Of a stretch of 64,000 nucleotides of DNA, positions 1 to 64,000 are shown in pieces. The stretch lies in NCBI GenBank assembly GCA_019262145.1, contig CP076745.1:865093-929092 (forward strand), given 5' to 3'. The first letter of the stretch is position 1, and each line of letters opens with the position of its first letter. Under the pieces are notes generated by a model, which was not told the DNA's origin, made no database searches, and was given only the letters and a program-made list of their open reading frames with translations. Position numbers and translations under genes: made by a program. Source of the DNA: Candidatus Methanogranum gryphiswaldense (GTDB lineage Archaea; Thermoplasmatota; Thermoplasmata; Methanomassiliicoccales; Methanomethylophilaceae).

Positions 1-609
1 TGACGAGGGTTTCCATCTTGAAGGCCACCTATAGTCATCCTCCTCAAGAAAACCGACAAGAAACACTACCCTGTCTAGATGAGAAAGTTCAGCATATAGT
101 GATGCTTGCATCAGGTACGAAGGAGGTACACAATTCATATTCCCGTTTTCATCCATCCATTTATCTTTTGAACCCGACGTCTTGATCTCTAAAATAGAAT
201 CCCTTTTTCCATTCATTGTGATGTAGCCGTCCACCATGCCGCCAAATAACTTGTTGTCATGGAAATGGTCATATTGACATGATTCTTTTTCCACGGGGGG
301 TTCTACGGCTATTTTTATGCTTTCATCGACACTTAGTGATTCTTTCAACATCCTTGTTACATTATGGCCGAGGTAATCGCGAAGAACAGGTTCCAGAATA
401 TTACCTGCATCAATATACTTATTCGGAGGATCACCAGGATAGATACGGGCTAATTCACAGGCCACTTTGAATGGTGTGGAAAAATCACTCATTCCGAATA
501 TTCCACCTATCTTCGCACCTGTGATCTTCTTTGGTTTCCATGTCTCAAAATACACGGTCTTCTCCTCATCACAGATCTCAGTTATGTTCATCCTTCCATC
601 AAAGACCAT
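1..609 (-). CDS. YqaJ-like PD-(D/E)XK nuclease, partial
   Basis: This frame is open from an ATG at 609 to the window edge (203 codons), so the C-terminal end is missing. Around residues 117-165 it shows the nuclease core of YqaJ-type exonucleases: GGMVDGYI (catalytic Asp), then LEIKT (Glu-x-Lys), then a downstream YLMQASLYAEL (Gln motif). That family degrades DNA ends and is typical of phage and archaeal-virus recombination modules, though cellular copies occur. The stop of the upstream gene at 614 leaves only 4 bases between them, and GAGATGA serves as ribosome site, so the two are co-transcribed. The family call rests on the motif order. The cellular or viral role is inference. Confidence 0.6.
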   Translation of the reverse strand, partial: MVFDGRMNITEICDEEKTVYFETWKPKKITGAKIGGIFGMSDFSTPFKVACELARIYPGDPPNKYIDAGNILEPVLRDYLGHNVTRMLKESLSVDESIKIAVEPPVEKESCQYDHFHDNKLFGGMVDGYITMNGKRDSILEIKTSGSKDKWMDENGNMNCVPPSYLMQASLYAELSHLDRVVFLVGFLEEDDYRWPSRWKPSS

Positions 610-613
610 TTTA

Positions 614-1021
614 TCATCTCAATGAATATGCAAACAGGATCCGGGTTTCAGTGTATATAACACCCATCGACCACATTTGTTTGCGAACATCCTTATATGC
701 AACATTATGCCCATCGATCCAAACAGTTTCGCTTCCACCACAACGGTCAGATACGTACACTTCTGTAAGTACATTGCCAGTTATTATCGGATATTCTTCA
801 GTTCTGTCCTTTCTTAGACGAGTATGATCAAATATACCGCTGGCATATTTCTCATTCCCTTCGAAAGGATTCATTTCTTCAAAGTTCTCACGATAATTGA
901 AGTTTAATGTGCCTTCTCCATTCTTGGATTCCAACTCATATCTTTCGTTGAATTGACGTATTATACCGTCATCCGATCTTTCCTGAGTCACCTCATATTC
1001 GAACCAAGTACCAATGTCCAT
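614..1021 (-). CDS. hypothetical protein, 135 aa, upstream of YqaJ-like nuclease
   Basis: I do not recognise this family. The protein is soluble, acidic and rich in charged and aromatic residues, with no membrane segment or clear motif; isolated Cys and Gly residues (DRCGGSE) sit near residue 92. The start at 1021 is supported by a TATA-like CTTTAAAAC about 25 bases upstream (near 1042-1050), which would give a leaderless transcript. It lies 4 bases before the nuclease gene and probably forms an operon with it, so a role in the same DNA-processing or defence function is possible but is inferred only from position. Confidence 0.55.
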   Translation of the reverse strand: MDIGTWFEYEVTQERSDDGIIRQFNERYELESKNGEGTLNFNYRENFEEMNPFEGNEKYASGIFDHTRLRKDRTEEYPIITGNVLTEVYVSDRCGGSETVWIDGHNVAYKDVRKQMWSMGVIYTETRILFAYSLR

Positions 1022-1060
1022 GAACGAGAATCAACATGTGGTTTTAAAGACATGATTGAT

Positions 1061-1399
1061 TCATTCTTTTATTAGAGACTTGAAGAAACTGGACATATCT
1101 CTCAATCTGACATTGTTGAGATAATATATATGGTCCTGTCCCTCTTTTTCGGAACATATCAATCCTGCTGTAGAAAGTATTCTTATGCATTCATTGATTC
1201 TTTTTTCATCCAATCCAAAAATTCCATCCGTAAATGGTGTTCTTAGATATTCCTTAGAAAGTCCGCGGACAACTTTAAGAACATCTCCATCTGACAATGC
1301 TTTCAATATATCTAATTCAGGATCGTCTGAAATCATTGATATCTGGCTCTTACAAAGACAAACGTGTTTGCTTTGCTTCATTTGGTTTTCATCTGTCAC
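1061..1399 (-). CDS. winged-helix (ArsR-like) transcriptional regulator
   Basis: A 112-residue protein with the helical pattern of a winged helix-turn-helix: ILKALSDGDVLKVVRGL, then FGLDEKRINECIRILSTAG as the recognition-helix region, then a wing ending YYLNN. N-terminal CLC is a possible metal or redox site. The reading frame begins with GTG at 1399; an ATG at 1381 would remove six residues. A TATA-like TTAAATCTTA lies about 23 bases upstream of the GTG. The gene diverges from the cardiolipin synthase, and the shared intergenic region contains the arms TCCTAA (1432) and TTAGGA (1454), a candidate operator for this protein. Confidence 0.6.
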   Translation of the reverse strand: MTDENQMKQSKHVCLCKSQISMISDDPELDILKALSDGDVLKVVRGLSKEYLRTPFTDGIFGLDEKRINECIRILSTAGLICSEKEGQDHIYYLNNVRLRDMSSFFKSLIKE

Positions 1400-1431
1400 A
1401 ATGTGTGATCGAAAAATTAAGATTTAATCTT

Positions 1432-1459
1432 TCCTAAATAATATATTCAATACTTAGGA
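1432..1459. promoter_or_regulatory. inverted repeat TCCTAA...TTAGGA between divergent genes
   Basis: TCCTAA at 1432-1437 and TTAGGA at 1454-1459 are reverse complements separated by 16 bases. They flank the promoter region shared by the winged-helix regulator and the cardiolipin synthase. The same half-sites occur fused as TCCTAATTAGGA at 14918. An operator role is inference. Confidence 0.35.
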
Positions 1460-1488
1460 TAAAATACGACAAATTCGTTCGAGTGTTA

Positions 1489-2970
1489 ATGGTCGGCCTT
1501 ACAAATGCGTTCTTCACTTTTTTGGACGTAATATCAATTTTTGTTTGGTTGATAATAATCATCGACGTCGTTGCCATATTCGTCTTACTTTTTTTGGAAA
1601 GGATGGACCCTAGATCATTTGTGGCTTGGTTGACGATATTCATCTTTTTGCCATTTTTAGGTGTAGTGCTATACCTTTTCCTTGGATGTACCCTTTATCG
1701 GAAGCATGCTTTCACACTCAAGGAAATAGAAGATGAAAAACTAGCCAATCTCTATCTAAAGGAACTTGATAGGATAGAATCAGACATTGATGCAGATAAA
1801 ATAGACCCAGATATTCGTAATTTCGCTAAAGCCATCAAAAATGCGGGTGGTTGGGGATACTCCAATAATAACGATATCGAATTGATAACTGAAGGTCAAA
1901 AAAAGATGGATATGTTATTTTTTGATCTAAGACAATCTAAAAAATTCATATTATTCCAATACTATATTTTACGTGATGACGAGGTTGGAAAGGAACTGAT
2001 GGATATATTGACCCAGAAAGTGAAAGAAGGTGTAGAAGTGTACCTTCTTACCGATGCATTCGGAAATGGAAATGGACCGAAGGCAGGCATTCGTGAATTC
2101 AAAGCTGCAGGTGGACATTTTGCTCTTTTTCATAGATCTATCAAACTTCTTCTCAGTCCGAAAAAGAACAATCGGAATCATCGCAAGATCGCCATTATCG
2201 ATGGGGAGATCTCATATTGTGGCGGATACAATATAGGCAAGGAATATGTGAATCATGGGCGGTTTGGCTATTGGAGAGATGCTTCTTTAAGGATCAAGGG
2301 CGGAGCTATAATTCCTTTGACTACAAGGATAATCGCTGATTGGAATTATACATCCAAAAAAGACATGATCACAGATCCCAAGAAGTATTTATTGAATGCA
2401 CCCTATGAAAACAAAGGGGAAGAAAGAGCACAGGTCGTGTCAGGCGGACCCGACACATACAAGAACAATCCAGTAAGATCCCAATATCTCGAAATGATAA
2501 GACAGGCAAGGAAAACACTGTACATTACGACACCATATCTTACACCGGATGAGACGATAACTGAATGCATAAAATGCGCTGCCATGGCGGGCGTTGACAC
2601 AAGAATAATTGTTCCTGCCGTCGGAGATCATATTTTTGTACACTGGAATACCCTTTCTGCCGCCAATGAATTAATGAAACATGGTGTTAAGGTATATCTC
2701 CATCAAAATGGGTTTAACCATGCCAAGACGATAATCTGTGATGATGCTTTCCTTTCCGTAGGTTCAGCAAATATGGATGATCGGTCTCTTAATTTAAATT
2801 TTGAAACAAATGTTATGGTATATTCTCGTAAGATTCGTGATCAGATGTATGAGATGTTCATGCATGATCTAAAATATTGTTCAGAATATTCTTGTGAAGA
2901 ATATGAAAGCATGCCACTTAAATATAGAATAAGAACGAAAATCTCGTACTTCTTTAAACTGATCAGTTGA
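1489..2970 (+). CDS. cls: cardiolipin synthase (phospholipase D superfamily)
   Basis: Joins two phospholipid head groups at the membrane; in archaea this yields archaeal cardiolipins. Two hydrophobic helices at the N-terminus (about residues 10-35 and 42-65) anchor it. Two HKD catalytic motifs follow, NHRKIAIIDG near residue 234 and NHAKTIICDD near residue 411, each with the family spacing H-x-K-x4-D. The length of about 493 residues is normal for Cls. A GTG at 1483 in frame is possible, but ATG 1489 has GAGTG just upstream. It diverges from the winged-helix gene, which may control it. Confidence 0.88.
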   Translation: MVGLTNAFFTFLDVISIFVWLIIIIDVVAIFVLLFLERMDPRSFVAWLTIFIFLPFLGVVLYLFLGCTLYRKHAFTLKEIEDEKLANLYLKELDRIESDIDADKIDPDIRNFAKAIKNAGGWGYSNNNDIELITEGQKKMDMLFFDLRQSKKFILFQYYILRDDEVGKELMDILTQKVKEGVEVYLLTDAFGNGNGPKAGIREFKAAGGHFALFHRSIKLLLSPKKNNRNHRKIAIIDGEISYCGGYNIGKEYVNHGRFGYWRDASLRIKGGAIIPLTTRIIADWNYTSKKDMITDPKKYLLNAPYENKGEERAQVVSGGPDTYKNNPVRSQYLEMIRQARKTLYITTPYLTPDETITECIKCAAMAGVDTRIIVPAVGDHIFVHWNTLSAANELMKHGVKVYLHQNGFNHAKTIICDDAFLSVGSANMDDRSLNLNFETNVMVYSRKIRDQMYEMFMHDLKYCSEYSCEEYESMPLKYRIRTKISYFFKLIS

Positions 2971-3030
2971 CGTCCAATTACTAAAAATTATATATAACTT
3001 CAATGTTGACAGCGTTGCAAGGGAGTGAAT

Positions 3031-3774
3031 ATGGGCGATTTTAGGTTAGGAGCAACGATTTCTATTGCCCTTATTACGGTTTTAACTGTTACAGCTGTTT
3101 CAGTCATTTCTGATGACAGCGACGCAATCTCCTCTATAGAATATTCAGATTTGAATACATCTGATTTTTATGATAATATCATATACGATATCAAAAATGA
3201 AAATCCAACTGAATACAACATAGATCTGTCCTCTTTTACATCCACCAACACAATTGTACCTTCGCCAGTTATTGAAGCCCTTGCATCTTCAGATGGCATA
3301 AAACTTATATTCAATGTTTATTCCAACGAAGAGATTTACTACATATACATGATTGATTCATTAAGAGTCAACGAGGTCTCATCAGCATCTGTAGTAGATA
3401 TCGGTGTTAACTTCAATTTTGAATCTAATGAAACAAGTAGCAATGTTGAGGACTCTGTGATCCTTATCATGAATGGAGAAGGTATTCAACCATTTGTCAC
3501 CACTTTATATCTTAATCTAGGAGCAATAACTGATGAAGATATTTCCAATGTAGAATACACGGTTTCCTCAAGCACCGATGATCTGGAATTTTTAACCATT
3601 GATGGCGATTATATGGTATTTGAATTGAGCACAGCTCAAGACTATGTTTTTAATTCATCAGAACAAGTTGGATCTGATGCAAATGATGATTCTAAGATCA
3701 ATAGGATCATAATTAGTATGATTGTAAGTGCTGCATTCATAATTGGAATACTTGCGATATTCAGAAATTATTGA
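3031..3774 (+). CDS. exported, membrane-anchored protein of unknown function
   Basis: About 247 residues with an N-terminal signal-like hydrophobic stretch (ATISIALITVLTVTAVSVI) and a second membrane helix at the very C-terminus (IIISMIVSAAFIIGILAIF) followed by a few polar residues. The region between is acidic, rich in Ser, Asp and Asn and free of Cys, as expected for an extracytoplasmic beta-rich domain. This is the layout of an archaeal cell-surface protein held by a C-terminal anchor. ATG 3031 follows GGGAGTG and is preferred over the in-frame GTG at 3025. No homologous family is recognised. Confidence 0.65.
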   Translation: MGDFRLGATISIALITVLTVTAVSVISDDSDAISSIEYSDLNTSDFYDNIIYDIKNENPTEYNIDLSSFTSTNTIVPSPVIEALASSDGIKLIFNVYSNEEIYYIYMIDSLRVNEVSSASVVDIGVNFNFESNETSSNVEDSVILIMNGEGIQPFVTTLYLNLGAITDEDISNVEYTVSSSTDDLEFLTIDGDYMVFELSTAQDYVFNSSEQVGSDANDDSKINRIIISMIVSAAFIIGILAIFRNY

Positions 3775-4010
3775 TGATCTCATTTTAAATCAAAACTTTA
3801 GGTTCATATCGGATGTCAAGATATGATGAAATGTACCCATATTGTTCAGCATGAGCAGTAACTAGCAATACGTAAAACTTGATTTGATATACTCCGGAAC
3901 AGGATCATCCTTGTACCAATAATTTTCATTTGATCACATTAAATAATAAACAAAAATGAGGCTCGGGGAATGATCCCCGATAAAATGTTTAGAACACGAG
4001 ATTACAACCT
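3775..4010. other. intergenic region with the mtaCB1 terminator
   Basis: No convincing gene in 236 bases between two convergent units. Apart from the hairpin at 3963-3980 it is AT-rich and shows no repeat I can defend. Confidence 0.6.
3963..3980 (-). terminator. hairpin after mtaB1
   Basis: TCGGGGA and TCCCCGA form a perfect 7-bp stem with a 4-base loop 30 bases beyond the mtaB1 stop codon; on the minus strand a T-rich run follows. It is well placed to end or stabilise the mtaC1-mtaB1 transcript. Confidence 0.6.
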
Positions 4011-5411
4011 TCAGAGGTCGTAGTTCTTCATGTTAAAGTTGGGAACAAGTCCTGAGAACTCTTTTACAGCGTACTCAACGAATTTGCTCTCTTCCTTTGG
4101 CAATGCCTCGAACTTCTTGATGATGTCCTTGAGGGTGTCGAGCTGTTTGTTGGTGAGCGCGAGCTCTTTGGTCTCGTATCCTTTAAGGATGATCTTGGCA
4201 CCGGTAAGTCCTGCTCCAAGGGCCCTGTTGTAGAGGTGGTTACCCTCTGCTGCGATGGCCTTTCCGATCTCGTATGCATGGTCGTATGCGAGAACGTATG
4301 CCTCTGGTCCCCTGGTCCTGTCAGCGAACATGTACAGATCCCTGAGGGTCTTCTCCTGTTTCATCTGGAGTGCAGTGTTCATGAGGGCTGCTTCGTATCC
4401 GATGGATCCGAACCAGCACTGGACGGATGTTCCACCGAACTCGGGGTGGTACTCGACAGATTCGTTGGACCAAAGGTCACAGCACTGTGCGATAAGGTTT
4501 CCCTGAAGATCGCAGTGTGCGCACTGGCAGTTCTTTCCTTCCTGAGCGGTAGGCATTCCTGCTATTGCTTTTACTATGGGTCCTTCGTAACCACAGTCTT
4601 TGTCAGGTCCGATTGCACCGGACTCCCATGCTGCAAGTGTCCTTGCTGCAGAGATCGACCTTGTTACTGCGGAGAATGTTCTCTGAACATCGTTGTCCTG
4701 CATTCCGCCAGCCATGAACATAGCGACGTTTGCTCCGGAGCAGTTTGTGTCTCCTCCAGCAACGCACTTGTGTTTCTTGGCGATGTTTGCGAACTCAGAC
4801 CAGACATATGTCATGTCAACGGTTCCAAGGTATCCGACACCGAAGAGGAAAGCAACGATATCTCCATTTGTAACTGCGTAGTCTGCGAATTCTTTTCCAC
4901 CGACGGTCTCACATGAGAGGTTGTCTGCACCGTTCTCGCAAGCGATCTCGGCACATTCGAAAAGTTTCTCAGGGTATGCGTGGTTCTTGTCGTGTCCAGG
5001 CCTGAGTCCATGATCTGCCTCACGCTGGTCAGGGATTGTCTGCCTTACACCACAGTTGAGTCCATACTCCTCGTGGTATTTCTCACACATTGCTTTCTGA
5101 CCTGATACGACAGGTGCAGAGAGTTTTTCCTGGTTCATCTGTGAAACCCATTCGGTCTCAAGCTGAACGTCGGGGAATCCGACAGTGATAGCCCTGTCGA
5201 GAATGTCCTTTGTGATGTAATCGACATACTCTTTCCTGAGTTTTGCGGGGTCTTTCTCTGTTCCGGGCCTGGGTGCATAGTTGATCTCAGGGATAACTTT
5301 GCCTGCTCCGATCTTCAATCCGAATCCGTAGGAAACGGGCTTGATTGCACGTCCGAATGTCATATCGTCGGCACATGCGTATTCCATTTTTGTGAATCTC
5401 TTAACTGACAT
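4011..5411 (-). CDS. mtaB: methanol:corrinoid methyltransferase MtaB (copy 1)
   Basis: Zinc enzyme that activates methanol and passes the methyl group to the corrinoid of MtaC, the first step of methanol-dependent methanogenesis. The 466-residue sequence has the family start (KRFTKMEYACADDMTFG), a TIM-barrel body, and Cys sites fitting the zinc ligands in GGDTNCSGAN and in the NCQCAHC segment. ATG 5411 was chosen over upstream in-frame codons because it follows the mtaC1 stop by two bases and GGAGG lies 9 bases before it. It forms an operon with mtaC1. Copy 2 at 6559 has exactly the same length, so the pair arose by duplication of the whole mtaC-mtaB unit. Confidence 0.95.
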   Translation of the reverse strand: MSVKRFTKMEYACADDMTFGRAIKPVSYGFGLKIGAGKVIPEINYAPRPGTEKDPAKLRKEYVDYITKDILDRAITVGFPDVQLETEWVSQMNQEKLSAPVVSGQKAMCEKYHEEYGLNCGVRQTIPDQREADHGLRPGHDKNHAYPEKLFECAEIACENGADNLSCETVGGKEFADYAVTNGDIVAFLFGVGYLGTVDMTYVWSEFANIAKKHKCVAGGDTNCSGANVAMFMAGGMQDNDVQRTFSAVTRSISAARTLAAWESGAIGPDKDCGYEGPIVKAIAGMPTAQEGKNCQCAHCDLQGNLIAQCCDLWSNESVEYHPEFGGTSVQCWFGSIGYEAALMNTALQMKQEKTLRDLYMFADRTRGPEAYVLAYDHAYEIGKAIAAEGNHLYNRALGAGLTGAKIILKGYETKELALTNKQLDTLKDIIKKFEALPKEESKFVEYAVKEFSGLVPNFNMKNYDL

Positions 5412-5413
5412 AT

Positions 5414-6196
5414 TTACTGGCCTCCAATGATTGAGTCCCACTCTTCTCTAACTTTCTTCCAGTCGTATCCCTTGCGGATCTTCTCTGCAATTATAGGCGT
5501 CTGGGGGGCTTTCTCGGAATAAATTCCGAGGTCGTATGAGTTTGCATAATCTCTGTTGACTGCTCCACCACATCCCATGAGGGGTGTTTTCATACCTTTG
5601 TGGACGAGCATTTTTGCCTCAGCGGGGAATGCAGACATTGTTGTTGTCATAAGTGCTGTTCCGCTGGCGAAGAGTGGTTTGACTTCCACGACTTTATCAA
5701 CGAACTCTGCGACAGGGACGTCACGGCCCATGTCGATGACAGTGTATCCGGAGGATCTGACCATGACTGCTGCGATGTTCTTTCCGATGTCGTGGGGGTC
5801 TCCCTCGGCAGCGTGCATGACAACTGTTCCTTTTGTCTCCCTGCCTCCAGGGACCTGTTTCTCTGCGATTGCGATTCCGATCTCCATGGTCTTTGCGGCC
5901 ATCATGATCTCAGGCAAGTAGTAGACGTGCTCTGCGTACAGCTTTGCAACGACTTCCATACCAGCAACGAGTCCGTTGTTGATGACATCCAAGGGGTTCC
6001 TGTGTTTAAGGGCGTCCATAACTACGGGTCCGACGGTCTTGAATCTCATATAGAGTACTTCTTCTGCGACCTTCTTGAAGACCTCGTCCTTGGGCAACAT
6101 CTTTTTAGCCATTTCTTCAGGGGTTGCGATGACTTGACCTTCGACGTCATATCTCTTCACAACGACTGAGAAATCTGCTCCATTTGTGCTTAGCAT
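5414..6196 (-). CDS. mtaC: methanol-specific corrinoid protein MtaC (copy 1)
   Basis: Carries the cobalamin that accepts the methyl group from MtaB before MtaA moves it to coenzyme M. The 260-residue chain has the helical cap domain (about residues 15-105) and the B12-binding domain with the signature EGDPHDIGKN, whose His is the lower axial cobalt ligand. The frame is open further upstream, but ATG 6196 with GGAGA before it gives the normal family length. It is followed after 2 bases by mtaB1. A leader of about 75 bases carries the element CATCCAACC also found before copy 2. Confidence 0.95.
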   Translation of the reverse strand: MLSTNGADFSVVVKRYDVEGQVIATPEEMAKKMLPKDEVFKKVAEEVLYMRFKTVGPVVMDALKHRNPLDVINNGLVAGMEVVAKLYAEHVYYLPEIMMAAKTMEIGIAIAEKQVPGGRETKGTVVMHAAEGDPHDIGKNIAAVMVRSSGYTVIDMGRDVPVAEFVDKVVEVKPLFASGTALMTTTMSAFPAEAKMLVHKGMKTPLMGCGGAVNRDYANSYDLGIYSEKAPQTPIIAEKIRKGYDWKKVREEWDSIIGGQ

Positions 6197-6558
6197 GTTA
6201 ATTTCTCCAATTTGTTCAGCGTTTTCACGCTTGCAACCTAAATTTTCGGAATAATATTTAGGTGATTTTGTGGTTGGATGGGTTGTCAATGTCAAATAAT
6301 AAAAATCATTAAATACTATTGAACATAGCAAATTCCAACTGTCCATATTTGCCAATATCTTGTAATGTTTGACTATGTCAAACATTATATTATAGTGGGG
6401 GAAGAATCGAATATAAAGATTGGATTCATCCAACGGATACAGATTATTGTATTCTACCGATAGAAATGATTATAAGCACATGGCGATAAATAATTTGAAA
6501 ACTCAAAAAAAAGGAAAATAGATTAAAAAGTTTAAATCCTCAAAGAATTACTTGAACT
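6197..6558 (-). promoter_or_regulatory. mtaC: promoter and leader region of mtaC1-mtaB1
   Basis: These 362 bases hold no gene. On the minus strand they contain a TATA-like TTTTTATTATT near 6296-6306, the element CATCCAACC at 6272-6280 at the expected transcription start, and GGAGA before the start codon. Further upstream is a perfect inverted repeat at 6363-6387 with arms TAATGTTTGAC and GTCAAACATTA around TAT, and TTGGAT-TC-ATCCAA at 6420-6433. A direct TGTCAA repeat at 6284-6296 resembles half of the large repeat. Layout is seen in the sequence; control by these sites is inference. Confidence 0.5.
6363..6387. repeat. perfect 11-bp inverted repeat upstream of mtaC1
   Basis: Arms TAATGTTTGAC and GTCAAACATTA with a 3-base spacer. 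It lies about 65-85 bases upstream of the candidate mtaC1 TATA box and about 170 bases after the mtaB2 stop. It may be a regulator site or the 3' end hairpin of the mtaC2-mtaB2 transcript; no T-run follows it directly, which favours the first. Confidence 0.5.
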
Positions 6559-7959
6559 TCAGAGTCCGTAGTTCTTCTTGTGGTAGTTGGGGATAAGCTC
6601 AGAGTATTTCTTGTCGCAGTACTCGAAGAATTTGCTCTCCTCTGTGGGGAGTGCTTCGAGTTCTTTGATCATGCTCAGGAGGACATCCTTCTGCTTGTTT
6701 GTGAGGGCGAGTTCTTTCGATTCGTTGCTTGCCTTTATGATGTGGGCTGCTTCGAGACCGGCTGCTTTCGCACGGAGGTAATAGTTGTTACCTTCTTTGG
6801 TGATTGCCTCTCCGATCTTGTATGCATTGTCGTAAGCAAGGATGTGTCCCTCTGGGCCACGTGTACGGTCAGAGATCATGTACAGGTCTCTGAGGGTTTT
6901 CTCCTGGCCAGTTGCAATTGCAGTGTTCATCAAGGAAACCTCGTATCCGAGGGATCCGAGCCAGCACTGAACTGAGGTTCCACCGAATTCAGGGTGGTAC
7001 TCGACAGACTCATTGGACCACAGGTCGCAGATCTGTGCCATCAGGTTACCCTGAAGATCGCAGTGTGCGCACTGACAGTTCTTTCCTTCCTGGGCTGTGG
7101 GCTTTCCTGCGATAGATTTGCAGATAGGTCCCTCGTAACCGCAGTCCTTGTCCGGTCCTGCTGCTCCGCATTCCCAAGCAACCAATGTCCTTGCGGATGC
7201 GATTGCTCTTGTTACTGCAGAGTATGTTCTCTGAACATCGTTGTCAAGGAATCCGCCTGCCATGAACATAGAGGTGTTAGCTCCTGCACAGTTGGTATCT
7301 CCTCCAGCGACTGTCTTGTTCTTCTTTGCGATGTTGACGAACTCAGACCATACGTACTCCATATCGATGGATCCAAGGTATCCAATACCGAAGAGGAATG
7401 CAACGATATCTCCGTTGGTTGTTGCGTAGTCAGCGATTTCTTTTCCACCCATTGTTTCACAGGATAGAACATCTGCTCCGTTCTCACATGCAACATCTGC
7501 GCATCCAAAGAGGTGCTCAGGGTATGCGTGTGATCCCTTCATTCCGACTCTGAGTCCCTGCTCTGCCTCACGCTGGTCAGGTATTGTGTGCCTTACAGCG
7601 CAGTTGAGTCCGTACTCCTCGTGGAACTTCTCGCATATTGCTTTCTGTCCTTCTACGACAGGCTGTGCCATTTTTGGCTGTCCCATCTGTGAGACCCACT
7701 CGGTTTCCATCTGAACGTCAGGGAATCCGACTGTTACTGCTCTCTCGAGAACATCTTTAGAAATATAGTCGACGTATTCTTTCTTGAGCCTGGCGGCATC
7801 CTTCTCGGATCCGGGCCTTGGCGCATAGTTGAGCTCAGGGATGACCCTTCCAGCTCCGACCTTGATACCGAAACCGTACGAAACGGGTGATTTTGCGGTA
7901 CCGAAGACCATGTCATCTGCGTGTGCATATGCCATTTTTGTGTATTTTGTGCTTGCCAT
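6559..7959 (-). CDS. mtaB: methanol:corrinoid methyltransferase MtaB (copy 2)
   Basis: Second methanol methyltransferase, 466 residues, aligned without length change to copy 1. It keeps the same core blocks: ADDMVFGTAK, YAPRPGSEKD, GGDTNCAGAN, NCQCAHCDLQGN and EYHPEFGGTSVQCW. Differences cluster at the C-terminal third, for example in the region before TLRDLYM. ATG 7959 is chosen because GGAGGTG lies at the right distance and because it follows the mtaC2 stop by two bases; an ATG six bases upstream would overlap the ribosome site. In methanol-using methanogens such isozymes are expressed under different conditions; whether that holds here is inference. Confidence 0.95.
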   Translation of the reverse strand: MASTKYTKMAYAHADDMVFGTAKSPVSYGFGIKVGAGRVIPELNYAPRPGSEKDAARLKKEYVDYISKDVLERAVTVGFPDVQMETEWVSQMGQPKMAQPVVEGQKAICEKFHEEYGLNCAVRHTIPDQREAEQGLRVGMKGSHAYPEHLFGCADVACENGADVLSCETMGGKEIADYATTNGDIVAFLFGIGYLGSIDMEYVWSEFVNIAKKNKTVAGGDTNCAGANTSMFMAGGFLDNDVQRTYSAVTRAIASARTLVAWECGAAGPDKDCGYEGPICKSIAGKPTAQEGKNCQCAHCDLQGNLMAQICDLWSNESVEYHPEFGGTSVQCWLGSLGYEVSLMNTAIATGQEKTLRDLYMISDRTRGPEGHILAYDNAYKIGEAITKEGNNYYLRAKAAGLEAAHIIKASNESKELALTNKQKDVLLSMIKELEALPTEESKFFEYCDKKYSELIPNYHKKNYGL

Positions 7960-7961
7960 GA

Positions 7962-8744
7962 TCATGCACCTCCAACAATGTTTTCCCATTCAGCCCTAAT
8001 CTTCTTCCAGTCGTATCCAGCTCTAACTTTGTCTGCGATCGGTGGGGTCTGGGGTGCTTTCTCCGAGTATATTCCGAGGTCAAATGACTCTGCGAAATCT
8101 CTGTTGACTGCACCGCCGGCGGCCATGAAGGGTATGTTGATTCCATCTTTCACGAGCATTGCTGCTGCGTGGGGGAATGCTGTCATTGTTGTTGTCATGA
8201 GTGCCGTTCCAGTGACCATCATTGGCTTGGCTTTCTTGACTTCTGCGACAACATCCACAACTGCAACATCCTTACCCATGTCTATGATTGTGTATCCTGT
8301 AGACCTGAGCATGACTGCTGCAATGTTCTTTCCTATGTCGTGGGGGTCTCCCTCTGCTGCGTGCATAACGACGACTCCTTTTGTCTCTCTTCCACCTGGA
8401 ATCTGCTTCTCTGCAATTGCGATTCCGATCTCCATGGTCTTTGCGGCCATCATGATCTCGGGCAGATAGTAGATATGCTCTGCGTACAATTTTGCAACAG
8501 CTTCCATTCCAACGACGAGTCCGTCGTTGATAACAGCGAGAGGTGCTTTTGTCTTAAGGGCCTCTGTAACAGCAGGTCCGACTTCCTTGAATTTCATGTA
8601 CAAGACAGTTTCTGCAACTTTCTTGTAAACTGGATCCGAAGGAAGCATTTTCTTCGCTATGCTCTCAGGGGTTGCTTCGTTCTGGGCCCCAATGTCGTAA
8701 CGTTTGAGGATCTTTCCGTAGTCCACTCCTTTATAACTTACCAT
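7962..8744 (-). CDS. mtaC: methanol-specific corrinoid protein MtaC (copy 2)
   Basis: Corrinoid methyl carrier paired with MtaB copy 2; 260 residues, the same length as copy 1. Cap domain at about residues 15-105, then EGDPHDIGKN with the axial His and a Rossmann-like B12 domain ending in a conserved YDWKKIRAEW tail shared with copy 1. ATG 8744 lies 7 bases after GGAGG. It starts the operon mtaC2-mtaB2. The upstream leader holds a TATA box at 8852-8860 and the CATCCAACC element at 8832-8840, the same arrangement as before copy 1. Confidence 0.95.
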   Translation of the reverse strand: MVSYKGVDYGKILKRYDIGAQNEATPESIAKKMLPSDPVYKKVAETVLYMKFKEVGPAVTEALKTKAPLAVINDGLVVGMEAVAKLYAEHIYYLPEIMMAAKTMEIGIAIAEKQIPGGRETKGVVVMHAAEGDPHDIGKNIAAVMLRSTGYTIIDMGKDVAVVDVVAEVKKAKPMMVTGTALMTTTMTAFPHAAAMLVKDGINIPFMAAGGAVNRDFAESFDLGIYSEKAPQTPPIADKVRAGYDWKKIRAEWENIVGGA

Positions 8745-9047
8745 GTTTTTTCCTCCAATGTGCTCCACCGTAATGGACCGGTGTAACAGCAAATGTTCTT
8801 AAACGAGTGGTTAGTATTTAATTCATTTCGCGGTTGGATGTTATATCCACGTATTTATAAAAAAACAACAATCATTATATAGTAGTGATTAAAACTTCGT
8901 AATTTATAAGGTATTTTAGTGGATAAAAGTTACATCCATAGTAACTAGAGATTAATGTAGTTCTATAGAATTTTAGAGTCTATATTTAAGATAAAAAATA
9001 CATTCCATTGTAAAGACTAAATACGAACTCGCGGATGTACTCCCACC
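8745..9047. promoter_or_regulatory. divergent promoter region mtaC2 / cobW operon
   Basis: No gene in 303 bases. Minus strand: TATAAATAC at 8852-8860 with the expected start of transcription near 8830, giving a leader of about 86 bases to mtaC2 that begins with CATCCAACC. Plus strand: TATATTTAAGAT at 8981-8992, about 60 bases before the cobW ATG. GGAT...ATCC palindromic pairs occur at 8837-8848 and near 8922. The TATA calls are by eye. Confidence 0.5.
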
Positions 9048-9638
9048 ATGTACGTATATATCCTGGGTGGCTTCCTCGGAAGCGGAAAGACCACCTTACT
9101 GATGAAGCTTGCTAGCATGTATAGCAAATTAGGAGAGAAAGTTGCAATCGTTGAGAACGAATCTGGAGAGGTCGGCGTAGACGGGGCAACTCTTAGAGCA
9201 GAAGGATATGATGCCATTGAGTTACCGGACGGATGCATCTGTTGCTCTTTATCCGGAAGTCTTCAAAGTGCATTGAAGAACATCAAAAAAGACATTGATC
9301 CCGACATTATAATAATAGAACCGACAGGACTTGCACTTCCCCACAAAGTTGTGGACCTTGTTCGTTTTTCTATGATCGACCCTGATGAGATCTGTATAAT
9401 CGGTGTTGTAGATATTCAGAGATTTGATGATCTAGTAAAGAGAAAAAGCGAGTTCTTCAAAAGGCAAATGCACGGATCGGAATTCATCCTGATTAACAAG
9501 TGTGACATATCCACGCCAGAAAAGATCGCTGATGCTACCAAATGGCTTAATACAGAATTTCCTGACAAGAAGGTCATTCCTGTTTCAAACAAGACCAATG
9601 AGAATCTAGATAAAGTGTATGAGTTGATGAAGAAATGA
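9048..9638 (+). CDS. CobW/COG0523-family GTPase (metallochaperone)
   Basis: GTP-dependent metal-insertion protein; family members deliver zinc or cobalt to target enzymes. The 196 residues comprise only the G domain: Walker A GGFLGSGKTT (residues 5-14), the metal-binding CxCC motif in GCICCSLSG near residue 64, IIEPTG as the switch/Walker B region and INKCD as the nucleotide-specificity motif. The usual C-terminal CobW domain and its His-rich tail are absent; a His-rich tail instead sits in the next gene, which overlaps by four bases (ATGA). Context with zinc-dependent MtaB, B12-dependent MtaC and an activase suggests supply of metal to methanol activation; which metal is not shown. Confidence 0.85.
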   Translation: MYVYILGGFLGSGKTTLLMKLASMYSKLGEKVAIVENESGEVGVDGATLRAEGYDAIELPDGCICCSLSGSLQSALKNIKKDIDPDIIIIEPTGLALPHKVVDLVRFSMIDPDEICIIGVVDIQRFDDLVKRKSEFFKRQMHGSEFILINKCDISTPEKIADATKWLNTEFPDKKVIPVSNKTNENLDKVYELMKK

Positions 9639-10342
9639 CCGAAGAAAATCATGAGAAAGTGCATGACGCCAATTGCCACTGCCACGAATGCGAAGAAAAA
9701 GGAAAAAAAGAAAAGACCTCAATTGAGGAGGCAGGCGGTGTAGTTGTAGGGTTTACCGGTCATATTCATGGATATAATGCTGATGTCGAAGCTAGACTGG
9801 ACAAGGCAATGATGCATATCGGAGAATTTGTCCAAAAGGAATCAGGGTCCCTATTAGGCCATATAAAAATGGCCATCTATCTAGAAGACGGTAAAGGAGT
9901 AACTCTAAGTCTTACAAGATTAGAAAATGGAGTGGACCACCACGGTGTATTAGAACCTTGCGAAAAAGTAGATTTCAATATGATGGCAGCAGTTCTTGAT
10001 GTAGACAAGCATGAGTTAGAGCATACGATGATGCATGCACTCGATGACACTGGTATTGATTACCATGTCGAAGCTGGACATCATCACCACGACGAAGAAT
10101 GCCATGACCATGATGATGGTGACAAATGTAGTTGTCATGACCATGATCATCACCACGACGACGAAGAATGCCATTGTCACGATCATCACCATCACCATGA
10201 TGATGAGAAATGCGATTGTCACGACCATGATGATGGTGAGTGTCATTGCAAGGCTTGTGAGCAACACCGCAAAGAGGAAGCGGAGTCTGTTAATAAACCA
10301 AAAAAATCATTTTTTAGTAAGTTTAGGAGGAAAACCGAATGA
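9635..10342 (+). CDS. His/Cys/Asp-rich metal-binding protein, 235 aa
   Basis: I do not recognise a named family. Residues 1-30 hold a short Cys/His patch (CHCHEC). Residues 35-145 form an ordinary globular domain. Residues about 146-210 are a low-complexity tail of clustered His, Asp, Glu and Cys in repeats such as HHHHDEECHDHDDGD and CHCHDHHHHHDDE, able to bind many divalent ions, ending with CHCKACEQH and a basic C-terminus. It overlaps the CobW-type GTPase before it (4 bases) and the activase after it (4 bases), so the three are made together. Likely a metal store or donor that complements the tail-less GTPase; the metal (zinc, cobalt or nickel) is unknown. Confidence 0.75.
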   Translation: MTEENHEKVHDANCHCHECEEKGKKEKTSIEEAGGVVVGFTGHIHGYNADVEARLDKAMMHIGEFVQKESGSLLGHIKMAIYLEDGKGVTLSLTRLENGVDHHGVLEPCEKVDFNMMAAVLDVDKHELEHTMMHALDDTGIDYHVEAGHHHHDEECHDHDDGDKCSCHDHDHHHDDEECHCHDHHHHHDDEKCDCHDHDDGECHCKACEQHRKEEAESVNKPKKSFFSKFRRKTE

Positions 10343-11955
10343 GCTACGGAATATCTTTGGATATGGGAACAAGCGGAACCAGGGCACATGCTGTCGACCT
10401 ATCAGATGGAAAGATCCTTTCCACATCTGTCACAGAATGCCATCCATTACCAGGTGCCAATATTATGGACCACCTGACGTTCTGCATAAACGTCGGAACA
10501 GATATTGCCCATGAAATCGTCATGGACACGGTCAACAAGGTCATCAGAACCCTCGATATAGATCTTAAAAAGGTCGAAAGGGTCAGTATTTGCGGAAACC
10601 CGATCCAACTATCTCTTTTCCAGGGTATTCCCATTGACGATCTGGCATTTGCAGGTGAGAATGCTCACAAAGCCAGAGGAATAAAGAAACAAGAGAGAAA
10701 TGCAAGAGTGATACCTGCAGTAGATGTGGGTATGGACGTGCCAGATCGCGCAGAACTATTCGTCCCACCGTCGATAAGACATGAGATAGGCGCTGATGCA
10801 CTTGCAATGATGTACAAGAGCGGTTTCCTTGAGCAAAAGAAAAATTGCATGGTCACAGATTACGGAACCAATGCAGAAATGGCCTTGAAGGTCGGAGACG
10901 ATATTTATACCGGATCTGCTGCGGCCGGACCGGCCATGGAAGGTCAGTCCATTAGATGTGGTATGCTCGCAGGTCCCGGTGCCATAAGCGATCTTGAATA
11001 CGATTTCGCATGGAGATGCAAAGTGCTGGATGATCAGATCCTTCCTCAGGATGGAGATGTTGTTGATTTCGGTCTCAACATCATCAGAGAGGAAGGACCA
11101 ATGCATGGTAAAGCAAAAGGAATTACCGGAACAGGTGTTGTTGCAGCCGTTGCAGTAGCTCTCGAAGACCACCTCTTGAGAAAAGGAAAGCTCAATACAG
11201 ACAATGCAAGGATGACCTTCCAAGATGGCATATATATCGATTCAAAAGATGTATCTGAAGCTGCCAAAGCTATCGGTGCCATTAGAGCTGGGCATTTCAC
11301 ACTTCTTGAACATGCAGGCATCAAGTTCGATGAAATGAACATCATGTACATGTGCGGAGCATCCGGAACATATGTGGACGCAGTCAAGGCCAGGGAAGTC
11401 GGACTTGTTCCGCCTTCTTCGACGACTATCTATCAATATGGTAACACTTCTCTCGCAATGGCAACTGATATTCTTAAGAATCCTGAACTCTTGGATGAAC
11501 TTCAGATCATCGCAGATGGGATAAGATCCAACCACGTTATGTTCGCACAGGATAAGACCTTCGAACAGATCTACCTGCAGGAACTTGCCTACTGGGAAGA
11601 GGGAATGTCCATGGACATGTATAACGACAACAATGCACTCGAAGGTATACAGCCACTTCCTAAGGTAAAAGGTAAGACAACTGTTCACCGCATGGTGACA
11701 CGTGACATTCCTGACCTTGGAGCCAGAGGACTTCGCATAATACACGACATAGGTACTGAACTTGTAGGACAGATGGAAGGATGTACTGGATGCAAAAAGT
11801 GTGAGAAGGAATGCCCCGAAGACGCCCTTACAGTTGGTCCTGATAAGACCATGCATGTGAAGACCAAGAACTGTCTTGGTACAGCATGTTACAGGTGCCA
11901 GTTCATATGCCCTGAGAAGGTCTTCAAGTACGATATATTGAGACTTGTCAAATAA
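10339..11955 (+). CDS. ramA: RamA-type corrinoid reductive activase
   Basis: ATP-dependent iron-sulfur protein that re-reduces Co(II) corrinoid proteins to the active Co(I) state. The 538 residues match the length of characterised RamA. The N-terminal and middle part is an ASKHA-type ATPase domain (start GISLDMGTSGTRAHAV; later VTDYGTNAEMAL and a Gly-rich segment GPAMEG). The C-terminus has two ferredoxin-type clusters, CTGCKKCEKECPE and CLGTACYRCQFICPE. It ends the CobW/His-rich operon and lies next to two mtaCB units, so MtaC is the likely client, although the named family member acts on methylamine corrinoid proteins. A GC-rich hairpin follows 9 bases after the stop. Confidence 0.9.
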   Translation: MSYGISLDMGTSGTRAHAVDLSDGKILSTSVTECHPLPGANIMDHLTFCINVGTDIAHEIVMDTVNKVIRTLDIDLKKVERVSICGNPIQLSLFQGIPIDDLAFAGENAHKARGIKKQERNARVIPAVDVGMDVPDRAELFVPPSIRHEIGADALAMMYKSGFLEQKKNCMVTDYGTNAEMALKVGDDIYTGSAAAGPAMEGQSIRCGMLAGPGAISDLEYDFAWRCKVLDDQILPQDGDVVDFGLNIIREEGPMHGKAKGITGTGVVAAVAVALEDHLLRKGKLNTDNARMTFQDGIYIDSKDVSEAAKAIGAIRAGHFTLLEHAGIKFDEMNIMYMCGASGTYVDAVKAREVGLVPPSSTTIYQYGNTSLAMATDILKNPELLDELQIIADGIRSNHVMFAQDKTFEQIYLQELAYWEEGMSMDMYNDNNALEGIQPLPKVKGKTTVHRMVTRDIPDLGARGLRIIHDIGTELVGQMEGCTGCKKCEKECPEDALTVGPDKTMHVKTKNCLGTACYRCQFICPEKVFKYDILRLVK

Positions 11956-11963
11956 ATAATTTA

Positions 11964-11976
11964 GGGGCAACGCCCC
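11964..11976. terminator. hairpin between convergent ramA and ABC operons
   Basis: GGGGC-AAC-GCCCC, flanked by AT-rich sequence on both sides, just after the ramA stop and about 35 bases from the ABC ATPase stop on the other strand. It can serve both transcripts. Confidence 0.55.
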
Positions 11977-12010
11977 ATTATTTTCTTTATTTCTATATTA
12001 TATTCTTGAG

Positions 12011-12841
12011 TCAATTATCCATGACGTTCTCTTTTTCAAGTTCTTCAAGTATATGCTTTCTCATTGCTACAAATTCAGGATCTGCTCTATCCCGAGGCCT
12101 TGGCCAAGATGGTTCTATTATCTCTTTGATCACTGCAGGACGCTTGGTGAGCATGATGACTCTGTCGGATAAGAAAAGTGCCTCATCAACAGAATGTGTT
12201 ACGAATACTATGGTCTGTTCAGTGTTCTCAAGTATCTTCAAAAGCTGAGTCTGCATTATATTCCTTGTTTGTGCATCCAAGGCCCCAAATGGTTCATCCA
12301 TTAACGTGACCTCGGGATGATTGACAAATGCCCTCGCAATACCAACGCGCTGTTTCATTCCTCCTGAGAGTTCATGTACCCGCGCATCGACGAATTTCTC
12401 CAACCCTACTATTTTTATGTATCTCTCGGCCCTTTCATGACGCTCTTCTTTGGGAACATTTGATATTTCCAATCCGAACTCCACATTTTTCCTTACTGTT
12501 CTCCATGGGAACAGTGCGAAATCCTGGAACACCATTCCTCTATCTGGACCGGGGCCGCTACATTCCTTACCGCCGATCGTGATGGACCCTTCTGTTATCT
12601 CTAACAGACCTGCTATTGCTCTAAGGATAGTTGTCTTTCCGCATCCGGAAGGACCGACTATCGATACCAATTCTCCTTTTTTAACATCAAGTGTAAAATT
12701 ATCGATGGCCACGACTTCTTTCTCATCTGTTCTGTAAACCACCTTGAGATCTTTGATGCTCATGAGGGTCGCACCTTCCGAGATGTCTTTGTATATCCCT
12801 TCTGTGCGCTTTACTTTTACTTTCTGTGCTTCGGGATCCAT
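12011..12841 (-). CDS. ABC transporter ATP-binding protein (NitT/TauT type)
   Basis: ATPase of an importer of the nitrate/sulfonate/taurine type. In order: Walker A GPSGCGKTT, Q-loop, signature LSGGMKQRVGIARAF, Walker B VTLMDEPFGALD and switch His in FVTHSVDEAL. The chain is 276 residues; about 27 residues precede the usual start of the family (MSIKDLKVVYRT), so a shorter form beginning at that Met is possible. The ATG at 12841 shares one base with the permease stop (TAATG), which supports the longer form and translational coupling. Substrate cannot be read from this subunit. Confidence 0.9.
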   Translation of the reverse strand: MDPEAQKVKVKRTEGIYKDISEGATLMSIKDLKVVYRTDEKEVVAIDNFTLDVKKGELVSIVGPSGCGKTTILRAIAGLLEITEGSITIGGKECSGPGPDRGMVFQDFALFPWRTVRKNVEFGLEISNVPKEERHERAERYIKIVGLEKFVDARVHELSGGMKQRVGIARAFVNHPEVTLMDEPFGALDAQTRNIMQTQLLKILENTEQTIVFVTHSVDEALFLSDRVIMLTKRPAVIKEIIEPSWPRPRDRADPEFVAMRKHILEELEKENVMDN

Positions 12842-13647
12842 TAGACATCAATCCCCATTCTTTTGGAAACGAACCTGTGAATATAATCTGCAACACCTGT
12901 AGTGAGCAATCCTAGTATTGCGATCACCACGATGGCAGCGTATGCGCCTGGCCAATAACCGGCTGTGGCCTGTTCTGCAAGATAGAATCCTATCCCTCCA
13001 AGCGGGGTTGCATAAAGTTCTGCAGCCACGATACACATCCAACCTATTCCCAGACCTACTTTTATACCATTCATGATGTAAGGCACTGTGGAAGGTATTA
13101 GCACCTTCAAAAATATTTGAGATTGCGATGCGCCTAGTGTTTTTGCAGCGTCCACTAGAAGAGGGTCCATTTTTTTAACACCGAAAACAACACTCGTCAG
13201 CAATGGGAAGAATATACCTACAAAAACCACTAACATGGGGCCTATCTCATAGTTGATGGCGAGCATGAATATGGGCGCCCATGCAATTGGCGCTATTGGC
13301 CTCATTATCTCAATGATCGGATTAGCCAATTCATTCAAAACCTTGAATGTTCCAAGAACCAGTCCCAAAGGTACTGCGACGACCAATGCTAAAAGGAATC
13401 CCTTAACGAATGTTCCCATACTTGATTCAACATACGTTCTCAAGGAGATACCTGTCATGGTATCGCCGTTCTGAATCAGATCTATAAGCGCATCCAACGT
13501 CTGTACTGGGGTTGGTATGGCGGGAGTGTGGGCCAATATGGATATCTCCCACCATACTATTACAAATGCGACCAAGGAAACTACTGTTATCAATACGGTC
13601 CTTGTGAACCTGTGATATTTGTTGTGCTTGTCGTATTTGAATTCCAT
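12841..13647 (-). CDS. ABC transporter permease (NitT/TauT type)
   Basis: Inner-membrane channel subunit of 268 residues with about six hydrophobic helices. It carries the cytoplasmic EAA loop that docks to the ATPase (DAAKTLGASQSQIFLKVLIP) in the C-terminal half. It lies between the binding protein, 17 bases upstream, and the ATPase, which overlaps it by one base. All three components of one importer are therefore present and in the usual order. Confidence 0.9.
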   Translation of the reverse strand: MEFKYDKHNKYHRFTRTVLITVVSLVAFVIVWWEISILAHTPAIPTPVQTLDALIDLIQNGDTMTGISLRTYVESSMGTFVKGFLLALVVAVPLGLVLGTFKVLNELANPIIEIMRPIAPIAWAPIFMLAINYEIGPMLVVFVGIFFPLLTSVVFGVKKMDPLLVDAAKTLGASQSQIFLKVLIPSTVPYIMNGIKVGLGIGWMCIVAAELYATPLGGIGFYLAEQATAGYWPGAYAAIVVIAILGLLTTGVADYIHRFVSKRMGIDV

Positions 13648-13664
13648 TGTCTACCGTCAACCGT

Positions 13665-14858
13665 TTATGCCTTAATAAGCTCGCTGTTGATTGTAGTGAT
13701 CGTCGCAGGCGGCGCTCCCATCAAACCAAACTGAACAGTGCGGTTCTGAAGTGCTACTGCAACACCTGCACCGTTGGTCGCCCCAGAAAGAGATATGTTT
13801 ATCCCGTATTCTGTAAAGAATCCTTGTTCAATTGCTGCGTGCAATGCGATCTGATGAAGATCTCCGGTTATGACCGCCACACCGACCGTCACTGTAGACG
13901 AGGATTTGCTTACATCATTGTTCAACACATTGGACAAATAACTGCCATCGATGAATGCGTTTGCAAAATCCGTTGAATCGGAGAATCCTAGATCTTGAAC
14001 AGTATGTTTCAAAGAACCAAGTGCTTCAAGACTATCTGTGAGTGCAGCAACATCTGCTATGAGCGATGCCAACGGTGCATCATCGTCAGCGTCCCCATAT
14101 GTGTATGTGACGGTTGCCAATGACTCTTCGATCTCTTCCTCTGTGAGTCCGACAGTTTTTGCCATACAGAGTGCAACAAGATCGGTGTATTCTGTCGAGG
14201 TCGGATCAGCCAATGCGTACTGTACCCATTCTACACCTTCCACATATGCTGCAAGGAACCTTTCTGTAACATCTGTATTGGATTTTATGTAAGACGTTGA
14301 TCCTGCAAGAACGCAACATGTGTGATCGGGAAATATATTGTTTGTAAGCGCAAGCGCTGTAAATTTGCCTGAGGTATCATCCACTATTGCTTGATATTGT
14401 GGTTGCCAAAGTATTCCGCCCTCGATTATTCCATTATTGAGGGCATTGGTGGCATTCGTTATACTGGATACGTAATAAACGTGCGTTGGATCAATATCTG
14501 TTCCTTCCTGATACAACGAGAATGTCAGGCCGAGATAGTCTTCAACAATCGTCTGAAGTTGAATGTGCTGTATTGATGTTTGTCCGGGAGTTCCGAATAT
14601 CAAACCGCCCCAGGCTACCGCGTTGGTACTATCGATCGTGTATGTATCGTCATCGTTGATAGTATAAAAGGCCGAAAGACCTCCCCTCTCATCAAGAATA
14701 CTATCTTCTATGTAGATCCCTGACCCCTCCGTATTCACTCTGGCTAGCAAAGTATATGATGAGTCTGTCTCTGTATCATTCTTAGTAAGTGCGTAGACCC
14801 CTACACTTGCTATGACAATTATTGCAACGATTGCTGCAGCAATTACTTTCTTATCCAT
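13665..14858 (-). CDS. substrate-binding protein of ABC importer, apparently circularly permuted
   Basis: Membrane-anchored solute receptor of the SsuA/TauA/NMT1 type, 397 residues. The start is set at ATG 14858 because GAGGT precedes it and the anchor KVIAAAIVAIIVIASVGV follows at once. The order of blocks is odd. After the anchor the chain begins with LLARVNTEGSG and GTPGQTSIQHIQLQ, which in this family are internal segments. The usual first segment (TVGVAVITGDL, then EQGFFTEYGI, then FGLMGAPP) is the last 76 residues. The C-terminal block ends where the N-terminal block begins in a normal member. The stop is intact and the operon is in order, so this is a working gene rather than a fragment. 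Ligand unknown. Confidence 0.8.
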   Translation of the reverse strand: MDKKVIAAAIVAIIVIASVGVYALTKNDTETDSSYTLLARVNTEGSGIYIEDSILDERGGLSAFYTINDDDTYTIDSTNAVAWGGLIFGTPGQTSIQHIQLQTIVEDYLGLTFSLYQEGTDIDPTHVYYVSSITNATNALNNGIIEGGILWQPQYQAIVDDTSGKFTALALTNNIFPDHTCCVLAGSTSYIKSNTDVTERFLAAYVEGVEWVQYALADPTSTEYTDLVALCMAKTVGLTEEEIEESLATVTYTYGDADDDAPLASLIADVAALTDSLEALGSLKHTVQDLGFSDSTDFANAFIDGSYLSNVLNNDVSKSSSTVTVGVAVITGDLHQIALHAAIEQGFFTEYGINISLSGATNGAGVAVALQNRTVQFGLMGAPPATITTINSELIKA

Positions 14859-15011
14859 TTTAGACCTCGCCATCATCCAACTACTTAAAGAATATATTAT
14901 CCTTTTGGATGTCATTTTCCTAATTAGGATAAATAATTATTATCTAATAACATCGTATTAAAGATTCTAAAGATTCCATAATTTTTAGCCTAATCAATAA
15001 CTGAAAAATAG
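14859..15011. promoter_or_regulatory. promoter region of the ABC operon with palindrome
   Basis: On the minus strand TAATATATTC (about 14889-14898) is a TATA candidate. Upstream of it is the perfect palindrome TCCTAATTAGGA at 14918-14929, followed by further TTAGGATAA/TTATCTAA arms up to about 14945 and an ATCC-TTTT-GGAT pair at 14899-14910. The clustering of TTAGGA-like sites next to a TATA box resembles a repressor or activator site; that role is inference. Confidence 0.45.
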
Positions 15012-15094
15012 TGCAGGGGAGGGGATTTGAACCCCCGAAACACTAAGTACAGGATCCTAAGTCCTGCGCCTTTTCCTGGCTCGGCAACCCCTGC
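15012..15094 (-). tRNA. tRNA-Leu (anticodon TAG)
   Basis: Acceptor stem GCAGGGG/CCCCTGC pairs perfectly with discriminator A at 15012. The anticodon arm is CAGGA-CTTAGGA-TCCTG, giving anticodon TAG for CUA codons. The T arm reads GGGGGTTCAAATCCCC and there is a long variable arm, as in leucine tRNAs. CCA is not encoded. Confidence 0.95.
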
Positions 15095-15186
15095 TTTGAT
15101 GCCCGTACCCAATCCACATTTTTATTGTTTGTCCTCAAAAGATAATATAAACACTCAATAGATACACCGTCCATTAGAGGCATTAT

Positions 15187-17007
15187 ATGACTGATATTCT
15201 GGCTAAGGACGACCAGCAACTGCTTTTAGGCAACGAGGCAATAACAAGAGGGCTCGTGGAGGCAGGAGTCAAATTCGCCACCACATATCCTGGGACGCCC
15301 TCATCTGAGATAGGCAATATCCTTGAGACCATGGCCCACAAAACTGGCATGTATTTTGAATTCTCATCCAATGAGAAGGTCGCAATGGAGACCGCGGCAG
15401 CAGCAGCATCGTCAGGCGTCAGATCCTTCACATTCATGAAACATGTCGGACTCAATGTTGCAGCCGATCCCATGATGACACTTGCCTATGCTGGTGTGAA
15501 GGCGGGGATGCTGATATTATCTGCTGACGATCCGTCCGCACACAGTTCCCAGAATGAACAGGACAACAGATATTACGCCACGCTTTCACTGCTTCCAATG
15601 ATGGAACCTTCCACGCCTCAGGAAGCCAAGGACATGATCAAAGAGGCCTACAGAGTATCAGAAGAACTCACCGTACCGCTCATATTTAGGACCACGACGA
15701 GGGTCAACCATGCCCGTTCAGTAGTAAAATTCGGATCAATTGATGAATCTCCTGCAATAGGACATTTTGATAAGGATGACAAAAGATTCGTCAATATACC
15801 TGCATTCGCTAAGCTCAACAGAGTGAGATTGCTTGAAATAAGTAAAAAAGCACAGGAGCTCTCCGAAGGGTCTCCGTTGAATTTCATTGAAGGTTCTGGC
15901 GATGTGGGGATAATAACATCCGGTGTTTCTTACACATATGTAAAGGAATACACTTCGGGGACTTCCATATTGAAACTTGGATTCACCAACCCCCTTCCAG
16001 AGAAGAAGATCGCTGAGTTCATAAGAAATAAAAAGTGCATCATTGTAGTGGAGGAATTGGAGCCCTTTGTGGAAGATCAGGTGCTCAGGATCTGCGCTCA
16101 GAATCAATTAAATGTGCCTGTCTACGGAAAAAGATCCGGACATCTTCCCAGACAATGGGAATTCTCGCCGGACACGATGAAAGGGCTTGCCGATCTTGTA
16201 AAGGTACAGGAGATGCCCGTGCCTCTCGATCAATGCTCGATCAAACTCCCCGGAAGACCTCCGACCCTATGTGCAGGATGTCCTCACAGAGGCATCTACG
16301 CAGCGACAAAGAAAGCTGTTGGAGATAACCCACATGTTTACTGTTCAGACATTGGATGCTATACTCTTGGTGTGCAAGCTCCCTTTAACACTGCCGATTT
16401 CATAATATGCATGGGAGGTGGCGCCGGAGCTGCAGGAGGATTCGCCCAGGCCACCGATCAAAAGGCCATCGCATTCCTGGGAGATTCAACCTTCTTCCAT
16501 GCAGGAATTCCCCCGCTGACGTCCGCACTGTTCAACGATCACAAGATCTTGATGGTGATATTGGACAACAGGACCACGGCCATGACAGGACATCAACCAA
16601 ATCCAGGAACCGGAAGAACATTCGGTAATGTCAACACCGAAGCCATCGACATTGAAGCAATGGTCAAGGGCGTGGGCGTCAAATTCGTAAAAACAGTCAA
16701 TCCTTACGATGTCAAAGAAGCTACTAGGGTCATGAAAGAGGCAATGGAATTCGACGGGGTCTCTGTCGTCATATCCAAAATGGCATGTCCGTTGGAACTT
16801 AAGAAACAGAAACAACTCATCAACAAACAATACTCTGTTGATGGGGAAAAATGCATAAAATGCTACACATGCCTTAAAATGATAGCATGTCCAGCACTCA
16901 TAAAGAACAAGGACAAGACACTTACTGTCGACAAAACGCAATGCATAGGTTGCGGAATGTGCGCCAATATTTGTCCTAAAGGTGCCATCTCGGAGGTGAA
17001 ACAATGA
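15187..17007 (+). CDS. iorA: indolepyruvate:ferredoxin oxidoreductase, alpha subunit
   Basis: Thiamine-diphosphate enzyme that oxidatively decarboxylates aryl pyruvates to aryl-acetyl-CoA with ferredoxin, or runs in reverse. The 606 residues show an N-terminal pyrimidine-binding domain (TTYPGTPSSEIGNI), a TPP/Mg site in the C-terminal half (ending in LGDSTFFHAG and ILDNRTTAMTGHQ), a zinc-like CAGCPHRG motif, and two C-terminal [4Fe-4S] sites (CIKCYTCLKMIACP and CIGCGMCANICPK). GAGG precedes ATG 15187. The beta subunit overlaps by four bases. Together with the phenylacetate-CoA ligases in this window it fits aryl-acid metabolism. Confidence 0.95.
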   Translation: MTDILAKDDQQLLLGNEAITRGLVEAGVKFATTYPGTPSSEIGNILETMAHKTGMYFEFSSNEKVAMETAAAAASSGVRSFTFMKHVGLNVAADPMMTLAYAGVKAGMLILSADDPSAHSSQNEQDNRYYATLSLLPMMEPSTPQEAKDMIKEAYRVSEELTVPLIFRTTTRVNHARSVVKFGSIDESPAIGHFDKDDKRFVNIPAFAKLNRVRLLEISKKAQELSEGSPLNFIEGSGDVGIITSGVSYTYVKEYTSGTSILKLGFTNPLPEKKIAEFIRNKKCIIVVEELEPFVEDQVLRICAQNQLNVPVYGKRSGHLPRQWEFSPDTMKGLADLVKVQEMPVPLDQCSIKLPGRPPTLCAGCPHRGIYAATKKAVGDNPHVYCSDIGCYTLGVQAPFNTADFIICMGGGAGAAGGFAQATDQKAIAFLGDSTFFHAGIPPLTSALFNDHKILMVILDNRTTAMTGHQPNPGTGRTFGNVNTEAIDIEAMVKGVGVKFVKTVNPYDVKEATRVMKEAMEFDGVSVVISKMACPLELKKQKQLINKQYSVDGEKCIKCYTCLKMIACPALIKNKDKTLTVDKTQCIGCGMCANICPKGAISEVKQ

Positions 17008-17594
17008 AGTACACGATACAGATAGTCGGCGTAGGTGGACAAGGTGTCCTTCTAGCATCGATGGTACTTGGAAATGCCGCCATGAAAGCAGGATACAAGG
17101 TATCTATGAGCGAAGTGCATGGAATGGCACAGAGAGGAGGGAGCGTTCTCTCTACTTTGCGTTTCGGTGACAACGTGATAAGTCCGCTGGAAGCTACCGG
17201 TGGGGCAGATATCATAATGGGATTCGAACCCGTTGAGACCTGCCGGTCCTTGACCCTAGGTAACAAGGATACTAAGATCCTTATGAACCTCGACCCAATC
17301 TATCCATCGATGGTTGCGGCCGGATTTGAAGAGTATCCTAATATCGAAGAATTGGTAAGATCTGTCAAGAATGTGAATCAGCACGTGGCAACCATCGAAG
17401 CAACGAAAATAGCTCTTCAGGCAGGAAAAGCTGTTGCAGCCAATGCGGTCATGATAGGCGCGATCGCGGCCATCAAAGGCTTCCCGATATCCAAAGAACT
17501 TCTGAAAGAAACCTTGATGGAAACCGTGCCTGCAAAATTCGTAGACCTCAATTCGAAAGCGTTCGATATGGGCTATGATGCAATGAAACACTGA
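17004..17594 (+). CDS. iorB: indolepyruvate:ferredoxin oxidoreductase, beta subunit
   Basis: Gamma-type 2-oxoacid oxidoreductase subunit of 196 residues that completes the enzyme with IorA. It opens with the family motif IVGVGGQGVLLAS and has EVHGMAQRGGSV, the conserved coenzyme-A-side segment of this superfamily. Start overlaps the iorA stop (ATGA), indicating coupled translation and equal stoichiometry. The GC palindrome at 17663 follows. Confidence 0.93.
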   Translation: MKYTIQIVGVGGQGVLLASMVLGNAAMKAGYKVSMSEVHGMAQRGGSVLSTLRFGDNVISPLEATGGADIIMGFEPVETCRSLTLGNKDTKILMNLDPIYPSMVAAGFEEYPNIEELVRSVKNVNQHVATIEATKIALQAGKAVAANAVMIGAIAAIKGFPISKELLKETLMETVPAKFVDLNSKAFDMGYDAMKH

Positions 17595-17662
17595 TATGTA
17601 ATGGTCATCCGATCCTCGAGATCATGACGAACTGAAACAACAAACTGTTAAAAATATAGATG

Positions 17663-17680
17663 TTGGGGCAATTGCCCCAA
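17663..17680. terminator. palindromic terminator between iorB and ftsZ-like gene
   Basis: TTGGGGCAATTGCCCCAA is a perfect 18-base palindrome in the 108-base gap between convergent genes. It is close in core sequence to the GGGGC-AAC-GCCCC hairpin at 11964, so these may be one recurrent terminator type of this genome. Confidence 0.55.
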
Positions 17681-17702
17681 TAGCTATTTAGCTTAGAAGA
17701 CC

Positions 17703-18434
17703 TCAAATGTCTTGGACGACCGAAGACCTGATGTCTGTGATCTCCTTGAATCCTGTCTGCTCTTTCTTGCAAATGACACTGGCGACCGCTTCTACTTCTT
17801 CCTTCAGATAATTTGGAATCTTTTCTACAGTTCCCATTATTACCTTACGAATGCAAGCATTTACTTCTGCCATTGCCTTCTCAAGTGTCAACTCAGGCAT
17901 CTGCTCGATCATACGATCGTTTTGAAACCTGAATACGTTCATGCAAACAGCCCTCAGTGACCTAAGTCCTTCTGCCGCTGCTGTCATCCTCGACCCCTCA
18001 AACGAGAAAGGATCGATGACGATCGCGAAGGTCATAACATTCAAACGATCGCATATCTCTGCTACGACAGATGCTGCGCCCGTTCCTGTCCCTCCGCCTA
18101 GTCCAGCCACTATGAACACTGCGTCGTGTCCTACAAGTGCCTGCTTTATTTCTTCCTCATGGACCTGCGCACACTTCTTACCAAGTCTCGCATCCCCATG
18201 TGTACCTTCTCCCCTGGTAACCTCCTTACAAATGTAGATCTTCTTGTCGGCCGATGTCGAAAGAAGAGCCACTTTGTTGGTATTGACAGCTACGGTGTCC
18301 ACTGGAGCCAAAGAACAGTAAAGATCGTTCACAACGTTGCATCCAGCTCCGCCTACACCGATCACAGCAATATGCGGCTCCAAGGATATTTCCATACCCG
18401 CCTCAACCGTACTTACCATTAGTGCATCCCCCAT
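17703..18434 (-). CDS. FtsZ-like GTPase lacking the C-terminal domain
   Basis: Tubulin-superfamily protein of 238-243 residues. The GTPase half of FtsZ is complete: VIGVGGAGCNVVNDL (T1 loop), LGGGTGTGAAS (tubulin signature), DPFSFEGSRM and FRFQNDRM. FtsZ is normally 320-400 residues; here the chain stops about where helix 8 would begin. The catalytic T7 loop (NxDxxD) is represented at best by EITDIRSSV, 12 residues before the end. The downstream DNA to the terminator shows no continued frame, so no frameshift is apparent. The start is ATG 18434 or ATG 18419, the latter with GGGGGAT before it. It follows a ribbon-helix-helix gene. Polymerisation would be altered or absent. Confidence 0.85.
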   Translation of the reverse strand: MGDALMVSTVEAGMEISLEPHIAVIGVGGAGCNVVNDLYCSLAPVDTVAVNTNKVALLSTSADKKIYICKEVTRGEGTHGDARLGKKCAQVHEEEIKQALVGHDAVFIVAGLGGGTGTGAASVVAEICDRLNVMTFAIVIDPFSFEGSRMTAAAEGLRSLRAVCMNVFRFQNDRMIEQMPELTLEKAMAEVNACIRKVIMGTVEKIPNYLKEEVEAVASVICKKEQTGFKEITDIRSSVVQDI

Positions 18435-18520
18435 TTTTTTAAATCGTTTTACCGATCGTCTGGCAGGACAGCGCCTAAGCGTTCCCATCCGTCCTGTCGG
18501 ACGATCAAACTCCCATCCCT

Positions 18521-18886
18521 TCATTTGAGCTGCGAAGCCATCTGCGCTGCTTTCACGGCACGCGCAATGACGTCTTCCTGGATGCTCGCAGGGACAATGA
18601 CATCCAAGATGCATTTCCTAGCGAACTCCTCTGCGGAGATCGAGCAAGTCCCATCCATTTCGATCCCTCTGAGGATTCCAAGTTGTACGTCACTGAGGTG
18701 GACGAACATCCCGCCTCCAGTTCCCGTACCAGTCATACCTGCCTTTTTGGAGGCTATATGGCTGACTATAGCTTCACGAATGAAATCTGACCTGTTTCCT
18801 ACACCATGATCTGCCATAAAGTCTTCCATGTTCTGGATTTCCTCAGGTCCCATCCTGATCGTGATCTTGGTTCCTTCGTCGGCCAT
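18521..18886 (-). CDS. ribbon-helix-helix (CopG-type) regulator
   Basis: 121 residues. The N-terminal 45 form a ribbon-helix-helix DNA-binding domain (TKITIRMGPEEIQNMEDFM, then NRSDFIREAIVSHI). The rest is a helical domain with no motif I know, preceded by a Gly/Thr linker (GMTGTGTGGG). ATG 18886 is favoured by GGTGAT just before it; an ATG at 18892 is also in frame. The FtsZ-like gene follows after about 86 bases and is probably co-transcribed. Its own promoter is full of short inverted repeats, which suggests self-regulation. Confidence 0.85.
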   Translation of the reverse strand: MADEGTKITIRMGPEEIQNMEDFMADHGVGNRSDFIREAIVSHIASKKAGMTGTGTGGGMFVHLSDVQLGILRGIEMDGTCSISAEEFARKCILDVIVPASIQEDVIARAVKAAQMASQLK

Positions 18887-18903
18887 ATTCATCACCGTTA
18901 CTC

Positions 18904-18931
18904 ATTTGCAAGTCATATCCGACTCGCAAAT
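18904..18931. repeat. 11-bp inverted repeat at RHH operon start
   Basis: ATTTGCAAGTC at 18904-18914 and GACTCGCAAAT at 18921-18931 are complementary except for one position, around ATATCC. It lies between the TATA box and the start codon, where transcription should begin, so a bound protein would block initiation. Confidence 0.55.
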
Positions 18932-18960
18932 ATGAATATGTCTTACGCGTATTTATATTT

Positions 18961-19150
18961 TGTCTGACAAACGCCTTACATTGTCTGACAGAAATAACCA
19001 GAAAAACAACAGTTATTCCCGAAACATTTTATTAAATAACATGTCACTATATAAACAATATGAAAAATTAAGGGGATTTTTAAAACAATATTTTTATTGT
19101 CGGACAAAAGAAAATTAAATTCCGATTCTATGTCATACAACTGTAAGACA
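18961..19150. repeat. TGTCNGACA repeats
   Basis: TGTCTGACA at 18961-18969 and 18982-18990, TGTCGGACA at 19098-19106 and the variant TGTAAGACA at 19142-19150. The first abuts the TATA box of the RHH operon and the last lies 30 bases before the leuS TATA box. Spacing of the first two is 21 bases, two helical turns. Confidence 0.55.
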
Positions 19151-19232
19151 GAAAAAATAGGTTCTATTCCGTTTGCGAAATTATATATTACGTGTGAATA
19201 TACACGCGAGCATAGCTTAAAAAGGGATCCGA

Positions 19233-22109
19233 ATGGCATACGATTACAACGAAATGGAGAAGAAATGGCAATCAAAATGGATCGAAAATGGCCTCAACCT
19301 TGCAGAGAGGGATGAGAAAAAACCAAAGTTCATGATGATCTTTGCATACCCCGGTGTTACAGGCTACCTCCATGTCGGCCATCTGAGGGGATATACGTAT
19401 ACCGACGCCATAGGAAGATACAAACGTATGACAGGATACAATGTTCTTTTTCCTGTCGGTACTCACGCAACAGGGAACGGTGCCATAAGTCTCGCTGCCA
19501 GAGTAAATAAGAACGATGCCGAATTCATAGACTACTTGATCAGGAACGGATGCCCTGAGGAAAAATTAGAACAACTTAAAGACCCCATGGGTGTAGTGAA
19601 TTTCTTTAACGATGTCTATGTAGAGGACTATTGGAAGAAATTCGGATTCCTTGCAGATTGGAGAAGATTCACATGCACTCTTTTCCCGGATTATGGTAAA
19701 TTCATCCAGTGGCAATTCAGAAAATTAAAAGAAAAAGAACTTTTAATGCAAAAACCCTATTTTGCACCTGCGTGCCCTAATTGTGGACCAGTTGCGGTAG
19801 ATGCATCAGAAACAGACATCTCCAAAGGTGGGAACGCCGAAACACAAGAATATACGCTTTTAAAATTCAAATGTAACGACGTCTACCTCATCGCAGCTAC
19901 ATTGAGGCCTGAAACCGTTTATGGACAAGTATGTTTCTGGGTAAATCCCGAAGTAGAATACAAGAAGATCTCAAAGAACGGAGAGATCTGGATAGTATCT
20001 CCTCAAGCAGCAGAAAAACTTCAACTTCAAAAGGATGGGATCAAGATCGTCGGCTCCATACCAGGTCGTCAGATGATAGGATGGATGTGCGAAGCCCCGA
20101 TGATCCATCGTATGATCCCTGTGTTCCCAGCCGCTTTCTGTGACCCTTCTGTGGGAACAGGATTGGTAACATCTGTTCCTTCAGATGCCCCCGATGACTG
20201 GATCTCGCTAGATGCCATAAAAAAAGATTCCAATATAATAACTGAGTACGGACTATCGAAGGATGTCGTGGATTCTGTAGTACCAATATCAATCATAGAT
20301 ATTGGAGGGTACGGGGATTTTCCGGCCAAGGATATGATCGATAAACTCGAAATAACTCAGCCTGGCGATCCCAAACTTGTAGAAGCTAAAAAACAGGTCT
20401 ACAAGGACGGATACCACATGGGTAAGATGAAGGACGTCTGCGGACCATTCTCAGGAATGCGCGTGGAAGAGGCCAAGGACAAAATGAAACAGGCCATGAT
20501 CGACACCGGAGAAGCAGAACTTTTCCATGACCTTACAGAAGAGGTTGTTTGCAGATGTGGACAGCCTGTCCATATCAGAAGGATCGATGATCAGTGGTTC
20601 ATAAAATACGGTGATCAGAAACTGACCGATATGACCAGTGAGCATTGCAAGGATATGCAGATCTATCCCTCTGAATATTATGAGAATGTACACAATGTCC
20701 TTAATTGGTTCAGAGAAAGAGCATGCGTAAGACAGGGGAACTGGTTGGGAACCAAATTCCCATTCGATGAGAAATGGATAATTGAGGCCATATCTGATTC
20801 TACACTATATCCTCTCTATTACATCATTTCAATATATGCGAACGATGGAACGATCAAACCCGAGAACATGACCGAAGAGTTCTTTGATTATGTCATACTC
20901 GACAAAGGTCAAATAAACAAAGTTTCGGCAAACACCGGTGTCAGCGAAGAATTGCTCACCCGCATCAACAAGGACGTTCACTATTGGTATCCCTTGGATG
21001 TCAATCTGGGCGGAAAAGAACACATGACCGTGCATTTCCCGGTATTTCTAATGAATCATAGGGCGATATTGCCTGACAATATGCAGCCTAAAGGCATTCT
21101 GGTCAATTGGTACATAACCGGAAAGAAGAGCAAGATCTCCAAATCAAAAGGTGGCGCACAACCGATCCCGGGAGCGGCAGCGAAATTCGGTGTCGACGCG
21201 ATGAGATTGTACTATGCACATGTGGCCTCTATGTTCGTAGATGTGGAATGGGATGAGGACACAGTGATGACCTACCGTCAAAGACTTGATAGGATCTTGG
21301 GGACTGTGGAAGAGATCGTTGCATCTGAATCAAACTCACCGAAAAGCAATATCGACGATTGGTTGATTTCCAGATTCAACACGCATATCACAGAGATACG
21401 TGCTGCTATGGATAAATTCGATCTGAGGGTGATGGCAACAACAGCCTATTATGAAATGCTTAATGACCTCAAATGGTACAACAGGAGAGGCGGAAAGAAC
21501 AAAGAGACCATTAACGAGGCACTCAGTACATGGATAATGAGCATGATGCCGATAACACCTCATGTTGCAGAGGAACTCTGGTCTATAGCAGGGTTCCAAG
21601 GCCTTGTATCGGCAGCGCAATTCCCAGAAGCCAGAGAAATATCTTCGAATACAGAATACAATGAAGATTTTATCAGAGGCGTCATGTCGGACATTGCACA
21701 GATAAGAAAGGTTGCCAATATCGAACCGAAAAATATAGTGATATATACCTCACCGGCCTGGAAAGTAGAAGTCATGACATTTGCCCTTGAAATGATGAAG
21801 GATGGAAATCTCGACATACCTTCGCTTACCAAGAGATGTATGGCAGACGAGAACATGAGAAAGAATGGAAAAGCAGTTTCTGAATTCGCAAAGAAGACAG
21901 CAACAGAATTCATCAGATCTACAGTAGATGCTAAGAGGCCTATTGTCGAGCTCGATGAGACTGCATTCCTGAGATCGTGCGAGGGTTTCCTTTCTACCGA
22001 ATTAGGAACATCGGTAAAAGTGTATAGTGCGGATCAAGAAGAACTGTACGATCCTCAGAACAAATCAAAGGTGGCGGTCCCCGGAAGACCTGCTATTCTT
22101 TTGGAGTGA
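19233..22109 (+). CDS. leuS: leucyl-tRNA synthetase, archaeal type
   Basis: Charges tRNA-Leu with leucine. At 958 residues it has the length of archaeal/eukaryotic LeuRS. The class I HIGH motif appears as HVGHLRG near residue 47 and the KMSKS motif as KISKSKG near residue 635; a CP1 editing domain lies between (LIAATLRPETVYG). The anticodon-binding and C-terminal domains follow. The ATG at 19233 is preceded by TTATATATTA about 45 bases upstream and a weak GGGAT. It ends two bases before the UbiX stop on the other strand. Confidence 0.96.
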   Translation: MAYDYNEMEKKWQSKWIENGLNLAERDEKKPKFMMIFAYPGVTGYLHVGHLRGYTYTDAIGRYKRMTGYNVLFPVGTHATGNGAISLAARVNKNDAEFIDYLIRNGCPEEKLEQLKDPMGVVNFFNDVYVEDYWKKFGFLADWRRFTCTLFPDYGKFIQWQFRKLKEKELLMQKPYFAPACPNCGPVAVDASETDISKGGNAETQEYTLLKFKCNDVYLIAATLRPETVYGQVCFWVNPEVEYKKISKNGEIWIVSPQAAEKLQLQKDGIKIVGSIPGRQMIGWMCEAPMIHRMIPVFPAAFCDPSVGTGLVTSVPSDAPDDWISLDAIKKDSNIITEYGLSKDVVDSVVPISIIDIGGYGDFPAKDMIDKLEITQPGDPKLVEAKKQVYKDGYHMGKMKDVCGPFSGMRVEEAKDKMKQAMIDTGEAELFHDLTEEVVCRCGQPVHIRRIDDQWFIKYGDQKLTDMTSEHCKDMQIYPSEYYENVHNVLNWFRERACVRQGNWLGTKFPFDEKWIIEAISDSTLYPLYYIISIYANDGTIKPENMTEEFFDYVILDKGQINKVSANTGVSEELLTRINKDVHYWYPLDVNLGGKEHMTVHFPVFLMNHRAILPDNMQPKGILVNWYITGKKSKISKSKGGAQPIPGAAAKFGVDAMRLYYAHVASMFVDVEWDEDTVMTYRQRLDRILGTVEEIVASESNSPKSNIDDWLISRFNTHITEIRAAMDKFDLRVMATTAYYEMLNDLKWYNRRGGKNKETINEALSTWIMSMMPITPHVAEELWSIAGFQGLVSAAQFPEAREISSNTEYNEDFIRGVMSDIAQIRKVANIEPKNIVIYTSPAWKVEVMTFALEMMKDGNLDIPSLTKRCMADENMRKNGKAVSEFAKKTATEFIRSTVDAKRPIVELDETAFLRSCEGFLSTELGTSVKVYSADQEELYDPQNKSKVAVPGRPAILLE

Positions 22110-22111
22110 GG

Positions 22112-22654
22112 TCATTCCCATCTTTTGTACAAGGTGTTCTGGATCGAAGCACGGTCTAGACACCTTCCCACAATAAAATCGACCATATCCTCAACGGTCT
22201 TGGGACCGGGATAGAATCCAGGATTCGCGTCCATTATCACAACGCCTGATCTGGCCAATTTAAGCTCATTTTCCAGCATTATCGCGCTCTTGGGCGTCTC
22301 TCTGATGACAAGGATCAACTTCCTTCCCTCTTTGATGCATACAGATACTGCCCTGGAGATCAGTGTGTCCGCTATACCACTTGCATATTTGGCAACAGAT
22401 GATTCACTGCATGGAACTACGAACATACAGTCATACTCGTAAGATCCGGAAGAGATAGATGCGAAAAGATTCGTGTCCTCGAACACCTTGTCTGCCATTG
22501 CATACACTTCTTCCACTGAATAATCAGTCTCCGCCTGAATTATGGCTTTAGCTGTCTCGGAGATCACCAATATCTTCTCACCGGGAAGCTCGCGCAGAAG
22601 TTTTATACCGTATGCACTGCCGGATGCTCCGGTCATGGCCACCACATATCTCAT
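22112..22654 (-). CDS. ubiX: UbiX-type flavin prenyltransferase
   Basis: Makes prenylated FMN, the cofactor of UbiD-type decarboxylases. The 180 residues open with the family motif MTGASGSAYG (FMN phosphate loop) and contain LVVPCSESS-type (FVVPCSESSVAKYASG) and LVIRETP segments that bind flavin and the prenyl phosphate. It ends with a family-typical DFIVGRCLDR. It lies 8 bases after aCPSF1 in the same direction, so it may be co-transcribed. No ubiD gene is in the window. Confidence 0.93.
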   Translation of the reverse strand: MRYVVAMTGASGSAYGIKLLRELPGEKILVISETAKAIIQAETDYSVEEVYAMADKVFEDTNLFASISSGSYEYDCMFVVPCSESSVAKYASGIADTLISRAVSVCIKEGRKLILVIRETPKSAIMLENELKLARSGVVIMDANPGFYPGPKTVEDMVDFIVGRCLDRASIQNTLYKRWE

Positions 22655-22662
22655 CGTCTACC

Positions 22663-24567
22663 TTACCTGAGCCTTATTGTCTCCAAATTTTGGGGTGCTC
22701 TAGTTTCTATATTGAATTTCTTGTATATAGAAGAAGCAAGATCGGTACACTTCCTATCTTCACCGTGACCGATGACTATCCTATCAGGTTTCGGTTCGAG
22801 GGATGCTATGTATTTCATCAACTGTTTCCTATCCGAGTGACCGGAGAAACCATCTACCGTGACGATATTCATCTTGATCTGTAGATCCATGGTCTTTCCC
22901 TTGGAATTGAGCGATATGTCCGTCCTTCCTCTTTGTATCGTACGTCCCATACTGCCTTCGGACTGATAACCTACGAACAACAATGAGTTGTTCTCGTTGT
23001 CACACCACTCTTTGAAGTATTCCATCACAGGACCTCCGGACATCATACCGCTGGTGGCAAGCACTATGCAAGTATCAGGAGAATGACATATCTCCTCTCT
23101 CATCGCCATTGTCTCCACACGTTTGAATATTGGAGAAAGGAACGGATTCTCATTCTGTTGGAAGATCTGTGCCCTTAGTTGACTATTTAGGTATTCGGGG
23201 TACGCTGTATGTATCGCAGTTGCTTCCCATATCATTCCGTCAAGGTACACAGGGATAGTGGGTATCCTTCCCGTCCGCATGAGTTCCTCTATGACCAACA
23301 TGACCTCTTGTGATCTTCCCACTGCGAACACAGGGATTAGTACCTTACCGCCATGGGATATTGCTTGAGTTAGAAGTTCGCGCATCTCATCCGATGCATC
23401 CACACGAGAGGGCTGCATATCATTATGACCACCGTATGTGGACTCGATCACCAGGGTCTCCAATCTAGGGAATCTGTTATTGGCAGGATTGAAAAGCCAG
23501 GTCTTCTCGAATTTGGTATCTCCGGTGAATGCGACATTGTGTAGGCCGTCACCGATGTGGAAATGTGCAATTGCCGATCCTAAAATATGCCCAGCATTAT
23601 GGAAAGTAAGCCTTATATCTGGTGAGATATCCGTGGTCTCATTGTATTTGAGAGTTATTGTGTGTAATATCTCTTTTCTGACATGTTGTGCTTCGTAAAG
23701 TGCCTTCTTCGCCTCACCGAAACCTAGTTTGATGTTGTCAAGTTGCAACAATGCCATCAGGTCCCTTGTTGGCGGAGTACAATAAACCGGCCCTTCATAA
23801 CCATATTTGAAAAGAGCTGGCAAAGTACCACAGTGATCCAAATGGGCATGTGTGATTACAACGGCATCGATATCGCTCAGAGGTTGAGCCTCGGGTATGG
23901 CAAAATATGGTGTCGCATCACTGCTGGGATCCAATCCACAATCTATTAGGATCTTGGACTCTCTGGTAGTGAGTAATGTAGCTGATCTTCCGACCTGCCT
24001 GAATCCACCTAAGGTGGTCATTCTTACCCATTGTTCTCCCTCGATCCTCGGTCTTGCAAGTCTCCTGGCGACATTTTTGAGCATGGTCCTCCTCTCGTCC
24101 TGCTCATGACGAAGATACCCTCTCACATCTGATACGGTCTTCGAAGGTATCGGTGGGGCACGGATGACCTTTATGTTCCATCCTGATTCTTTTTTAAGAT
24201 CTGCAAGCAGTTTTCCTTCCTTCCCTACGACCTCATTGGGATTAATGGCCTCTATTATGGCCTCTCCAGTCTCTGGAATGAAATTCACATCGAAAAGTTC
24301 AGCCGACGCAGGGATCATCGAACGGATCTTTTCATCCACTTCGTTAACATCCTCAAGCATGCTGGGATCGGGCCTTATATCGACCCTTCTTCTCAATGTC
24401 TGAGCCAAAACTTTTGCTACATCGTTATTTTCAGTATACTTATCGTATTCCTTCGTATATATTGCAATTATCGGGCCTTCGAATTCAATGCCAGAAACGT
24501 TCATGTCTGCAGGAACGCTTTTTTTGACTTCCTCTCTGAGGTTGTCGAACAATCTATCGGGGTTCAT
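22663..24567 (-). CDS. aCPSF1: KH-domain beta-CASP ribonuclease
   Basis: Archaeal homologue of CPSF73, shown in methanogens to cleave transcript 3' ends at U-rich sites and so act as a transcription termination factor. The 634 residues comprise two N-terminal KH-like domains (about 1-140), a metallo-beta-lactamase core with HAHLDHCGTLP (zinc motif HxHxDH), a later His in HNAGHILGSA, STYGGHND, and the beta-CASP insertion with PVFAVGRSQE, LATSGMMSGGP and GFSGHSDRKQL. The terminators in this window may depend on it. It lies upstream of ubiX in the same direction. Confidence 0.94.
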   Translation of the reverse strand: MNPDRLFDNLREEVKKSVPADMNVSGIEFEGPIIAIYTKEYDKYTENNDVAKVLAQTLRRRVDIRPDPSMLEDVNEVDEKIRSMIPASAELFDVNFIPETGEAIIEAINPNEVVGKEGKLLADLKKESGWNIKVIRAPPIPSKTVSDVRGYLRHEQDERRTMLKNVARRLARPRIEGEQWVRMTTLGGFRQVGRSATLLTTRESKILIDCGLDPSSDATPYFAIPEAQPLSDIDAVVITHAHLDHCGTLPALFKYGYEGPVYCTPPTRDLMALLQLDNIKLGFGEAKKALYEAQHVRKEILHTITLKYNETTDISPDIRLTFHNAGHILGSAIAHFHIGDGLHNVAFTGDTKFEKTWLFNPANNRFPRLETLVIESTYGGHNDMQPSRVDASDEMRELLTQAISHGGKVLIPVFAVGRSQEVMLVIEELMRTGRIPTIPVYLDGMIWEATAIHTAYPEYLNSQLRAQIFQQNENPFLSPIFKRVETMAMREEICHSPDTCIVLATSGMMSGGPVMEYFKEWCDNENNSLLFVGYQSEGSMGRTIQRGRTDISLNSKGKTMDLQIKMNIVTVDGFSGHSDRKQLMKYIASLEPKPDRIVIGHGEDRKCTDLASSIYKKFNIETRAPQNLETIRLR

Positions 24568-24619
24568 ATGAAATCCAGCTTAAAGAATGGGGTTTAAAAG
24601 ATTTGAGAAAACACCAAGA

Positions 24620-25255
24620 TCAATTGGGATAATTGAACCCAATCTCGGTGCAACGACTTTTGATCTGGTCCTGCGGGATCCATTCAAATCCTTTGGAACC
24701 TATGTATGCTATCAACATACCGTCACCTGTACAATTGTCCCTTCTCCTAGCGGAATTGAGAGCAGTTATGGCGACGTCTATGCCGTCTTTTTTACTAAGA
24801 TCTGGTTTGAATGCGGCCTCGAGTGCTCCGAGGGCAAACACGGACCCGGAACCAACGGAGATATACTTGTCCTCTATGCATCCGCCTGCGCCGTCGATGC
24901 TGAAGACATGTCCTCCTGTCAGATCATATCCGCCAACAATGAGTCCTAGGTAGAATCCCTGACGAATGACAGAACCGACGAGGGTTGCGGCGGTCTGAAC
25001 GGACATTGGCCCACCTTTTTTCATTGAATATATCGAAATTTCGCTCTGCATATATCTGACCATCAACTGGGCATCTCCAACGACCCCTGCGATGGTCATC
25101 CCGAGATTATCCGATAGAGGATATACTTTCTGGACCGTGCTGGACGCGATGAGATTATTCATCGTAGCTCTTTGGTCTGATGCAAGTATGACACCATCCT
25201 TTAGCTTAAGTCCTATCGTTGTCGTACCCGTCTTGAGAACATCCTCATCAGTCAT
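24620..25255 (-). CDS. psmB: proteasome beta subunit
   Basis: Catalytic subunit of the 20S proteasome, 211 residues. A short propeptide (MTDEDVLKTG) precedes the mature N-terminal nucleophile Thr in TTTIGLKLKDGV, with the conserved ASDQRAT and GSGS/ALG segments behind it. The open frame extends 36 codons upstream, but ATG 25255 with GAAGGGAAAG before it gives the standard short propeptide. The alpha subunit is not in the window. Confidence 0.95.
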   Translation of the reverse strand: MTDEDVLKTGTTTIGLKLKDGVILASDQRATMNNLIASSTVQKVYPLSDNLGMTIAGVVGDAQLMVRYMQSEISIYSMKKGGPMSVQTAATLVGSVIRQGFYLGLIVGGYDLTGGHVFSIDGAGGCIEDKYISVGSGSVFALGALEAAFKPDLSKKDGIDVAITALNSARRRDNCTGDGMLIAYIGSKGFEWIPQDQIKSRCTEIGFNYPN

Positions 25256-25672
25256 GTCTTTCCCTTCGAAATCGATTAAAATGCATTTCGTGTGAACGAA
25301 TGCTGACAGTGCGATTGATTCAAAGGTTATAAGGATTGCTACTGATGCAAGAGCGACCGACACATCACATTGACCATTTGTGATCCTAGATATTCACAAT
25401 AGAATATTTACAATGGCAAACACAATGGATTATACATACATCCATGTATAATAACAGAAAATACCTATACATGTAGCCATCAAATAAAAAACACTTTATT
25501 GAATATTACCAGTAGAACAAAATATAGAGTATTAAAAAAGTTTAATTTCCTAAATGTCATTACATTTTGATATACATTATTAAGGGAATATCACATATGC
25601 GCCATCCATTAATCCAGTTTAACAAATTTTTATAATACTCCAAGAGCATGGGGTCCGCGGAAGGGAAACATA
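25256..25672. other. intergenic region between psmB and nrdJ with inverted repeat
   Basis: 417 AT-rich bases with no supported gene. It contains a perfect inverted repeat, ATTATACAT at 25429-25437 and ATGTATAAT at 25444-25452, about 175 bases before psmB and 220 before nrdJ. A TATA-like TTTTTATAATAC lies near 25628-25639, about 40 bases before the nrdJ ATG. I see no cobalamin riboswitch-like structure. Confidence 0.5.
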
Positions 25673-27925
25673 ATGGAAATCGAGCAATGGCTTGGTGATG
25701 ATAACCAACTCGGTATTGACATCTGGCAAAAGAAATACTGTTACATTGGGGAGACATTCGATCAATGGCTTGATCGTGTCAGTGATGGCGATTCTGCCAT
25801 TAAAGATATGATCATCCAAAAGAAGTTCCTCTTTGGAGGCAGAATACTTGCGAACAGAGGTCTTCATAAAACGGGTCTTAAGGTTACATTGTCCAATTGT
25901 TACGTCGTCACTCCGCCGGAAGATTCCATAGAATCTATATTTGAAACGGCTGGAAAACTTGCTAGAACGTTCAGTTACGGCGGAGGCGTGGGCATAGATC
26001 TATCAAAACTTGCTCCCAGAGGTGCAAAGATCAACAACACTGCATCTGAGACATCTGGTGCCGTATCATTCACTGATCTGTATTCAATGGTAACAGGTTT
26101 AATTGGTCAACACGGCAGAAGAGGAGCATTGATGCTCACTATTTCGTGCGAACACCCTGACCTCGAGGAGTTCATGTCTGTCAAAATGGATGTGGACAGA
26201 GTTACCAAAGCGAACATGTCTATCCGTATGACGGATAAATTCATGAACGCTGTAAAGAACAAAGAAAATTTCGAGCAAACATTCAGTCGTCCAGAAACAG
26301 AGTCTAAGACGACAAAACAACTCAATGCATACGAATTCTTTAAAAAATTGTGCTACGCGAACTGGGATTACGGAGAACCGGGCTGTCTTTTTTGGGACAG
26401 AATAGAATCTTGGAACCTTCTCAGCGAGATACCTGATTATCATTATGCCGGAACCAACCCCTGCGCTGAAGAACCCCTTCCCGCAGGTGGAAGTTGCCTT
26501 TTAGGAAGTATAAATCTTGCAGCCTTCGTAAAAGATAAAAAATTCGATGAGAACGAGTTCAGAGAGGCGGTCGATATTTGTGTAAGAGGGCTCAACGATG
26601 TGCTCGAAGAAGGTCTTCCTCTCCATCCGTTGCAAGAACAGAGGGAATCAGTAAGAGACTGGAGACAGATAGGCCTCGGTATTATGGGCCTTGCAGATAT
26701 GCTCATCAAACTAGAGCTTACATATGGATCCAAATCAGCAATGAACTTCTGTGACAAGATCGGATCTATAATGGCTGATGAAGCAATAAAAATGTCTGCC
26801 TTATTGGCCAAGGAGAGGGGAAAATTCCCCAAATGCGACACCGAGAAGATCCTGGATTCGCCATATTTCCAATACAATGCCACACCAGAGACCAGAGAAC
26901 TTGTCAAAAAATATGGACTAAGGAACTCCCAACTTCTAACAATTGCTCCAACCGGAACGCTGTCGACGATGCTTGGCATATCCGGAGGAATAGAGCCTAT
27001 CTTCGCCAATTACTACGAGAGAAGAACAGTATCCCTCTCTGGACATGATGACTATTACAGAGTGTATACACCGGTTGTCAGAGAATACATGGAGTCCCAC
27101 GGAATAACTGATGATGCTAGACTTCCTGAGTTCTTCGTAACCGCACAAAAACTTGATTACAAACAACGTCTGAATCAACAAGGAACCTGGCAGATGCACA
27201 TCGATGCGTCCATAAGTTCCACAGTAAATCTGCCCAATACCTTCACCGAAGGCGAGGTCTTTGAACTGTATATTTATGCATGGGAGATAGGGTGCAAAGG
27301 TGTGACCGTTTTCAGAGACGGGTGTAAACGTCTTGGGATATTATCTCCAAAAGAAAAGGAAGATAAGACCGGAAAGGTGGAACCATCGAACGATGAACCA
27401 AGGGAAAAACCTAAAAGAGGATTCGTCGAGAATGTAACGGACGATGTCGTAGGAAAGAAAAGAAAACTGATGACAGGATGTGGAAGTCTACACTGCACAG
27501 CATTCTTCGATCCACATACGGGTGAGCTCTTGGAAGCGTATCTCAACAAAGGTTCCACCGGCGGATGCAATAATTTCATGATAGGTCTATCCAGGATGAT
27601 CTCACTTGCTGCCAGGAGTGGATGTGATATCAATGCCATTGTGGATCAACTGAAAAGCTGCGGCTCATGTCCTTCATATGCGGTGCGCAATTTCACCAAA
27701 CATGATACTAGCAAAGGATCCTGTTGTCCTATGGCCGTAGGTTATGCACTGATCGATATGTATCAAGAAATGCAGAGAGAGGTGCACGGCATTCCATTCG
27801 AACCTACCAAGAAGGAACAGAAACCAAAAGTGGTGCTCAATCCATGTCCCAAATGTGGTGACGAACTCCAATTCCAAGGTGGTTGTAATATCTGCAAATC
27901 CTGCGGATGGACAAAATGTGAATAA
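25673..27925 (+). CDS. nrdJ: adenosylcobalamin-dependent ribonucleotide reductase (class II)
   Basis: Reduces ribonucleotides to deoxyribonucleotides with an adenosylcobalamin radical, independent of oxygen. The 750 residues show the active-site NPCAEEPL, the loop PTGTLSTMLGISGGIEP, the FSYGGGVGIDLS segment and, at the C-terminus, redox Cys residues and a zinc ribbon (CPKCGDELQFQGGCNICKSC). ATG 25673 follows GGAAGGGA. B12 dependence matches the corrinoid-centred physiology of the organism. It has its own upstream TATA-like element and is followed by a convergent membrane-protein gene. Confidence 0.95.
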   Translation: MEIEQWLGDDNQLGIDIWQKKYCYIGETFDQWLDRVSDGDSAIKDMIIQKKFLFGGRILANRGLHKTGLKVTLSNCYVVTPPEDSIESIFETAGKLARTFSYGGGVGIDLSKLAPRGAKINNTASETSGAVSFTDLYSMVTGLIGQHGRRGALMLTISCEHPDLEEFMSVKMDVDRVTKANMSIRMTDKFMNAVKNKENFEQTFSRPETESKTTKQLNAYEFFKKLCYANWDYGEPGCLFWDRIESWNLLSEIPDYHYAGTNPCAEEPLPAGGSCLLGSINLAAFVKDKKFDENEFREAVDICVRGLNDVLEEGLPLHPLQEQRESVRDWRQIGLGIMGLADMLIKLELTYGSKSAMNFCDKIGSIMADEAIKMSALLAKERGKFPKCDTEKILDSPYFQYNATPETRELVKKYGLRNSQLLTIAPTGTLSTMLGISGGIEPIFANYYERRTVSLSGHDDYYRVYTPVVREYMESHGITDDARLPEFFVTAQKLDYKQRLNQQGTWQMHIDASISSTVNLPNTFTEGEVFELYIYAWEIGCKGVTVFRDGCKRLGILSPKEKEDKTGKVEPSNDEPREKPKRGFVENVTDDVVGKKRKLMTGCGSLHCTAFFDPHTGELLEAYLNKGSTGGCNNFMIGLSRMISLAARSGCDINAIVDQLKSCGSCPSYAVRNFTKHDTSKGSCCPMAVGYALIDMYQEMQREVHGIPFEPTKKEQKPKVVLNPCPKCGDELQFQGGCNICKSCGWTKCE

Positions 27926-27944
27926 ACCGTCCAAATAAACCTTT

Positions 27945-28484
27945 TCAAACCTTATTACTTTTAATTCCAAATTCGTGGTCTGAATACGCCCATATCAATG
28001 AACCTATGCCGAACCCCGCCATTGTCCCGGTGACAACCCGGAAAAATAACATATTTGATCCGGATTGATTTTCTATTATCCATTCCATGATCATAATGAG
28101 GATTAGTAATGATGCAAAAACGACTTCCACCTTACCCTTTGGATCGGCGTAAAGTTGCAGGATCTCCCATGAGACCAATCCTATTATGATCCCAATAAAT
28201 ATGGATATGTCCCTTGAACAAAACGGCATCTGTGAGCCATTTATCATGAAAGACCTAGATTCCTCCTGATGACAAAAAAGATCCCCGAGTCCGTATATGA
28301 ACGCTGTAAATGGGTCTGTAGACGTCCAAAGATCAAGATGATCGAACTTTCCTGCCACACCGTCCAATCCACGATATGTTCCATAATCATGAAAGATCGG
28401 AACCATTACGCAAAGAACCACCAAAAAAATCATAAACAACAATGTTCCCCTGCAAAAGGAGTATGTGTTCACGGGGACGTACAT
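27945..28484 (-). CDS. DUF2085-type membrane protein
   Basis: 179 residues with four or five predicted membrane helices. It contains the family pattern Cys-His-Gln, Arg-Ser, Phe-Cys-x-Arg (FCHQEESRSF, then MPFCSRDI followed by GIIIGL), which marks DUF2085 proteins of unknown function. The frame is open upstream into the divergent regulator gene, but ATG 28484 lies 30 bases after the expected start of transcription from the TATA box at 28536-28543. The adjacent TetR-type gene shares this TATA element, suggesting that it controls this protein. Confidence 0.75.
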   Translation of the reverse strand: MYVPVNTYSFCRGTLLFMIFLVVLCVMVPIFHDYGTYRGLDGVAGKFDHLDLWTSTDPFTAFIYGLGDLFCHQEESRSFMINGSQMPFCSRDISIFIGIIIGLVSWEILQLYADPKGKVEVVFASLLILIMIMEWIIENQSGSNMLFFRVVTGTMAGFGIGSLIWAYSDHEFGIKSNKV

Positions 28485-28534
28485 ACAATGATAGGATAAA
28501 AGATAATCGTGGAAAAATGTACAATTACAAACAA

Positions 28535-28544
28535 CTATATAAAC
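28535..28544. promoter_or_regulatory. shared bidirectional TATA box
   Basis: CTATATAAAC reads as a TATA box on both strands (GTTTATATAG on the other). It lies 22-30 bases before the TetR start codons and 50 bases before the DUF2085 start. No second TATA candidate is visible in the 73-base gap, so the two genes seem to compete for one element. Confidence 0.55.
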
Positions 28545-28557
28545 ACAAATTGATGAC

Positions 28558-29319
28558 ATGTACATGGTGGACAAATCGGACAGAAAGCATACAAGCCCAA
28601 ATATTACTGCCAAAAGGGAGAAAATAAAAAAGAAGATTGCCTCCCAGATAATTCCAGTATTCTTGGAAAAAGGATATGAGAATACCACCATAAAGGAAAT
28701 AGAGAATGTTACCGGACTGAAGGCGGGTAGCATATACAATCTATTCGAGGATAAATATGATATCCTGAAAGAATGTTTCGTCTTGATCTATAGTTCTGCA
28801 TTTGAACTCTCACGTCAGAATTTCAAAGAAGACACTGATGTCCTCGAGTCGATCGCTCTTCCGCTGGCCCTTGAACTATATGCAACATCGAGTGACACCA
28901 CGATCGCACAACTTATTGACGACGGTTATCGCTCCAGATCGATAATGGAAGAGATAATCAGAATGAAAATTCAATGGATAAGGGATTTCACGGAATTCAC
29001 CTCTACCCCGATAGATGACGCCATGTTAAGACATAATATGCTGGCTGTAGTAGGTGCAATATCCAATTTCACATCTGAATATCATTACAACCCACATACT
29101 GACTACAGCAAAGAATTACATACGGTGCTTACAATCTTCTGTACTTTGTTCCATATTCCTTGCAACAACATAGACGATATTGTCAAAAACACTGTCAAAA
29201 AACTTGGCACTAACAATTTCAATCTTAATATAATCCAAACCTGTCTAGATATTACGAATGAGAAGTCCAAACCATTGCAAGATGCTCAACGTAACAAATA
29301 CGCATACATAAAAAAGTAA
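28558..29319 (+). CDS. TetR-family transcriptional regulator
   Basis: 253 residues. Residues 22-70 form a TetR DNA-binding domain: IASQIIPVFLEKGYENTTI, KEIENVTGLKAGSIYNLFEDKYDIL. The rest is an all-helical ligand domain. The start may be ATG 28558 or ATG 28564; both would be nearly leaderless from the TATA box at 28535. Divergent from the DUF2085 gene. A GAGGGG-TCTA-CCCCTC hairpin follows the stop. The ligand cannot be read from the sequence. Confidence 0.85.
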   Translation: MYMVDKSDRKHTSPNITAKREKIKKKIASQIIPVFLEKGYENTTIKEIENVTGLKAGSIYNLFEDKYDILKECFVLIYSSAFELSRQNFKEDTDVLESIALPLALELYATSSDTTIAQLIDDGYRSRSIMEEIIRMKIQWIRDFTEFTSTPIDDAMLRHNMLAVVGAISNFTSEYHYNPHTDYSKELHTVLTIFCTLFHIPCNNIDDIVKNTVKKLGTNNFNLNIIQTCLDITNEKSKPLQDAQRNKYAYIKK

Positions 29320-29324
29320 AAAAG

Positions 29325-29340
29325 GAGGGGTCTACCCCTC
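29325..29340. terminator. hairpin between convergent tetR and pilus platform genes
   Basis: GAGGGG-TCTA-CCCCTC, a perfect 6-bp stem starting five bases after the TetR stop and overlapping the stop codon of the convergent gene. Confidence 0.55.
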
Positions 29341-30760
29341 AAAATGTTATCATCGTACTGGCATAGAACACAATAAGCGATATTGGCAATATCGTACCTA
29401 TACGACGTAGAATTTCCTTAAAACTTGGATTTCCATTTAGGTAAGATGTAAGGAATGACATTAGAACACAGAGTTCTATGAGATATGCCAATAATATGAC
29501 CGTAGTATCATTGAAATTACTGCCTTCAACAATATTTGATAGAGGCTTGAGCATTGATATGCTCATCCCCAATACCAATGGGGCGAACAACATCGCAGTC
29601 CCTGTCATCATGTCTACCATACTTTTCAATTTGTTACTTATGCTCTTCCTTACCGTTTCCTGATCCTGAAGTTGTCTACCTATTGATATGGCGAGGCGCC
29701 CAGCATCCCTGAGGTCCTTCTGTGCAGATCTACAGATATCACAAAACAGATCGGAAACGAACGAAGACGTCCTTCCGACTGACATTCTTATTGCAGTATA
29801 ATTGTCTCCTCTGCACATCATCATCTCTCTTTTGACAGATTCGACAAGAGGCGCACATTCCTTCCTTACATTAATGGCAGAAACCAACGCATTCTCAAAA
29901 TCATTTCCAGAGATCAGATTATTTCCTAACTCAAAAACGGAATCCTTCAAATATGCCTCCTGTTTCGACCTGATCTTCTCCCTCTTCGCATCGGGATAAG
30001 TCAATAGGAACATCATCAAACCTGCCACTGAGAATGATACGACGATCGATATGTCCATCTGACCCGTATTGATCATCAGGATCAACATCATCGGAACCGC
30101 TATCATGAACGGAACAAGGTATTTGACTTCCAGATTCTCAGATGTTGGGGACATGAAAGGATTCCTGTCCCGAACTGAAAGAATGACAATTACTATGGCT
30201 GCAGGGATACCAAAGAGCGTTATCGCAGATATCATATCGGAACTTATAGACGAACTTCCAAACATCCCACCTATATTCAACATTGGAAGTATGGACATCA
30301 ATACCATCGGGACCATTATGCCTAGACCGAATACCGCCATGCATGGCGTGTTCAAAGATGAACTGTATGCCTCTCCTGCCTCCCTAAGGCCCAAAAGAGA
30401 GATGTCTGAAGCATCCTTCAACATCCTTGCCCTCTCGTTCTTATCGCTAGATTCGGAAGCAGCCATGACCATGTGCATCGAACGTCTGAACGCTGATAGC
30501 GATTCAGGTAAGGAGGCCAACAACGAGATCACCCCCGTTTTAATATCTGGGATTACCCTCGTATCTGCATCGAATGCTATTGTCCTGAATAATTTCTGAG
30601 CATTGTGCGGACCGCCTCTAGCAACATCTCTGACCGCTGTGTCTAAAGAACCGCCTCCGTCAATGACGACCGACATCATTCCTATCACCGTTGGACCTTC
30701 ATTCATTAGGGATTTGGGATTGCTGACCGATTTTTTTCCAAATTGTAAATTGAATGACAT
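29339..30760 (-). CDS. type IV pilus/Tad-like membrane platform protein (TadC/FlaJ type)
   Basis: Polytopic membrane protein of 473 residues, the inner-membrane platform on which pilin subunits are assembled. It has two T2SSF-like halves: hydrophobic groups around residues 150-210 and 225-265, and a final group of four helices from about residue 375 to the end, with helical cytoplasmic segments between (SLLASLPESLSAFRRSMHM; later AISIGRQLQDQETVRKSI). ATG 30760 is preferred to the in-frame GTG 30769 since GGTGA precedes it at the right distance. It starts right at the stop of the ATPase gene, so the two are coupled. Confidence 0.82.
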   Translation of the reverse strand: MSFNLQFGKKSVSNPKSLMNEGPTVIGMMSVVIDGGGSLDTAVRDVARGGPHNAQKLFRTIAFDADTRVIPDIKTGVISLLASLPESLSAFRRSMHMVMAASESSDKNERARMLKDASDISLLGLREAGEAYSSSLNTPCMAVFGLGIMVPMVLMSILPMLNIGGMFGSSSISSDMISAITLFGIPAAIVIVILSVRDRNPFMSPTSENLEVKYLVPFMIAVPMMLILMINTGQMDISIVVSFSVAGLMMFLLTYPDAKREKIRSKQEAYLKDSVFELGNNLISGNDFENALVSAINVRKECAPLVESVKREMMMCRGDNYTAIRMSVGRTSSFVSDLFCDICRSAQKDLRDAGRLAISIGRQLQDQETVRKSISNKLKSMVDMMTGTAMLFAPLVLGMSISMLKPLSNIVEGSNFNDTTVILLAYLIELCVLMSFLTSYLNGNPSFKEILRRIGTILPISLIVFYASTMITF

Positions 30761-30761
30761 G

Positions 30762-32726
30762 TCATTCACCTACTCCAGATATTGATTGGAATTTTGCTTT
30801 GAACGATCTCAACATATCTTCAGCAGTTTTTGCCCTGTTCTTCGACAAATGTTCATTTGATAACGCTATCCATTCCGGCCCAAAGAATTCCTCGCCATTT
30901 TTGTTACCCATATCGGCTAAGAAGGCCCTTATCATTCCTCTTGCCCTTATCTCCTTTATCGCTTCAATCCTTGATAGTTGAGAGATCGACATCACACGAT
31001 GCATTACAGGTGACTCGAACAACATATCATTACCTGCGATATCCATGAACTCACCTGGATGCTCTCCCGTGGCTACGATTTCATTCATTCTTCTGATCTG
31101 ATTTCCTGTCCTTCTATCCCTCACGGTGCCAAGGGTGACCAATACTTCCGTGGCCATGAATGCTTCTGGAGGTATGTTCATATCGTGTACTACACGATCA
31201 TAGACAGACCTCGCAGAATCACCATGTATCGTACCCATAATTGAACTCCCAGCACGACCTGTCCTCATACTTTGATACAGGGTCCTGGCTTCCTCTCCTC
31301 TGACCTCTCCCAGTATGATCGCGGACTCTCCCATCCTCAACGATACCCTGAGTGCCTCATCCGCCCTTGAAAGCTCATTACCGTTCATCCTGTCGTCGAT
31401 CAACATGGATTGCACCTTGTATCCCATCTTCCTCATCATTTCACCAGGAAGTTCGACCGTATCTTCTATCGTAAGTATCCTCTGAGAAAGAGGGAACTCG
31501 AACATAAGTGCAGATAGCATTGAACTCTTACCAGCTCCCCTTGAACCGCAAATCAGAAATGTAGCGCGATTATCGACCAAAAACGAAAGAAGTCCTGCGA
31601 TCTTCGGATCCAATGTACCGTTTGCTATCAACCTTGTGAGTGTCCAAGGGCGCGTGGAGTGTTTTCTGATAGATACTGCATCTCCGTTCGGACTCATCGG
31701 ATACCCTACAACGGTCGCCCTAGCATCATATCCTTTCATATCGGTCTCCAATATTGGATTGGATTCGCAGAACGGCAATCCGCTCTCTCTTTTCAAAATA
31801 TTTATGAGATTCATGACCTCTTTTTTATCAACAATGAGATTTGTCCGGCAACGTATGTGTGAATTCACACCTGCTATCCCATTCATCGTTACATGTATGC
31901 GATTCTTGTCACAAGGTGCATCAATATAGATATCCTCAAGTTTAGAATCGGAAAGAAGAGTGTCAAACACACCAAGGCCAACTGTATATCTATACACTAT
32001 ATCGCACATCTCTACGACAGCTGCCTCTATGTTGCAGGAATCACTACCATAAACTGCCTCGATAACATCAGAGGAATTCATCAATATCCCCCTGGCAGTA
32101 CTGATCACAGAGGACTTATCCATCCTACCTCCATTTTTCCTAAATGTTTCCCTGACATCCCCGATCGTGTTATAGATGACAACATTGAGAGAATCTGGAT
32201 GAAGATATTCATTTGGCATGAGATTGTATTCGATCTCCCCATCGGGTGCGATACCGATTAGAACTTTGCCGCTCGAAGTTTCATATTCTGCCATTTTTTC
32301 AAGTTCTGTTCTTCTTCCAACCAACCAGCAATCAGAGTATGTAGGTTTTATCCGGACGTTACTCTCTGCCATATTACAAAAATCGGTCATGAATGTCCCT
32401 GCTGACCCACTATTCAGATAATTCCTTACTTTAACAGTAGTGGTATCCGATCCATCCTCTACAATATCCGATATGTCAAATGACCCTGGGCCATTTTTTG
32501 TATAATCATCAGAAATATCTTCTGAAATCTGATTGTGTCTGAGGTCTGCGACCTTTTTTTGAGGACATTTGGCTTTATTTTTGTCTTTATGATACTCAAA
32601 ATTTTCTACGTCGCTGTAATCACTTATTATTAATTTCCCTTTATTGCTCACATACTGATCGAAACGAGGATCGTATTTGTCGCCCCCTCGTATGAATCCC
32701 CTTAATCCAGGCAATATGCGAGGCAT
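30762..32726 (-). CDS. type IV pilus/archaellum-type secretion ATPase
   Basis: GspE/FlaI/TadA-family motor ATPase of 654 residues. The N-terminal 180 residues are poorly conserved; the core follows with Walker A CGSRGAGKSSML, Walker B region SAIILGEVRGEEA, the Asp-box ERILTIED-like RILTIEDTVELPG and the His box MGTIHGDSARSVYDRV. It powers pilin polymerisation from the cytoplasm. Its ATG overlaps the stop of the Cys-rich gene before it (ATGA), and the platform gene follows directly, so the three form an operon under the promoter near 33256. Confidence 0.92.
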   Translation of the reverse strand: MPRILPGLRGFIRGGDKYDPRFDQYVSNKGKLIISDYSDVENFEYHKDKNKAKCPQKKVADLRHNQISEDISDDYTKNGPGSFDISDIVEDGSDTTTVKVRNYLNSGSAGTFMTDFCNMAESNVRIKPTYSDCWLVGRRTELEKMAEYETSSGKVLIGIAPDGEIEYNLMPNEYLHPDSLNVVIYNTIGDVRETFRKNGGRMDKSSVISTARGILMNSSDVIEAVYGSDSCNIEAAVVEMCDIVYRYTVGLGVFDTLLSDSKLEDIYIDAPCDKNRIHVTMNGIAGVNSHIRCRTNLIVDKKEVMNLINILKRESGLPFCESNPILETDMKGYDARATVVGYPMSPNGDAVSIRKHSTRPWTLTRLIANGTLDPKIAGLLSFLVDNRATFLICGSRGAGKSSMLSALMFEFPLSQRILTIEDTVELPGEMMRKMGYKVQSMLIDDRMNGNELSRADEALRVSLRMGESAIILGEVRGEEARTLYQSMRTGRAGSSIMGTIHGDSARSVYDRVVHDMNIPPEAFMATEVLVTLGTVRDRRTGNQIRRMNEIVATGEHPGEFMDIAGNDMLFESPVMHRVMSISQLSRIEAIKEIRARGMIRAFLADMGNKNGEEFFGPEWIALSNEHLSKNRAKTAEDMLRSFKAKFQSISGVGE

Positions 32727-33256
32727 CAATTACCACCTTTTGTTATGATCAGGGTCTTCTTTTTAATATTCTTAAGTCCTAATTCTGCTTGATCCAGCGC
32801 ACGATATGTTTTCTTTAGACAATTCGCACACTCTCTGTCCTTAGCCCTAAATTTCATCAAAAGTTCCCTTGCAGCTTCGAAATAAGGGTCGGGAAATCCT
32901 TGCCAGGCAACATTTATAACATTGGCACGGGAATATTCACAAACATTGCATGAATGAGCCTTCACTGACAGATCAACACTCTTCACAGACCTATCAAGCA
33001 ATGCAAGTTCGCATAGGATATTCGCAGTTTGACCGGATATCTCCATATCCTTTCCTGTTCTGAGTCTGATCCTTTCGACGTTGCCATACGAAGATATGCA
33101 TCCCACCATACACCTAATGCAATCTAATGATCTTATCTCCGGAACATGCAGACACTTTCTGCAGTTTATTATGAGGATGTCGTTATCCTCCATAATAACT
33201 GAAAGGTCGCTTTTTTTCTTACTGCCTAAATTACGGCATATTTCTGTTAGGTCCAT
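32726..33256 (-). CDS. Cys-rich protein at head of pilus ATPase operon
   Basis: 176 residues, no recognised family. Four CxxC pairs (CRKC near residue 32, CIRC near 46, CNVC near 103, CANC near 142) suggest two zinc or iron-sulfur sites. A helical segment separates the second and third pair. It is translationally coupled to the secretion ATPase, so it probably belongs to the same machine, perhaps as a cytoplasmic accessory or N-terminal partner of the ATPase; this is inferred from position. The TATA-like CATAAAC about 20-27 bases upstream makes the mRNA nearly leaderless. The start codon lies 38 bases after the shared pilus element. Confidence 0.72.
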   Translation of the reverse strand: MDLTEICRNLGSKKKSDLSVIMEDNDILIINCRKCLHVPEIRSLDCIRCMVGCISSYGNVERIRLRTGKDMEISGQTANILCELALLDRSVKSVDLSVKAHSCNVCEYSRANVINVAWQGFPDPYFEAARELLMKFRAKDRECANCLKKTYRALDQAELGLKNIKKKTLIITKGGN

Positions 33257-33293
33257 AAAAATGACACAAATTACACTTGTTTATGATGGAAGT

Positions 33294-33303
33294 ACTAACT
33301 GTA
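33294..33303 (-). promoter_or_regulatory. pilus-regulon element before ATPase operon
   Basis: ACTAACTGTA on the plus strand (TACAGTTAGT toward the operon). The same ten bases occur before the pilin genes at 50548-50557, and nine of ten at 36095-36104. All three sit 8-10 bases upstream of a TATA-like sequence of a pilus-type gene. Confidence 0.5.
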
Positions 33304-33434
33304 ATATAACGAAAATAAAGAAAACTTCAACCAAAACCATATCTCGACTTAAAGGAATCAATTCATGTTCTTTGTTATTCTATATTAAATGACACGGTTA
33401 ATCTTATAAACTCACATATCGTAATAATGTCGCT

Positions 33435-33761
33435 ATGTGGGCAACTAGCGGATACATAACATTAATAGAAAATCTATGCGAAATAAAAAGACTATTCGAT
33501 AACGGAGATCGTGACGATTGTCTTAAATTAGTAGACATGGGTATCAGTGAATATGAGAATTGCCCTGACCTTTGGATAGCGAAGGCGATTCTAGTTAGGT
33601 CCAATCCGCAATTGCACAACTATTGTGTCATGAAGGCCAAATCCCTACTTTCACAGAATATAAATCTGCTCATCTTTAGAATGGATGACCTAAAGAACAT
33701 GAAGTGTGATATGCCAGATAGTTGGTTTTTAAATCATAATTCAAAATCTACAGATGGCTAA
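33435..33761 (+). CDS. small protein, paralogue of the next gene
   Basis: 108 residues, no known family. A short helical repeat unit is suggested (IENLCEIKRLFDNGDRDDCLKLVD, TPR-like spacing). It shares with the next gene the pattern CPDLW-x2-KAI-x3-SN-x4-NYCVMKA and a following Gln/Leu-rich helix, so the two are tandem duplicates. ATG 33435 is about 28 bases after TTATAAA, giving a leaderless transcript. The role is unknown. Confidence 0.7.
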   Translation: MWATSGYITLIENLCEIKRLFDNGDRDDCLKLVDMGISEYENCPDLWIAKAILVRSNPQLHNYCVMKAKSLLSQNINLLIFRMDDLKNMKCDMPDSWFLNHNSKSTDG

Positions 33762-33850
33762 CTATATTATGATATATTGTCCATATATCTACCAAAAATA
33801 TATATTTAACAACGAATAACTATATTTATTGAATAAGATTATTCAAATGT

Positions 33851-34156
33851 ATGCTTACGTCGGAAACATATCTTGACTTCGTGGATGAATTAAATGATGT
33901 GAAATCACTGATTTTGGAAGGATACTACGACGAGTGCACAAACAAAGTTAATACTCTTATGAAGTGCGACTGCAACTGTCCTGATCTATGGGCACTAAAA
34001 GCCATAATGATGCATTCTAACGACAAGGTCTACAATTACTGCGTCATGAAAGCGAGATTCCTTGTAAAACAACACATCAAACTTTTAGTGTTCACGGATG
34101 AAGAACTAAAAGATCTAAAAATAGAAAAACATGATTTGAAACTTTATCTAACATAA
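33851..34156 (+). CDS. small protein, paralogue of the previous gene
   Basis: 101 residues. It repeats the layout of the gene 90 bases upstream: FVDELNDVKSLILEGYYDECTNKVN, then CPDLWALKAIMMHSN, then NYCVMKARFLVKQHIKLLVF. It has two extra Cys residues (CDCNC) before the shared block. An AT-rich TATA candidate lies near 33820, so each copy appears to have its own promoter. Retention of both copies next to a pilus operon is of interest, but no function can be assigned. Confidence 0.7.
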   Translation: MLTSETYLDFVDELNDVKSLILEGYYDECTNKVNTLMKCDCNCPDLWALKAIMMHSNDKVYNYCVMKARFLVKQHIKLLVFTDEELKDLKIEKHDLKLYLT

Positions 34157-34191
34157 GAGAACCTTTAAATCATATACGCGATAGACCAGTC

Positions 34192-36090
34192 ATGGAAATA
34201 TTGTCACCTGCGGGCTCACCCGAAGGACTGGTCGCTTCTATAAAAGGGGGCTGCGATGCCGTTTACCTCGGAGGTAAAATATTCGGAGCCAGAGCATTCG
34301 CGGACAACTTCTCTGATAAAGAACTCCAGGGTGCAATAGAGTATTGTCATGACAACAAGGTCAAGGCATATGTCACCGTGAATACGATCATCAAGGATGT
34401 AGAGATGGAAAATGCCGTCGGATATGTCAAATTCTTAAGGGACATAGATGCCGATGCTATCTTGATACAAGACCTTGGACTTCTTAAAAACATATCCAGA
34501 TACGATATAGCAAAACACGCATCCACACAAATGGGAATCCACAGTGCGGCAGGGCTACGCTGGTGTTCAAAACACGGCATGGATCGCGCAGTACTATCCA
34601 GAGAGCTGACCTTTGATGAATTATCCGAAGTTATCAAGGACTCTCCGATAGAAACGGAAGTATTCGTCCAAGGTGCCATGTGCTATTGCATCTCTGGCGG
34701 ATGTTTATTTTCCAGTTTGGTCGGAGGAAGAAGTGGCAACAGGGGACAATGCGCCCAACCATGTAGAAAGAAATATTTTATGGATGGAAAAGAAGGATAT
34801 CTTCTCAGCAATGCTGACATCTATGGCGTGGAATGGATCAAAAAACTAGAGGCCATAGGCGTTACATCAGCAAAGATCGAAGGAAGAATGAGAAGCGAAG
34901 CTTATGCTTACCTTGCTACAAAGGTCTATTCGATGACCAAGAACGGAAATTCCTGGGATGAGATCAAAGATACCGACGATCTTCTCAAAACAGTGTTCAA
35001 CAGAGGTTTTGGACCTGGATATTTCGATGGCGTAAAATCACCAGTACAATACAGATTCGCAGATAACAGAGGATATTATCTTGGAACGGTCATCATCTCT
35101 GACAGAAGGTTCAATACCAATGACCTGAACTGTCCAGTTCACATAAAGGATGGAATATCCATATTCCGGGGAGACGAGAAGGTTGGAGGATTCAAACTAA
35201 CCAATATCGGTAAGGTCGCATCCCCATTCAGAATAAACGACGGAGAGTACGATATCTATAGAACCTATGACCCCGAGATCGATATTATCAAGAATCTTGT
35301 CGGAGAACCGCCAAAATTCACCGGAGATAAAACAAGGTCAGATGTGAAGGTAGATAAGAAGGTAGTAGAGCGTCCTAAGAAGAAACCCGAATTCTCTTTC
35401 TATGTGAACTCACTAAAAACCCTAGATACTGTGTTACCTTATGCGGACCGCGTATATTTTGACATGAATGAAAATCTGGAAATTGCAAAGAAAATGTGCA
35501 ACAAGACCAATGTCGAATGCGTGACCAATGTCCCCAGACTATATCCGATGGGAAAGGTTGACGACGATTCCATCATGATACATTCTCCAGGACAGGTAGA
35601 ATACGATAATGAGACACGTGTTTATGGTAGCTATTTCATGAATATGTTCAACAGCAATTTCGAGGCGGGATTATTCCAAACCACACTTTCGGTGGAATTA
35701 TCAAAGATCGAGATGGAGAACATTGCGAAACACTACTCTGGCAGATTGGAAACCATCGTATTTGGAAGAACCGAACTTATGTGCACAAGAGACCCTAACA
35801 TGACGAACGGCATCCTCAAAGATGAAAAGGAATTCGAATTTCCAGTGTACAAAGATGATCACGGGCTGTCACACATATTGAATTCATCGGACCTTCTTCT
35901 ATTACCGTATATGAAAGAACTGCAAAATATGGGGATCAATTCCGTTGGTATAGATCTTAGAAAAAGACCCTCACAACTTGCAAAGGTAGTTGCTGAAGCT
36001 TACGTGAACCAAGACGTATCGATGAAGGGTAAGATCACAGAAATGTGTGTCGGTATCAATTATGGAACATACTTGAAAGCTATCAACTAA
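34192..36090 (+). CDS. U32-family peptidase-like protein (RlhA/TrhP type)
   Basis: 632 residues. The N-terminal TIM-barrel has the U32 signature around residues 160-195, with CYCISGGC and NRGQCAQPCRKKY, whose Cys residues bind an iron-sulfur cluster in related proteins. The start LSPAGSPEGLVASIKGG is typical. Bacterial relatives of this length modify tRNA or rRNA by hydroxylation rather than cleave proteins; which activity this archaeal one has is not clear. ATG 34192 follows TTTAAAT by about 25 bases, so the message is probably leaderless. Confidence 0.88.
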   Translation: MEILSPAGSPEGLVASIKGGCDAVYLGGKIFGARAFADNFSDKELQGAIEYCHDNKVKAYVTVNTIIKDVEMENAVGYVKFLRDIDADAILIQDLGLLKNISRYDIAKHASTQMGIHSAAGLRWCSKHGMDRAVLSRELTFDELSEVIKDSPIETEVFVQGAMCYCISGGCLFSSLVGGRSGNRGQCAQPCRKKYFMDGKEGYLLSNADIYGVEWIKKLEAIGVTSAKIEGRMRSEAYAYLATKVYSMTKNGNSWDEIKDTDDLLKTVFNRGFGPGYFDGVKSPVQYRFADNRGYYLGTVIISDRRFNTNDLNCPVHIKDGISIFRGDEKVGGFKLTNIGKVASPFRINDGEYDIYRTYDPEIDIIKNLVGEPPKFTGDKTRSDVKVDKKVVERPKKKPEFSFYVNSLKTLDTVLPYADRVYFDMNENLEIAKKMCNKTNVECVTNVPRLYPMGKVDDDSIMIHSPGQVEYDNETRVYGSYFMNMFNSNFEAGLFQTTLSVELSKIEMENIAKHYSGRLETIVFGRTELMCTRDPNMTNGILKDEKEFEFPVYKDDHGLSHILNSSDLLLLPYMKELQNMGINSVGIDLRKRPSQLAKVVAEAYVNQDVSMKGKITEMCVGINYGTYLKAIN

Positions 36091-36091
36091 G

Positions 36092-36104
36092 TACACTAAT
36101 TGTA
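36092..36104 (+). promoter_or_regulatory. pilus-regulon element before first pilin pair
   Basis: TACACTAATTGTA, a TACA/TGTA inverted pair, followed after 8 bases by TTTATATT (36113-36120) and after about 28 more by the ATG of the first pilin-like gene. It matches TACACTAACTGTA at 50545 in 12 of 13 positions. Confidence 0.55.
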
Positions 36105-36144
36105 AAGTCTGCTTTATATTTCATAAGAAACGAACTTCTTTTTT

Positions 36145-36549
36145 ATGAAATTTGATAAAAGAGCAGATATTGGGTTTCCAGAGGCCATAATGGCAGTGAT
36201 GATGGTGACAATTGTCCTTACATTATACTTAGGGGCATTTGTAATAAATTCTCAAACAGACAACAAAAATTATACTGAATTCGATCGAGATATCGTCTCA
36301 GATATAACAATTGTAGAAAATGTTGTGACTGGCGACATAAATGAAAAACTGTACAAATTCATGGAAAAAAATGAATTACTTGGTATAACTGTAAGATGTT
36401 GGACCCCGGGAGACATAGTTGAATGCGACATTTCATTCACAGTAGGCACAATGGACGAAAATGTCGAAGGTACAAGATTCATAAAAACGATACCGACAGA
36501 TGATGGGCGCATGATACCCGTAGTGTTCGAGGTGGCACAATGCTTCTGA
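36145..36549 (+). CDS. pilin-like protein with class III-type signal
   Basis: 134 residues. A short basic head (MKFDKRADIG) is followed by a single hydrophobic helix (FPEAIMAVMMVTIVLTLYLGAF) and a polar, acidic domain, the architecture of archaeal type IV pilins cut by a prepilin peptidase just before the helix. The next gene overlaps by 10 bases. The genes for the ATPase and platform lie 3 kb away, and the promoter carries the element shared with them. Family assignment is by architecture rather than by a named domain. Confidence 0.7.
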   Translation: MKFDKRADIGFPEAIMAVMMVTIVLTLYLGAFVINSQTDNKNYTEFDRDIVSDITIVENVVTGDINEKLYKFMEKNELLGITVRCWTPGDIVECDISFTVGTMDENVEGTRFIKTIPTDDGRMIPVVFEVAQCF

Positions 36550-36989
36550 AAAACAATAGAAAAGGTCTGACAGGAATTATCGATGCCATGATATTCATCA
36601 CCATAATGTCTGTGGTCTTCTCCGCACTTTATGCATATAATATCAACAATACGGATACTTTTGATCCTGATGCATCCGATATCTCTAATGAGATCTTGTC
36701 CTCCAAATTCTGTCTTGACGATATAATCGATACGGATGATTCCAGACTGGTAAGTTTTACAGATCTCTTAGCAGCCGCTACAATGACAGGGGACGAAAGA
36801 ACAATCGATTATCTGCGCCTTGTCCTGAATTCTGCCACTGGACGTCCTGATTCATACAGAATGACCACAATATATGGTAACAATACTTTCACCATCGGCA
36901 TAGATGAAGGAATACCTCGCTCTTCGTGTACAGAAACGACCGCCATCACATACGGTGGGTCCATGACAACAATATTGGAATTGTTCTGA
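36540..36989 (+). CDS. pilin-like protein with class III-type signal
   Basis: 149 residues with head MLLKNNRKG, helix LTGIIDAMIFITIMSVVFSALYAY, then an acidic extracellular domain with two Cys residues far apart that could form a disulfide. NRKG before the helix is a likely prepilin-peptidase site. ATG 36540 is preceded by GAGGTG inside the upstream gene, so translation is coupled. Probably a minor pilin that works with the preceding protein. Confidence 0.7.
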   Translation: MLLKNNRKGLTGIIDAMIFITIMSVVFSALYAYNINNTDTFDPDASDISNEILSSKFCLDDIIDTDDSRLVSFTDLLAAATMTGDERTIDYLRLVLNSATGRPDSYRMTTIYGNNTFTIGIDEGIPRSSCTETTAITYGGSMTTILELF

Positions 36990-37064
36990 ATTTGTAAAGC
37001 ATCAAAGTAATAATATGTGAGGTAATACACCAAAGCATAGGACAAAATCCAAAGAGTGATTGGA

Positions 37065-37811
37065 ATGAAGTTGGTGCTTATCAGACACGGAGAAAGCGTT
37101 TGGAACAAAGAGAATCTGTTCACTGGTTGGACAGATGTGGACCTCTCCGAAAAAGGAAGGATCGAGGCAGCAGACGCAGGAAGGACACTCAGAGACAACG
37201 GTTATGATTTCGACATCTGTTACACCTCCTACCTTAAAAGAGCGATACATACACTCAATCTAACACTCGAACAGATGGACCGCGAATGGCTTCCCGTTTA
37301 CAAGACCTGGAAATTGAACGAGAGACACTACGGTGCACTTCAAGGATTGAATAAATCCGAGACTGCAGAAAAATACGGTGAAGATCAGGTAAAACTCTGG
37401 AGACGTTCGTATGACATACAGCCTCCTTGCCTTGAACAAGACGACGCCCGCAATCCTGCAAATGCACCTATGTTCCGTGATGTGGAGAAAAAGGACCTTC
37501 CATTGACTGAAAGCCTAAAGGACACTGTGTCTCGTGTCATACCATTCTACGAAGAAGAGATCGTGCCCCTCGTGTTGCAAGGTGAACGGGTCCTGATAAC
37601 TGCACATGGGAACTCACTCCGTGCGTTGGTCAAATATTTTGATGATATATCTGACAAAGACATCGTCAATGTCAATATTCCTACGGGGATACCTCTTGTA
37701 TACGAATTCGATAAAAACCTCAATGTTATCGAAAAGTATTACTTGGGTGATCAGGAAGCCGTCAATTCAAAAATCAACGGTGTCGCAAACCAAGCTAAAA
37801 AGAACAAGTGA
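37065..37811 (+). CDS. gpmA: 2,3-bisphosphoglycerate-dependent phosphoglycerate mutase
   Basis: Interconverts 3- and 2-phosphoglycerate in gluconeogenesis and glycolysis. The 248 residues start [14 protein letters not shown] with the phospho-His motif RHGE, followed by [25 protein letters not shown] and the second catalytic His in [11 protein letters not shown] 37065 is chosen over GTG 37056 because it gives the exact family start. Most archaea use a cofactor-independent enzyme, so this dPGM may have come from bacteria. A 31-base hairpin region follows. Confidence 0.95.
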
Positions 37812-37824
37812 CAAAGAATTAAAA

Positions 37825-37855
37825 AAAAGGAGGCAGGGTAAACCTGCATCCTTTT
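37825..37855. terminator. hairpin between convergent gpmA and flavoprotein genes
   Basis: AAAAGGA...GCAGG-GTAAA-CCTGC...TCCTTTT: a GCAGG/CCTGC core extended by AAAAGGA/TCCTTTT with a small bulge, and a T-run on both strands. Confidence 0.6.
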
Positions 37856-37864
37856 GGTTTTATC

Positions 37865-38440
37865 TCATTGATTTAACTTCTTCAAGGCCCATGCCATATT
37901 CTCACCCAGCACGGTCATCGTCCGAATACCTTCCTCATCTTTCTCATAATCCCCTTTAGCAACTGAAAGACTCATGTTCCAATATGAAGAACTAACTAAG
38001 ACCATTTCATTGATTGTAAAAAAATGATTAATAGAATCTAATACGTGTATTGAACCTGCACGTCTGACCGCGCATACAGATGTGCCGACCTTTCTTCTCA
38101 AAGGATTACCGTTGGCCTTTGCTACGTATCCAGACCTATCTATCAACGCCTTGGCTTCAGTAGTAAGGTCCGCGAAATATGTTGGAGAACCAATGATTAT
38201 CCCGTCTGCCTTGACCATCTTCGCATAACATTCATTTAAGATATCATCTTTAAGAACGCATTTGCCGTCCTTGTTCCTTATACATCCACCACACGCTCTG
38301 CATCCATGAAGGTCATTGCCACCTACCTGAACGATCTCAGTTTCAATGCCTTCATTCTGAAGAACATCAAGAACTGTTCTTATCATATGACATGTGTTGC
38401 CCTCTTTCCTAGGACTGCAATTAAAAGCCACCACTTTCAT
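37865..38440 (-). CDS. iron-sulfur flavoprotein (Isf-like, NADPH-dependent FMN reductase fold)
   Basis: 191 residues of the flavodoxin-like FMN reductase fold, start [16 protein letters not shown] (FMN phosphate loop). The compact cluster motif [15 protein letters not shown] (C-x2-C-x2-C-x7-C) marks methanogen iron-sulfur flavoproteins, which pass electrons from ferredoxin or reduce oxygen species. GSPTYF is the second flavin loop. ATG 38440 is set by GGTGA before it. A paralogue lies at 45012. Confidence 0.88.
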
Positions 38441-38531
38441 ATTTTCACCATGATTCCTAAGACATCGTATCATTTTAAAATAGCGCAAACAGAGGATTAG
38501 ATTTTTGTATCTGTTGGAAAATGCTTATCTC

Positions 38532-39308
38532 ATGTCGATGGCAGATATCAACGGAATTAGATACAATTATGAGATCGAAGGAAAAGGAGAGCCGATCGTT
38601 CTAATATCCGGATATGGAGGTGATGCTCACTTCTGGAAAAGGGCCATTGAGCTGTTGTCAGAAAAATTCACGGTGATAACCGTAGACAATAGAGGTTCGG
38701 GAAGAACAGAATGCGATCTTGACTTTTCAATTGATGATATGGCCGATGATATCGCATCTCTCCTTGATCACCTCGCAATTAATAGCGCCAATATCTTGGG
38801 ATGGTCGATGGGGTCCCACGTCGCACAGAATCTTGGAATAAGGCATCCAGAAAAGGTAAGGGCCTTGATCTTGGTCTCCACCTACGGATACCGTCCATCT
38901 CGCTCAGCATATATCTTGAACGCTGCTCTTTCCGCAATGGAAAAAGGAGCACCGGATGAACTCTTCGGGCATATCCTTAATGGGTTGATCTACACCGAGG
39001 ACTTCTTCAACAAAAAAGAAAAAGAACAATCGGACATAAAAGTATCTGGCATAAATGATGCATATAAACTTCGTGCACAATTTAAAGCAATTGACCTTTC
39101 AGACACTACTGACCGTGTCTCGGCAATAACCGCACCAACACTGTGCCTACATGGCACCAAGGATATAATGGTTGAAATTTGTGAAGGCGAAAAAATAGCT
39201 AATAAGATACAAACCTGTAAATTCATCAAATTAGACGGAGAAGGACACCTCATTTCGCCAAAACTTTACATACCATACGTGATAAAATTCATTGAAGATC
39301 ACGGTTGA
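38532..39308 (+). CDS. alpha/beta hydrolase
   Basis: About 258 residues with the fold of small esterases/lactonases: oxyanion segment ISGYGGDAHFW, strand VDNRGSGRT, nucleophile elbow GWSMGSH (catalytic Ser), an Asp in GTKDIM and the final His in GEGHLI, a complete triad. The frame opens earlier with TTG codons; ATG 38532 or ATG 38538 is more natural. It overlaps the end of the convergent YkgJ-type gene by 20 bases. The substrate is unknown. Confidence 0.88.
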   Translation: MSMADINGIRYNYEIEGKGEPIVLISGYGGDAHFWKRAIELLSEKFTVITVDNRGSGRTECDLDFSIDDMADDIASLLDHLAINSANILGWSMGSHVAQNLGIRHPEKVRALILVSTYGYRPSRSAYILNAALSAMEKGAPDELFGHILNGLIYTEDFFNKKEKEQSDIKVSGINDAYKLRAQFKAIDLSDTTDRVSAITAPTLCLHGTKDIMVEICEGEKIANKIQTCKFIKLDGEGHLISPKLYIPYVIKFIEDHG

Positions 39309-39822
39309 TGACCCTTTTCTCTTTGGCATCCTGCACTTTTTCGGTGATCGTGGATTTAATGGCCTTCGTACAAGGCCAGGTATCATCCATATATCCTATC
39401 AGATCCAATATCTCCACATCATCGTGTGTTATCGCAAGATAGACCCGACTCATGAACAAAGACACCGCATAAGGGAAATCATCGCATATCTCTGGCCGAT
39501 CCTCCCAAATTGTACATCTGTTATCTTTACCTAGAAAAGCACAGGGGGACGTCTTTTTTAACAATAATCTTCCATCCGATGTCTGTATGAGATAATTTTT
39601 CATAAAATCATATAGCGGGATGTTTGCAGCATTCGAGATCCTATCGACCTCTTGCGGCTGCACGATTATGTTTGGCTGATGACAACAACGTCCGCAAAGC
39701 TCGCAGGGGAAATCGGCCTTGTAACTCATGCATATCTCATATGCGATATCAAGGTCCTTTTCCATATCTGAAGAGATTGCTCCCAATCCCTCCAAGATGT
39801 ATTTCCCCCTGTACTTAGCCAT
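39289..39822 (-). CDS. YkgJ-type Cys-cluster protein
   Basis: 177 residues with the zinc/iron-binding pattern of this family: CELCGRCCHQP, then CAFL-x-KDNRCTIWEDRPEICDDFP, about nine Cys in total. Function of the family is not settled; metal binding is predicted. It follows a small membrane-protein gene with a 4-base gap and is the last gene of a three-gene minus-strand operon begun by a methyltransferase. Confidence 0.85.
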   Translation of the reverse strand: MAKYRGKYILEGLGAISSDMEKDLDIAYEICMSYKADFPCELCGRCCHQPNIIVQPQEVDRISNAANIPLYDFMKNYLIQTSDGRLLLKKTSPCAFLGKDNRCTIWEDRPEICDDFPYAVSLFMSRVYLAITHDDVEILDLIGYMDDTWPCTKAIKSTITEKVQDAKEKRVINRDLQ

Positions 39823-39826
39823 CGAT

Positions 39827-40117
39827 TCACAATCCGTTGGCGAATCCGTAAATGAATGCTACCATCGAAAGACAAAGTCCGATGCCACTGAGAATTAAGA
39901 AGACCTTCCAATTGGCATTTGTCCTTGAACGGTTCGCATAGTTAACGGCATATCCTCCGATGATTAGCCCCACTGCACCAGCAATTGCACCGACAATGTA
40001 CTGGGACATCGCAAAATCCATGACAAAGGCTATGATACCGATGATGAGACTTAATGCACATAATCCCAAAGGATTGCGGGCCGATCTTCCGAAAACGTCA
40101 TCCTCTAAACTATCCAT
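39827..40117 (-). CDS. small membrane protein, 96 aa
   Basis: Three hydrophobic helices (residues about 18-36, 38-60 and 70-92) with a soluble acidic N-terminus. GGAGTAATAAC precedes ATG 40117. No family recognised; probably co-transcribed with the methyltransferase before it and the YkgJ-type gene after it. Confidence 0.75.
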   Translation of the reverse strand: MDSLEDDVFGRSARNPLGLCALSLIIGIIAFVMDFAMSQYIVGAIAGAVGLIIGGYAVNYANRSRTNANWKVFLILSGIGLCLSMVAFIYGFANGL

Positions 40118-40151
40118 GTTATTACTCCTGCGAAGGCAATATCATTCGATA

Positions 40152-40799
40152 TTAAGATTCTTTGCAGAAATCTTGGGAATCGTCCGCTTTTTCAAAAATG
40201 CATTCTACTCTGACCCTCGTTCCACCGAACCTCATTCTCTCATTGATAGTATCGGCTTTTATGACGTTCATGCCGTTGAATATGTTCTCTATCTCTTTCA
40301 ATGTGAAATATCTGTACACGATGCCATTCCCACGAATATTCGAATTCGATCCTTCGGCCCTCATATCCCCGACCGCAAATGATCTAACCAATATCTTGCC
40401 CCCACTGACGAGAACCCTGCAAGCCTCAGATACAGTACTGGATAGCTGTTCATCATCCAGATGCTCTAACACATGTACCAATGTCACTATATCGAAAGTA
40501 TCGTCATCGAATGGAAGATAAGAACAATCTGAAACAACAAAATCCGCATTTTCTAAAAACATTTTTTTACAATATTCAACAGCATTCTCTGAAAAATCCA
40601 ATCCCGTGACAAACGCACCTTCCTGCAATAAGGCTGCCACCGTCTTACCGTTACCACATCCGATATCCAAGGCCTTGTCTCCCTTCTCTACTACAAGCCC
40701 TGATAATTTACCGATGCCTCTCCAAGGACGATCGTTTTCGCAGTAAAAACGGTCCCATGACTGCCTCTGCTCCTCTCGTTTAAAAATTGGATCGGACAT
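40152..40799 (-). CDS. class I SAM-dependent methyltransferase
   Basis: 215 residues with the Rossmann methyltransferase motifs: ALDIGCGNGKT (motif I), GLDFSENAV, DCSYLPFDDDTFD and LVHVLEHL. The substrate is not evident; the sequence resembles small-molecule methyltransferases of the UbiE/tellurite type. ATG 40799 is chosen as it starts at MSDPIFKREE, leaving the upstream hydrophobic codons out. The start is back to back with the phenylacetate-CoA ligase promoter region. Confidence 0.9.
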   Translation of the reverse strand: MSDPIFKREEQRQSWDRFYCENDRPWRGIGKLSGLVVEKGDKALDIGCGNGKTVAALLQEGAFVTGLDFSENAVEYCKKMFLENADFVVSDCSYLPFDDDTFDIVTLVHVLEHLDDEQLSSTVSEACRVLVSGGKILVRSFAVGDMRAEGSNSNIRGNGIVYRYFTLKEIENIFNGMNVIKADTINERMRFGGTRVRVECIFEKADDSQDFCKES

Positions 40800-40880
40800 A
40801 TGCAACAGCAAGTAAAGAACTCCATAAATAATATGACCTCGTTGAACCACCTATCTCATTCAGATATAGGAGACATCAAA

Positions 40881-42179
40881 ATGTTTTGGAATCCAAGAAT
40901 GGAATGCATGCCGAGAGAAGAACTCGAAAAGATGCAATACACAGAACTGAAGAAGCTTGTAAACAACTTATACAGCTTTAATCAGTTCTACCACGACAGG
41001 ATGAAGAAAGAAGGTGTTCATCCAGACGACATAAAGTGTTTGGCTGACATAAGAAAACTTCCTTATATGTACAAACAGGACCTAAGAGACAACTATCCCA
41101 CTAAGATGTTCACCGTCCCCAACAACGAGATCGTAAGATACCATGTCTCGTCGGGTACCAGCGGAAAACCCACACTCGTCGGATACACAAGAAATGATCT
41201 TGACTATTGGAGCGAAGCTTTAGCGAGATCGTTCACATCAATAGGTATAGGCCCCGAAGATACAATGCAGGTCTCATACGGATACGGACTTTTTACCGGA
41301 GGGCTTGGTGCACACTACGGAGCAGAAAAAGTAGGTGCGACCGTCCTACCCACTGGAACGGGAAATACCGAAAGACAGATAGAACTGATGCAGGACCTTG
41401 GTGTTACGGTAATTGCCTGTACGCCTTCATATCTCGTACACATAATTGATGCAGCAAAGAAAATGGGAATCGATTTCAAGAGGGACACCAACCTGAGAAA
41501 GGCCGTACTTGGAGCAGAACCATGGTCAGAAAGCATGAGAAAACACATAGAGGATTCTTCAGGCATAAGAGCCTATGATATCTACGGCACCTCTGAAATG
41601 GCAGGACCAATGTTCACAGAATGTGAGGAAAGGAACGGCATCCATATCCCCGCCGACATCATGTACGTAGAGATCATCGACCCAGATACGGGCGAGCCGT
41701 GCAATGACGGTGACAAAGGAGAAATGGTCGTGACCATGCTCAAAAAAGAGGCCATGCCTCTCATAAGATACCGGATCAAAGACGTATGCAGCATATCTCA
41801 CGAACCTTGCGAATGCGGAAGAACCTCACCGAGGATCTCAAGGATATCTGGAAGATCCGATGATATGCTGATAATACGTGGAATAAACGTATTTCCATCT
41901 CAGATCGAATACACTTTGCTTCAGATACCACAGGTTGGAGCTCAGTACATGATATACATTACAAGAGTGGATGCACTGGATAATATGATCCTACAGGTAG
42001 AAATAAAACCAGAAGCTTTCAGTGACAAGATCGAGGATATGATAAAACTAAGGTCTCATATCGAATCCGAACTTAAAAAATACCTAAACATCGCTGTTGC
42101 AGTAGAGCTTAAGGCTCCCGGAGAACTTCCAAGGTTCGAAGGAAAGGCCAAAAGGGTAATTGATAAGAGGGTGTTTTAA
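40881..42179 (+). CDS. paaK: phenylacetate-CoA ligase (copy 1)
   Basis: Activates phenylacetate or related aryl acids to CoA thioesters with ATP. 432 residues of the PaaK adenylate-forming family: YHVSSGTSGKPTLVGYT (P-loop), YGYGLFTGGLG, YDIYGTSEMAG and SGRSDDML near the hinge. The frame is open to 40800, but ATG 40881 follows GGAGA and matches the start of copy 2. An ACT-domain gene follows after one base. With IorAB the enzyme can feed aryl-acetyl-CoA into reductive carboxylation to aryl pyruvates, a route known in methanogens. Confidence 0.93.
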   Translation: MFWNPRMECMPREELEKMQYTELKKLVNNLYSFNQFYHDRMKKEGVHPDDIKCLADIRKLPYMYKQDLRDNYPTKMFTVPNNEIVRYHVSSGTSGKPTLVGYTRNDLDYWSEALARSFTSIGIGPEDTMQVSYGYGLFTGGLGAHYGAEKVGATVLPTGTGNTERQIELMQDLGVTVIACTPSYLVHIIDAAKKMGIDFKRDTNLRKAVLGAEPWSESMRKHIEDSSGIRAYDIYGTSEMAGPMFTECEERNGIHIPADIMYVEIIDPDTGEPCNDGDKGEMVVTMLKKEAMPLIRYRIKDVCSISHEPCECGRTSPRISRISGRSDDMLIIRGINVFPSQIEYTLLQIPQVGAQYMIYITRVDALDNMILQVEIKPEAFSDKIEDMIKLRSHIESELKKYLNIAVAVELKAPGELPRFEGKAKRVIDKRVF

Positions 42180-42180
42180 A

Positions 42181-42609
42181 ATGGCAGACGACAAAATAAT
42201 CACACAGCTTTCGATATTCGTCAATAACGAACCCGGCCGTCTTGCCGCGGTAGCCAGTATCCTAAAGGAATGCGGCGTCAACATGAAGGCCTGCAACCTT
42301 GCAGAATCGACAGAATTCGGGATCCTCAGGGCCATAGTCGATAACCCGGACGAAGCTTACGAAAAAATAAGGTCCAAAGGGATAATAGTAAAAAAGACCG
42401 ACATCATCGGAATAGCGATCGGCAATGTTCCAGGATCCCTTTTTGAAGCAGCTGATGTTCTCGGAAAGGCAAATATAAACATAGAATATGGCTATGCGTA
42501 TGCCTCCAAGGACCGCGAAGGTCTCTTCATAAGGGTTGATGACCCCAAGAAGGCCATCTCAGTGCTTACGGCCGCAGGAATTAAAATCATAAAAGGATCG
42601 GAGATTTAA
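42181..42609 (+). CDS. tandem ACT-domain protein
   Basis: 142 residues made of two ACT domains (about 5-70 and 72-140), each with the beta-alpha-beta start seen in IFVNNEPGRLAAVASIL and VPGSLFEAADVLGKANI. ACT pairs bind amino acids and control enzymes of amino-acid metabolism. Next to arylacetate-CoA ligases, an aromatic amino acid is the likely effector; this is inference. GAGGGTG precedes ATG 42181, one base after the ligase stop. Confidence 0.9.
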   Translation: MADDKIITQLSIFVNNEPGRLAAVASILKECGVNMKACNLAESTEFGILRAIVDNPDEAYEKIRSKGIIVKKTDIIGIAIGNVPGSLFEAADVLGKANINIEYGYAYASKDREGLFIRVDDPKKAISVLTAAGIKIIKGSEI

Positions 42610-43572
42610 ATGGGAAACCTCAATGTTGCCGTTATCGGTGCAAAGGACTTCGCTGGACAAGTTGGAAAGAAAGGGACCGTCACAGATATGACGTTCTTCG
42701 AACTCAAAAAAGGAAATGATTCTGTTACACTCATAGAGCCTTCAAAATATCCAGACAAATTGTCATCGCTCTTTTATTCTGTGGGAATGTCAGAATTCGT
42801 CATTTTGGTAGTTGACAAGATAGATGCGCAGTTGGGTGAATCCATCGTCATGGTCGATCTTTTCGGCATTAAGAACGGATGGATAATATTAAGGAATTAT
42901 ATCCAACCCGAACAACTCAAACCAATAATTGCTGGAACAAGCCTTGAAAGTTACACGGTCATAGAGGAAAATAACGTAAAGATACGCGAAGACCTCATAG
43001 CGATGGCATGTGCCGAAGGAAGAAAGGCAGGTGATGGAACACGCGGATCGTGTCCGATTGACAGTCATTTCAACGTTAAAGGGGTGGGTACCGTGGTCCT
43101 TGGTTCTGTCATCGATGGATATTTCAAAAAACATGACAAAATGACCATTTTCCCTATCAAAAAAGAAGTTGTCCTCAAATCGATTCAAAAACACGATGTC
43201 GATGCGGAGGATGGTATCAAAGGAGACCATGTGGGTCTAGCACTTAGAGGCGTAGAATCCGAAGAACTCGACAGAGGATTTGTTGTCACGACGGACCCGT
43301 CCATAAAGATGACCCGCAGTCTTACAGGAAAGGTCAAACTTGTAAAATACTGGGCGTCCCCACTTAAAGAAGGCATGGTCATCCATTTAGGACACTGGAT
43401 GCAAATGGTCCCTTGCAGGGTCTCTAATGTGGACAACGGTTTCGATTTCAGATCTGCAACGGTCACATTTGATATCGAGACAGATATAATCCACAAACCG
43501 GGTGACACTGGCATAATCCTATATCTAGAGGGCGGAAAACTTAGGGTTGCAGGATCCGTTACACTTCCATAA
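42610..43572 (+). CDS. SelB-like elongation-factor homologue with degenerate G domain
   Basis: 320 residues. The C-terminal half (from about residue 155) matches EF-Tu/SelB domains 2 and 3: HFNVKGVGTVVLGSVIDG, DAEDGIKGDHVGLALRGV, DRGFVVTT. The N-terminal part keeps the beta-alpha layout of a G domain (NVAVIGAKDFAGQVG, FVILVVDKID) but has no GHVDHGKT P-loop, no DxPGH and no NKxD motif. It fits the archaeal SelB-like paralogues reported to lack these motifs. The start directly follows the ACT gene with GGAGA before it. It likely binds RNA or a ribosomal partner without GTP hydrolysis; its link to the neighbouring ligases is unexplained. Confidence 0.8.
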   Translation: MGNLNVAVIGAKDFAGQVGKKGTVTDMTFFELKKGNDSVTLIEPSKYPDKLSSLFYSVGMSEFVILVVDKIDAQLGESIVMVDLFGIKNGWIILRNYIQPEQLKPIIAGTSLESYTVIEENNVKIREDLIAMACAEGRKAGDGTRGSCPIDSHFNVKGVGTVVLGSVIDGYFKKHDKMTIFPIKKEVVLKSIQKHDVDAEDGIKGDHVGLALRGVESEELDRGFVVTTDPSIKMTRSLTGKVKLVKYWASPLKEGMVIHLGHWMQMVPCRVSNVDNGFDFRSATVTFDIETDIIHKPGDTGIILYLEGGKLRVAGSVTLP

Positions 43573-43668
43573 AACAACTTATAAAAACCCCTTTTTAGCA
43601 ATTTATATATGTGATGGGGCAGTTAGCACGGATGCGTGCCAATCCTTAGCACGATTACCGGTGATACG
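43573..43668 (+). promoter_or_regulatory. paaK2 promoter with direct repeats TTAGCACG
   Basis: TATA candidates TTATAAAA at about 43579-43586 and TTTATATAT at 43602-43610. TTAGCACG occurs twice, at 43623-43630 and 43646-43653, 23 bases apart; between them CGTGC (43635-43639) can pair with either copy. The repeats flank the expected start of transcription. Confidence 0.45.
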
Positions 43669-44970
43669 ATGGCGTTCAGGAACAAAGAGATCGAGACAAT
43701 GCCCCGTGAGGAACTCCAAAAGCTTCAGCTTTCTCTACTTAAAAAACAGGTCCGCACGATGTACGATTCCTCTGAATTCTTTCACAATAAGATGAAAGAG
43801 GCCGGACTTACACCTGACGATATCAAAGATTTCGATGATTTCAGAAAAGTTCCCTTCATGAAAAAGACCGATCTGAGAGACAATTACCCAGACAAACTTT
43901 TTGTAAAACCCTACGAAGAGATCGTCAGGGTACATGTGTCATCAGGAACCACCGGACGTCCAACTATCGTAGGATACACACAGAAAGATCTGGATGATTG
44001 GTCCGAATGTCTCGCAAGAGGCATGATAGCATTCGGAATGACAAAAAAAGACATGCTGCAGAACTTTCACGGATATGGTCTTTTCACTGGAGGGCTAGGC
44101 GTTCATTACGGAGCGGAGCGCATAGGTGCCACCGTTTTGCCCATTGGTACAGGCAACACCGACAGACAGATACAGATGATGCATGACCTTCCTGTGACAG
44201 TTGTAGCAGGAACTCCTTCGTATATGTTCCACATAGCAGATATTTGTGAAAGCAGGAATATCAACATACATCAAGACACGAAGGTCAGATTGGCCATTGC
44301 AGGCGGCGAACCTTGGTCAGAGAGTATGAGAAAAAAGCTTCAGGACCGTACAGGCATGAAGGTCCATAATTGTTATGGGGCAAGCGAATTCTATGGGCCC
44401 TGTTTCCTTGAATGCGATCAACAGTGTGGGTCTCATGTATGGGCAGATTACTGCTACATAGAGATCCTTGACAAGAACGGCGAAATCTGCGCCGATGGAG
44501 AAGAAGGAGACCTGGTTGTCACAATGTTACAAAAAGAGGCCTTCCCGCTCATCAGGTACAAGATAGGAGATGTAACCTCCTTGACATGGGAAAAATGTGC
44601 ATGTGGAAGGACACATCCCAGAATAGGAAGGATATCTGGAAGATCCGATGACATGCTAGTAGTAAGAGGCATCAATGTGTTTCCGTCTCAAATCGAGGCA
44701 GTTGTGGGTGAATTCAAGTTCCTCAGTCCATTCTATCATATAACACTGACAAATGCCAATTACATGGATGACATAGTCATAGAAATTGAGATGGAAGAAA
44801 AATGCCTTACAGATGATATGACAGAACTGACATCAATGACCAAACAGGTCGAATCGAGGCTAAAAGATATCCTTAATTTGAAGACGAACGTCAAACTCGT
44901 ACTACCAGGAGCACTCGAGCGGTTCGAGGGTAAAGCGAAGCATGTCACAGATAAAAGAAATTATGATTGA
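43669..44970 (+). CDS. paaK: phenylacetate-CoA ligase (copy 2)
   Basis: 433 residues, close paralogue of copy 1 with the same blocks: VHVSSGTTGRPTIVGYT, HGYGLFTGGLGVHYG, NCYGASEFYGP, GRISGRSDDML. ATG 43669 with GGTGAT before it is preferred to GTG 43636. Differences around the aryl-binding segment (YGTSEMAG in copy 1, YGASEFYGP here) suggest different acyl substrates, for example indoleacetate versus phenylacetate; this is inference. It has its own promoter. Confidence 0.93.
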   Translation: MAFRNKEIETMPREELQKLQLSLLKKQVRTMYDSSEFFHNKMKEAGLTPDDIKDFDDFRKVPFMKKTDLRDNYPDKLFVKPYEEIVRVHVSSGTTGRPTIVGYTQKDLDDWSECLARGMIAFGMTKKDMLQNFHGYGLFTGGLGVHYGAERIGATVLPIGTGNTDRQIQMMHDLPVTVVAGTPSYMFHIADICESRNINIHQDTKVRLAIAGGEPWSESMRKKLQDRTGMKVHNCYGASEFYGPCFLECDQQCGSHVWADYCYIEILDKNGEICADGEEGDLVVTMLQKEAFPLIRYKIGDVTSLTWEKCACGRTHPRIGRISGRSDDMLVVRGINVFPSQIEAVVGEFKFLSPFYHITLTNANYMDDIVIEIEMEEKCLTDDMTELTSMTKQVESRLKDILNLKTNVKLVLPGALERFEGKAKHVTDKRNYD

Positions 44971-45013
44971 ACCTTTGTAACATGCCATCAATAGAATGAT
45001 GGCTAAAAGGTTC
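44969..45013. terminator. long hairpin between convergent paaK2 and flavoprotein
   Basis: GAACCTTT and GCCATC on the left pair with GATGGC and AGGTTC on the right, around a short AT loop; it spans the whole gap between two stop codons. Confidence 0.6.
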
Positions 45014-45557
45014 AGGTCATTTTGCCGATGAACATACTGATCTTATCATCATATTTTCCATCAAGGATCTCATCTCTTTTTGCAAATGGGATCCTTACCA
45101 TACCACAATAATCCAAATTGAAATATTCACAAAAATCGACAAATCCTGTGATAGCACTATCGGCACATTCAGATCCGTCGCCGAGCGTCACCGCGATTGC
45201 CATTTTCTTACCCTTTATATCATTGCGAGTCTCAGGCTTTAATGCGTGAAGACGATTTAAAAATGCAAGGGTGCACGGCGTCAATTGATACATGTATATC
45301 GGACTTGCTACGATCACAAGATCTGCATCCAAGAATTTCGCATACAACTCCGACATGTCATCCTTTATGACACAATGACCTTTGACAACATTTGAACTGC
45401 AACATCCGCAATTAGAACATCCCTTGATCTGTTTATCAAACAGAGTAACGATCTTTGGACCTTCAGCACAAGTCTCGAATCCCTTAACTATTTTGTCAAC
45501 GAGAGCAGACGTATTTCCATCTTTTCTCGGAGAACCGTTAAAAACTATGACCTTCAT
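45012..45557 (-). CDS. iron-sulfur flavoprotein (Isf-like)
   Basis: 181 residues, FMN reductase fold starting MKVIVFNGSPRKDGNT. The cluster motif CSNCGCC with a further Cys eight residues on (KGHC) and VASPIYMYQL (flavin loop) agree with methanogen Isf proteins. It is paralogous to the gene at 37865. Start ATG 45557 lies about 25 bases after TTTTATAT, so it is leaderless; no ribosome site is visible. Confidence 0.85.
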   Translation of the reverse strand: MKVIVFNGSPRKDGNTSALVDKIVKGFETCAEGPKIVTLFDKQIKGCSNCGCCSSNVVKGHCVIKDDMSELYAKFLDADLVIVASPIYMYQLTPCTLAFLNRLHALKPETRNDIKGKKMAIAVTLGDGSECADSAITGFVDFCEYFNLDYCGMVRIPFAKRDEILDGKYDDKISMFIGKMT

Positions 45558-45606
45558 GAACAAAAAAAAACATTATTCATATAAAAGCATATAGAATGAT
45601 TTAATT

Positions 45607-45624
45607 GCCCGGCCGAAGCCGGGC
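45607..45624 (-). terminator. hairpin with UUCG loop after SpeD-like gene
   Basis: On the minus strand GCCCGGC-TTCG-GCCGGGC: a perfect GC-rich 7-bp stem closed by the very stable C(UUCG)G tetraloop, 18 bases after the stop of the decarboxylase-like gene. Confidence 0.65.
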
Positions 45625-45641
45625 TATGAATTTAACTTTTA

Positions 45642-46067
45642 TCAGATGTCTCTGAAGCAAACTGAATACTGCATCTTTTTCGCGCCGAAATATTTCTTCA
45701 CGAACTCTGCGGTCTTCTCCGGGGGGAACTGCTTACAGGAGAATACATCGATGAACGCTCTATCTGTATCCTCTGCAAAGTGCCCTGAGATCTGAGATGT
45801 CTCTATCAACTGGACAAGGGAATATCCCTGGACCTTTGGTGAATCTCCGAAGAAAACTACCATCGGCTCTCCGTATCTCTTCATGTCTATGTATTTGGCC
45901 AGATCTATGGCAAACTGGGTGATGTGCTCTTTGGAAGAGATCTTGTGGTGGTCACACTCGCCGAGGTCAATACTGACCGCGAGGCCCCAAAGTTTCTCTT
46001 CATTGTATTTCTTCATTGCTGCCTCATCCGATATGAGGGCGCCTGCAAAGGGACTCATTGTGTACAT
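45642..46067 (-). CDS. S-adenosylmethionine decarboxylase-like protein
   Basis: 141 residues of the SpeD fold. In SpeD a Glu-Ser bond within ESHxxIHxxPE is cut to form the pyruvoyl cofactor. Here the region reads ETSQISGHFAED, so Ser and the later His are kept but Thr precedes the Ser and Gln replaces the first His. The active-site Cys is present in DVFSCK. GAGGTG precedes ATG 46067; the frame continues upstream but lacks support. It may process itself with another specificity; some SpeD relatives are arginine or ornithine decarboxylases. Confidence 0.7.
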   Translation of the reverse strand: MYTMSPFAGALISDEAAMKKYNEEKLWGLAVSIDLGECDHHKISSKEHITQFAIDLAKYIDMKRYGEPMVVFFGDSPKVQGYSLVQLIETSQISGHFAEDTDRAFIDVFSCKQFPPEKTAEFVKKYFGAKKMQYSVCFRDI

Positions 46068-46292
46068 TGATTCCACCTCACAAGAAAATTTCTTGTTGAA
46101 CTTGTGATTTGATAGCAGTATTTCAAGTATTCTCTTCGATATATATCGATTTGTCTCATACTGGATAAATAAATACCGTAAGTGTCCCATATGGGATTTA
46201 CAAAAGTAAAATCGAGTAGATTCCTGATGAATTGGTCTCCGGCCCCATATCGATTTAATACTATCAAGAATATGCATAAGCTGGCGGTTGGT

Positions 46293-47405
46293 ATGGGTTC
46301 CAAAGTATACTTTACTGATATGCATACAGAATTCAATGATGGCCTTCTCGAAAAATTAGAAAGACTAACAGTAAAAGCTGGTCTTGAAGAGATCGATATG
46401 GAAAGAAAATTCGTAGCGATCAAACTGCATTTCGGAGAATATGGTAATCTTTCATACCTAAGACCCAATTATGTGAAGGTCATTGGCGACATAGTGAGAA
46501 AAAAAGGCGGGACACCTTTCATGACCGATTGCAGTACACTCTATGTCGGAATGAGGAAAAACGGTGTGGACCATCTCAGAAATGCTGAACTTAACGGATT
46601 TAATTCTGTGACTACCGGTTGCCAGACGCTTATTGGCGACGGACTTAAAGGAACAGATGATATTGAGGTCCTGATCAAAGACGGAATATATTTCAAAAAA
46701 GCCAAGATAGGCCGTACTGTCGCTGACGCAGACGTTATAATTTCACTCAACCATTTCAAATGTCACGAACTTACCGGTGTTGGCGGTGCACTGAAGAATC
46801 TTGGTATGGGTTGTGCATCCAAGAGAGGGAAGATGGAACTCCACTCATCTGGAAAGCCTACTGTTGATAAAGTCAATTGCAGAGGATGCAAAAAATGTTT
46901 CACTGTATGCGCACAAAACGCTATAGAATTGGTAAACAAATTGGCAAGGATCTCCCATGACAAATGTGTCGGATGTGGGAGATGTATAGCAATATGTCCG
47001 TTTGATGCCATTGCTGTTGTTAATGACGATAATTCCGACCTTGTAAACTGCAAAATCGTAGAATATGCAAAAGCAGTAATAGATGGAAAACCGAACTTTC
47101 ACATATCGATGGTGACGGATGTTTCCCCCTACTGTGACTGTCACTCTGAAAATGATGTACCTGTGATCCCTAACTTAGGAATATTTGCATCTGCAGACCC
47201 TGTTGCTTTAGATAAAGCATGCATTGAAATGGCACAAAAACAACCAATAATGCCAGGTAGTAAACTCGATCTTGCATGCAACGGTAAGAAGACGAGCGAC
47301 ATATTCGTTTCAACCAATCCTAACACGCGCTGGCAATCAAACTTTGAGCATGCCGAAAAGATTGGAATGGGAAATGGGGATTACGAGATCATAATGGTGA
47401 AATGA
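46293..47405 (+). CDS. DUF362-domain iron-sulfur protein
   Basis: About 370 residues. The DUF362 domain covers residues 1-210 (start MGSKVYFTDMHTEF, FVAIKLHFGEYGN, HFKCHELTGVGGALKNLGMGC). Two 4Fe-4S motifs follow near residues 195-240: CRGCKKCFTVCAQ and CVGCGRCIAICPF. A role in electron transfer is predicted; the partner is not known. Codons before 46293 lack similarity to the family start and are left out. The next gene overlaps (ATGATG). Confidence 0.88.
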   Translation: MGSKVYFTDMHTEFNDGLLEKLERLTVKAGLEEIDMERKFVAIKLHFGEYGNLSYLRPNYVKVIGDIVRKKGGTPFMTDCSTLYVGMRKNGVDHLRNAELNGFNSVTTGCQTLIGDGLKGTDDIEVLIKDGIYFKKAKIGRTVADADVIISLNHFKCHELTGVGGALKNLGMGCASKRGKMELHSSGKPTVDKVNCRGCKKCFTVCAQNAIELVNKLARISHDKCVGCGRCIAICPFDAIAVVNDDNSDLVNCKIVEYAKAVIDGKPNFHISMVTDVSPYCDCHSENDVPVIPNLGIFASADPVALDKACIEMAQKQPIMPGSKLDLACNGKKTSDIFVSTNPNTRWQSNFEHAEKIGMGNGDYEIIMVK

Positions 47406-47701
47406 TGTTTGAATCTGGGATCTTGGAGGTGTGTATGCTGCTTTGTTTTGCAGCAGCCTGGCCTGTATCCATAAACAAATCTTTTCACACCCGTACTGCA
47501 ACCGGTAAAAGCCTAGGATTCATGCTGATATTGGAAGTTGGATACGTATTCGGCATAGCAAACAAATTCGCCATAGATCAAGTCAATTATGTTGTATTTT
47601 TCTACGTTCTGAACATAACGCTTGTATCAATAGATGTAGCCTTATGGTTCAGGAACCACAAATTTGATAAATTGAGAGAAGCAGGACAATCGGTTGATTA
47701 A
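47402..47701 (+). CDS. small membrane protein, 99 aa
   Basis: Three hydrophobic helices (about residues 5-22, 36-54 and 60-82) with AAWPVSINKSFHTR after the first, a Pro-containing pattern seen in small membrane proteins beside DUF362 genes. The start overlaps the DUF362 stop, so it is translated with it. A membrane anchor or partner for the iron-sulfur protein is possible. Confidence 0.75.
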   Translation: MMFESGILEVCMLLCFAAAWPVSINKSFHTRTATGKSLGFMLILEVGYVFGIANKFAIDQVNYVVFFYVLNITLVSIDVALWFRNHKFDKLREAGQSVD

Positions 47702-47993
47702 ATAAACAAAGATTGCTAAATTAAATGCAATCTGGTGTCAGTAAAATACAATTAATTATGAGAACTATCGATAAATAATCGATAGAGGATTTGATGTCGC
47801 ACGGATATTGTTGTAAAATTCAAATGAACTCTCATGCATACCACAACGGTGCAACCCATTTCTTGTAAACATCGTAATTCGGTCATAATCAGGACCATCT
47901 GCGCGACTGATTTTCAAAAAAAGAAATGATATGGTCAAAATAGCCCAACCAGCGACGAAGATATTATAATAAGCGGAGGAATAGGGGGAGAAC
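47702..47993. other. intergenic region with ATCGAT inverted repeat
   Basis: 292 bases. CTATCGAT (47765-47772) and ATCGATAG (47778-47785) form a perfect 8-bp inverted repeat with spacer AAATA. A TATA candidate near 47963-47972 and GGGGGAG before the Sel1-gene ATG are present. No other feature is supported. Confidence 0.5.
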
Positions 47994-49817
47994 ATGTCGG
48001 TTCCGCAGAATGTCATCGATAAAGCCAATACCGGTGACATCAACTCATGCTTCGAGTTGGGTCAGATGTACGCCTTAGGTAAGGACACAAATGTCGATGA
48101 AATGGAAGCCTTCAAATGGTACATGAAGGCCGCGACCCTTGGACACACCCTATCTGAATATGTTATAGGCCTATGTTATGAAAAGGGCATTGCGGTCAAA
48201 AAAGATACACATGAAGCCATAATATGGTATTCTAAAGCTGCCTTGAAAGCAAATGAGGATGCGTCCTCTGCACTTGAAAGACTACTTGAAGATTCCTCTG
48301 TTCCTACGGATAAAAGACTATTCAATTATTATAAGAAAAAGGCCGAAGACGGCTGCCCCAGTTCAAAATACATGCTAGGCCTTTTCTATAACAGTGGCAT
48401 CGGTACGGATTTCGATGCTGGAAAAGCATTCAAGATGTTCTCTGAATCCTCAGATATGGGGAATATGGATGCTCTCTGTATGAAAGGACTTTGTATATTG
48501 AGGGGGACAGGTACCGACCGTGACAGAACAAAGGGAGCTAGCATACTTGTCGAAGCAGCTGACAAAGGTTCTATCAATGCAAAATGCGAACTCGGCAGAT
48601 GCTATGAACATGGGATCGGTGTTGAAAGAGATCCCAAGGCCGCATTCGATATTTATGCCAGGATGGCTGACATCGGCATCTCTATCGGACAGTATAATCT
48701 TGGCAGATGTTACATGGACGGCATATCTGTTCTAATTGACCCGATATATTCACACAGCTGGTATTCAGTAGCATTCAACAATGGATGCGTTCATGGTGAA
48801 CTTGGCATGGCCAGATGTTACATGGGCGGTATCGGTGTTGAAAGAGACAAGAAAAAAGGATTAGAGCTTCTCCAATCTGCATCTGAAAAAGGATGCACAG
48901 ATGCCATGGTCATGCTTGCTCAACTTTATTCCAAAGGAAAAGCGGTGAAAATGGATGCAAAACTTTCTGCAGAGTTATTCAAAAAAGCGGCAGACCTAGG
49001 GGACCCCTATGCAGAATTCATAACCGGAGAAAATTACCTTAATGGGAATGGTATGAGAACCAACCCCACCAAAGCAGCATACTACTATGAAAGAGCGGCA
49101 GAACACGGACATTCTGTATCCTGCCATATGATAGGTAACATGTATCTATCAGGCAACGGCGTGGAAAAGAATGAGGCAAAAGGATTTGCATGGTGCAGCA
49201 GATCGATGGAAGACGGATACAATAAATCGCAATTTGTGATCGCTGAATGCTATGCCAGAGGTAAAGGCGTTAAAAAAGATTTGAAGAAGGCCTTCGAGAT
49301 ACATTCCATCCTAGGAGACAAAGGCTATGCAAAATCACAACTTTTTGTGGCAAATTGTTTTATGGAAGGCATAGCGATTGATAAAAATGAGAAAAAAGCG
49401 TTCGAATGGTACATGAAAGGCGCCGAAAATGAGAACGTCATCTGTCAATATTTTGTAGGATACTGCTACGCTAACGGCATCGGTACGAAAGCCGATGAAC
49501 AAAAAGCGATCATATGGTACACAAGAGCTGCTGAAAGAGGGCACACTGTATCCAAAGAGATCATAGAGAATTATACTGGAAAGAAAGTAATAATAAAGGG
49601 AGACGGCACACCGTTCGAATCCTACCTGTTCTCGGCAGAGAATGGAGACCCTGAATCCATGTTCATAATAGCAAGATATTATGAAGAAGGCATAAACACC
49701 GAAAAGAACTTGCAGGAAGCAAAAAAATGGTACAACAAAGCTGCTTCGCTCGGACACTTCGGCTCTAAAAAAGCACTACTGCGCATAAGAACTACAAAAG
49801 CAGGAAGTAATCCTTGA
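47994..49817 (+). CDS. Sel1-repeat (SEL1-like TPR) protein
   Basis: 607 residues formed almost wholly of about 15 Sel1-like repeats of about 36 residues, each with the pattern GD-x-x-A-x2-LG-x2-Y-x-x-GxGV-x2-D-x2-KA. Examples: CFELGQMYALGKDTNVD, CELGRCYEHGIGVERDPKAAF, FVGYCYANGIGTKADEQKA. No signal peptide, so it is cytoplasmic. Such proteins are scaffolds for protein-protein contacts. GGGGGAG precedes ATG 47994. Binding partner unknown; long Sel1 proteins are rare in archaea and may be of bacterial origin. Confidence 0.92.
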   Translation: MSVPQNVIDKANTGDINSCFELGQMYALGKDTNVDEMEAFKWYMKAATLGHTLSEYVIGLCYEKGIAVKKDTHEAIIWYSKAALKANEDASSALERLLEDSSVPTDKRLFNYYKKKAEDGCPSSKYMLGLFYNSGIGTDFDAGKAFKMFSESSDMGNMDALCMKGLCILRGTGTDRDRTKGASILVEAADKGSINAKCELGRCYEHGIGVERDPKAAFDIYARMADIGISIGQYNLGRCYMDGISVLIDPIYSHSWYSVAFNNGCVHGELGMARCYMGGIGVERDKKKGLELLQSASEKGCTDAMVMLAQLYSKGKAVKMDAKLSAELFKKAADLGDPYAEFITGENYLNGNGMRTNPTKAAYYYERAAEHGHSVSCHMIGNMYLSGNGVEKNEAKGFAWCSRSMEDGYNKSQFVIAECYARGKGVKKDLKKAFEIHSILGDKGYAKSQLFVANCFMEGIAIDKNEKKAFEWYMKGAENENVICQYFVGYCYANGIGTKADEQKAIIWYTRAAERGHTVSKEIIENYTGKKVIIKGDGTPFESYLFSAENGDPESMFIIARYYEEGINTEKNLQEAKKWYNKAASLGHFGSKKALLRIRTTKAGSNP

Positions 49818-49832
49818 AACAAGGAAAAAGGT

Positions 49833-49949
49833 TTACTTCATCATGAAGTAGGTAACCGCAATAGCTGCTACCACAATAATGAAGGCGATTGCAGGGAATG
49901 CGGATACAAACTTATCCTCACCTGTTTTCGTCTTGATCTTATCTGCCAT
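49833..49949 (-). CDS. 38-residue membrane protein
   Basis: Frame from ATG 49949 to TAA 49833. A basic, polar head (MADKIKTKTGEDKF) is followed by one hydrophobic helix (AIAFIIVVAAIAVTYFMMK), the layout of a small single-pass membrane subunit. TTTATATT on the minus strand (about 49969-49976) is 24 bases upstream, so the message is leaderless. It is divergent from the RNA phosphodiesterase gene. It was too short for routine gene finders. Function is unknown. Confidence 0.6.
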   Translation of the reverse strand: MADKIKTKTGEDKFVSAFPAIAFIIVVAAIAVTYFMMK

Positions 49950-49967
49950 AAGGAAGCAAATAGCTGA

Positions 49968-49995
49968 ATAGAATATAAACTTAGAGTATATTGGG
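49968..49995. promoter_or_regulatory. divergent promoters
   Basis: AATATAAA serves the minus-strand small protein (TTTATATT, about 24 bases from its ATG); AGTATATTGGGAGA on the plus strand provides a TATA-like element and ribosome site for the gene at 50001. Confidence 0.45.
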
Positions 49996-50000
49996 AGAAC

Positions 50001-50543
50001 ATGAACGTGAGGACATTCATCTCCTTACCTGTACCTGCGAACGAAAATATCGTCCAGCTTTTGAATGAACTGAAATGTTCAAAGAACATTAAGGTCGCAT
50101 CAGAAAATAATATACACATGACACTTTGTTTCATAGGCGATATCGATGAAGAGAAGATCGAAATCGTAAAAGAATGTGTCAATCGGTCTGTTATTGGAAT
50201 AAACAGTTCCTCTATTGAACTTAAAGGATTGGGTGCATTTCCAAACATCACGGATCCAAAGATCATATGGGTTGGTCTGAGGTCGGATATTCCATTGAAA
50301 AAGATATCGGATTCAATAGGAAGAGAATTGGATGCCGTTAATATAGAACATGATCACAAACCTTTCAAACCACATATCACCCTAGGAAGGATATCTGGGC
50401 ATTCAGATATTTCGATAACACTAAAAAAATATGCAGATATGCCATTTGGTGCCATATATTGTGACCGTGTCTTGATAATGAAAAGCGAACTCCTTCCATC
50501 CGGCGCAAGATACACAATATTGGATTCGATAAAATTACAGTAA
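50001..50543 (+). CDS. thpR: RNA 2',3'-cyclic phosphodiesterase
   Basis: 180 residues of the 2H phosphoesterase superfamily (once called 2'-5' RNA ligase). Two HxT/S motifs: HMTLCFIGD near residue 40 and HITLGRISG near residue 126, each with a hydrophobic strand. Opens 2',3'-cyclic phosphates on RNA ends, as in tRNA splicing products. Start MNVRTFISLPVPANENI is typical, with GGGAGA before it. Confidence 0.93.
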   Translation: MNVRTFISLPVPANENIVQLLNELKCSKNIKVASENNIHMTLCFIGDIDEEKIEIVKECVNRSVIGINSSSIELKGLGAFPNITDPKIIWVGLRSDIPLKKISDSIGRELDAVNIEHDHKPFKPHITLGRISGHSDISITLKKYADMPFGAIYCDRVLIMKSELLPSGARYTILDSIKLQ

Positions 50544-50544
50544 T

Positions 50545-50557
50545 TACACTAACTGTA
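50545..50557 (+). promoter_or_regulatory. pilus-regulon element before second pilin set
   Basis: TACACTAACTGTA, followed after 9 bases by TTTTATAC (50567-50574) and then by ATG 50597. Same geometry as at 36092 and shares ACTAACTGTA exactly with 33294-33303. Confidence 0.55.
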
Positions 50558-50596
50558 CTTTTTCTGTTTTATACTTCATCAAAAAGAACACTGTTC

Positions 50597-51064
50597 ATGA
50601 GAAAAATAAAAAATCTCACCAAATTGAACAATGACAAAAGAGGAAGTATTGAAGGATTACCGCTCCAATTGATGATCGTGATACTCATTGCAACAATGGG
50701 CACTGCGATACTGATGGGATGGATGAGCAATATCGACACTCCGAATTCCATTGGTTCTGTGGACATAGTCTCAAATGATATCAATCTGAATGGAAGTAAT
50801 TACACAGAAAGCGGTCATGTCGAAATATACGTAACAGACCAGGACGGAAATCCTCTAAATGGAGCAACCGTCGTCCTTTCTGGCCTTGGAGTTTGCGACA
50901 AAGAAGGCAGTACTGCGTACGGTACCACGGATGCGCAGGGACATATCGCATTCGATGATCTCAAAATAACCATGAGAGGTTCGAACATCGGTTTCATTAC
51001 TGTCAATGTGTCAATGTCGGATTACGGTGAAGATAATTCTGCTAGAGTAGCGGTGATCGCATGA
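50597..51064 (+). CDS. pilin-like protein with Ig-like domain
   Basis: 155 residues. Basic head with KRGSIEG, then helix LPLQLMIVILIATMGTAILMGW, then an extracellular part with a compact Ig-like repeat typical of Big/CarbopepD-type domains (DQDGNPLNGATVVLSG, GTTDAQGHIAF). The head-helix layout is that of archaeal prepilins. ATGA overlap couples it to the next pilin-like gene. It probably is a structural or adhesive pilin of the system whose ATPase lies at 30762. Confidence 0.75.
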   Translation: MRKIKNLTKLNNDKRGSIEGLPLQLMIVILIATMGTAILMGWMSNIDTPNSIGSVDIVSNDINLNGSNYTESGHVEIYVTDQDGNPLNGATVVLSGLGVCDKEGSTAYGTTDAQGHIAFDDLKITMRGSNIGFITVNVSMSDYGEDNSARVAVIA

Positions 51065-51498
51065 AAACGGACAGGAAGGCCATGATCGGTTTCCCGATGA
51101 GACTGGCCATTGCCTTCCTAATTCTCTCGGTCTCTGTACCCATACTTTCTGAACTGGTAGATGACATTGAGAACGACAACTCAGTAATGGCCGCATCCAA
51201 TGAAGCAGAAAAGATATCTGATGCAATAACTAGAACATATTACGCAGGTGTCGGAGGAAGCTGCACGGTAGATGTTGATATCGGGTCTGACTGTTATCTA
51301 AGCATAGGGGGAAAGGATTCTTTCGCCTACACGATCGGTATCTTCCTGGGAGATGTTGAAAAAGAACGTATCTATTTACAAAGACCAACGGTGCAGATAT
51401 TCGGAGACAGAGTGGACATCAGCGGACATACGACACTGTCTGTCGAATGTGTAAGGATCAACGGAGAATATGGGGTGGAGGTGAACATAGTTGATTGA
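51061..51498 (+). CDS. pilin-like protein
   Basis: 145 residues: head MKTDRKAMIG, helix FPMRLAIAFLILSVSVPIL, then an extracellular domain with two nearby Cys (SCTVDVDIGSDC) that may be paired. MIGFP before the helix resembles ADIGFP in the gene at 36145, hinting at common origin of the two sets. It overlaps the upstream gene by four bases and the downstream gene by eight. Confidence 0.72.
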   Translation: MKTDRKAMIGFPMRLAIAFLILSVSVPILSELVDDIENDNSVMAASNEAEKISDAITRTYYAGVGGSCTVDVDIGSDCYLSIGGKDSFAYTIGIFLGDVEKERIYLQRPTVQIFGDRVDISGHTTLSVECVRINGEYGVEVNIVD

Positions 51499-51865
51499 AT
51501 TCACTCTTTCTCGTGTTTCCATGATCGTATGTGGACTTATCCTTCTTGCCGCGATAATCGTTCCCGTAACCAACACATACGATTCGATGAAAGAAGATGA
51601 TCTCATGGAAGTATCAGATAATGTGGCCGTGATGCTCGACTCATTCTGGAACTCTGAAGCGGATGTAATGTATCTCCGTGGCTGGGATATCCTACCAGAT
51701 CCAGAATGTGGACTTCTATTGAACGGTCATGATGTCATCTTAACAAAAAACGGAAAAGAATATCGTTCGTTGATGGAACACTCCACTGAAAGATTTACCA
51801 TGTCATTCAATGACGTATTGAATATCGAACGCTGCGAAAATGGATTAAAGATCACTTATCAATGA
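51491..51865 (+). CDS. pilin-like protein, TTG start
   Basis: 124 residues starting at TTG 51491, backed by GGAGGTGA seven bases upstream. The N-terminal helix (VSMIVCGLILLAAIIVPV) follows after a very short head, so cleavage by prepilin peptidase is less clear than in its neighbours. The rest is an extracellular domain. It ends in the 3' end of the cysteine desulfurase gene on the other strand (7-base overlap). Confidence 0.68.
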   Translation: MIEFTLSRVSMIVCGLILLAAIIVPVTNTYDSMKEDDLMEVSDNVAVMLDSFWNSEADVMYLRGWDILPDPECGLLLNGHDVILTKNGKEYRSLMEHSTERFTMSFNDVLNIERCENGLKITYQ

Positions 51866-53067
51866 TTACCGAACTGCTCTGCGATCTTTTTGACCGCAAC
51901 GACGAATCTGGAGATGTCCTCTTCATTGTTGTAAAGGTAGGTGGATGCACGTGCACTCCCTTTTATTCCACGAGACTCGAAGAAGGGATGTGCGCAGTGC
52001 ATACCGGATCTTATCATTATGCCGTCAATATTATCCAGCATCATGGCAACATCATGAGATATCAACCCATCGATATTGAATGAGAATGTCCCACATCTCC
52101 TCTTTGGATCCGTCGGACCGACAATTTGTATGCCGTTGACGTCCTTGAGTCCATCGAATATCGCCCGCATCAGCATCTTCTCGTGAGAAACGATATTATC
52201 AAAACCTACTTTATGTAAATATTCCAATGCGGCATTGGTACCAAATATTCCTGCATAATCCTGGAGTCCTGCCTCGAATCTATCCGGCATAGGTGCCAGA
52301 TCCACATGATCGTATGTGGTGCGTCCTACCGCGCCCCCGCCGAAGAAAAGAGGACGTACTTTTTCAAGACTCTCTCTTTTACCGTACAGTACTCCCATAC
52401 CAGAAGGCCCCAGCATCTTATGGATGGACATTGAGTAAAAATCCACATCCAGTCTTTTGAGATCTACTTTAAAATGCGGAGCGGCCTGTGAACCGTCAAT
52501 AAGGACCATTGCTCCGTAATCATGAGCTATATCGACGATCTCTTTGACAGGAACGACACAGCCAGTAACATTACTGCAATGCTGGATCGATACAAGTTTG
52601 ACATCATGACACATCTGTTCAGTGTAAGAGTTAATATCGAATTCACCGTCATCATCGGATGTCGATATCCGTCTCCTTATGCCGATCGTGTCCGCCAGCA
52701 TGATCCATGGAACACTGTTCGAATTGTGTTCCGTATCCAGTGTTACTACTGCGTCACCACTTTTCAATCCCAGACCATAGGCCACAGTATTGATGCCTTC
52801 CGTACAGTTCCTGGTGAAAACATAACAATCCGGGTCCTCTGTACCGAAGAAAGATGCCAATCTTTCCCTGGTCTCATCGATCCTTACCGACACAGCGGTT
52901 GCCATACTATGGACGCTGCGTCCGCCACATGTCGGATATTCGGTATAATATTCCATGACCGCGTCTATCACGCTGTCAGGCCTAAGGGACTGACAAGCAC
53001 TGTCCAGATAAACCCCCTTGCCTTTCCTCATCGTAGGAAAATCATTACGGACATCGGGCATGCTCAT
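51859..53067 (-). CDS. sufS: cysteine desulfurase, SufS type
   Basis: PLP enzyme that removes sulfur from cysteine for iron-sulfur clusters. 402 residues with TEGINTVAYGL, DTEHNSNSVPW, the PLP-binding Lys in SIHKMLGPSG, and the sulfur-accepting Cys in SGMHCAHPFF, followed by ARASTYLYNN. The start is ATG 53067 or ATG 53061; a TATA-like GATTAAAAT about 25 bases upstream supports leaderless use of the first. Its promoter is interlaced with that of pyrD. Confidence 0.92.
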   Translation of the reverse strand: MSMPDVRNDFPTMRKGKGVYLDSACQSLRPDSVIDAVMEYYTEYPTCGGRSVHSMATAVSVRIDETRERLASFFGTEDPDCYVFTRNCTEGINTVAYGLGLKSGDAVVTLDTEHNSNSVPWIMLADTIGIRRRISTSDDDGEFDINSYTEQMCHDVKLVSIQHCSNVTGCVVPVKEIVDIAHDYGAMVLIDGSQAAPHFKVDLKRLDVDFYSMSIHKMLGPSGMGVLYGKRESLEKVRPLFFGGGAVGRTTYDHVDLAPMPDRFEAGLQDYAGIFGTNAALEYLHKVGFDNIVSHEKMLMRAIFDGLKDVNGIQIVGPTDPKRRCGTFSFNIDGLISHDVAMMLDNIDGIMIRSGMHCAHPFFESRGIKGSARASTYLYNNEEDISRFVVAVKKIAEQFGNH

Positions 53068-53123
53068 TATATTTGCTCATGCCTTGGAAGTATTTTAATC
53101 AAGTATGTTATACTAGGGTCGTT

Positions 53124-54026
53124 ATGACACTTGAGACCTCCATAGGAAAAGTGAAATTGAGAAGACCTGGAATGGTCGCATCAGGCATCATGGATGAAAC
53201 GGGACCATCGATGGTACGCATGATAGCATCGGGAGCAGGGGCCGTGGTGACCAAATCCATAGGTTTAGAACCAAAGGCCGGACATCCCAATCCCTGTTTC
53301 ACGGAGATCAAGAGTGGATTCGTCAATGCGATGGGTCTGCCCAATCCAGGCATTGAACTTTTCAAGGAAGAGATGGAAATCGCCATCAAAGCAGGACCTA
53401 TAATAGGCTCCATATACGGAGCAAATGCTGAAGAATTCGCAAAATTAGCTGGAAAAATGGAAGATTACGGCGCTGTGGCTGTAGAATTGAATCTGTCCTG
53501 CCCCCATGCAAAAGGATATGGGATGGAGCTTGGAACAGATCCGGTCATTGTTAAGACAATTGTCAGTGCCGTCAAAAATGCCGTAAGCATACCTGTGTGG
53601 TCCAAACTCACACCGAACACGCAATCCATCGCTAATATCGGTGTCGCCGTTCAGGATGCAGGCGGAGATGCCGTTGTGGCGATCAATACCCTGAAAGCGA
53701 TGGTCATATCTCCCGAAATGAGAAGGCCTGTCCTCAGCAACAAGTTCGGAGGATTGTCTGGACCTGCAGTAAGGGCTGTAGGAGTTAGGGCTGTATACGA
53801 TCTATACGCAGTGTTGGATATACCTATCATAGGGGTCGGAGGGATCTATGATGCCCATGATGCATTACAATACATAATGGCGGGTGCTAGCGGATTCCAG
53901 ATCGGAAGCGCGATCGCGAAGAACGGTCCAAATGTTTTTGAAACAATTAACAAAAACCTGGAAAGATTCATGATAGATTATGATTACAGATCGATTAACG
54001 ATATGGTAGGTGTTGCCAATGAGTAA
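53124..54026 (+). CDS. pyrD: dihydroorotate dehydrogenase, catalytic subunit (class 1B)
   Basis: Oxidises dihydroorotate to orotate in pyrimidine synthesis, electrons passing to PyrK. 300 residues of the FMN TIM-barrel: NLSCPHAKG has the class 1B catalytic Cys, GVGGIYDAHDALQYIMAGA binds the FMN phosphate, SKLTPNT contains the active Lys. ATG 53124 is chosen as the family start (MTLETSIGKVKLRRP). It overlaps pyrK by eight bases. Confidence 0.95.
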   Translation: MTLETSIGKVKLRRPGMVASGIMDETGPSMVRMIASGAGAVVTKSIGLEPKAGHPNPCFTEIKSGFVNAMGLPNPGIELFKEEMEIAIKAGPIIGSIYGANAEEFAKLAGKMEDYGAVAVELNLSCPHAKGYGMELGTDPVIVKTIVSAVKNAVSIPVWSKLTPNTQSIANIGVAVQDAGGDAVVAINTLKAMVISPEMRRPVLSNKFGGLSGPAVRAVGVRAVYDLYAVLDIPIIGVGGIYDAHDALQYIMAGASGFQIGSAIAKNGPNVFETINKNLERFMIDYDYRSINDMVGVANE

Positions 54027-54783
54027 TTATGCCAAGATTATTGGAATTAATATCGAGTCATACGATACAAAAACACTGGAATTCCAATGGGACGAGAAAG
54101 CCCAACCTGGGCAATTCGCAATGGTCTGGGTACCTGGAATGGAAGAAATCCCAATGTCCCTTTCAAAGACTGGCAGGATAAAAAGCATAACCGTAAAAGG
54201 AATCGGAGATTCCACAAGAAGATTGCACGAACTTTCCATCGGAGATACTTTACGGCTAAGAGGACCTTACGGTAATGGTTACGACCTGAGAAAGGGGAAA
54301 AAATATCTGATCGTCGGAGGAGGTGTAGGAGTTGCCTCCATAATACCTGCAGTCAAAGAAACAGGTGCAGACACGATAATCGGAGCACGTACTGACAAAG
54401 ATATCATAATGGACGATATCGCTCACAAATACACAACCAATACGTGGGTCTCCACAGATGACGGAAGCAGAGGGTTCCATGGCAATGCCGTTCAACTTAT
54501 GAAAGAGAAATGCAAGGAGAATCACTACGACTGCGTGATAGCATGCGGTCCGGAGATCATGCTGTATTTCCTGTACAAGGCATGCGAGGAATTAGGGATC
54601 GATTGCCAACTCTCTCTAGAAAGACATATGAAGTGCGGTTCCGGAGTCTGCGGATGCTGCGTCATCGATGACCAACGTGTTTGCAAGGACGGCCCGGTAT
54701 TCACAATGGAACAAATCTCGAAAATGAAAGATTTTGGGATCTGCAAGAGGGACGAATGCGGTCGCATAGTCAAATTCAGATGA
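54019..54783 (+). CDS. pyrK: dihydroorotate dehydrogenase electron-transfer subunit
   Basis: 254 residues of the ferredoxin-reductase type: FAD domain with PGQFAMVW and RLRGPYGNGY, NAD-binding domain with GGGVGVASI, and a [2Fe-2S] site at the C-terminus (CGSGVCGCC, then C in DQRVCKDGP). ATG 54019 starts inside the end of pyrD. A TPR gene follows with an ATGA overlap. Confidence 0.94.
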   Translation: MSNYAKIIGINIESYDTKTLEFQWDEKAQPGQFAMVWVPGMEEIPMSLSKTGRIKSITVKGIGDSTRRLHELSIGDTLRLRGPYGNGYDLRKGKKYLIVGGGVGVASIIPAVKETGADTIIGARTDKDIIMDDIAHKYTTNTWVSTDDGSRGFHGNAVQLMKEKCKENHYDCVIACGPEIMLYFLYKACEELGIDCQLSLERHMKCGSGVCGCCVIDDQRVCKDGPVFTMEQISKMKDFGICKRDECGRIVKFR

Positions 54784-55202
54784 GAGCCATCAAACCCCCG
54801 GATAGATACTTGACAATTAATCACGGCAAACTGACCGTGAAGGTCCCGATGAACATGTTCAAAGGGACCACTGGTATTTTAGATGAGGAAAGAGCGATAC
54901 CTTTTAAAAAAGTGCTAAAAGAAAGGTATCCGTGGCTCACGGATAATTCATTGGATGTTCTCATCAGAAAAGCTAAAGAAGAGTACATTAGGACCGTCGA
55001 CAACGAATCGAAAGGACGTTTGGTGGCAAAAGACCTAGAATCAAAAGGGAAAAATGAAGAGGCTCTAGCTCATCTCAAAAAACATATTGAGGCCGATCCA
55101 AACGATGCGGATTCCTGGTATGCACTCGGAGACCTGCTCTGTAAAATGGGACGTGCAGAAGAAGGCTACAAAGCTTATGCACGCGGAAGGGAATTATTCT
55201 GA
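54780..55202 (+). CDS. TPR-containing protein
   Basis: 140 residues. The C-terminal 55 form two TPR helices pairs (KGKNEEALAHLKKHIEADP, DADSWYALGDLLCKMGRAEEGYKAYARG). The N-terminal part is a positively charged domain without a known match (PPDRYLTINHGKLTVKVP). ATG 54780 overlaps the pyrK stop. It probably shares the operon but its link to pyrimidine synthesis is unclear. Confidence 0.8.
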   Translation: MRAIKPPDRYLTINHGKLTVKVPMNMFKGTTGILDEERAIPFKKVLKERYPWLTDNSLDVLIRKAKEEYIRTVDNESKGRLVAKDLESKGKNEEALAHLKKHIEADPNDADSWYALGDLLCKMGRAEEGYKAYARGRELF

Positions 55203-56027
55203 GAACAGATCATTGATCGCATCAACAACTTCTGGTACGGTGGCACCCCACGGAACGATGACAAGATTGCCGTTCCTTGTATGTCCTTCCTTAACCTTGC
55301 AGCATTTTACAATTGTCCTGATTCCATCCAAAGGAACATTGTCCATAGGACAGACATTTATGAATTTCGGATGGGTGCCATATAGTGATTCAAATATTCT
55401 ATCTGATAGATTGCATCCTATGAGCGTCACTTCATGCTTGAGTGTTGGTGCCTCGTCCAAGAAATAGAATGGTATTTCTGCCTTCAAATTAGAAACCCTG
55501 CAAGGGAACATTACTGCCTCTGTGTCTACATCCTTTACACGATCTGCCATGTCTATGTCGATCTTTTCCGTCACTATGGGATGATCAACGAAACCAGATG
55601 CCAGAGCAATATCCACCAATACCCCCAGCTTCGAAGGTGATGGGGGAACATTGTCGATAACCCTTAGTTTCAAAGGTTCTATGTCCTTTATGAAATTGAT
55701 ATGGGAGAACATGCCACAGACCACAACCGTCTTTCCAGGATACAATACCTGCACCCTTGCCAAGGCCGGAGCGTTCAATACATCCAATCCGGGGTCCTCG
55801 TGATAGACCGTATCTACTGGTAAAGACACAATCTCATAAGCGGACAGATTCTGAAAAAGCTCTTTATTACCAACCTTCTCGATCATTATGACCGCTATGT
55901 CTTTACCGTTACGAAGAACAAGATATTCTGTCCTTTTGTATGCCTTCCAGCCTACCATCAGATCTGTTATGCCTTCAATGGTCAACGGTACAGTAACATC
56001 GCGAAGAGACACGTCCTTACAATGCAT
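55194..56027 (-). CDS. conserved archaeal protein of unknown function, 277 aa
   Basis: I recognise no named domain. A soluble mixed alpha/beta protein; Cys residues are scattered, with NVCPMDNVP and IVKCCKVKEGHTRNG near the C-terminal third. The body has strand-loop patterns such as YPGKTVVVCGMFSHINFI and IDNVPPSPSKLGVLVDIAL, which look like nucleotide- or sugar-binding folds but show no P-loop. It overlaps the TPR gene by nine bases at convergent ends. Similar proteins exist in methanogens as far as I recall; a profile search would decide. Confidence 0.6.
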   Translation of the reverse strand: MHCKDVSLRDVTVPLTIEGITDLMVGWKAYKRTEYLVLRNGKDIAVIMIEKVGNKELFQNLSAYEIVSLPVDTVYHEDPGLDVLNAPALARVQVLYPGKTVVVCGMFSHINFIKDIEPLKLRVIDNVPPSPSKLGVLVDIALASGFVDHPIVTEKIDIDMADRVKDVDTEAVMFPCRVSNLKAEIPFYFLDEAPTLKHEVTLIGCNLSDRIFESLYGTHPKFINVCPMDNVPLDGIRTIVKCCKVKEGHTRNGNLVIVPWGATVPEVVDAINDLFSE

Positions 56028-56219
56028 GAAAGCATGAATGGTCTGACAGTTATAATTGTGTGTGCAAACACAATCGCCAAAAATAATATTCTACGGACCT
56101 TTGTGTCATCAACACACATCCTCATTTCACAGGCCACAATATGATAACGCCAGATAGTTGATGATGTGACTTCAGCTACCCTAAATCTTTTAATATACCC
56201 AATCTATCGGGTAGGTTAA

Positions 56220-56290
56220 GTCGGGATAACACAGAGGCTATGTGGCGGACTGCAGATCCGCATACGGGGGTTCGATCCCCTCTCCCGACT
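56220..56290 (+). tRNA. tRNA-Cys (anticodon GCA)
   Basis: Acceptor GTCGGGA/TCCCGAC pairs perfectly; discriminator T as usual for Cys; CCA is encoded at 56291-56293. The anticodon arm GCGGA-CTGCAGA-TCCGC gives GCA. The T arm is GGGGG-TTCGATC-CCCTC with one GT pair. TTTTAATATA lies about 30 bases upstream as a TATA box. Confidence 0.96.
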
Positions 56291-56464
56291 CCACATATTA
56301 TCTTTTTCACGATTCTTTAACTTGGATCGTTCGATCATTACTAAGTTTGAATAAGACAAATATTTTATCTATTTGGACAATTGGCTGAATCTATAATGAA
56401 ACTATGATAAAAAATAGATAAAAACCATCGATAACGTACCAATTTGTACATCCATTTTCAAAAG

Positions 56465-56484
56465 CTTTATAAAGTCTTTATAAA
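56465..56484 (+). promoter_or_regulatory. tbp: tandem TATA boxes before tbp
   Basis: CTTTATAAA occurs twice, at 56465-56473 and 56476-56484, 11 bases apart, one helical turn. The second is 21-30 bases before the TTG/ATG start codons. As the gene codes for the TATA-binding protein, binding of its own product to two adjacent sites is a simple route to self-control. Confidence 0.6.
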
Positions 56485-56504
56485 TAAGCCCTGTTGGTGA
56501 AACG

Positions 56505-57053
56505 TTGGCTAAAATGAATATCGAGAATGTTGTTGCCTCCACCTCGCTTGGACAAGAGCTCAACCTTAATGCAATTGAGGATGCCCTTGACGGAGCAGAA
56601 TACAACCCTCAGCAGTTCCCCGGACTTGTTTACAGATTGAAAGAACCTAAAACCGCAACTCTTCTATTCAGGAGCGGAAAGGTCGTCTGTACCGGCGCAA
56701 AAAGCCTTGACGATGTTAAAGTTGCCATAAGCAAAGTAGCGAAGGACCTTGAGAAGGCCAACATCAAGATCAGCATCGAACCTAAGATTGAAGTTCAGAA
56801 TATTGTCGCATCATCCGATCTTGAGCAGGAGATCAACTTAAACACGGTCGCCATAACGCTCGGACTCGAAAAGGTCGAATATGAACCAGAACAGTTCCCT
56901 GGACTCGTATACAGGCTTGATGACCCCAAGGTCGTCGTACTTCTCTTCGGATCCGGAAAGATGGTCTGCACAGGTGCCAAAGTACCTGAAGACGTCGTCC
57001 GTGCCGTTGACAAGATCGCCGCAGAACTTAGATCCGCAAGCCTCATGGCCTAA
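56505..57053 (+). CDS. tbp: TATA-binding protein
   Basis: General transcription factor that recognises the TATA box with TFB. 179-182 residues made of two direct repeats of the saddle fold: ENVVASTSLGQELNL... FPGLVYRLKEPKTATLLFRSGKVV and QNIVASSDLEQEINL... FPGLVYRLDDPKVVVLLFGSGKMV (intervening residues omitted). Start is TTG 56505, which has GGTGA five bases upstream, or ATG 56514. The acidic tail of some TBPs is missing. Confidence 0.96.
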   Translation: MAKMNIENVVASTSLGQELNLNAIEDALDGAEYNPQQFPGLVYRLKEPKTATLLFRSGKVVCTGAKSLDDVKVAISKVAKDLEKANIKISIEPKIEVQNIVASSDLEQEINLNTVAITLGLEKVEYEPEQFPGLVYRLDDPKVVVLLFGSGKMVCTGAKVPEDVVRAVDKIAAELRSASLMA

Positions 57054-57131
57054 ATACGATCTGAGAAACTTCTTCCCTTCAATTTACTTTTTCGCAAACT
57101 GCGACAAATTCTTTTTTGAATTACAATTTTA

Positions 57132-57148
57132 TTATCGATAATCGATAA
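57132..57148. repeat. TTATCGAT-A-ATCGATAA palindrome
   Basis: Perfect 8-bp inverted repeat with a 1-base spacer, about 50 bases before the TATA box of the transglutaminase-like gene. The core ATCGAT repeats also occur at 47765-47785. Confidence 0.45.
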
Positions 57149-57218
57149 ATATCACAATTAGGAAATTTTTTCAAAAACAGACAGAAGCTTTTATATTTAT
57201 AAATAAACATCGTCAAAT

Positions 57219-58796
57219 ATGTTCTGCCCAAAATGCGGAAAGCATGTTGAAAAGGAGGGAACGAAGTTCTGTACCGAGTGCGGCTATCAATTGCCGTTCG
57301 TCTCACAGTCGCAATATGCGACTTCAGATGAATCTAGGTCAAACCCTGACACTAATGCGGAAGGACACCAAGAACCTATCCAAATCGGCAATTCATATAC
57401 CACCCAACCATCGATGGATAGGTGGGCCGAGCGCAACAATGCGCCTAAATACATTGCGCCTAGACCGATAAGTTCGGTACAGGTGAAAAAGAAATCAAAA
57501 AACAAGACCGCTGCTGTATTAGTGGCCATGTTGATGATAATGACCGCAGTAGCGATTGTTGTGATCGATAACAATGGTTCTGATGATAGTAGTTCTGATG
57601 ATAGCGGAAGCAGTACTATCATAGTTGGTCAATCAATAGGTGACTATACGGTCACATACAACGGAGCCTTTGAATCTGAAATCTTCACGTATACAGAAAC
57701 GACATATGATATGGATGATGACGGTGATGAAGAAACTTGTCTCATGATCTCACTTTCAGAGAGTTATGCCTCGAACTACGAATATTACGTTTGGAAAGTA
57801 TATGACGAAAGCAGCACAACATACATCGCATACGTATACACATCTGATGGCTGGGTTGAATACATGTATTACAGTTCTAGCTACGACTACACCTTCACTG
57901 CCTATTCGGGATCCACAGTTGCAAAGAGCGAGGCATGTCTATACTGGAGCGGATACATAGCCGGAAGTTACGTGATCAGCGTGACTTGCTACGAATCAGA
58001 AAGCGACTACACCAGTTCCACATACAACTGGTCTTCATCGAAAGGTACCACTTACAGTGGAGACCTACGCCTTGACGGAGATATAACTACCGAATACACC
58101 TGGACATATGACGGCAACTCATACGAACTCACTGTGACATACACATACGAGGAATTCGAATATTACCACAATCTAACTACTACTAGGGACAACTCAAAAA
58201 GTTCATCCAATGTAACAAATTTTGTGATAGTAGACGATACTATATCGAGCATAGCCAGTCAACTCCAGGAGAAATACCAAGAAATATACGGATCCGATGC
58301 AAGTCTGAGCGGACAATCTTTCGCAAACTTTGTACTGGCATTCGTACAATGTTGCTATTATTATCCGGCATTCAACGACTACTATGCAGCAGATATGGTC
58401 GTGTATGGAAGCGACGAATATTACGCGTACCCCCTAGAAACCATATTTTATGGAATGGGAGACTGCGAAGATACATCTATACTCGCAGCAGCGATCTACG
58501 AGTCGTGCGGTTACGATGTCGCGATAGGGCTGATATCCAATACCTATACCTCTTCGGGTCAAACAGTAACCGTAGGTCATGCGATCGTAGGAGTTGCATT
58601 AGATTCTTACAACACCCCATCATACAACAGCAGTAACTACGAAATACTATCTCAGACCGTGAACGGTGTAACCTATTACGGCGGAGAAACAACTTCGGAC
58701 AGTTATTATGCATTAGGTGTCATAACAAAGGGTTATGCGTCGAGCATAGGCACGTATTACGGTACTATACTTTGTGGATTCTATGTTGTAAATTGA
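57219..58796 (+). CDS. zinc-ribbon, membrane-anchored transglutaminase-like protein
   Basis: 525 residues. Zinc ribbon at the N-terminus (CPKCGKHVEKEGTKFCTECG), a basic linker, one membrane helix (TAAVLVAMLMIMTAVAIVVI, about residues 93-113), then a long extracellular part very rich in Ser, Tyr, Thr. Its last third holds the transglutaminase-type GMGDCEDTSILAAAIYE (nucleophile Cys) and a later His in GHAIVGVAL. The zinc ribbon is cytoplasmic and the catalytic part faces outside. ATG 57219 is about 25 bases after TATATTTATAAA, so leaderless. Function may be cell-surface peptide processing or cross-linking. Confidence 0.85.
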   Translation: MFCPKCGKHVEKEGTKFCTECGYQLPFVSQSQYATSDESRSNPDTNAEGHQEPIQIGNSYTTQPSMDRWAERNNAPKYIAPRPISSVQVKKKSKNKTAAVLVAMLMIMTAVAIVVIDNNGSDDSSSDDSGSSTIIVGQSIGDYTVTYNGAFESEIFTYTETTYDMDDDGDEETCLMISLSESYASNYEYYVWKVYDESSTTYIAYVYTSDGWVEYMYYSSSYDYTFTAYSGSTVAKSEACLYWSGYIAGSYVISVTCYESESDYTSSTYNWSSSKGTTYSGDLRLDGDITTEYTWTYDGNSYELTVTYTYEEFEYYHNLTTTRDNSKSSSNVTNFVIVDDTISSIASQLQEKYQEIYGSDASLSGQSFANFVLAFVQCCYYYPAFNDYYAADMVVYGSDEYYAYPLETIFYGMGDCEDTSILAAAIYESCGYDVAIGLISNTYTSSGQTVTVGHAIVGVALDSYNTPSYNSSNYEILSQTVNGVTYYGGETTSDSYYALGVITKGYASSIGTYYGTILCGFYVVN

Positions 58797-58962
58797 ATTT
58801 CGTTGAAAACTTTTTAAAAACCATTTTTATATTATCAACCTAAATTCATCATAACACAGATTTTATAACATTGCTTGAAATTGTTTAGTTACTTTGATAC
58901 CTGTTTCTTCGCATACTTACATAGATACAGAAAAATTATCAGATATAAAATTTCAACAGAAA
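58797..58962. other. intergenic, convergent ends
   Basis: 166 AT-rich bases between convergent genes; a T-run follows the first stop (58812-58826). No other signal seen. Confidence 0.5.
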
Positions 58963-59619
58963 TTACATCTTCTTGAAACCGCGGAACATCCATTGTCCTA
59001 TCGATTTTGTCGCATATCTGATAGTACCCACTCTGCCTCTGCTATTACTGTCGACAGAAACCCTGTTATTCATCATATGGTCCAAAACCTCCTGCCATGT
59101 AGTGAGGCCATCTGGGAACTCAGCATATCCAGAACCTATCCTTGGAGGAGTGTGTGCATCGCTTCCTGCGGATATGGGCTTACCTATCTTTGATGCAAGT
59201 TTCTCGGACCTTCTATTCGCGTTATGAACGGACCTTGCATTTCTTGCCTCTGTCCCATCAAAACCATATTGCAAGGTATTCTTTTCTCCCAGACCCGACC
59301 ACCATCTGTATGGATGAGCGACAAAAGCATACCCGCCCGCCTCGTGTATCGCATCTATCGTATCCTGAATGCTGAGGCCGCTAGGTATCTCTTTATCGAT
59401 CCCAAAAGCAAGAATGTGCCCCTCTTTCGAGGACACCTCCTCACCAGGGATTATTATTATTTTTCCGTTGTCCTTTACGTCGAAATAGGCCTTGAAATTG
59501 TTATGGTCGGTTATGGCCACACAACCCAATCCGATCTCTATAGCTCTATCTACTATCTCTTGTGGCGTTGATTTTCCATCATTAGAATAGCATGAATGAA
59601 CATGGAGATCTGCCTTCAT
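58963..59619 (-). CDS. PHP-domain metal-dependent phosphoesterase
   Basis: 218 residues of the PHP superfamily: MKADLHVHSCYSNDGKSTP (motif HxH), ITDHNN (second His), GEEVSS, FVAHPYRW and SAGSDAHTP (motif DxH). These ligate two or three metal ions. Family members cleave nucleoside phosphates or DNA 3' ends; the exact substrate is not visible. The start overlaps the metG stop (ATGA), so the two are co-transcribed. Confidence 0.9.
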   Translation of the reverse strand: MKADLHVHSCYSNDGKSTPQEIVDRAIEIGLGCVAITDHNNFKAYFDVKDNGKIIIIPGEEVSSKEGHILAFGIDKEIPSGLSIQDTIDAIHEAGGYAFVAHPYRWWSGLGEKNTLQYGFDGTEARNARSVHNANRRSEKLASKIGKPISAGSDAHTPPRIGSGYAEFPDGLTTWQEVLDHMMNNRVSVDSNSRGRVGTIRYATKSIGQWMFRGFKKM

Positions 59620-61868
59620 CTTACACCAGCACCATCTAGTATCTCGCTCTCAACAGTAGCTACACAGCTCTTTCCGTCACCAAGAGGCAATATGCGATCC
59701 CCATCGATAACGGCCGCGACACGTTCTGGCGAACCAGCAGGTAACTCGATCGTTTCTTTAGATGCCAAGAATATGCCTTCCTTGACACTGGACACCACCA
59801 TCTTGGTCTTCTGGAAATCCTTATACTCGATGGTCGCAGATGAATTCTGTAGCCCACAGTTTATTCTGGTACCAACAGGAACATCGCTTGAAGGTTTCAG
59901 TAACAACACCGAATGACCTCCTATCTCCTCGTCATCTGCTGCCAACAACATTCCAGATGACATTATTCCGCGAAGCTTAGCTGGTTTAAGGTTGGAAACA
60001 ACGAACACCTTACGATTCAGCATCTGGTCCTTTGAATAGAATGCCTTGAGTCCCGCAACGATCTGTCTTGGCTCATCCTCGCCGATGTCCACCTTTAGCA
60101 GGTAGAGCTTGTCCGCATCCGGATGATCATTGACACTAACGATGTGCCCGACACGGAGATCTAACATCCTGAATGCAGAAAAAGGCCCAGTGATGATCTT
60201 TTCGCTCTCTGGTTTCTTATCATCTTTCTTATCGACCTCATCCTTCGGGATCTCCACCTTACTGTAGACTGGCATAGGTTCTTTGAGTGCCTGACCTACC
60301 GGCAAGGGAGAAAGGATATCATATCCTGCCTTCTCAATGCTGCCTTCATATCCCAGATATTCCCAGATCTTCTGAGAGGATATGGGCATGAACGGCCAAC
60401 ACATTATGCTCAATGCCTTTACGATCCTGAGAAGATTGTTCATGACCTTCCCACACTGAATCTTGTCCTGCTTTATCAAGGCCCATGGCTTCATTGAATC
60501 GAAATATCTGTTTCCGAACCTTGCAAGTTCCATGGCCGCCTTAAGTCCCTTCTTGAAATCACATCTCGAGAGGCAGTCATCGTATTCATCGAATGCTGCT
60601 TTTATCGCATCGGTAACTTCTTTGGCCTCATCATCAGACAAAGCCTCTGGAATGGAACTGAAATTCTTCTGCGTGAAGCTCAGACATCTATGATAGTAAT
60701 TACCAAGTGCAGCAACGAGTTCCGAATTGACCTTTACTTGGAAATCATCCCAAGAGAATTCTGAATCATGTGTATCTGGCATATTTATAGAAAGATAGTA
60801 TCTGACCGCATCCGCATCATATTTCTGTAGAACCGACGGCACATCGATCGCTCCCCCGCGACTCTTCGAAAGCTTGCCGCCATTGAACATCAAATATTCA
60901 TTTGCTGGTATATCGTATGGTAGATTCAGATTGCCTATTCCCATGAGTATGGCAGGCCAGATTATTGAATGAAATGGAATATTGTCCTTACCTATGAAAT
61001 AGTAATGTCTAACATCTGGGTCTTGCCAATATTCCTTCCAAAGATCGGGTTTGCCTATCATCTTCGAATACTCTACAGATGCACTTAGGTATCCGATCAC
61101 GGCTTCGAACCAGACATAGATGACCTTATCGTCCCATCCATTGACAGGTATGGGTATCCCCCATGACATATCCCTTGTGATCGCACGGTCATGCAGACCA
61201 TCCTTCAGCCAATTGGTGGTGAATGCATTGACATTTGACCTCCAATATGTCTTATCGTCTAAGAATTCCAAAAGTGGTTTCTCGAACGCACTCAATTTTA
61301 AGAAATATTGTTGAGACGGCCTTACTTCTGGCTCACCATTACAATGGATACAGTGCGCTTTAAGAAGGTCTCCAGGTTCAAAGGTCGTTCCACAACTGTC
61401 ACATTGATCACTGCGGACATTCTCTGCTCCGCACTTAGGACACGTTCCCTCTACATATCTATCTGGAAGGAAACGTGCACACTTCGGACAATAATACTGC
61501 TGGGTCTCTTCTGAATAGAGGTATCCCTTTGCAAGAAGATCTTTGAATATACTTTGAACGACCTCTATATGTGTCTGACAATGGGTCTTATTGAATAATG
61601 AATATTCTATGTTAAGATCCTCTATCGCTTTCTTATTGATGGCATGATATCTCTCAGCTATGACCTCGGGTGTAACTCCCTCTTTTTCGGCTGTCACCGT
61701 TATAGGTGTACCGTGCTGGTCGGAACCACCGACCATGAGGACCTCATTACCTTTCAGACGATTATATCTGCTGAATATGTCCGGAGGCAAGAGAGAACCT
61801 GCAACATGCCCCAAATGTATGGGGCCGTTTGCGTAGGGCCACGCGATGTTGATACATACTTTTGACAT
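59616..61868 (-). CDS. metG: methionyl-tRNA synthetase
   Basis: 750 residues. HIGH motif as PIHLGHVAG, KMSKS as KLSKSRG near residue 335. A zinc knuckle with two CPKC pairs and CDSCGTTF inserts in the catalytic domain. The anticodon-binding helical domain follows and a C-terminal tRNA-binding (EMAP/Trbp111-type) domain ends the chain (AFRMLDLRVGHIVSVNDHPDAD). Full length for archaeal or bacterial two-domain MetRS. A PHP gene follows in the same operon. Confidence 0.96.
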   Translation of the reverse strand: MSKVCINIAWPYANGPIHLGHVAGSLLPPDIFSRYNRLKGNEVLMVGGSDQHGTPITVTAEKEGVTPEVIAERYHAINKKAIEDLNIEYSLFNKTHCQTHIEVVQSIFKDLLAKGYLYSEETQQYYCPKCARFLPDRYVEGTCPKCGAENVRSDQCDSCGTTFEPGDLLKAHCIHCNGEPEVRPSQQYFLKLSAFEKPLLEFLDDKTYWRSNVNAFTTNWLKDGLHDRAITRDMSWGIPIPVNGWDDKVIYVWFEAVIGYLSASVEYSKMIGKPDLWKEYWQDPDVRHYYFIGKDNIPFHSIIWPAILMGIGNLNLPYDIPANEYLMFNGGKLSKSRGGAIDVPSVLQKYDADAVRYYLSINMPDTHDSEFSWDDFQVKVNSELVAALGNYYHRCLSFTQKNFSSIPEALSDDEAKEVTDAIKAAFDEYDDCLSRCDFKKGLKAAMELARFGNRYFDSMKPWALIKQDKIQCGKVMNNLLRIVKALSIMCWPFMPISSQKIWEYLGYEGSIEKAGYDILSPLPVGQALKEPMPVYSKVEIPKDEVDKKDDKKPESEKIITGPFSAFRMLDLRVGHIVSVNDHPDADKLYLLKVDIGEDEPRQIVAGLKAFYSKDQMLNRKVFVVSNLKPAKLRGIMSSGMLLAADDEEIGGHSVLLLKPSSDVPVGTRINCGLQNSSATIEYKDFQKTKMVVSSVKEGIFLASKETIELPAGSPERVAAVIDGDRILPLGDGKSCVATVESEILDGAGVR

Positions 61869-62060
61869 TTAAACCGTCAACTTGATTGTTGATAAGAGTA
61901 ATAAAAGTATTGAACCCCGATCTTCATTAAATATCGATTTAAATGGAAATATACGATGATTTCTCCTTTCTGGCAAGCATAAGATCAAGAATGCCTACTA
62001 TTTCAAAAAAAGAAAATGTTGCATACTGAAAGATTTACAATACCGACCCATGGCCCATCA

Positions 62061-63443
62061 TCATTGAGATATGGTTACAGCAGGCCTGTCCCTTGGTTCC
62101 AAACTTTTAATTGCGGTGCGCGCAAGATACCACATCAAGGCTCCCCCTAATATTTCGACCACTGTCAGAACCAACCATAAACCTGTAAGGGTGCCAATCA
62201 AGAATGTGACCGATACGAACGCCACTGTTAATAAGACATTTCTGATGAATGAGGACCACATGGAAACAATGGAACGTCCGATTGCTTGGAGCACAGACGA
62301 ACCGACGAATATCATCCCCATGATAGGAAGAGAGATGAATAGGATACGGGTAAGATTTACCATCTCCCCGTGGAACGCTTGCATATCAGAAGCATATGTG
62401 AACAGCGAGGCTATCGGCTCTGCGAATATTATCACGATGATGGCCAAAATAGTCAATATCATTAGGGAGAATTTTGTTGAGAAATCGAATGCTTGCTTGA
62501 TCATATCGTATCTCTTCATTCCAAATTCCGCCGAACAAGCAGATACCATCGCACCACCAACTGCCTGCGCCGGTATAAGTGCCAGATACATTATTCTCCA
62601 CACAGAGGTGTATATGGCCATGACTCCTGAGGACGCCACTGCGATTATACAGAGGTTGTATACGATATTGAAAAGTGACATCAGACACAATTCTGCAGAT
62701 TGGGGTATACCAACCACAAGTATCTCGTGCATCCTAATAGCACTGAATTTAAGGTCCTTCAATCTCATCGTGAGATACGTTCCTTTCTGAGCTATGAACC
62801 AATATATTCCCACGATGATCGATATCGAGAATGCTATTACTGTCGCCCATGCGGCACCTGATACACCCATTCCAAATCCATAGATCAGAATTGGATCCAA
62901 TATCATATTGATGACAGCTGCCAGAACCTGTATGTACATCGATCTTTTAGCAGCACCCTCTCCCCTCAGGATACCAGACATCATACAGCTCATCATCAGG
63001 ACGATCGAGCATAGATAGATCGGTACCGCATATGCCATGGAATCTTCGATCGTTCCCGCGGCACCTATCAATCTCAATACTGGTTCAGCGGTAAGTAGTA
63101 ACAACGGCGTCATGATCAAAGCGATTATGATCACGAGTAATATCGCCTGCATTGCCAGACGCTCTGCGTTCTCTTTTCTATGCATTCCTATATTGCGTGC
63201 TATGGCAGCGGATGCCCCGATGGCCATTCCATTGCCCAACCCCAATATTACTGAATAAATAGGGCCCACAAGCCCCAATGCCGCCATCGGACCTGAACCC
63301 AATCCCGTAACCCAAAGAATATTGATGATACTGCTGCTCTGTTGGACAAGCAACGTGACCGCTATCGGTATAGAAAGATACTTGATCGCTTTCTTAGGAT
63401 CGCCAAGCATCATATTGACCTCTTTGGTCTCCGTTGCCTCCAT
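62061..63443 (-). CDS. MATE-family efflux transporter
   Basis: 460 residues with about twelve membrane helices in two similar halves, as in multidrug and toxin extrusion proteins. The first helix carries IPIAVTLLVQQSSSIINILWV, and GLGNGMAIGASAAIARNIG is the typical loop between helices. Exports cationic compounds with a sodium or proton gradient; the substrate is unknown. It has its own leader, 87 bases from the divergent ABCE1 gene. Confidence 0.92.
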   Translation of the reverse strand: MEATETKEVNMMLGDPKKAIKYLSIPIAVTLLVQQSSSIINILWVTGLGSGPMAALGLVGPIYSVILGLGNGMAIGASAAIARNIGMHRKENAERLAMQAILLVIIIALIMTPLLLLTAEPVLRLIGAAGTIEDSMAYAVPIYLCSIVLMMSCMMSGILRGEGAAKRSMYIQVLAAVINMILDPILIYGFGMGVSGAAWATVIAFSISIIVGIYWFIAQKGTYLTMRLKDLKFSAIRMHEILVVGIPQSAELCLMSLFNIVYNLCIIAVASSGVMAIYTSVWRIMYLALIPAQAVGGAMVSACSAEFGMKRYDMIKQAFDFSTKFSLMILTILAIIVIIFAEPIASLFTYASDMQAFHGEMVNLTRILFISLPIMGMIFVGSSVLQAIGRSIVSMWSSFIRNVLLTVAFVSVTFLIGTLTGLWLVLTVVEILGGALMWYLARTAIKSLEPRDRPAVTISQ

Positions 63444-63530
63444 ATTGTGGGGTCATACTCGTACGATATTTGATTTTATCTCCATCGATCTACCTTAAAA
63501 GTTAAATCATTGGTCAATATAGTCCGGTGC

Positions 63531-64000
63531 ATGAGGATAGCGGTGGTATTGCATGACAGATGTCAAAGCAGGAAATGCAATCACGAATGCGAAAAATTCT
63601 GCCCCCTGATAAGAACAGGAATAGAATGCATAACATGGGGAGAAAGAGGGAAACCGATAATCTCGGAGGCCCTGTGTCAAGGTTGCGGTATCTGCATCAA
63701 CAAATGCCAATTCGACGCTATCAAGATAATCGGTCTTGCAGATGAACTCAAGACAGAACTAATCCATCAATATGGAGAGAATTCGTTCCGCTTATACAGA
63801 CTTCCGATCCCCAAAAAAGGATTCATAACCGGTATTCTTGGACCCAATGGGATAGGAAAAACCACGGCCGTCAAGATACTATCTGGCATAGAAATACCTA
63901 ATCTTGGAAAATTCAATAATCCCCCGTCGAAAGAAGAGGTCCTCAAATATTTTGCAGGTACCGACCTCCATGACTATCTTGTCGGCGTATATGCTGGAAA
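63531..64000 (+). CDS. ABCE1 ribosome-recycling ATPase, partial
   Basis: Splits the ribosome after termination and is essential in archaea. Only the N-terminal 156 codons are in the window. Two [4Fe-4S] clusters are present: RCQSRKCNHECEKFCP and CQGCGICINKCQFDAI. The first ATPase domain begins with LGPNGIGKTT (Walker A) near residue 106. ATG 63531 follows GGTG and lies about 35 bases after a TTAAAA-type TATA element. Confidence 0.95.
   Translation, partial: MRIAVVLHDRCQSRKCNHECEKFCPLIRTGIECITWGERGKPIISEALCQGCGICINKCQFDAIKIIGLADELKTELIHQYGENSFRLYRLPIPKKGFITGILGPNGIGKTTAVKILSGIEIPNLGKFNNPPSKEEVLKYFAGTDLHDYLVGVYAG

Follow-up and report, generated by a model that had tools for sequence, protein, structure and literature searches.

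An archaeal ABC-importer receptor that is very probably a natural circular permutant, and its relatives in four chain orders

The minus strand of the window, a 64,000-nucleotide stretch of the Candidatus Methanogranum gryphiswaldense genome, encodes a substrate-binding protein whose C-terminal end resembles the usual beginning of such receptors. This raises the question whether the gene is a natural circular permutant of a common receptor and, if so, how its order of parts arose. Natural circular permutations are mostly seen as single ancient end states, and their origin and neutrality have been argued from few cases. The reading frame runs from an ATG at 14858 to a stop at 13665-13667. A further in-frame ATG lies upstream at 14915, and the protein was taken to be 397 residues long because the alignment of its relatives begins at MDKK, i.e., at the Met at 14858. 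Residue numbers given below are those of the 416-aa ORF (13665-14915, minus strand) unless marked as 397-aa numbering. The sequence LLARVNTEGSG begins at 14750, directly after the membrane anchor, and the last 76 residues (13668-13895) contain TVGVAVITGDL, EQGFFTEYGI and FGLMGAPP. The first-pass annotation of this locus had read these last residues as the start of a conventional receptor and had placed the cut at residue 341. For comparison, the protein was divided into blocks A (residues 55-185), B (186-338) and C (339-416), which stand as A-B-C here and as C-A-B in conventional receptors (Table 1).

Table 1. Features of the permuted receptor gene and its operon (positions in the window)
Feature	Position	Strand	Basis and remarks
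Circularly permuted substrate-binding protein gene, order anchor-A-B-C	13665..14858	-	397 aa; sequence order, rotation scan, AF2 pLDDT 92.9
Hydrophobic membrane anchor at the N-terminus (helix 3-26, 397-aa numbering)	14781..14852	-	Model secondary structure; relatives of other orders carry a similar MDKK-type anchor
Block A, conventionally the second part of the receptor, here right after the anchor (LLARVNTEGSG...TPGQTSIQH...WQPQYQAIV)	14382..14750	-	Block HMM A match
Block B, conventionally the C-terminal part of the receptor, includes the HTCC motif	13926..14354	-	Block HMM B match
Seam, conventional C-terminus (B) to conventional N-terminus (C): LNNDVSKSSSTV	13890..13925	-	Rotation scan optimum, residues 327-346
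Block C, the beta-alpha-beta-alpha-beta unit that opens conventional receptors (TVGVAVITGDLHQ...NGAGV...GAPP), here C-terminal	13668..13889	-	Profile matches, rotation scan; model strands/helices 323-391
Site in block A opened in A2-B-C-A1 relatives (other families of the taxonomic order)	14487..14507	-	Block order; model loop between strands 112-115 and 126-130
Site between A and B opened in B-C-A relatives (DDTSGKFTA)	14355..14381	-	Seam comparison; model loop between helix 154-159 and strand 166-171
Same-operon permease, TauC/NtrB/SaoP-like	12841..13647	-	NCBIfam; follows the receptor gene in all orders
Same-operon ATPase, SaoA/NtrCD/TauB-like	12011..12841	-	NCBIfam; usually after the permease

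A profile made from conventional-order relatives (L047, L132 and L170) matched the native window protein out of order, with profile positions 84-115 and 123-338 falling on residues 42-329 and positions 10-92 on residues 336-411 (27 bits, i-E 1.9e-10). In the rotated protein, positions 4-115 and then 123-338 were matched in order, and the score was 157 bits against 142 for the native protein. All 366 rotations were taken into the scan. Scoring rotations by a single domain told little for the window protein, whose alignment is broken up by a linker insertion, and collinear chains and global alignments were used. The best collinear profile-chain score rose from 118 to 156 bits on rotation and was highest for a cut at residue 331 (range 327-346). 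The BLOSUM62 global scores against four conventional relatives rose from 279, 219, 212 and 566 to 343, 321, 307 and 750, with the best cuts at residues 344, 330, 343 and 344, respectively. Shuffled-sequence controls scored far lower, at about 15-20 ± 7. The Pfam NMT1_2 match also rose, the native order scoring 50.5 bits and the rotated one 55.6 bits in a single stretch over profile 7-239, a gain that is small by itself. The assignment of the last ~76 residues to the conventional start was confirmed by profile order and rotation scan, and the cut first proposed falls inside the optimum by global alignment (330-344) and by profile chain alike. The receptor lobes are made of similar beta-alpha units, so that weak cross-matches arise (secondary hits of the C profile at 3-4 bits, outgroup L199), and a linearly diverged protein of conventional order could be imagined whose end resembles a receptor start by chance or through a repeated beta-alpha motif. 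Such a protein is hard to reconcile with a rotation gain of 64-184 in BLOSUM62 score at one sharp optimum, or with the presence of the same blocks in all cyclic orders among close relatives at 40-57% identity. The rotation scan and the block orders of the relatives refute a chance resemblance, and ordinary linear divergence is left with next to no credibility.

The structure of the protein in its native order, which had been proposed as a check, was predicted with confidence by AlphaFold2 from 32 aligned sequences (pLDDT 92.9, pTM 0.87). The chain of the model runs from the anchor helix through A and B to the C-terminal part, which consists of strand 323-330, helix 334-344, strand 353-360, helix 363-371, strand 377-381 and helix 382-391 (397-aa numbering). 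In the model, this is the series expected of the start of lobe 1 in a conventional receptor; only the order of the elements agrees, and their placement in space is inferred. The cuts of all the chain orders found among relatives fall in loops of the model (118-124, 160-168 and 312-323) or at the present chain ends. The nearest solved structures by Foldseek were NrtA (2g29), CmpA (2i4b), Thi5 and SsuA. The match to NrtA had an E of 3e-5 and a prob of 1.00, and its TM was only 0.49 in sequential alignment, a value that would be expected of a permuted chain but is no proof of permutation. PF13379 (NMT1_2; cut-off 24.7 bits) was exceeded by the score given above and PF09084 (NMT1) by 33.9 bits (cut-off 20.5). 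By Foldseek, the protein shares the fold of the solved NMT1_2/SsuA-NrtA-type proteins, but not their conventional C-A-B order; the window gene encodes an NMT1_2/SsuA/NrtA-type type II substrate-binding protein from a permuted branch of the family. It resembles the NrtA/CmpA/SsuA/Thi5-type receptors in these Pfam and Foldseek matches and in sharing an operon with a taurine/nitrate/sulfonate-type permease and an ATPase, and it is unlike them in the circularly permuted order of its domain, in an HxCC motif conserved in its family and in its scores with ligand-specific models.

None of the NCBIfam receptor models that name a ligand scored the window protein above its curated cut-off. With TIGR01728 (SsuA), it reached 27.7 bits, far below the cut-off of 163.5, and the conventional relative L047 was also below it at 144. 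Assignment to a known ligand through the SsuA, taurine, SaoX and SaoB models was not supported, all of them scoring below cut-off. The receptor should bind its ligand between the two lobes and pass it to the permease, as an ordinary Venus-flytrap protein; this function is inferred without binding data, and the ligand is unidentified. We propose that the permutation alters only the point at which the anchor is attached. The HTCC motif (14313-14324, residues 198-201) is a vicinal Cys pair after a His, and H-x-C-C is nearly invariant in all chain orders. A CU motif with suggested metal binding has been listed in the receptor SaoB (PMC13188914). The SaoB model did not match the window gene, and a link of the HxCC pair to that motif or to metal binding is speculative.

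The order of blocks in relatives was typed by running block profiles on the ORFs of about 130 loci from the taxonomic order and then on further members of the phylum, most of the genomes being metagenome assemblies. After removal of duplicates, the distinct proteins of the phylum fell into four chain orders, namely A-B-C (~90), A2-B-C-A1 (~34), B-C-A (7) and conventional C-A-B (4). Block profiles alone gave 32 proteins of order A2-B-C-A1; two more, L194 and L196, were first typed as B-C-A because their short A2 piece was too diverged for the block model, and rotation scans brought the count to 34. Among the proteins typed, the A-B-C order was confined to one family of the taxonomic order (f1), apart from a copy that appears to have been transferred to bacteria, and A2-B-C-A1 extended over the remaining families of that order and into further classes of the phylum. 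In addition, in-frame ABCABC double receptors were present in four genomes of f1, and one double A2-B-C-A1 receptor (L048) in another family. Rotation scans of A-B-C and A2-B-C-A1 relatives gave a sharp optimum at the expected seam (L108, 218 to 330 bits; L050, 210 to 414; L046, 221 to 395). The A2-B-C-A1 members of the taxonomic order scored 186-221 bits as given and 364-414 bits when rotated, the best cut lying where C begins, and the conventional L047 scored best unrotated. The Pfam models, which were built by others and are independent of our own profiles, supported the permuted order of L050 when run on it unrotated, with NMT1_2 profile 151-240 matched first and NMT1 profile 29-120 at the last residues. 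The first-pass annotation had been right about the order, the cut point and the natural permutation, and too narrow in treating it as a single permuted gene, the real extent being a phylum-wide series with four cut points.

When a gene is reshuffled in a single genome, faulty assembly or a local rearrangement artefact is always a possible cause. The A-B-C order recurs in the ~90 distinct proteins from many independently assembled genomes, as a natural permutant should. Furthermore, the window genome, which is complete in one contig, encodes another A-B-C receptor, L002, which has diverged to 33% identity and has a permease of its own, and A-B-C copies stand on two bacterial contigs. The reading frame, anchor and operon were also found to be intact. 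Misassembly is excluded by the independent assemblies, and we regard it as having a negligible chance of explaining the gene. At loci with room for it, a permease lay directly downstream on the same strand for 117/123 A-B-C, 8/9 B-C-A, 5/5 C-A-B and 35/37 A2-B-C-A1 receptors and for all doubles (the counts include some genes under two locus numbers). The permeases at the B-C-A and C-A-B loci of f1 were 58-69% identical to that of the window. In nucleotide comparison, dN/dS was about 0.15-0.34 in pairs of B-C-A genes, silent sites being saturated in most other pairs. No permuted relative was found in a plasmid search.

The seams between the chain orders were compared directly. The B-C-A chain has QRVIQES as its last residues and its B block opens with SDYIS-LGLTN; the C-A-B relative L038 runs unbroken through RVIEESPDYVS-LGLTN, matching both ends. 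The A2-B-C-A1 chain ends in VQQG or KLKGT, where conventional L047 goes on as VQKGAETGPN-IVYW. No gap, loss, repeat or duplication was evident at the seams. The N-terminal anchor (MDKK-IIAV) is very similar in A-B-C, B-C-A and C-A-B relatives, so that, as far as the sequences tell, the anchor seems to have been kept while the domain behind it was permuted. The earlier proposal that a new anchor had been added in front is probably wrong.

Trees were made from sequences set into one common order and rooted with four distant conventional receptors. At least six changes of order are required by the tree. B-C-A has two origins inside the A-B-C clade (L039/L040 and L033-L037), a single B-C-A clade being rejected (AU p 1e-48), and so is a single clade of all C-A-B receptors (AU p 3e-48). 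Conventional-order L038 is placed inside the A-B-C clade, together with the second of the B-C-A groups (100/99), and therefore its conventional order was regained from permuted ancestors. This return is known from a single metagenome-assembled genome, about 61% complete, and the exact branching of L038, beside or inside the B-C-A clade, has only moderate support. For L170, L047 and L132, retention of the conventional order rather than regain was weakly rejected (AU p 0.027; long branches). The fused doubles of f1 form one clade apart from the B-C-A branches. In two of these four (L031 and L043), each half lies closest in the tree to the other half of its own protein, which suggests homogenisation or renewed duplication.

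The gene is, with high confidence, read as a membrane-anchored importer receptor and a natural permutant in which C was joined to B and the chain opened between C and A, one of a group permuted repeatedly and likely by duplication and trimming. This reading rests on the observed sequence order, its conservation, the operon, the tree, the fused doubles and the confidently predicted fold. By the proposed route, a receptor gene would have been tandemly duplicated into an in-frame double receptor, which would then have been trimmed at new points with retention of the anchor and operon. The A-B-C order was inherited by a whole archaeal family, and in relatives the orthologous domain is opened at three other loops (the conventional one, within A, and between A and B). 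Fused doubles, which the duplication model predicts, are present in two separate clades. On the direct branch to A-B-C, no fused double copy was found, and among the receptors examined there were no half-trimmed intermediates or partial duplicates at either end, so that the duplication route remains inferred for each branch. Duplication and trimming, as suggested at the outset, has therefore gained indirect support from the doubles and none on the direct branches; we consider it the likeliest route, with reasonable confidence. The order could also have changed through gene fission with the pieces re-fused differently, or through a DNA circle that was excised and reinserted. Scarless-looking seams would be the direct product of a circular intermediate, and the order changes are unusually frequent; yet the loci examined contained no split half-genes, the fused doubles are found in two separate clades, and trimming under selection for a complete domain would also look scarless. 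Fission or a circular intermediate is thus rated as unlikely, and duplication with trimming is retained. Given at least six changes, four cut points, two origins of B-C-A and one return to the conventional order, it is conceivable, though we hold it only tentatively, that some process drives frequent permutation, be it in-frame tandem duplication with trimming that recurs at this operon or selection that shifts the attachment point of the anchor around the receptor.

Permuted binding proteins are already known. TpMglB-2 (Tp0684) of Treponema pallidum is a solved, natural circularly permuted ABC receptor of type I for sugar, described as 'Type Ic / Cluster Bc' (PMC4990184). It resembles the window receptor in being a natural, functional permutant among tethered ABC-importer receptors that is spread across its lineage, and differs in that it belongs to the type I MglB family, for which only one permuted order has been described, whereas the present series is type II and archaeal, with four orders, doubles and a return. 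The window protein is not a 'Type Ic' receptor, since it is NMT1_2/NrtA-like and type II and lacks the type I MglB-like sugar-binding fold. The authors of that work suggested that a permuted order may suit tethering (PMC4990184), an idea that also fits the present series and is untested here. DNA methyltransferases and saposin/swaposin proteins, the textbook cases, are known in several orders with duplicated intermediates (reviewed in PMC3320104). They are alike in having several orders per superfamily and in that duplicated intermediates are expected under the duplication model, and unlike in that the present series lies within one orthologous gene at one operon position in one archaeal phylum. 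In the open-access literature on permuted binding proteins, including archaeal ones, we found no report of a four-order series with doubles and a return, subscription papers being outside this scope. In a comparative genomics paper on the taxonomic order, the passages on ABC transporters do not mention permutation.

In the present series, one orthologous gene at one operon position shows four orders, two origins of B-C-A, fused doubles and a regained conventional order, so that a rare mode of protein rebuilding can be followed step by step. Its members, natural proteins at about 30-60% identity, offer a test of the duplication model, of how chain order affects folding and of what the point of membrane attachment does. 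It also bears on annotation, since linear profile models split or truncate permuted receptors.

Two contigs of rumen Rhodocyclaceae MAGs (L165:3992-6870 and L166) carry the A-B-C receptor, permease and ATPase together. Their neighbours look bacterial by eye (a TamA-like outer-membrane protein, fructose-bisphosphatase and formyl-THF deformylase; ~62% GC), which suggests that the permuted importer moved from a methanogen into a rumen betaproteobacterium with the A-B-C order kept. Elsewhere, one A-B-C receptor (L071:2249-3799, minus strand) has an extra C-terminal domain of ~88 residues, by eye carboxypeptidase-regulatory/SpaA-like beta. The window itself also holds two tandem methyltransferase and corrinoid protein gene pairs (MtaB/MtaC-like by eye), after which come genes for a CobW-like GTPase and a RamA-like activator (4011-8792), and, at 17703-18614 on the minus strand, a divergent FtsZ/tubulin-like GTPase of ~300 aa with a GGGTGTG motif (by eye).
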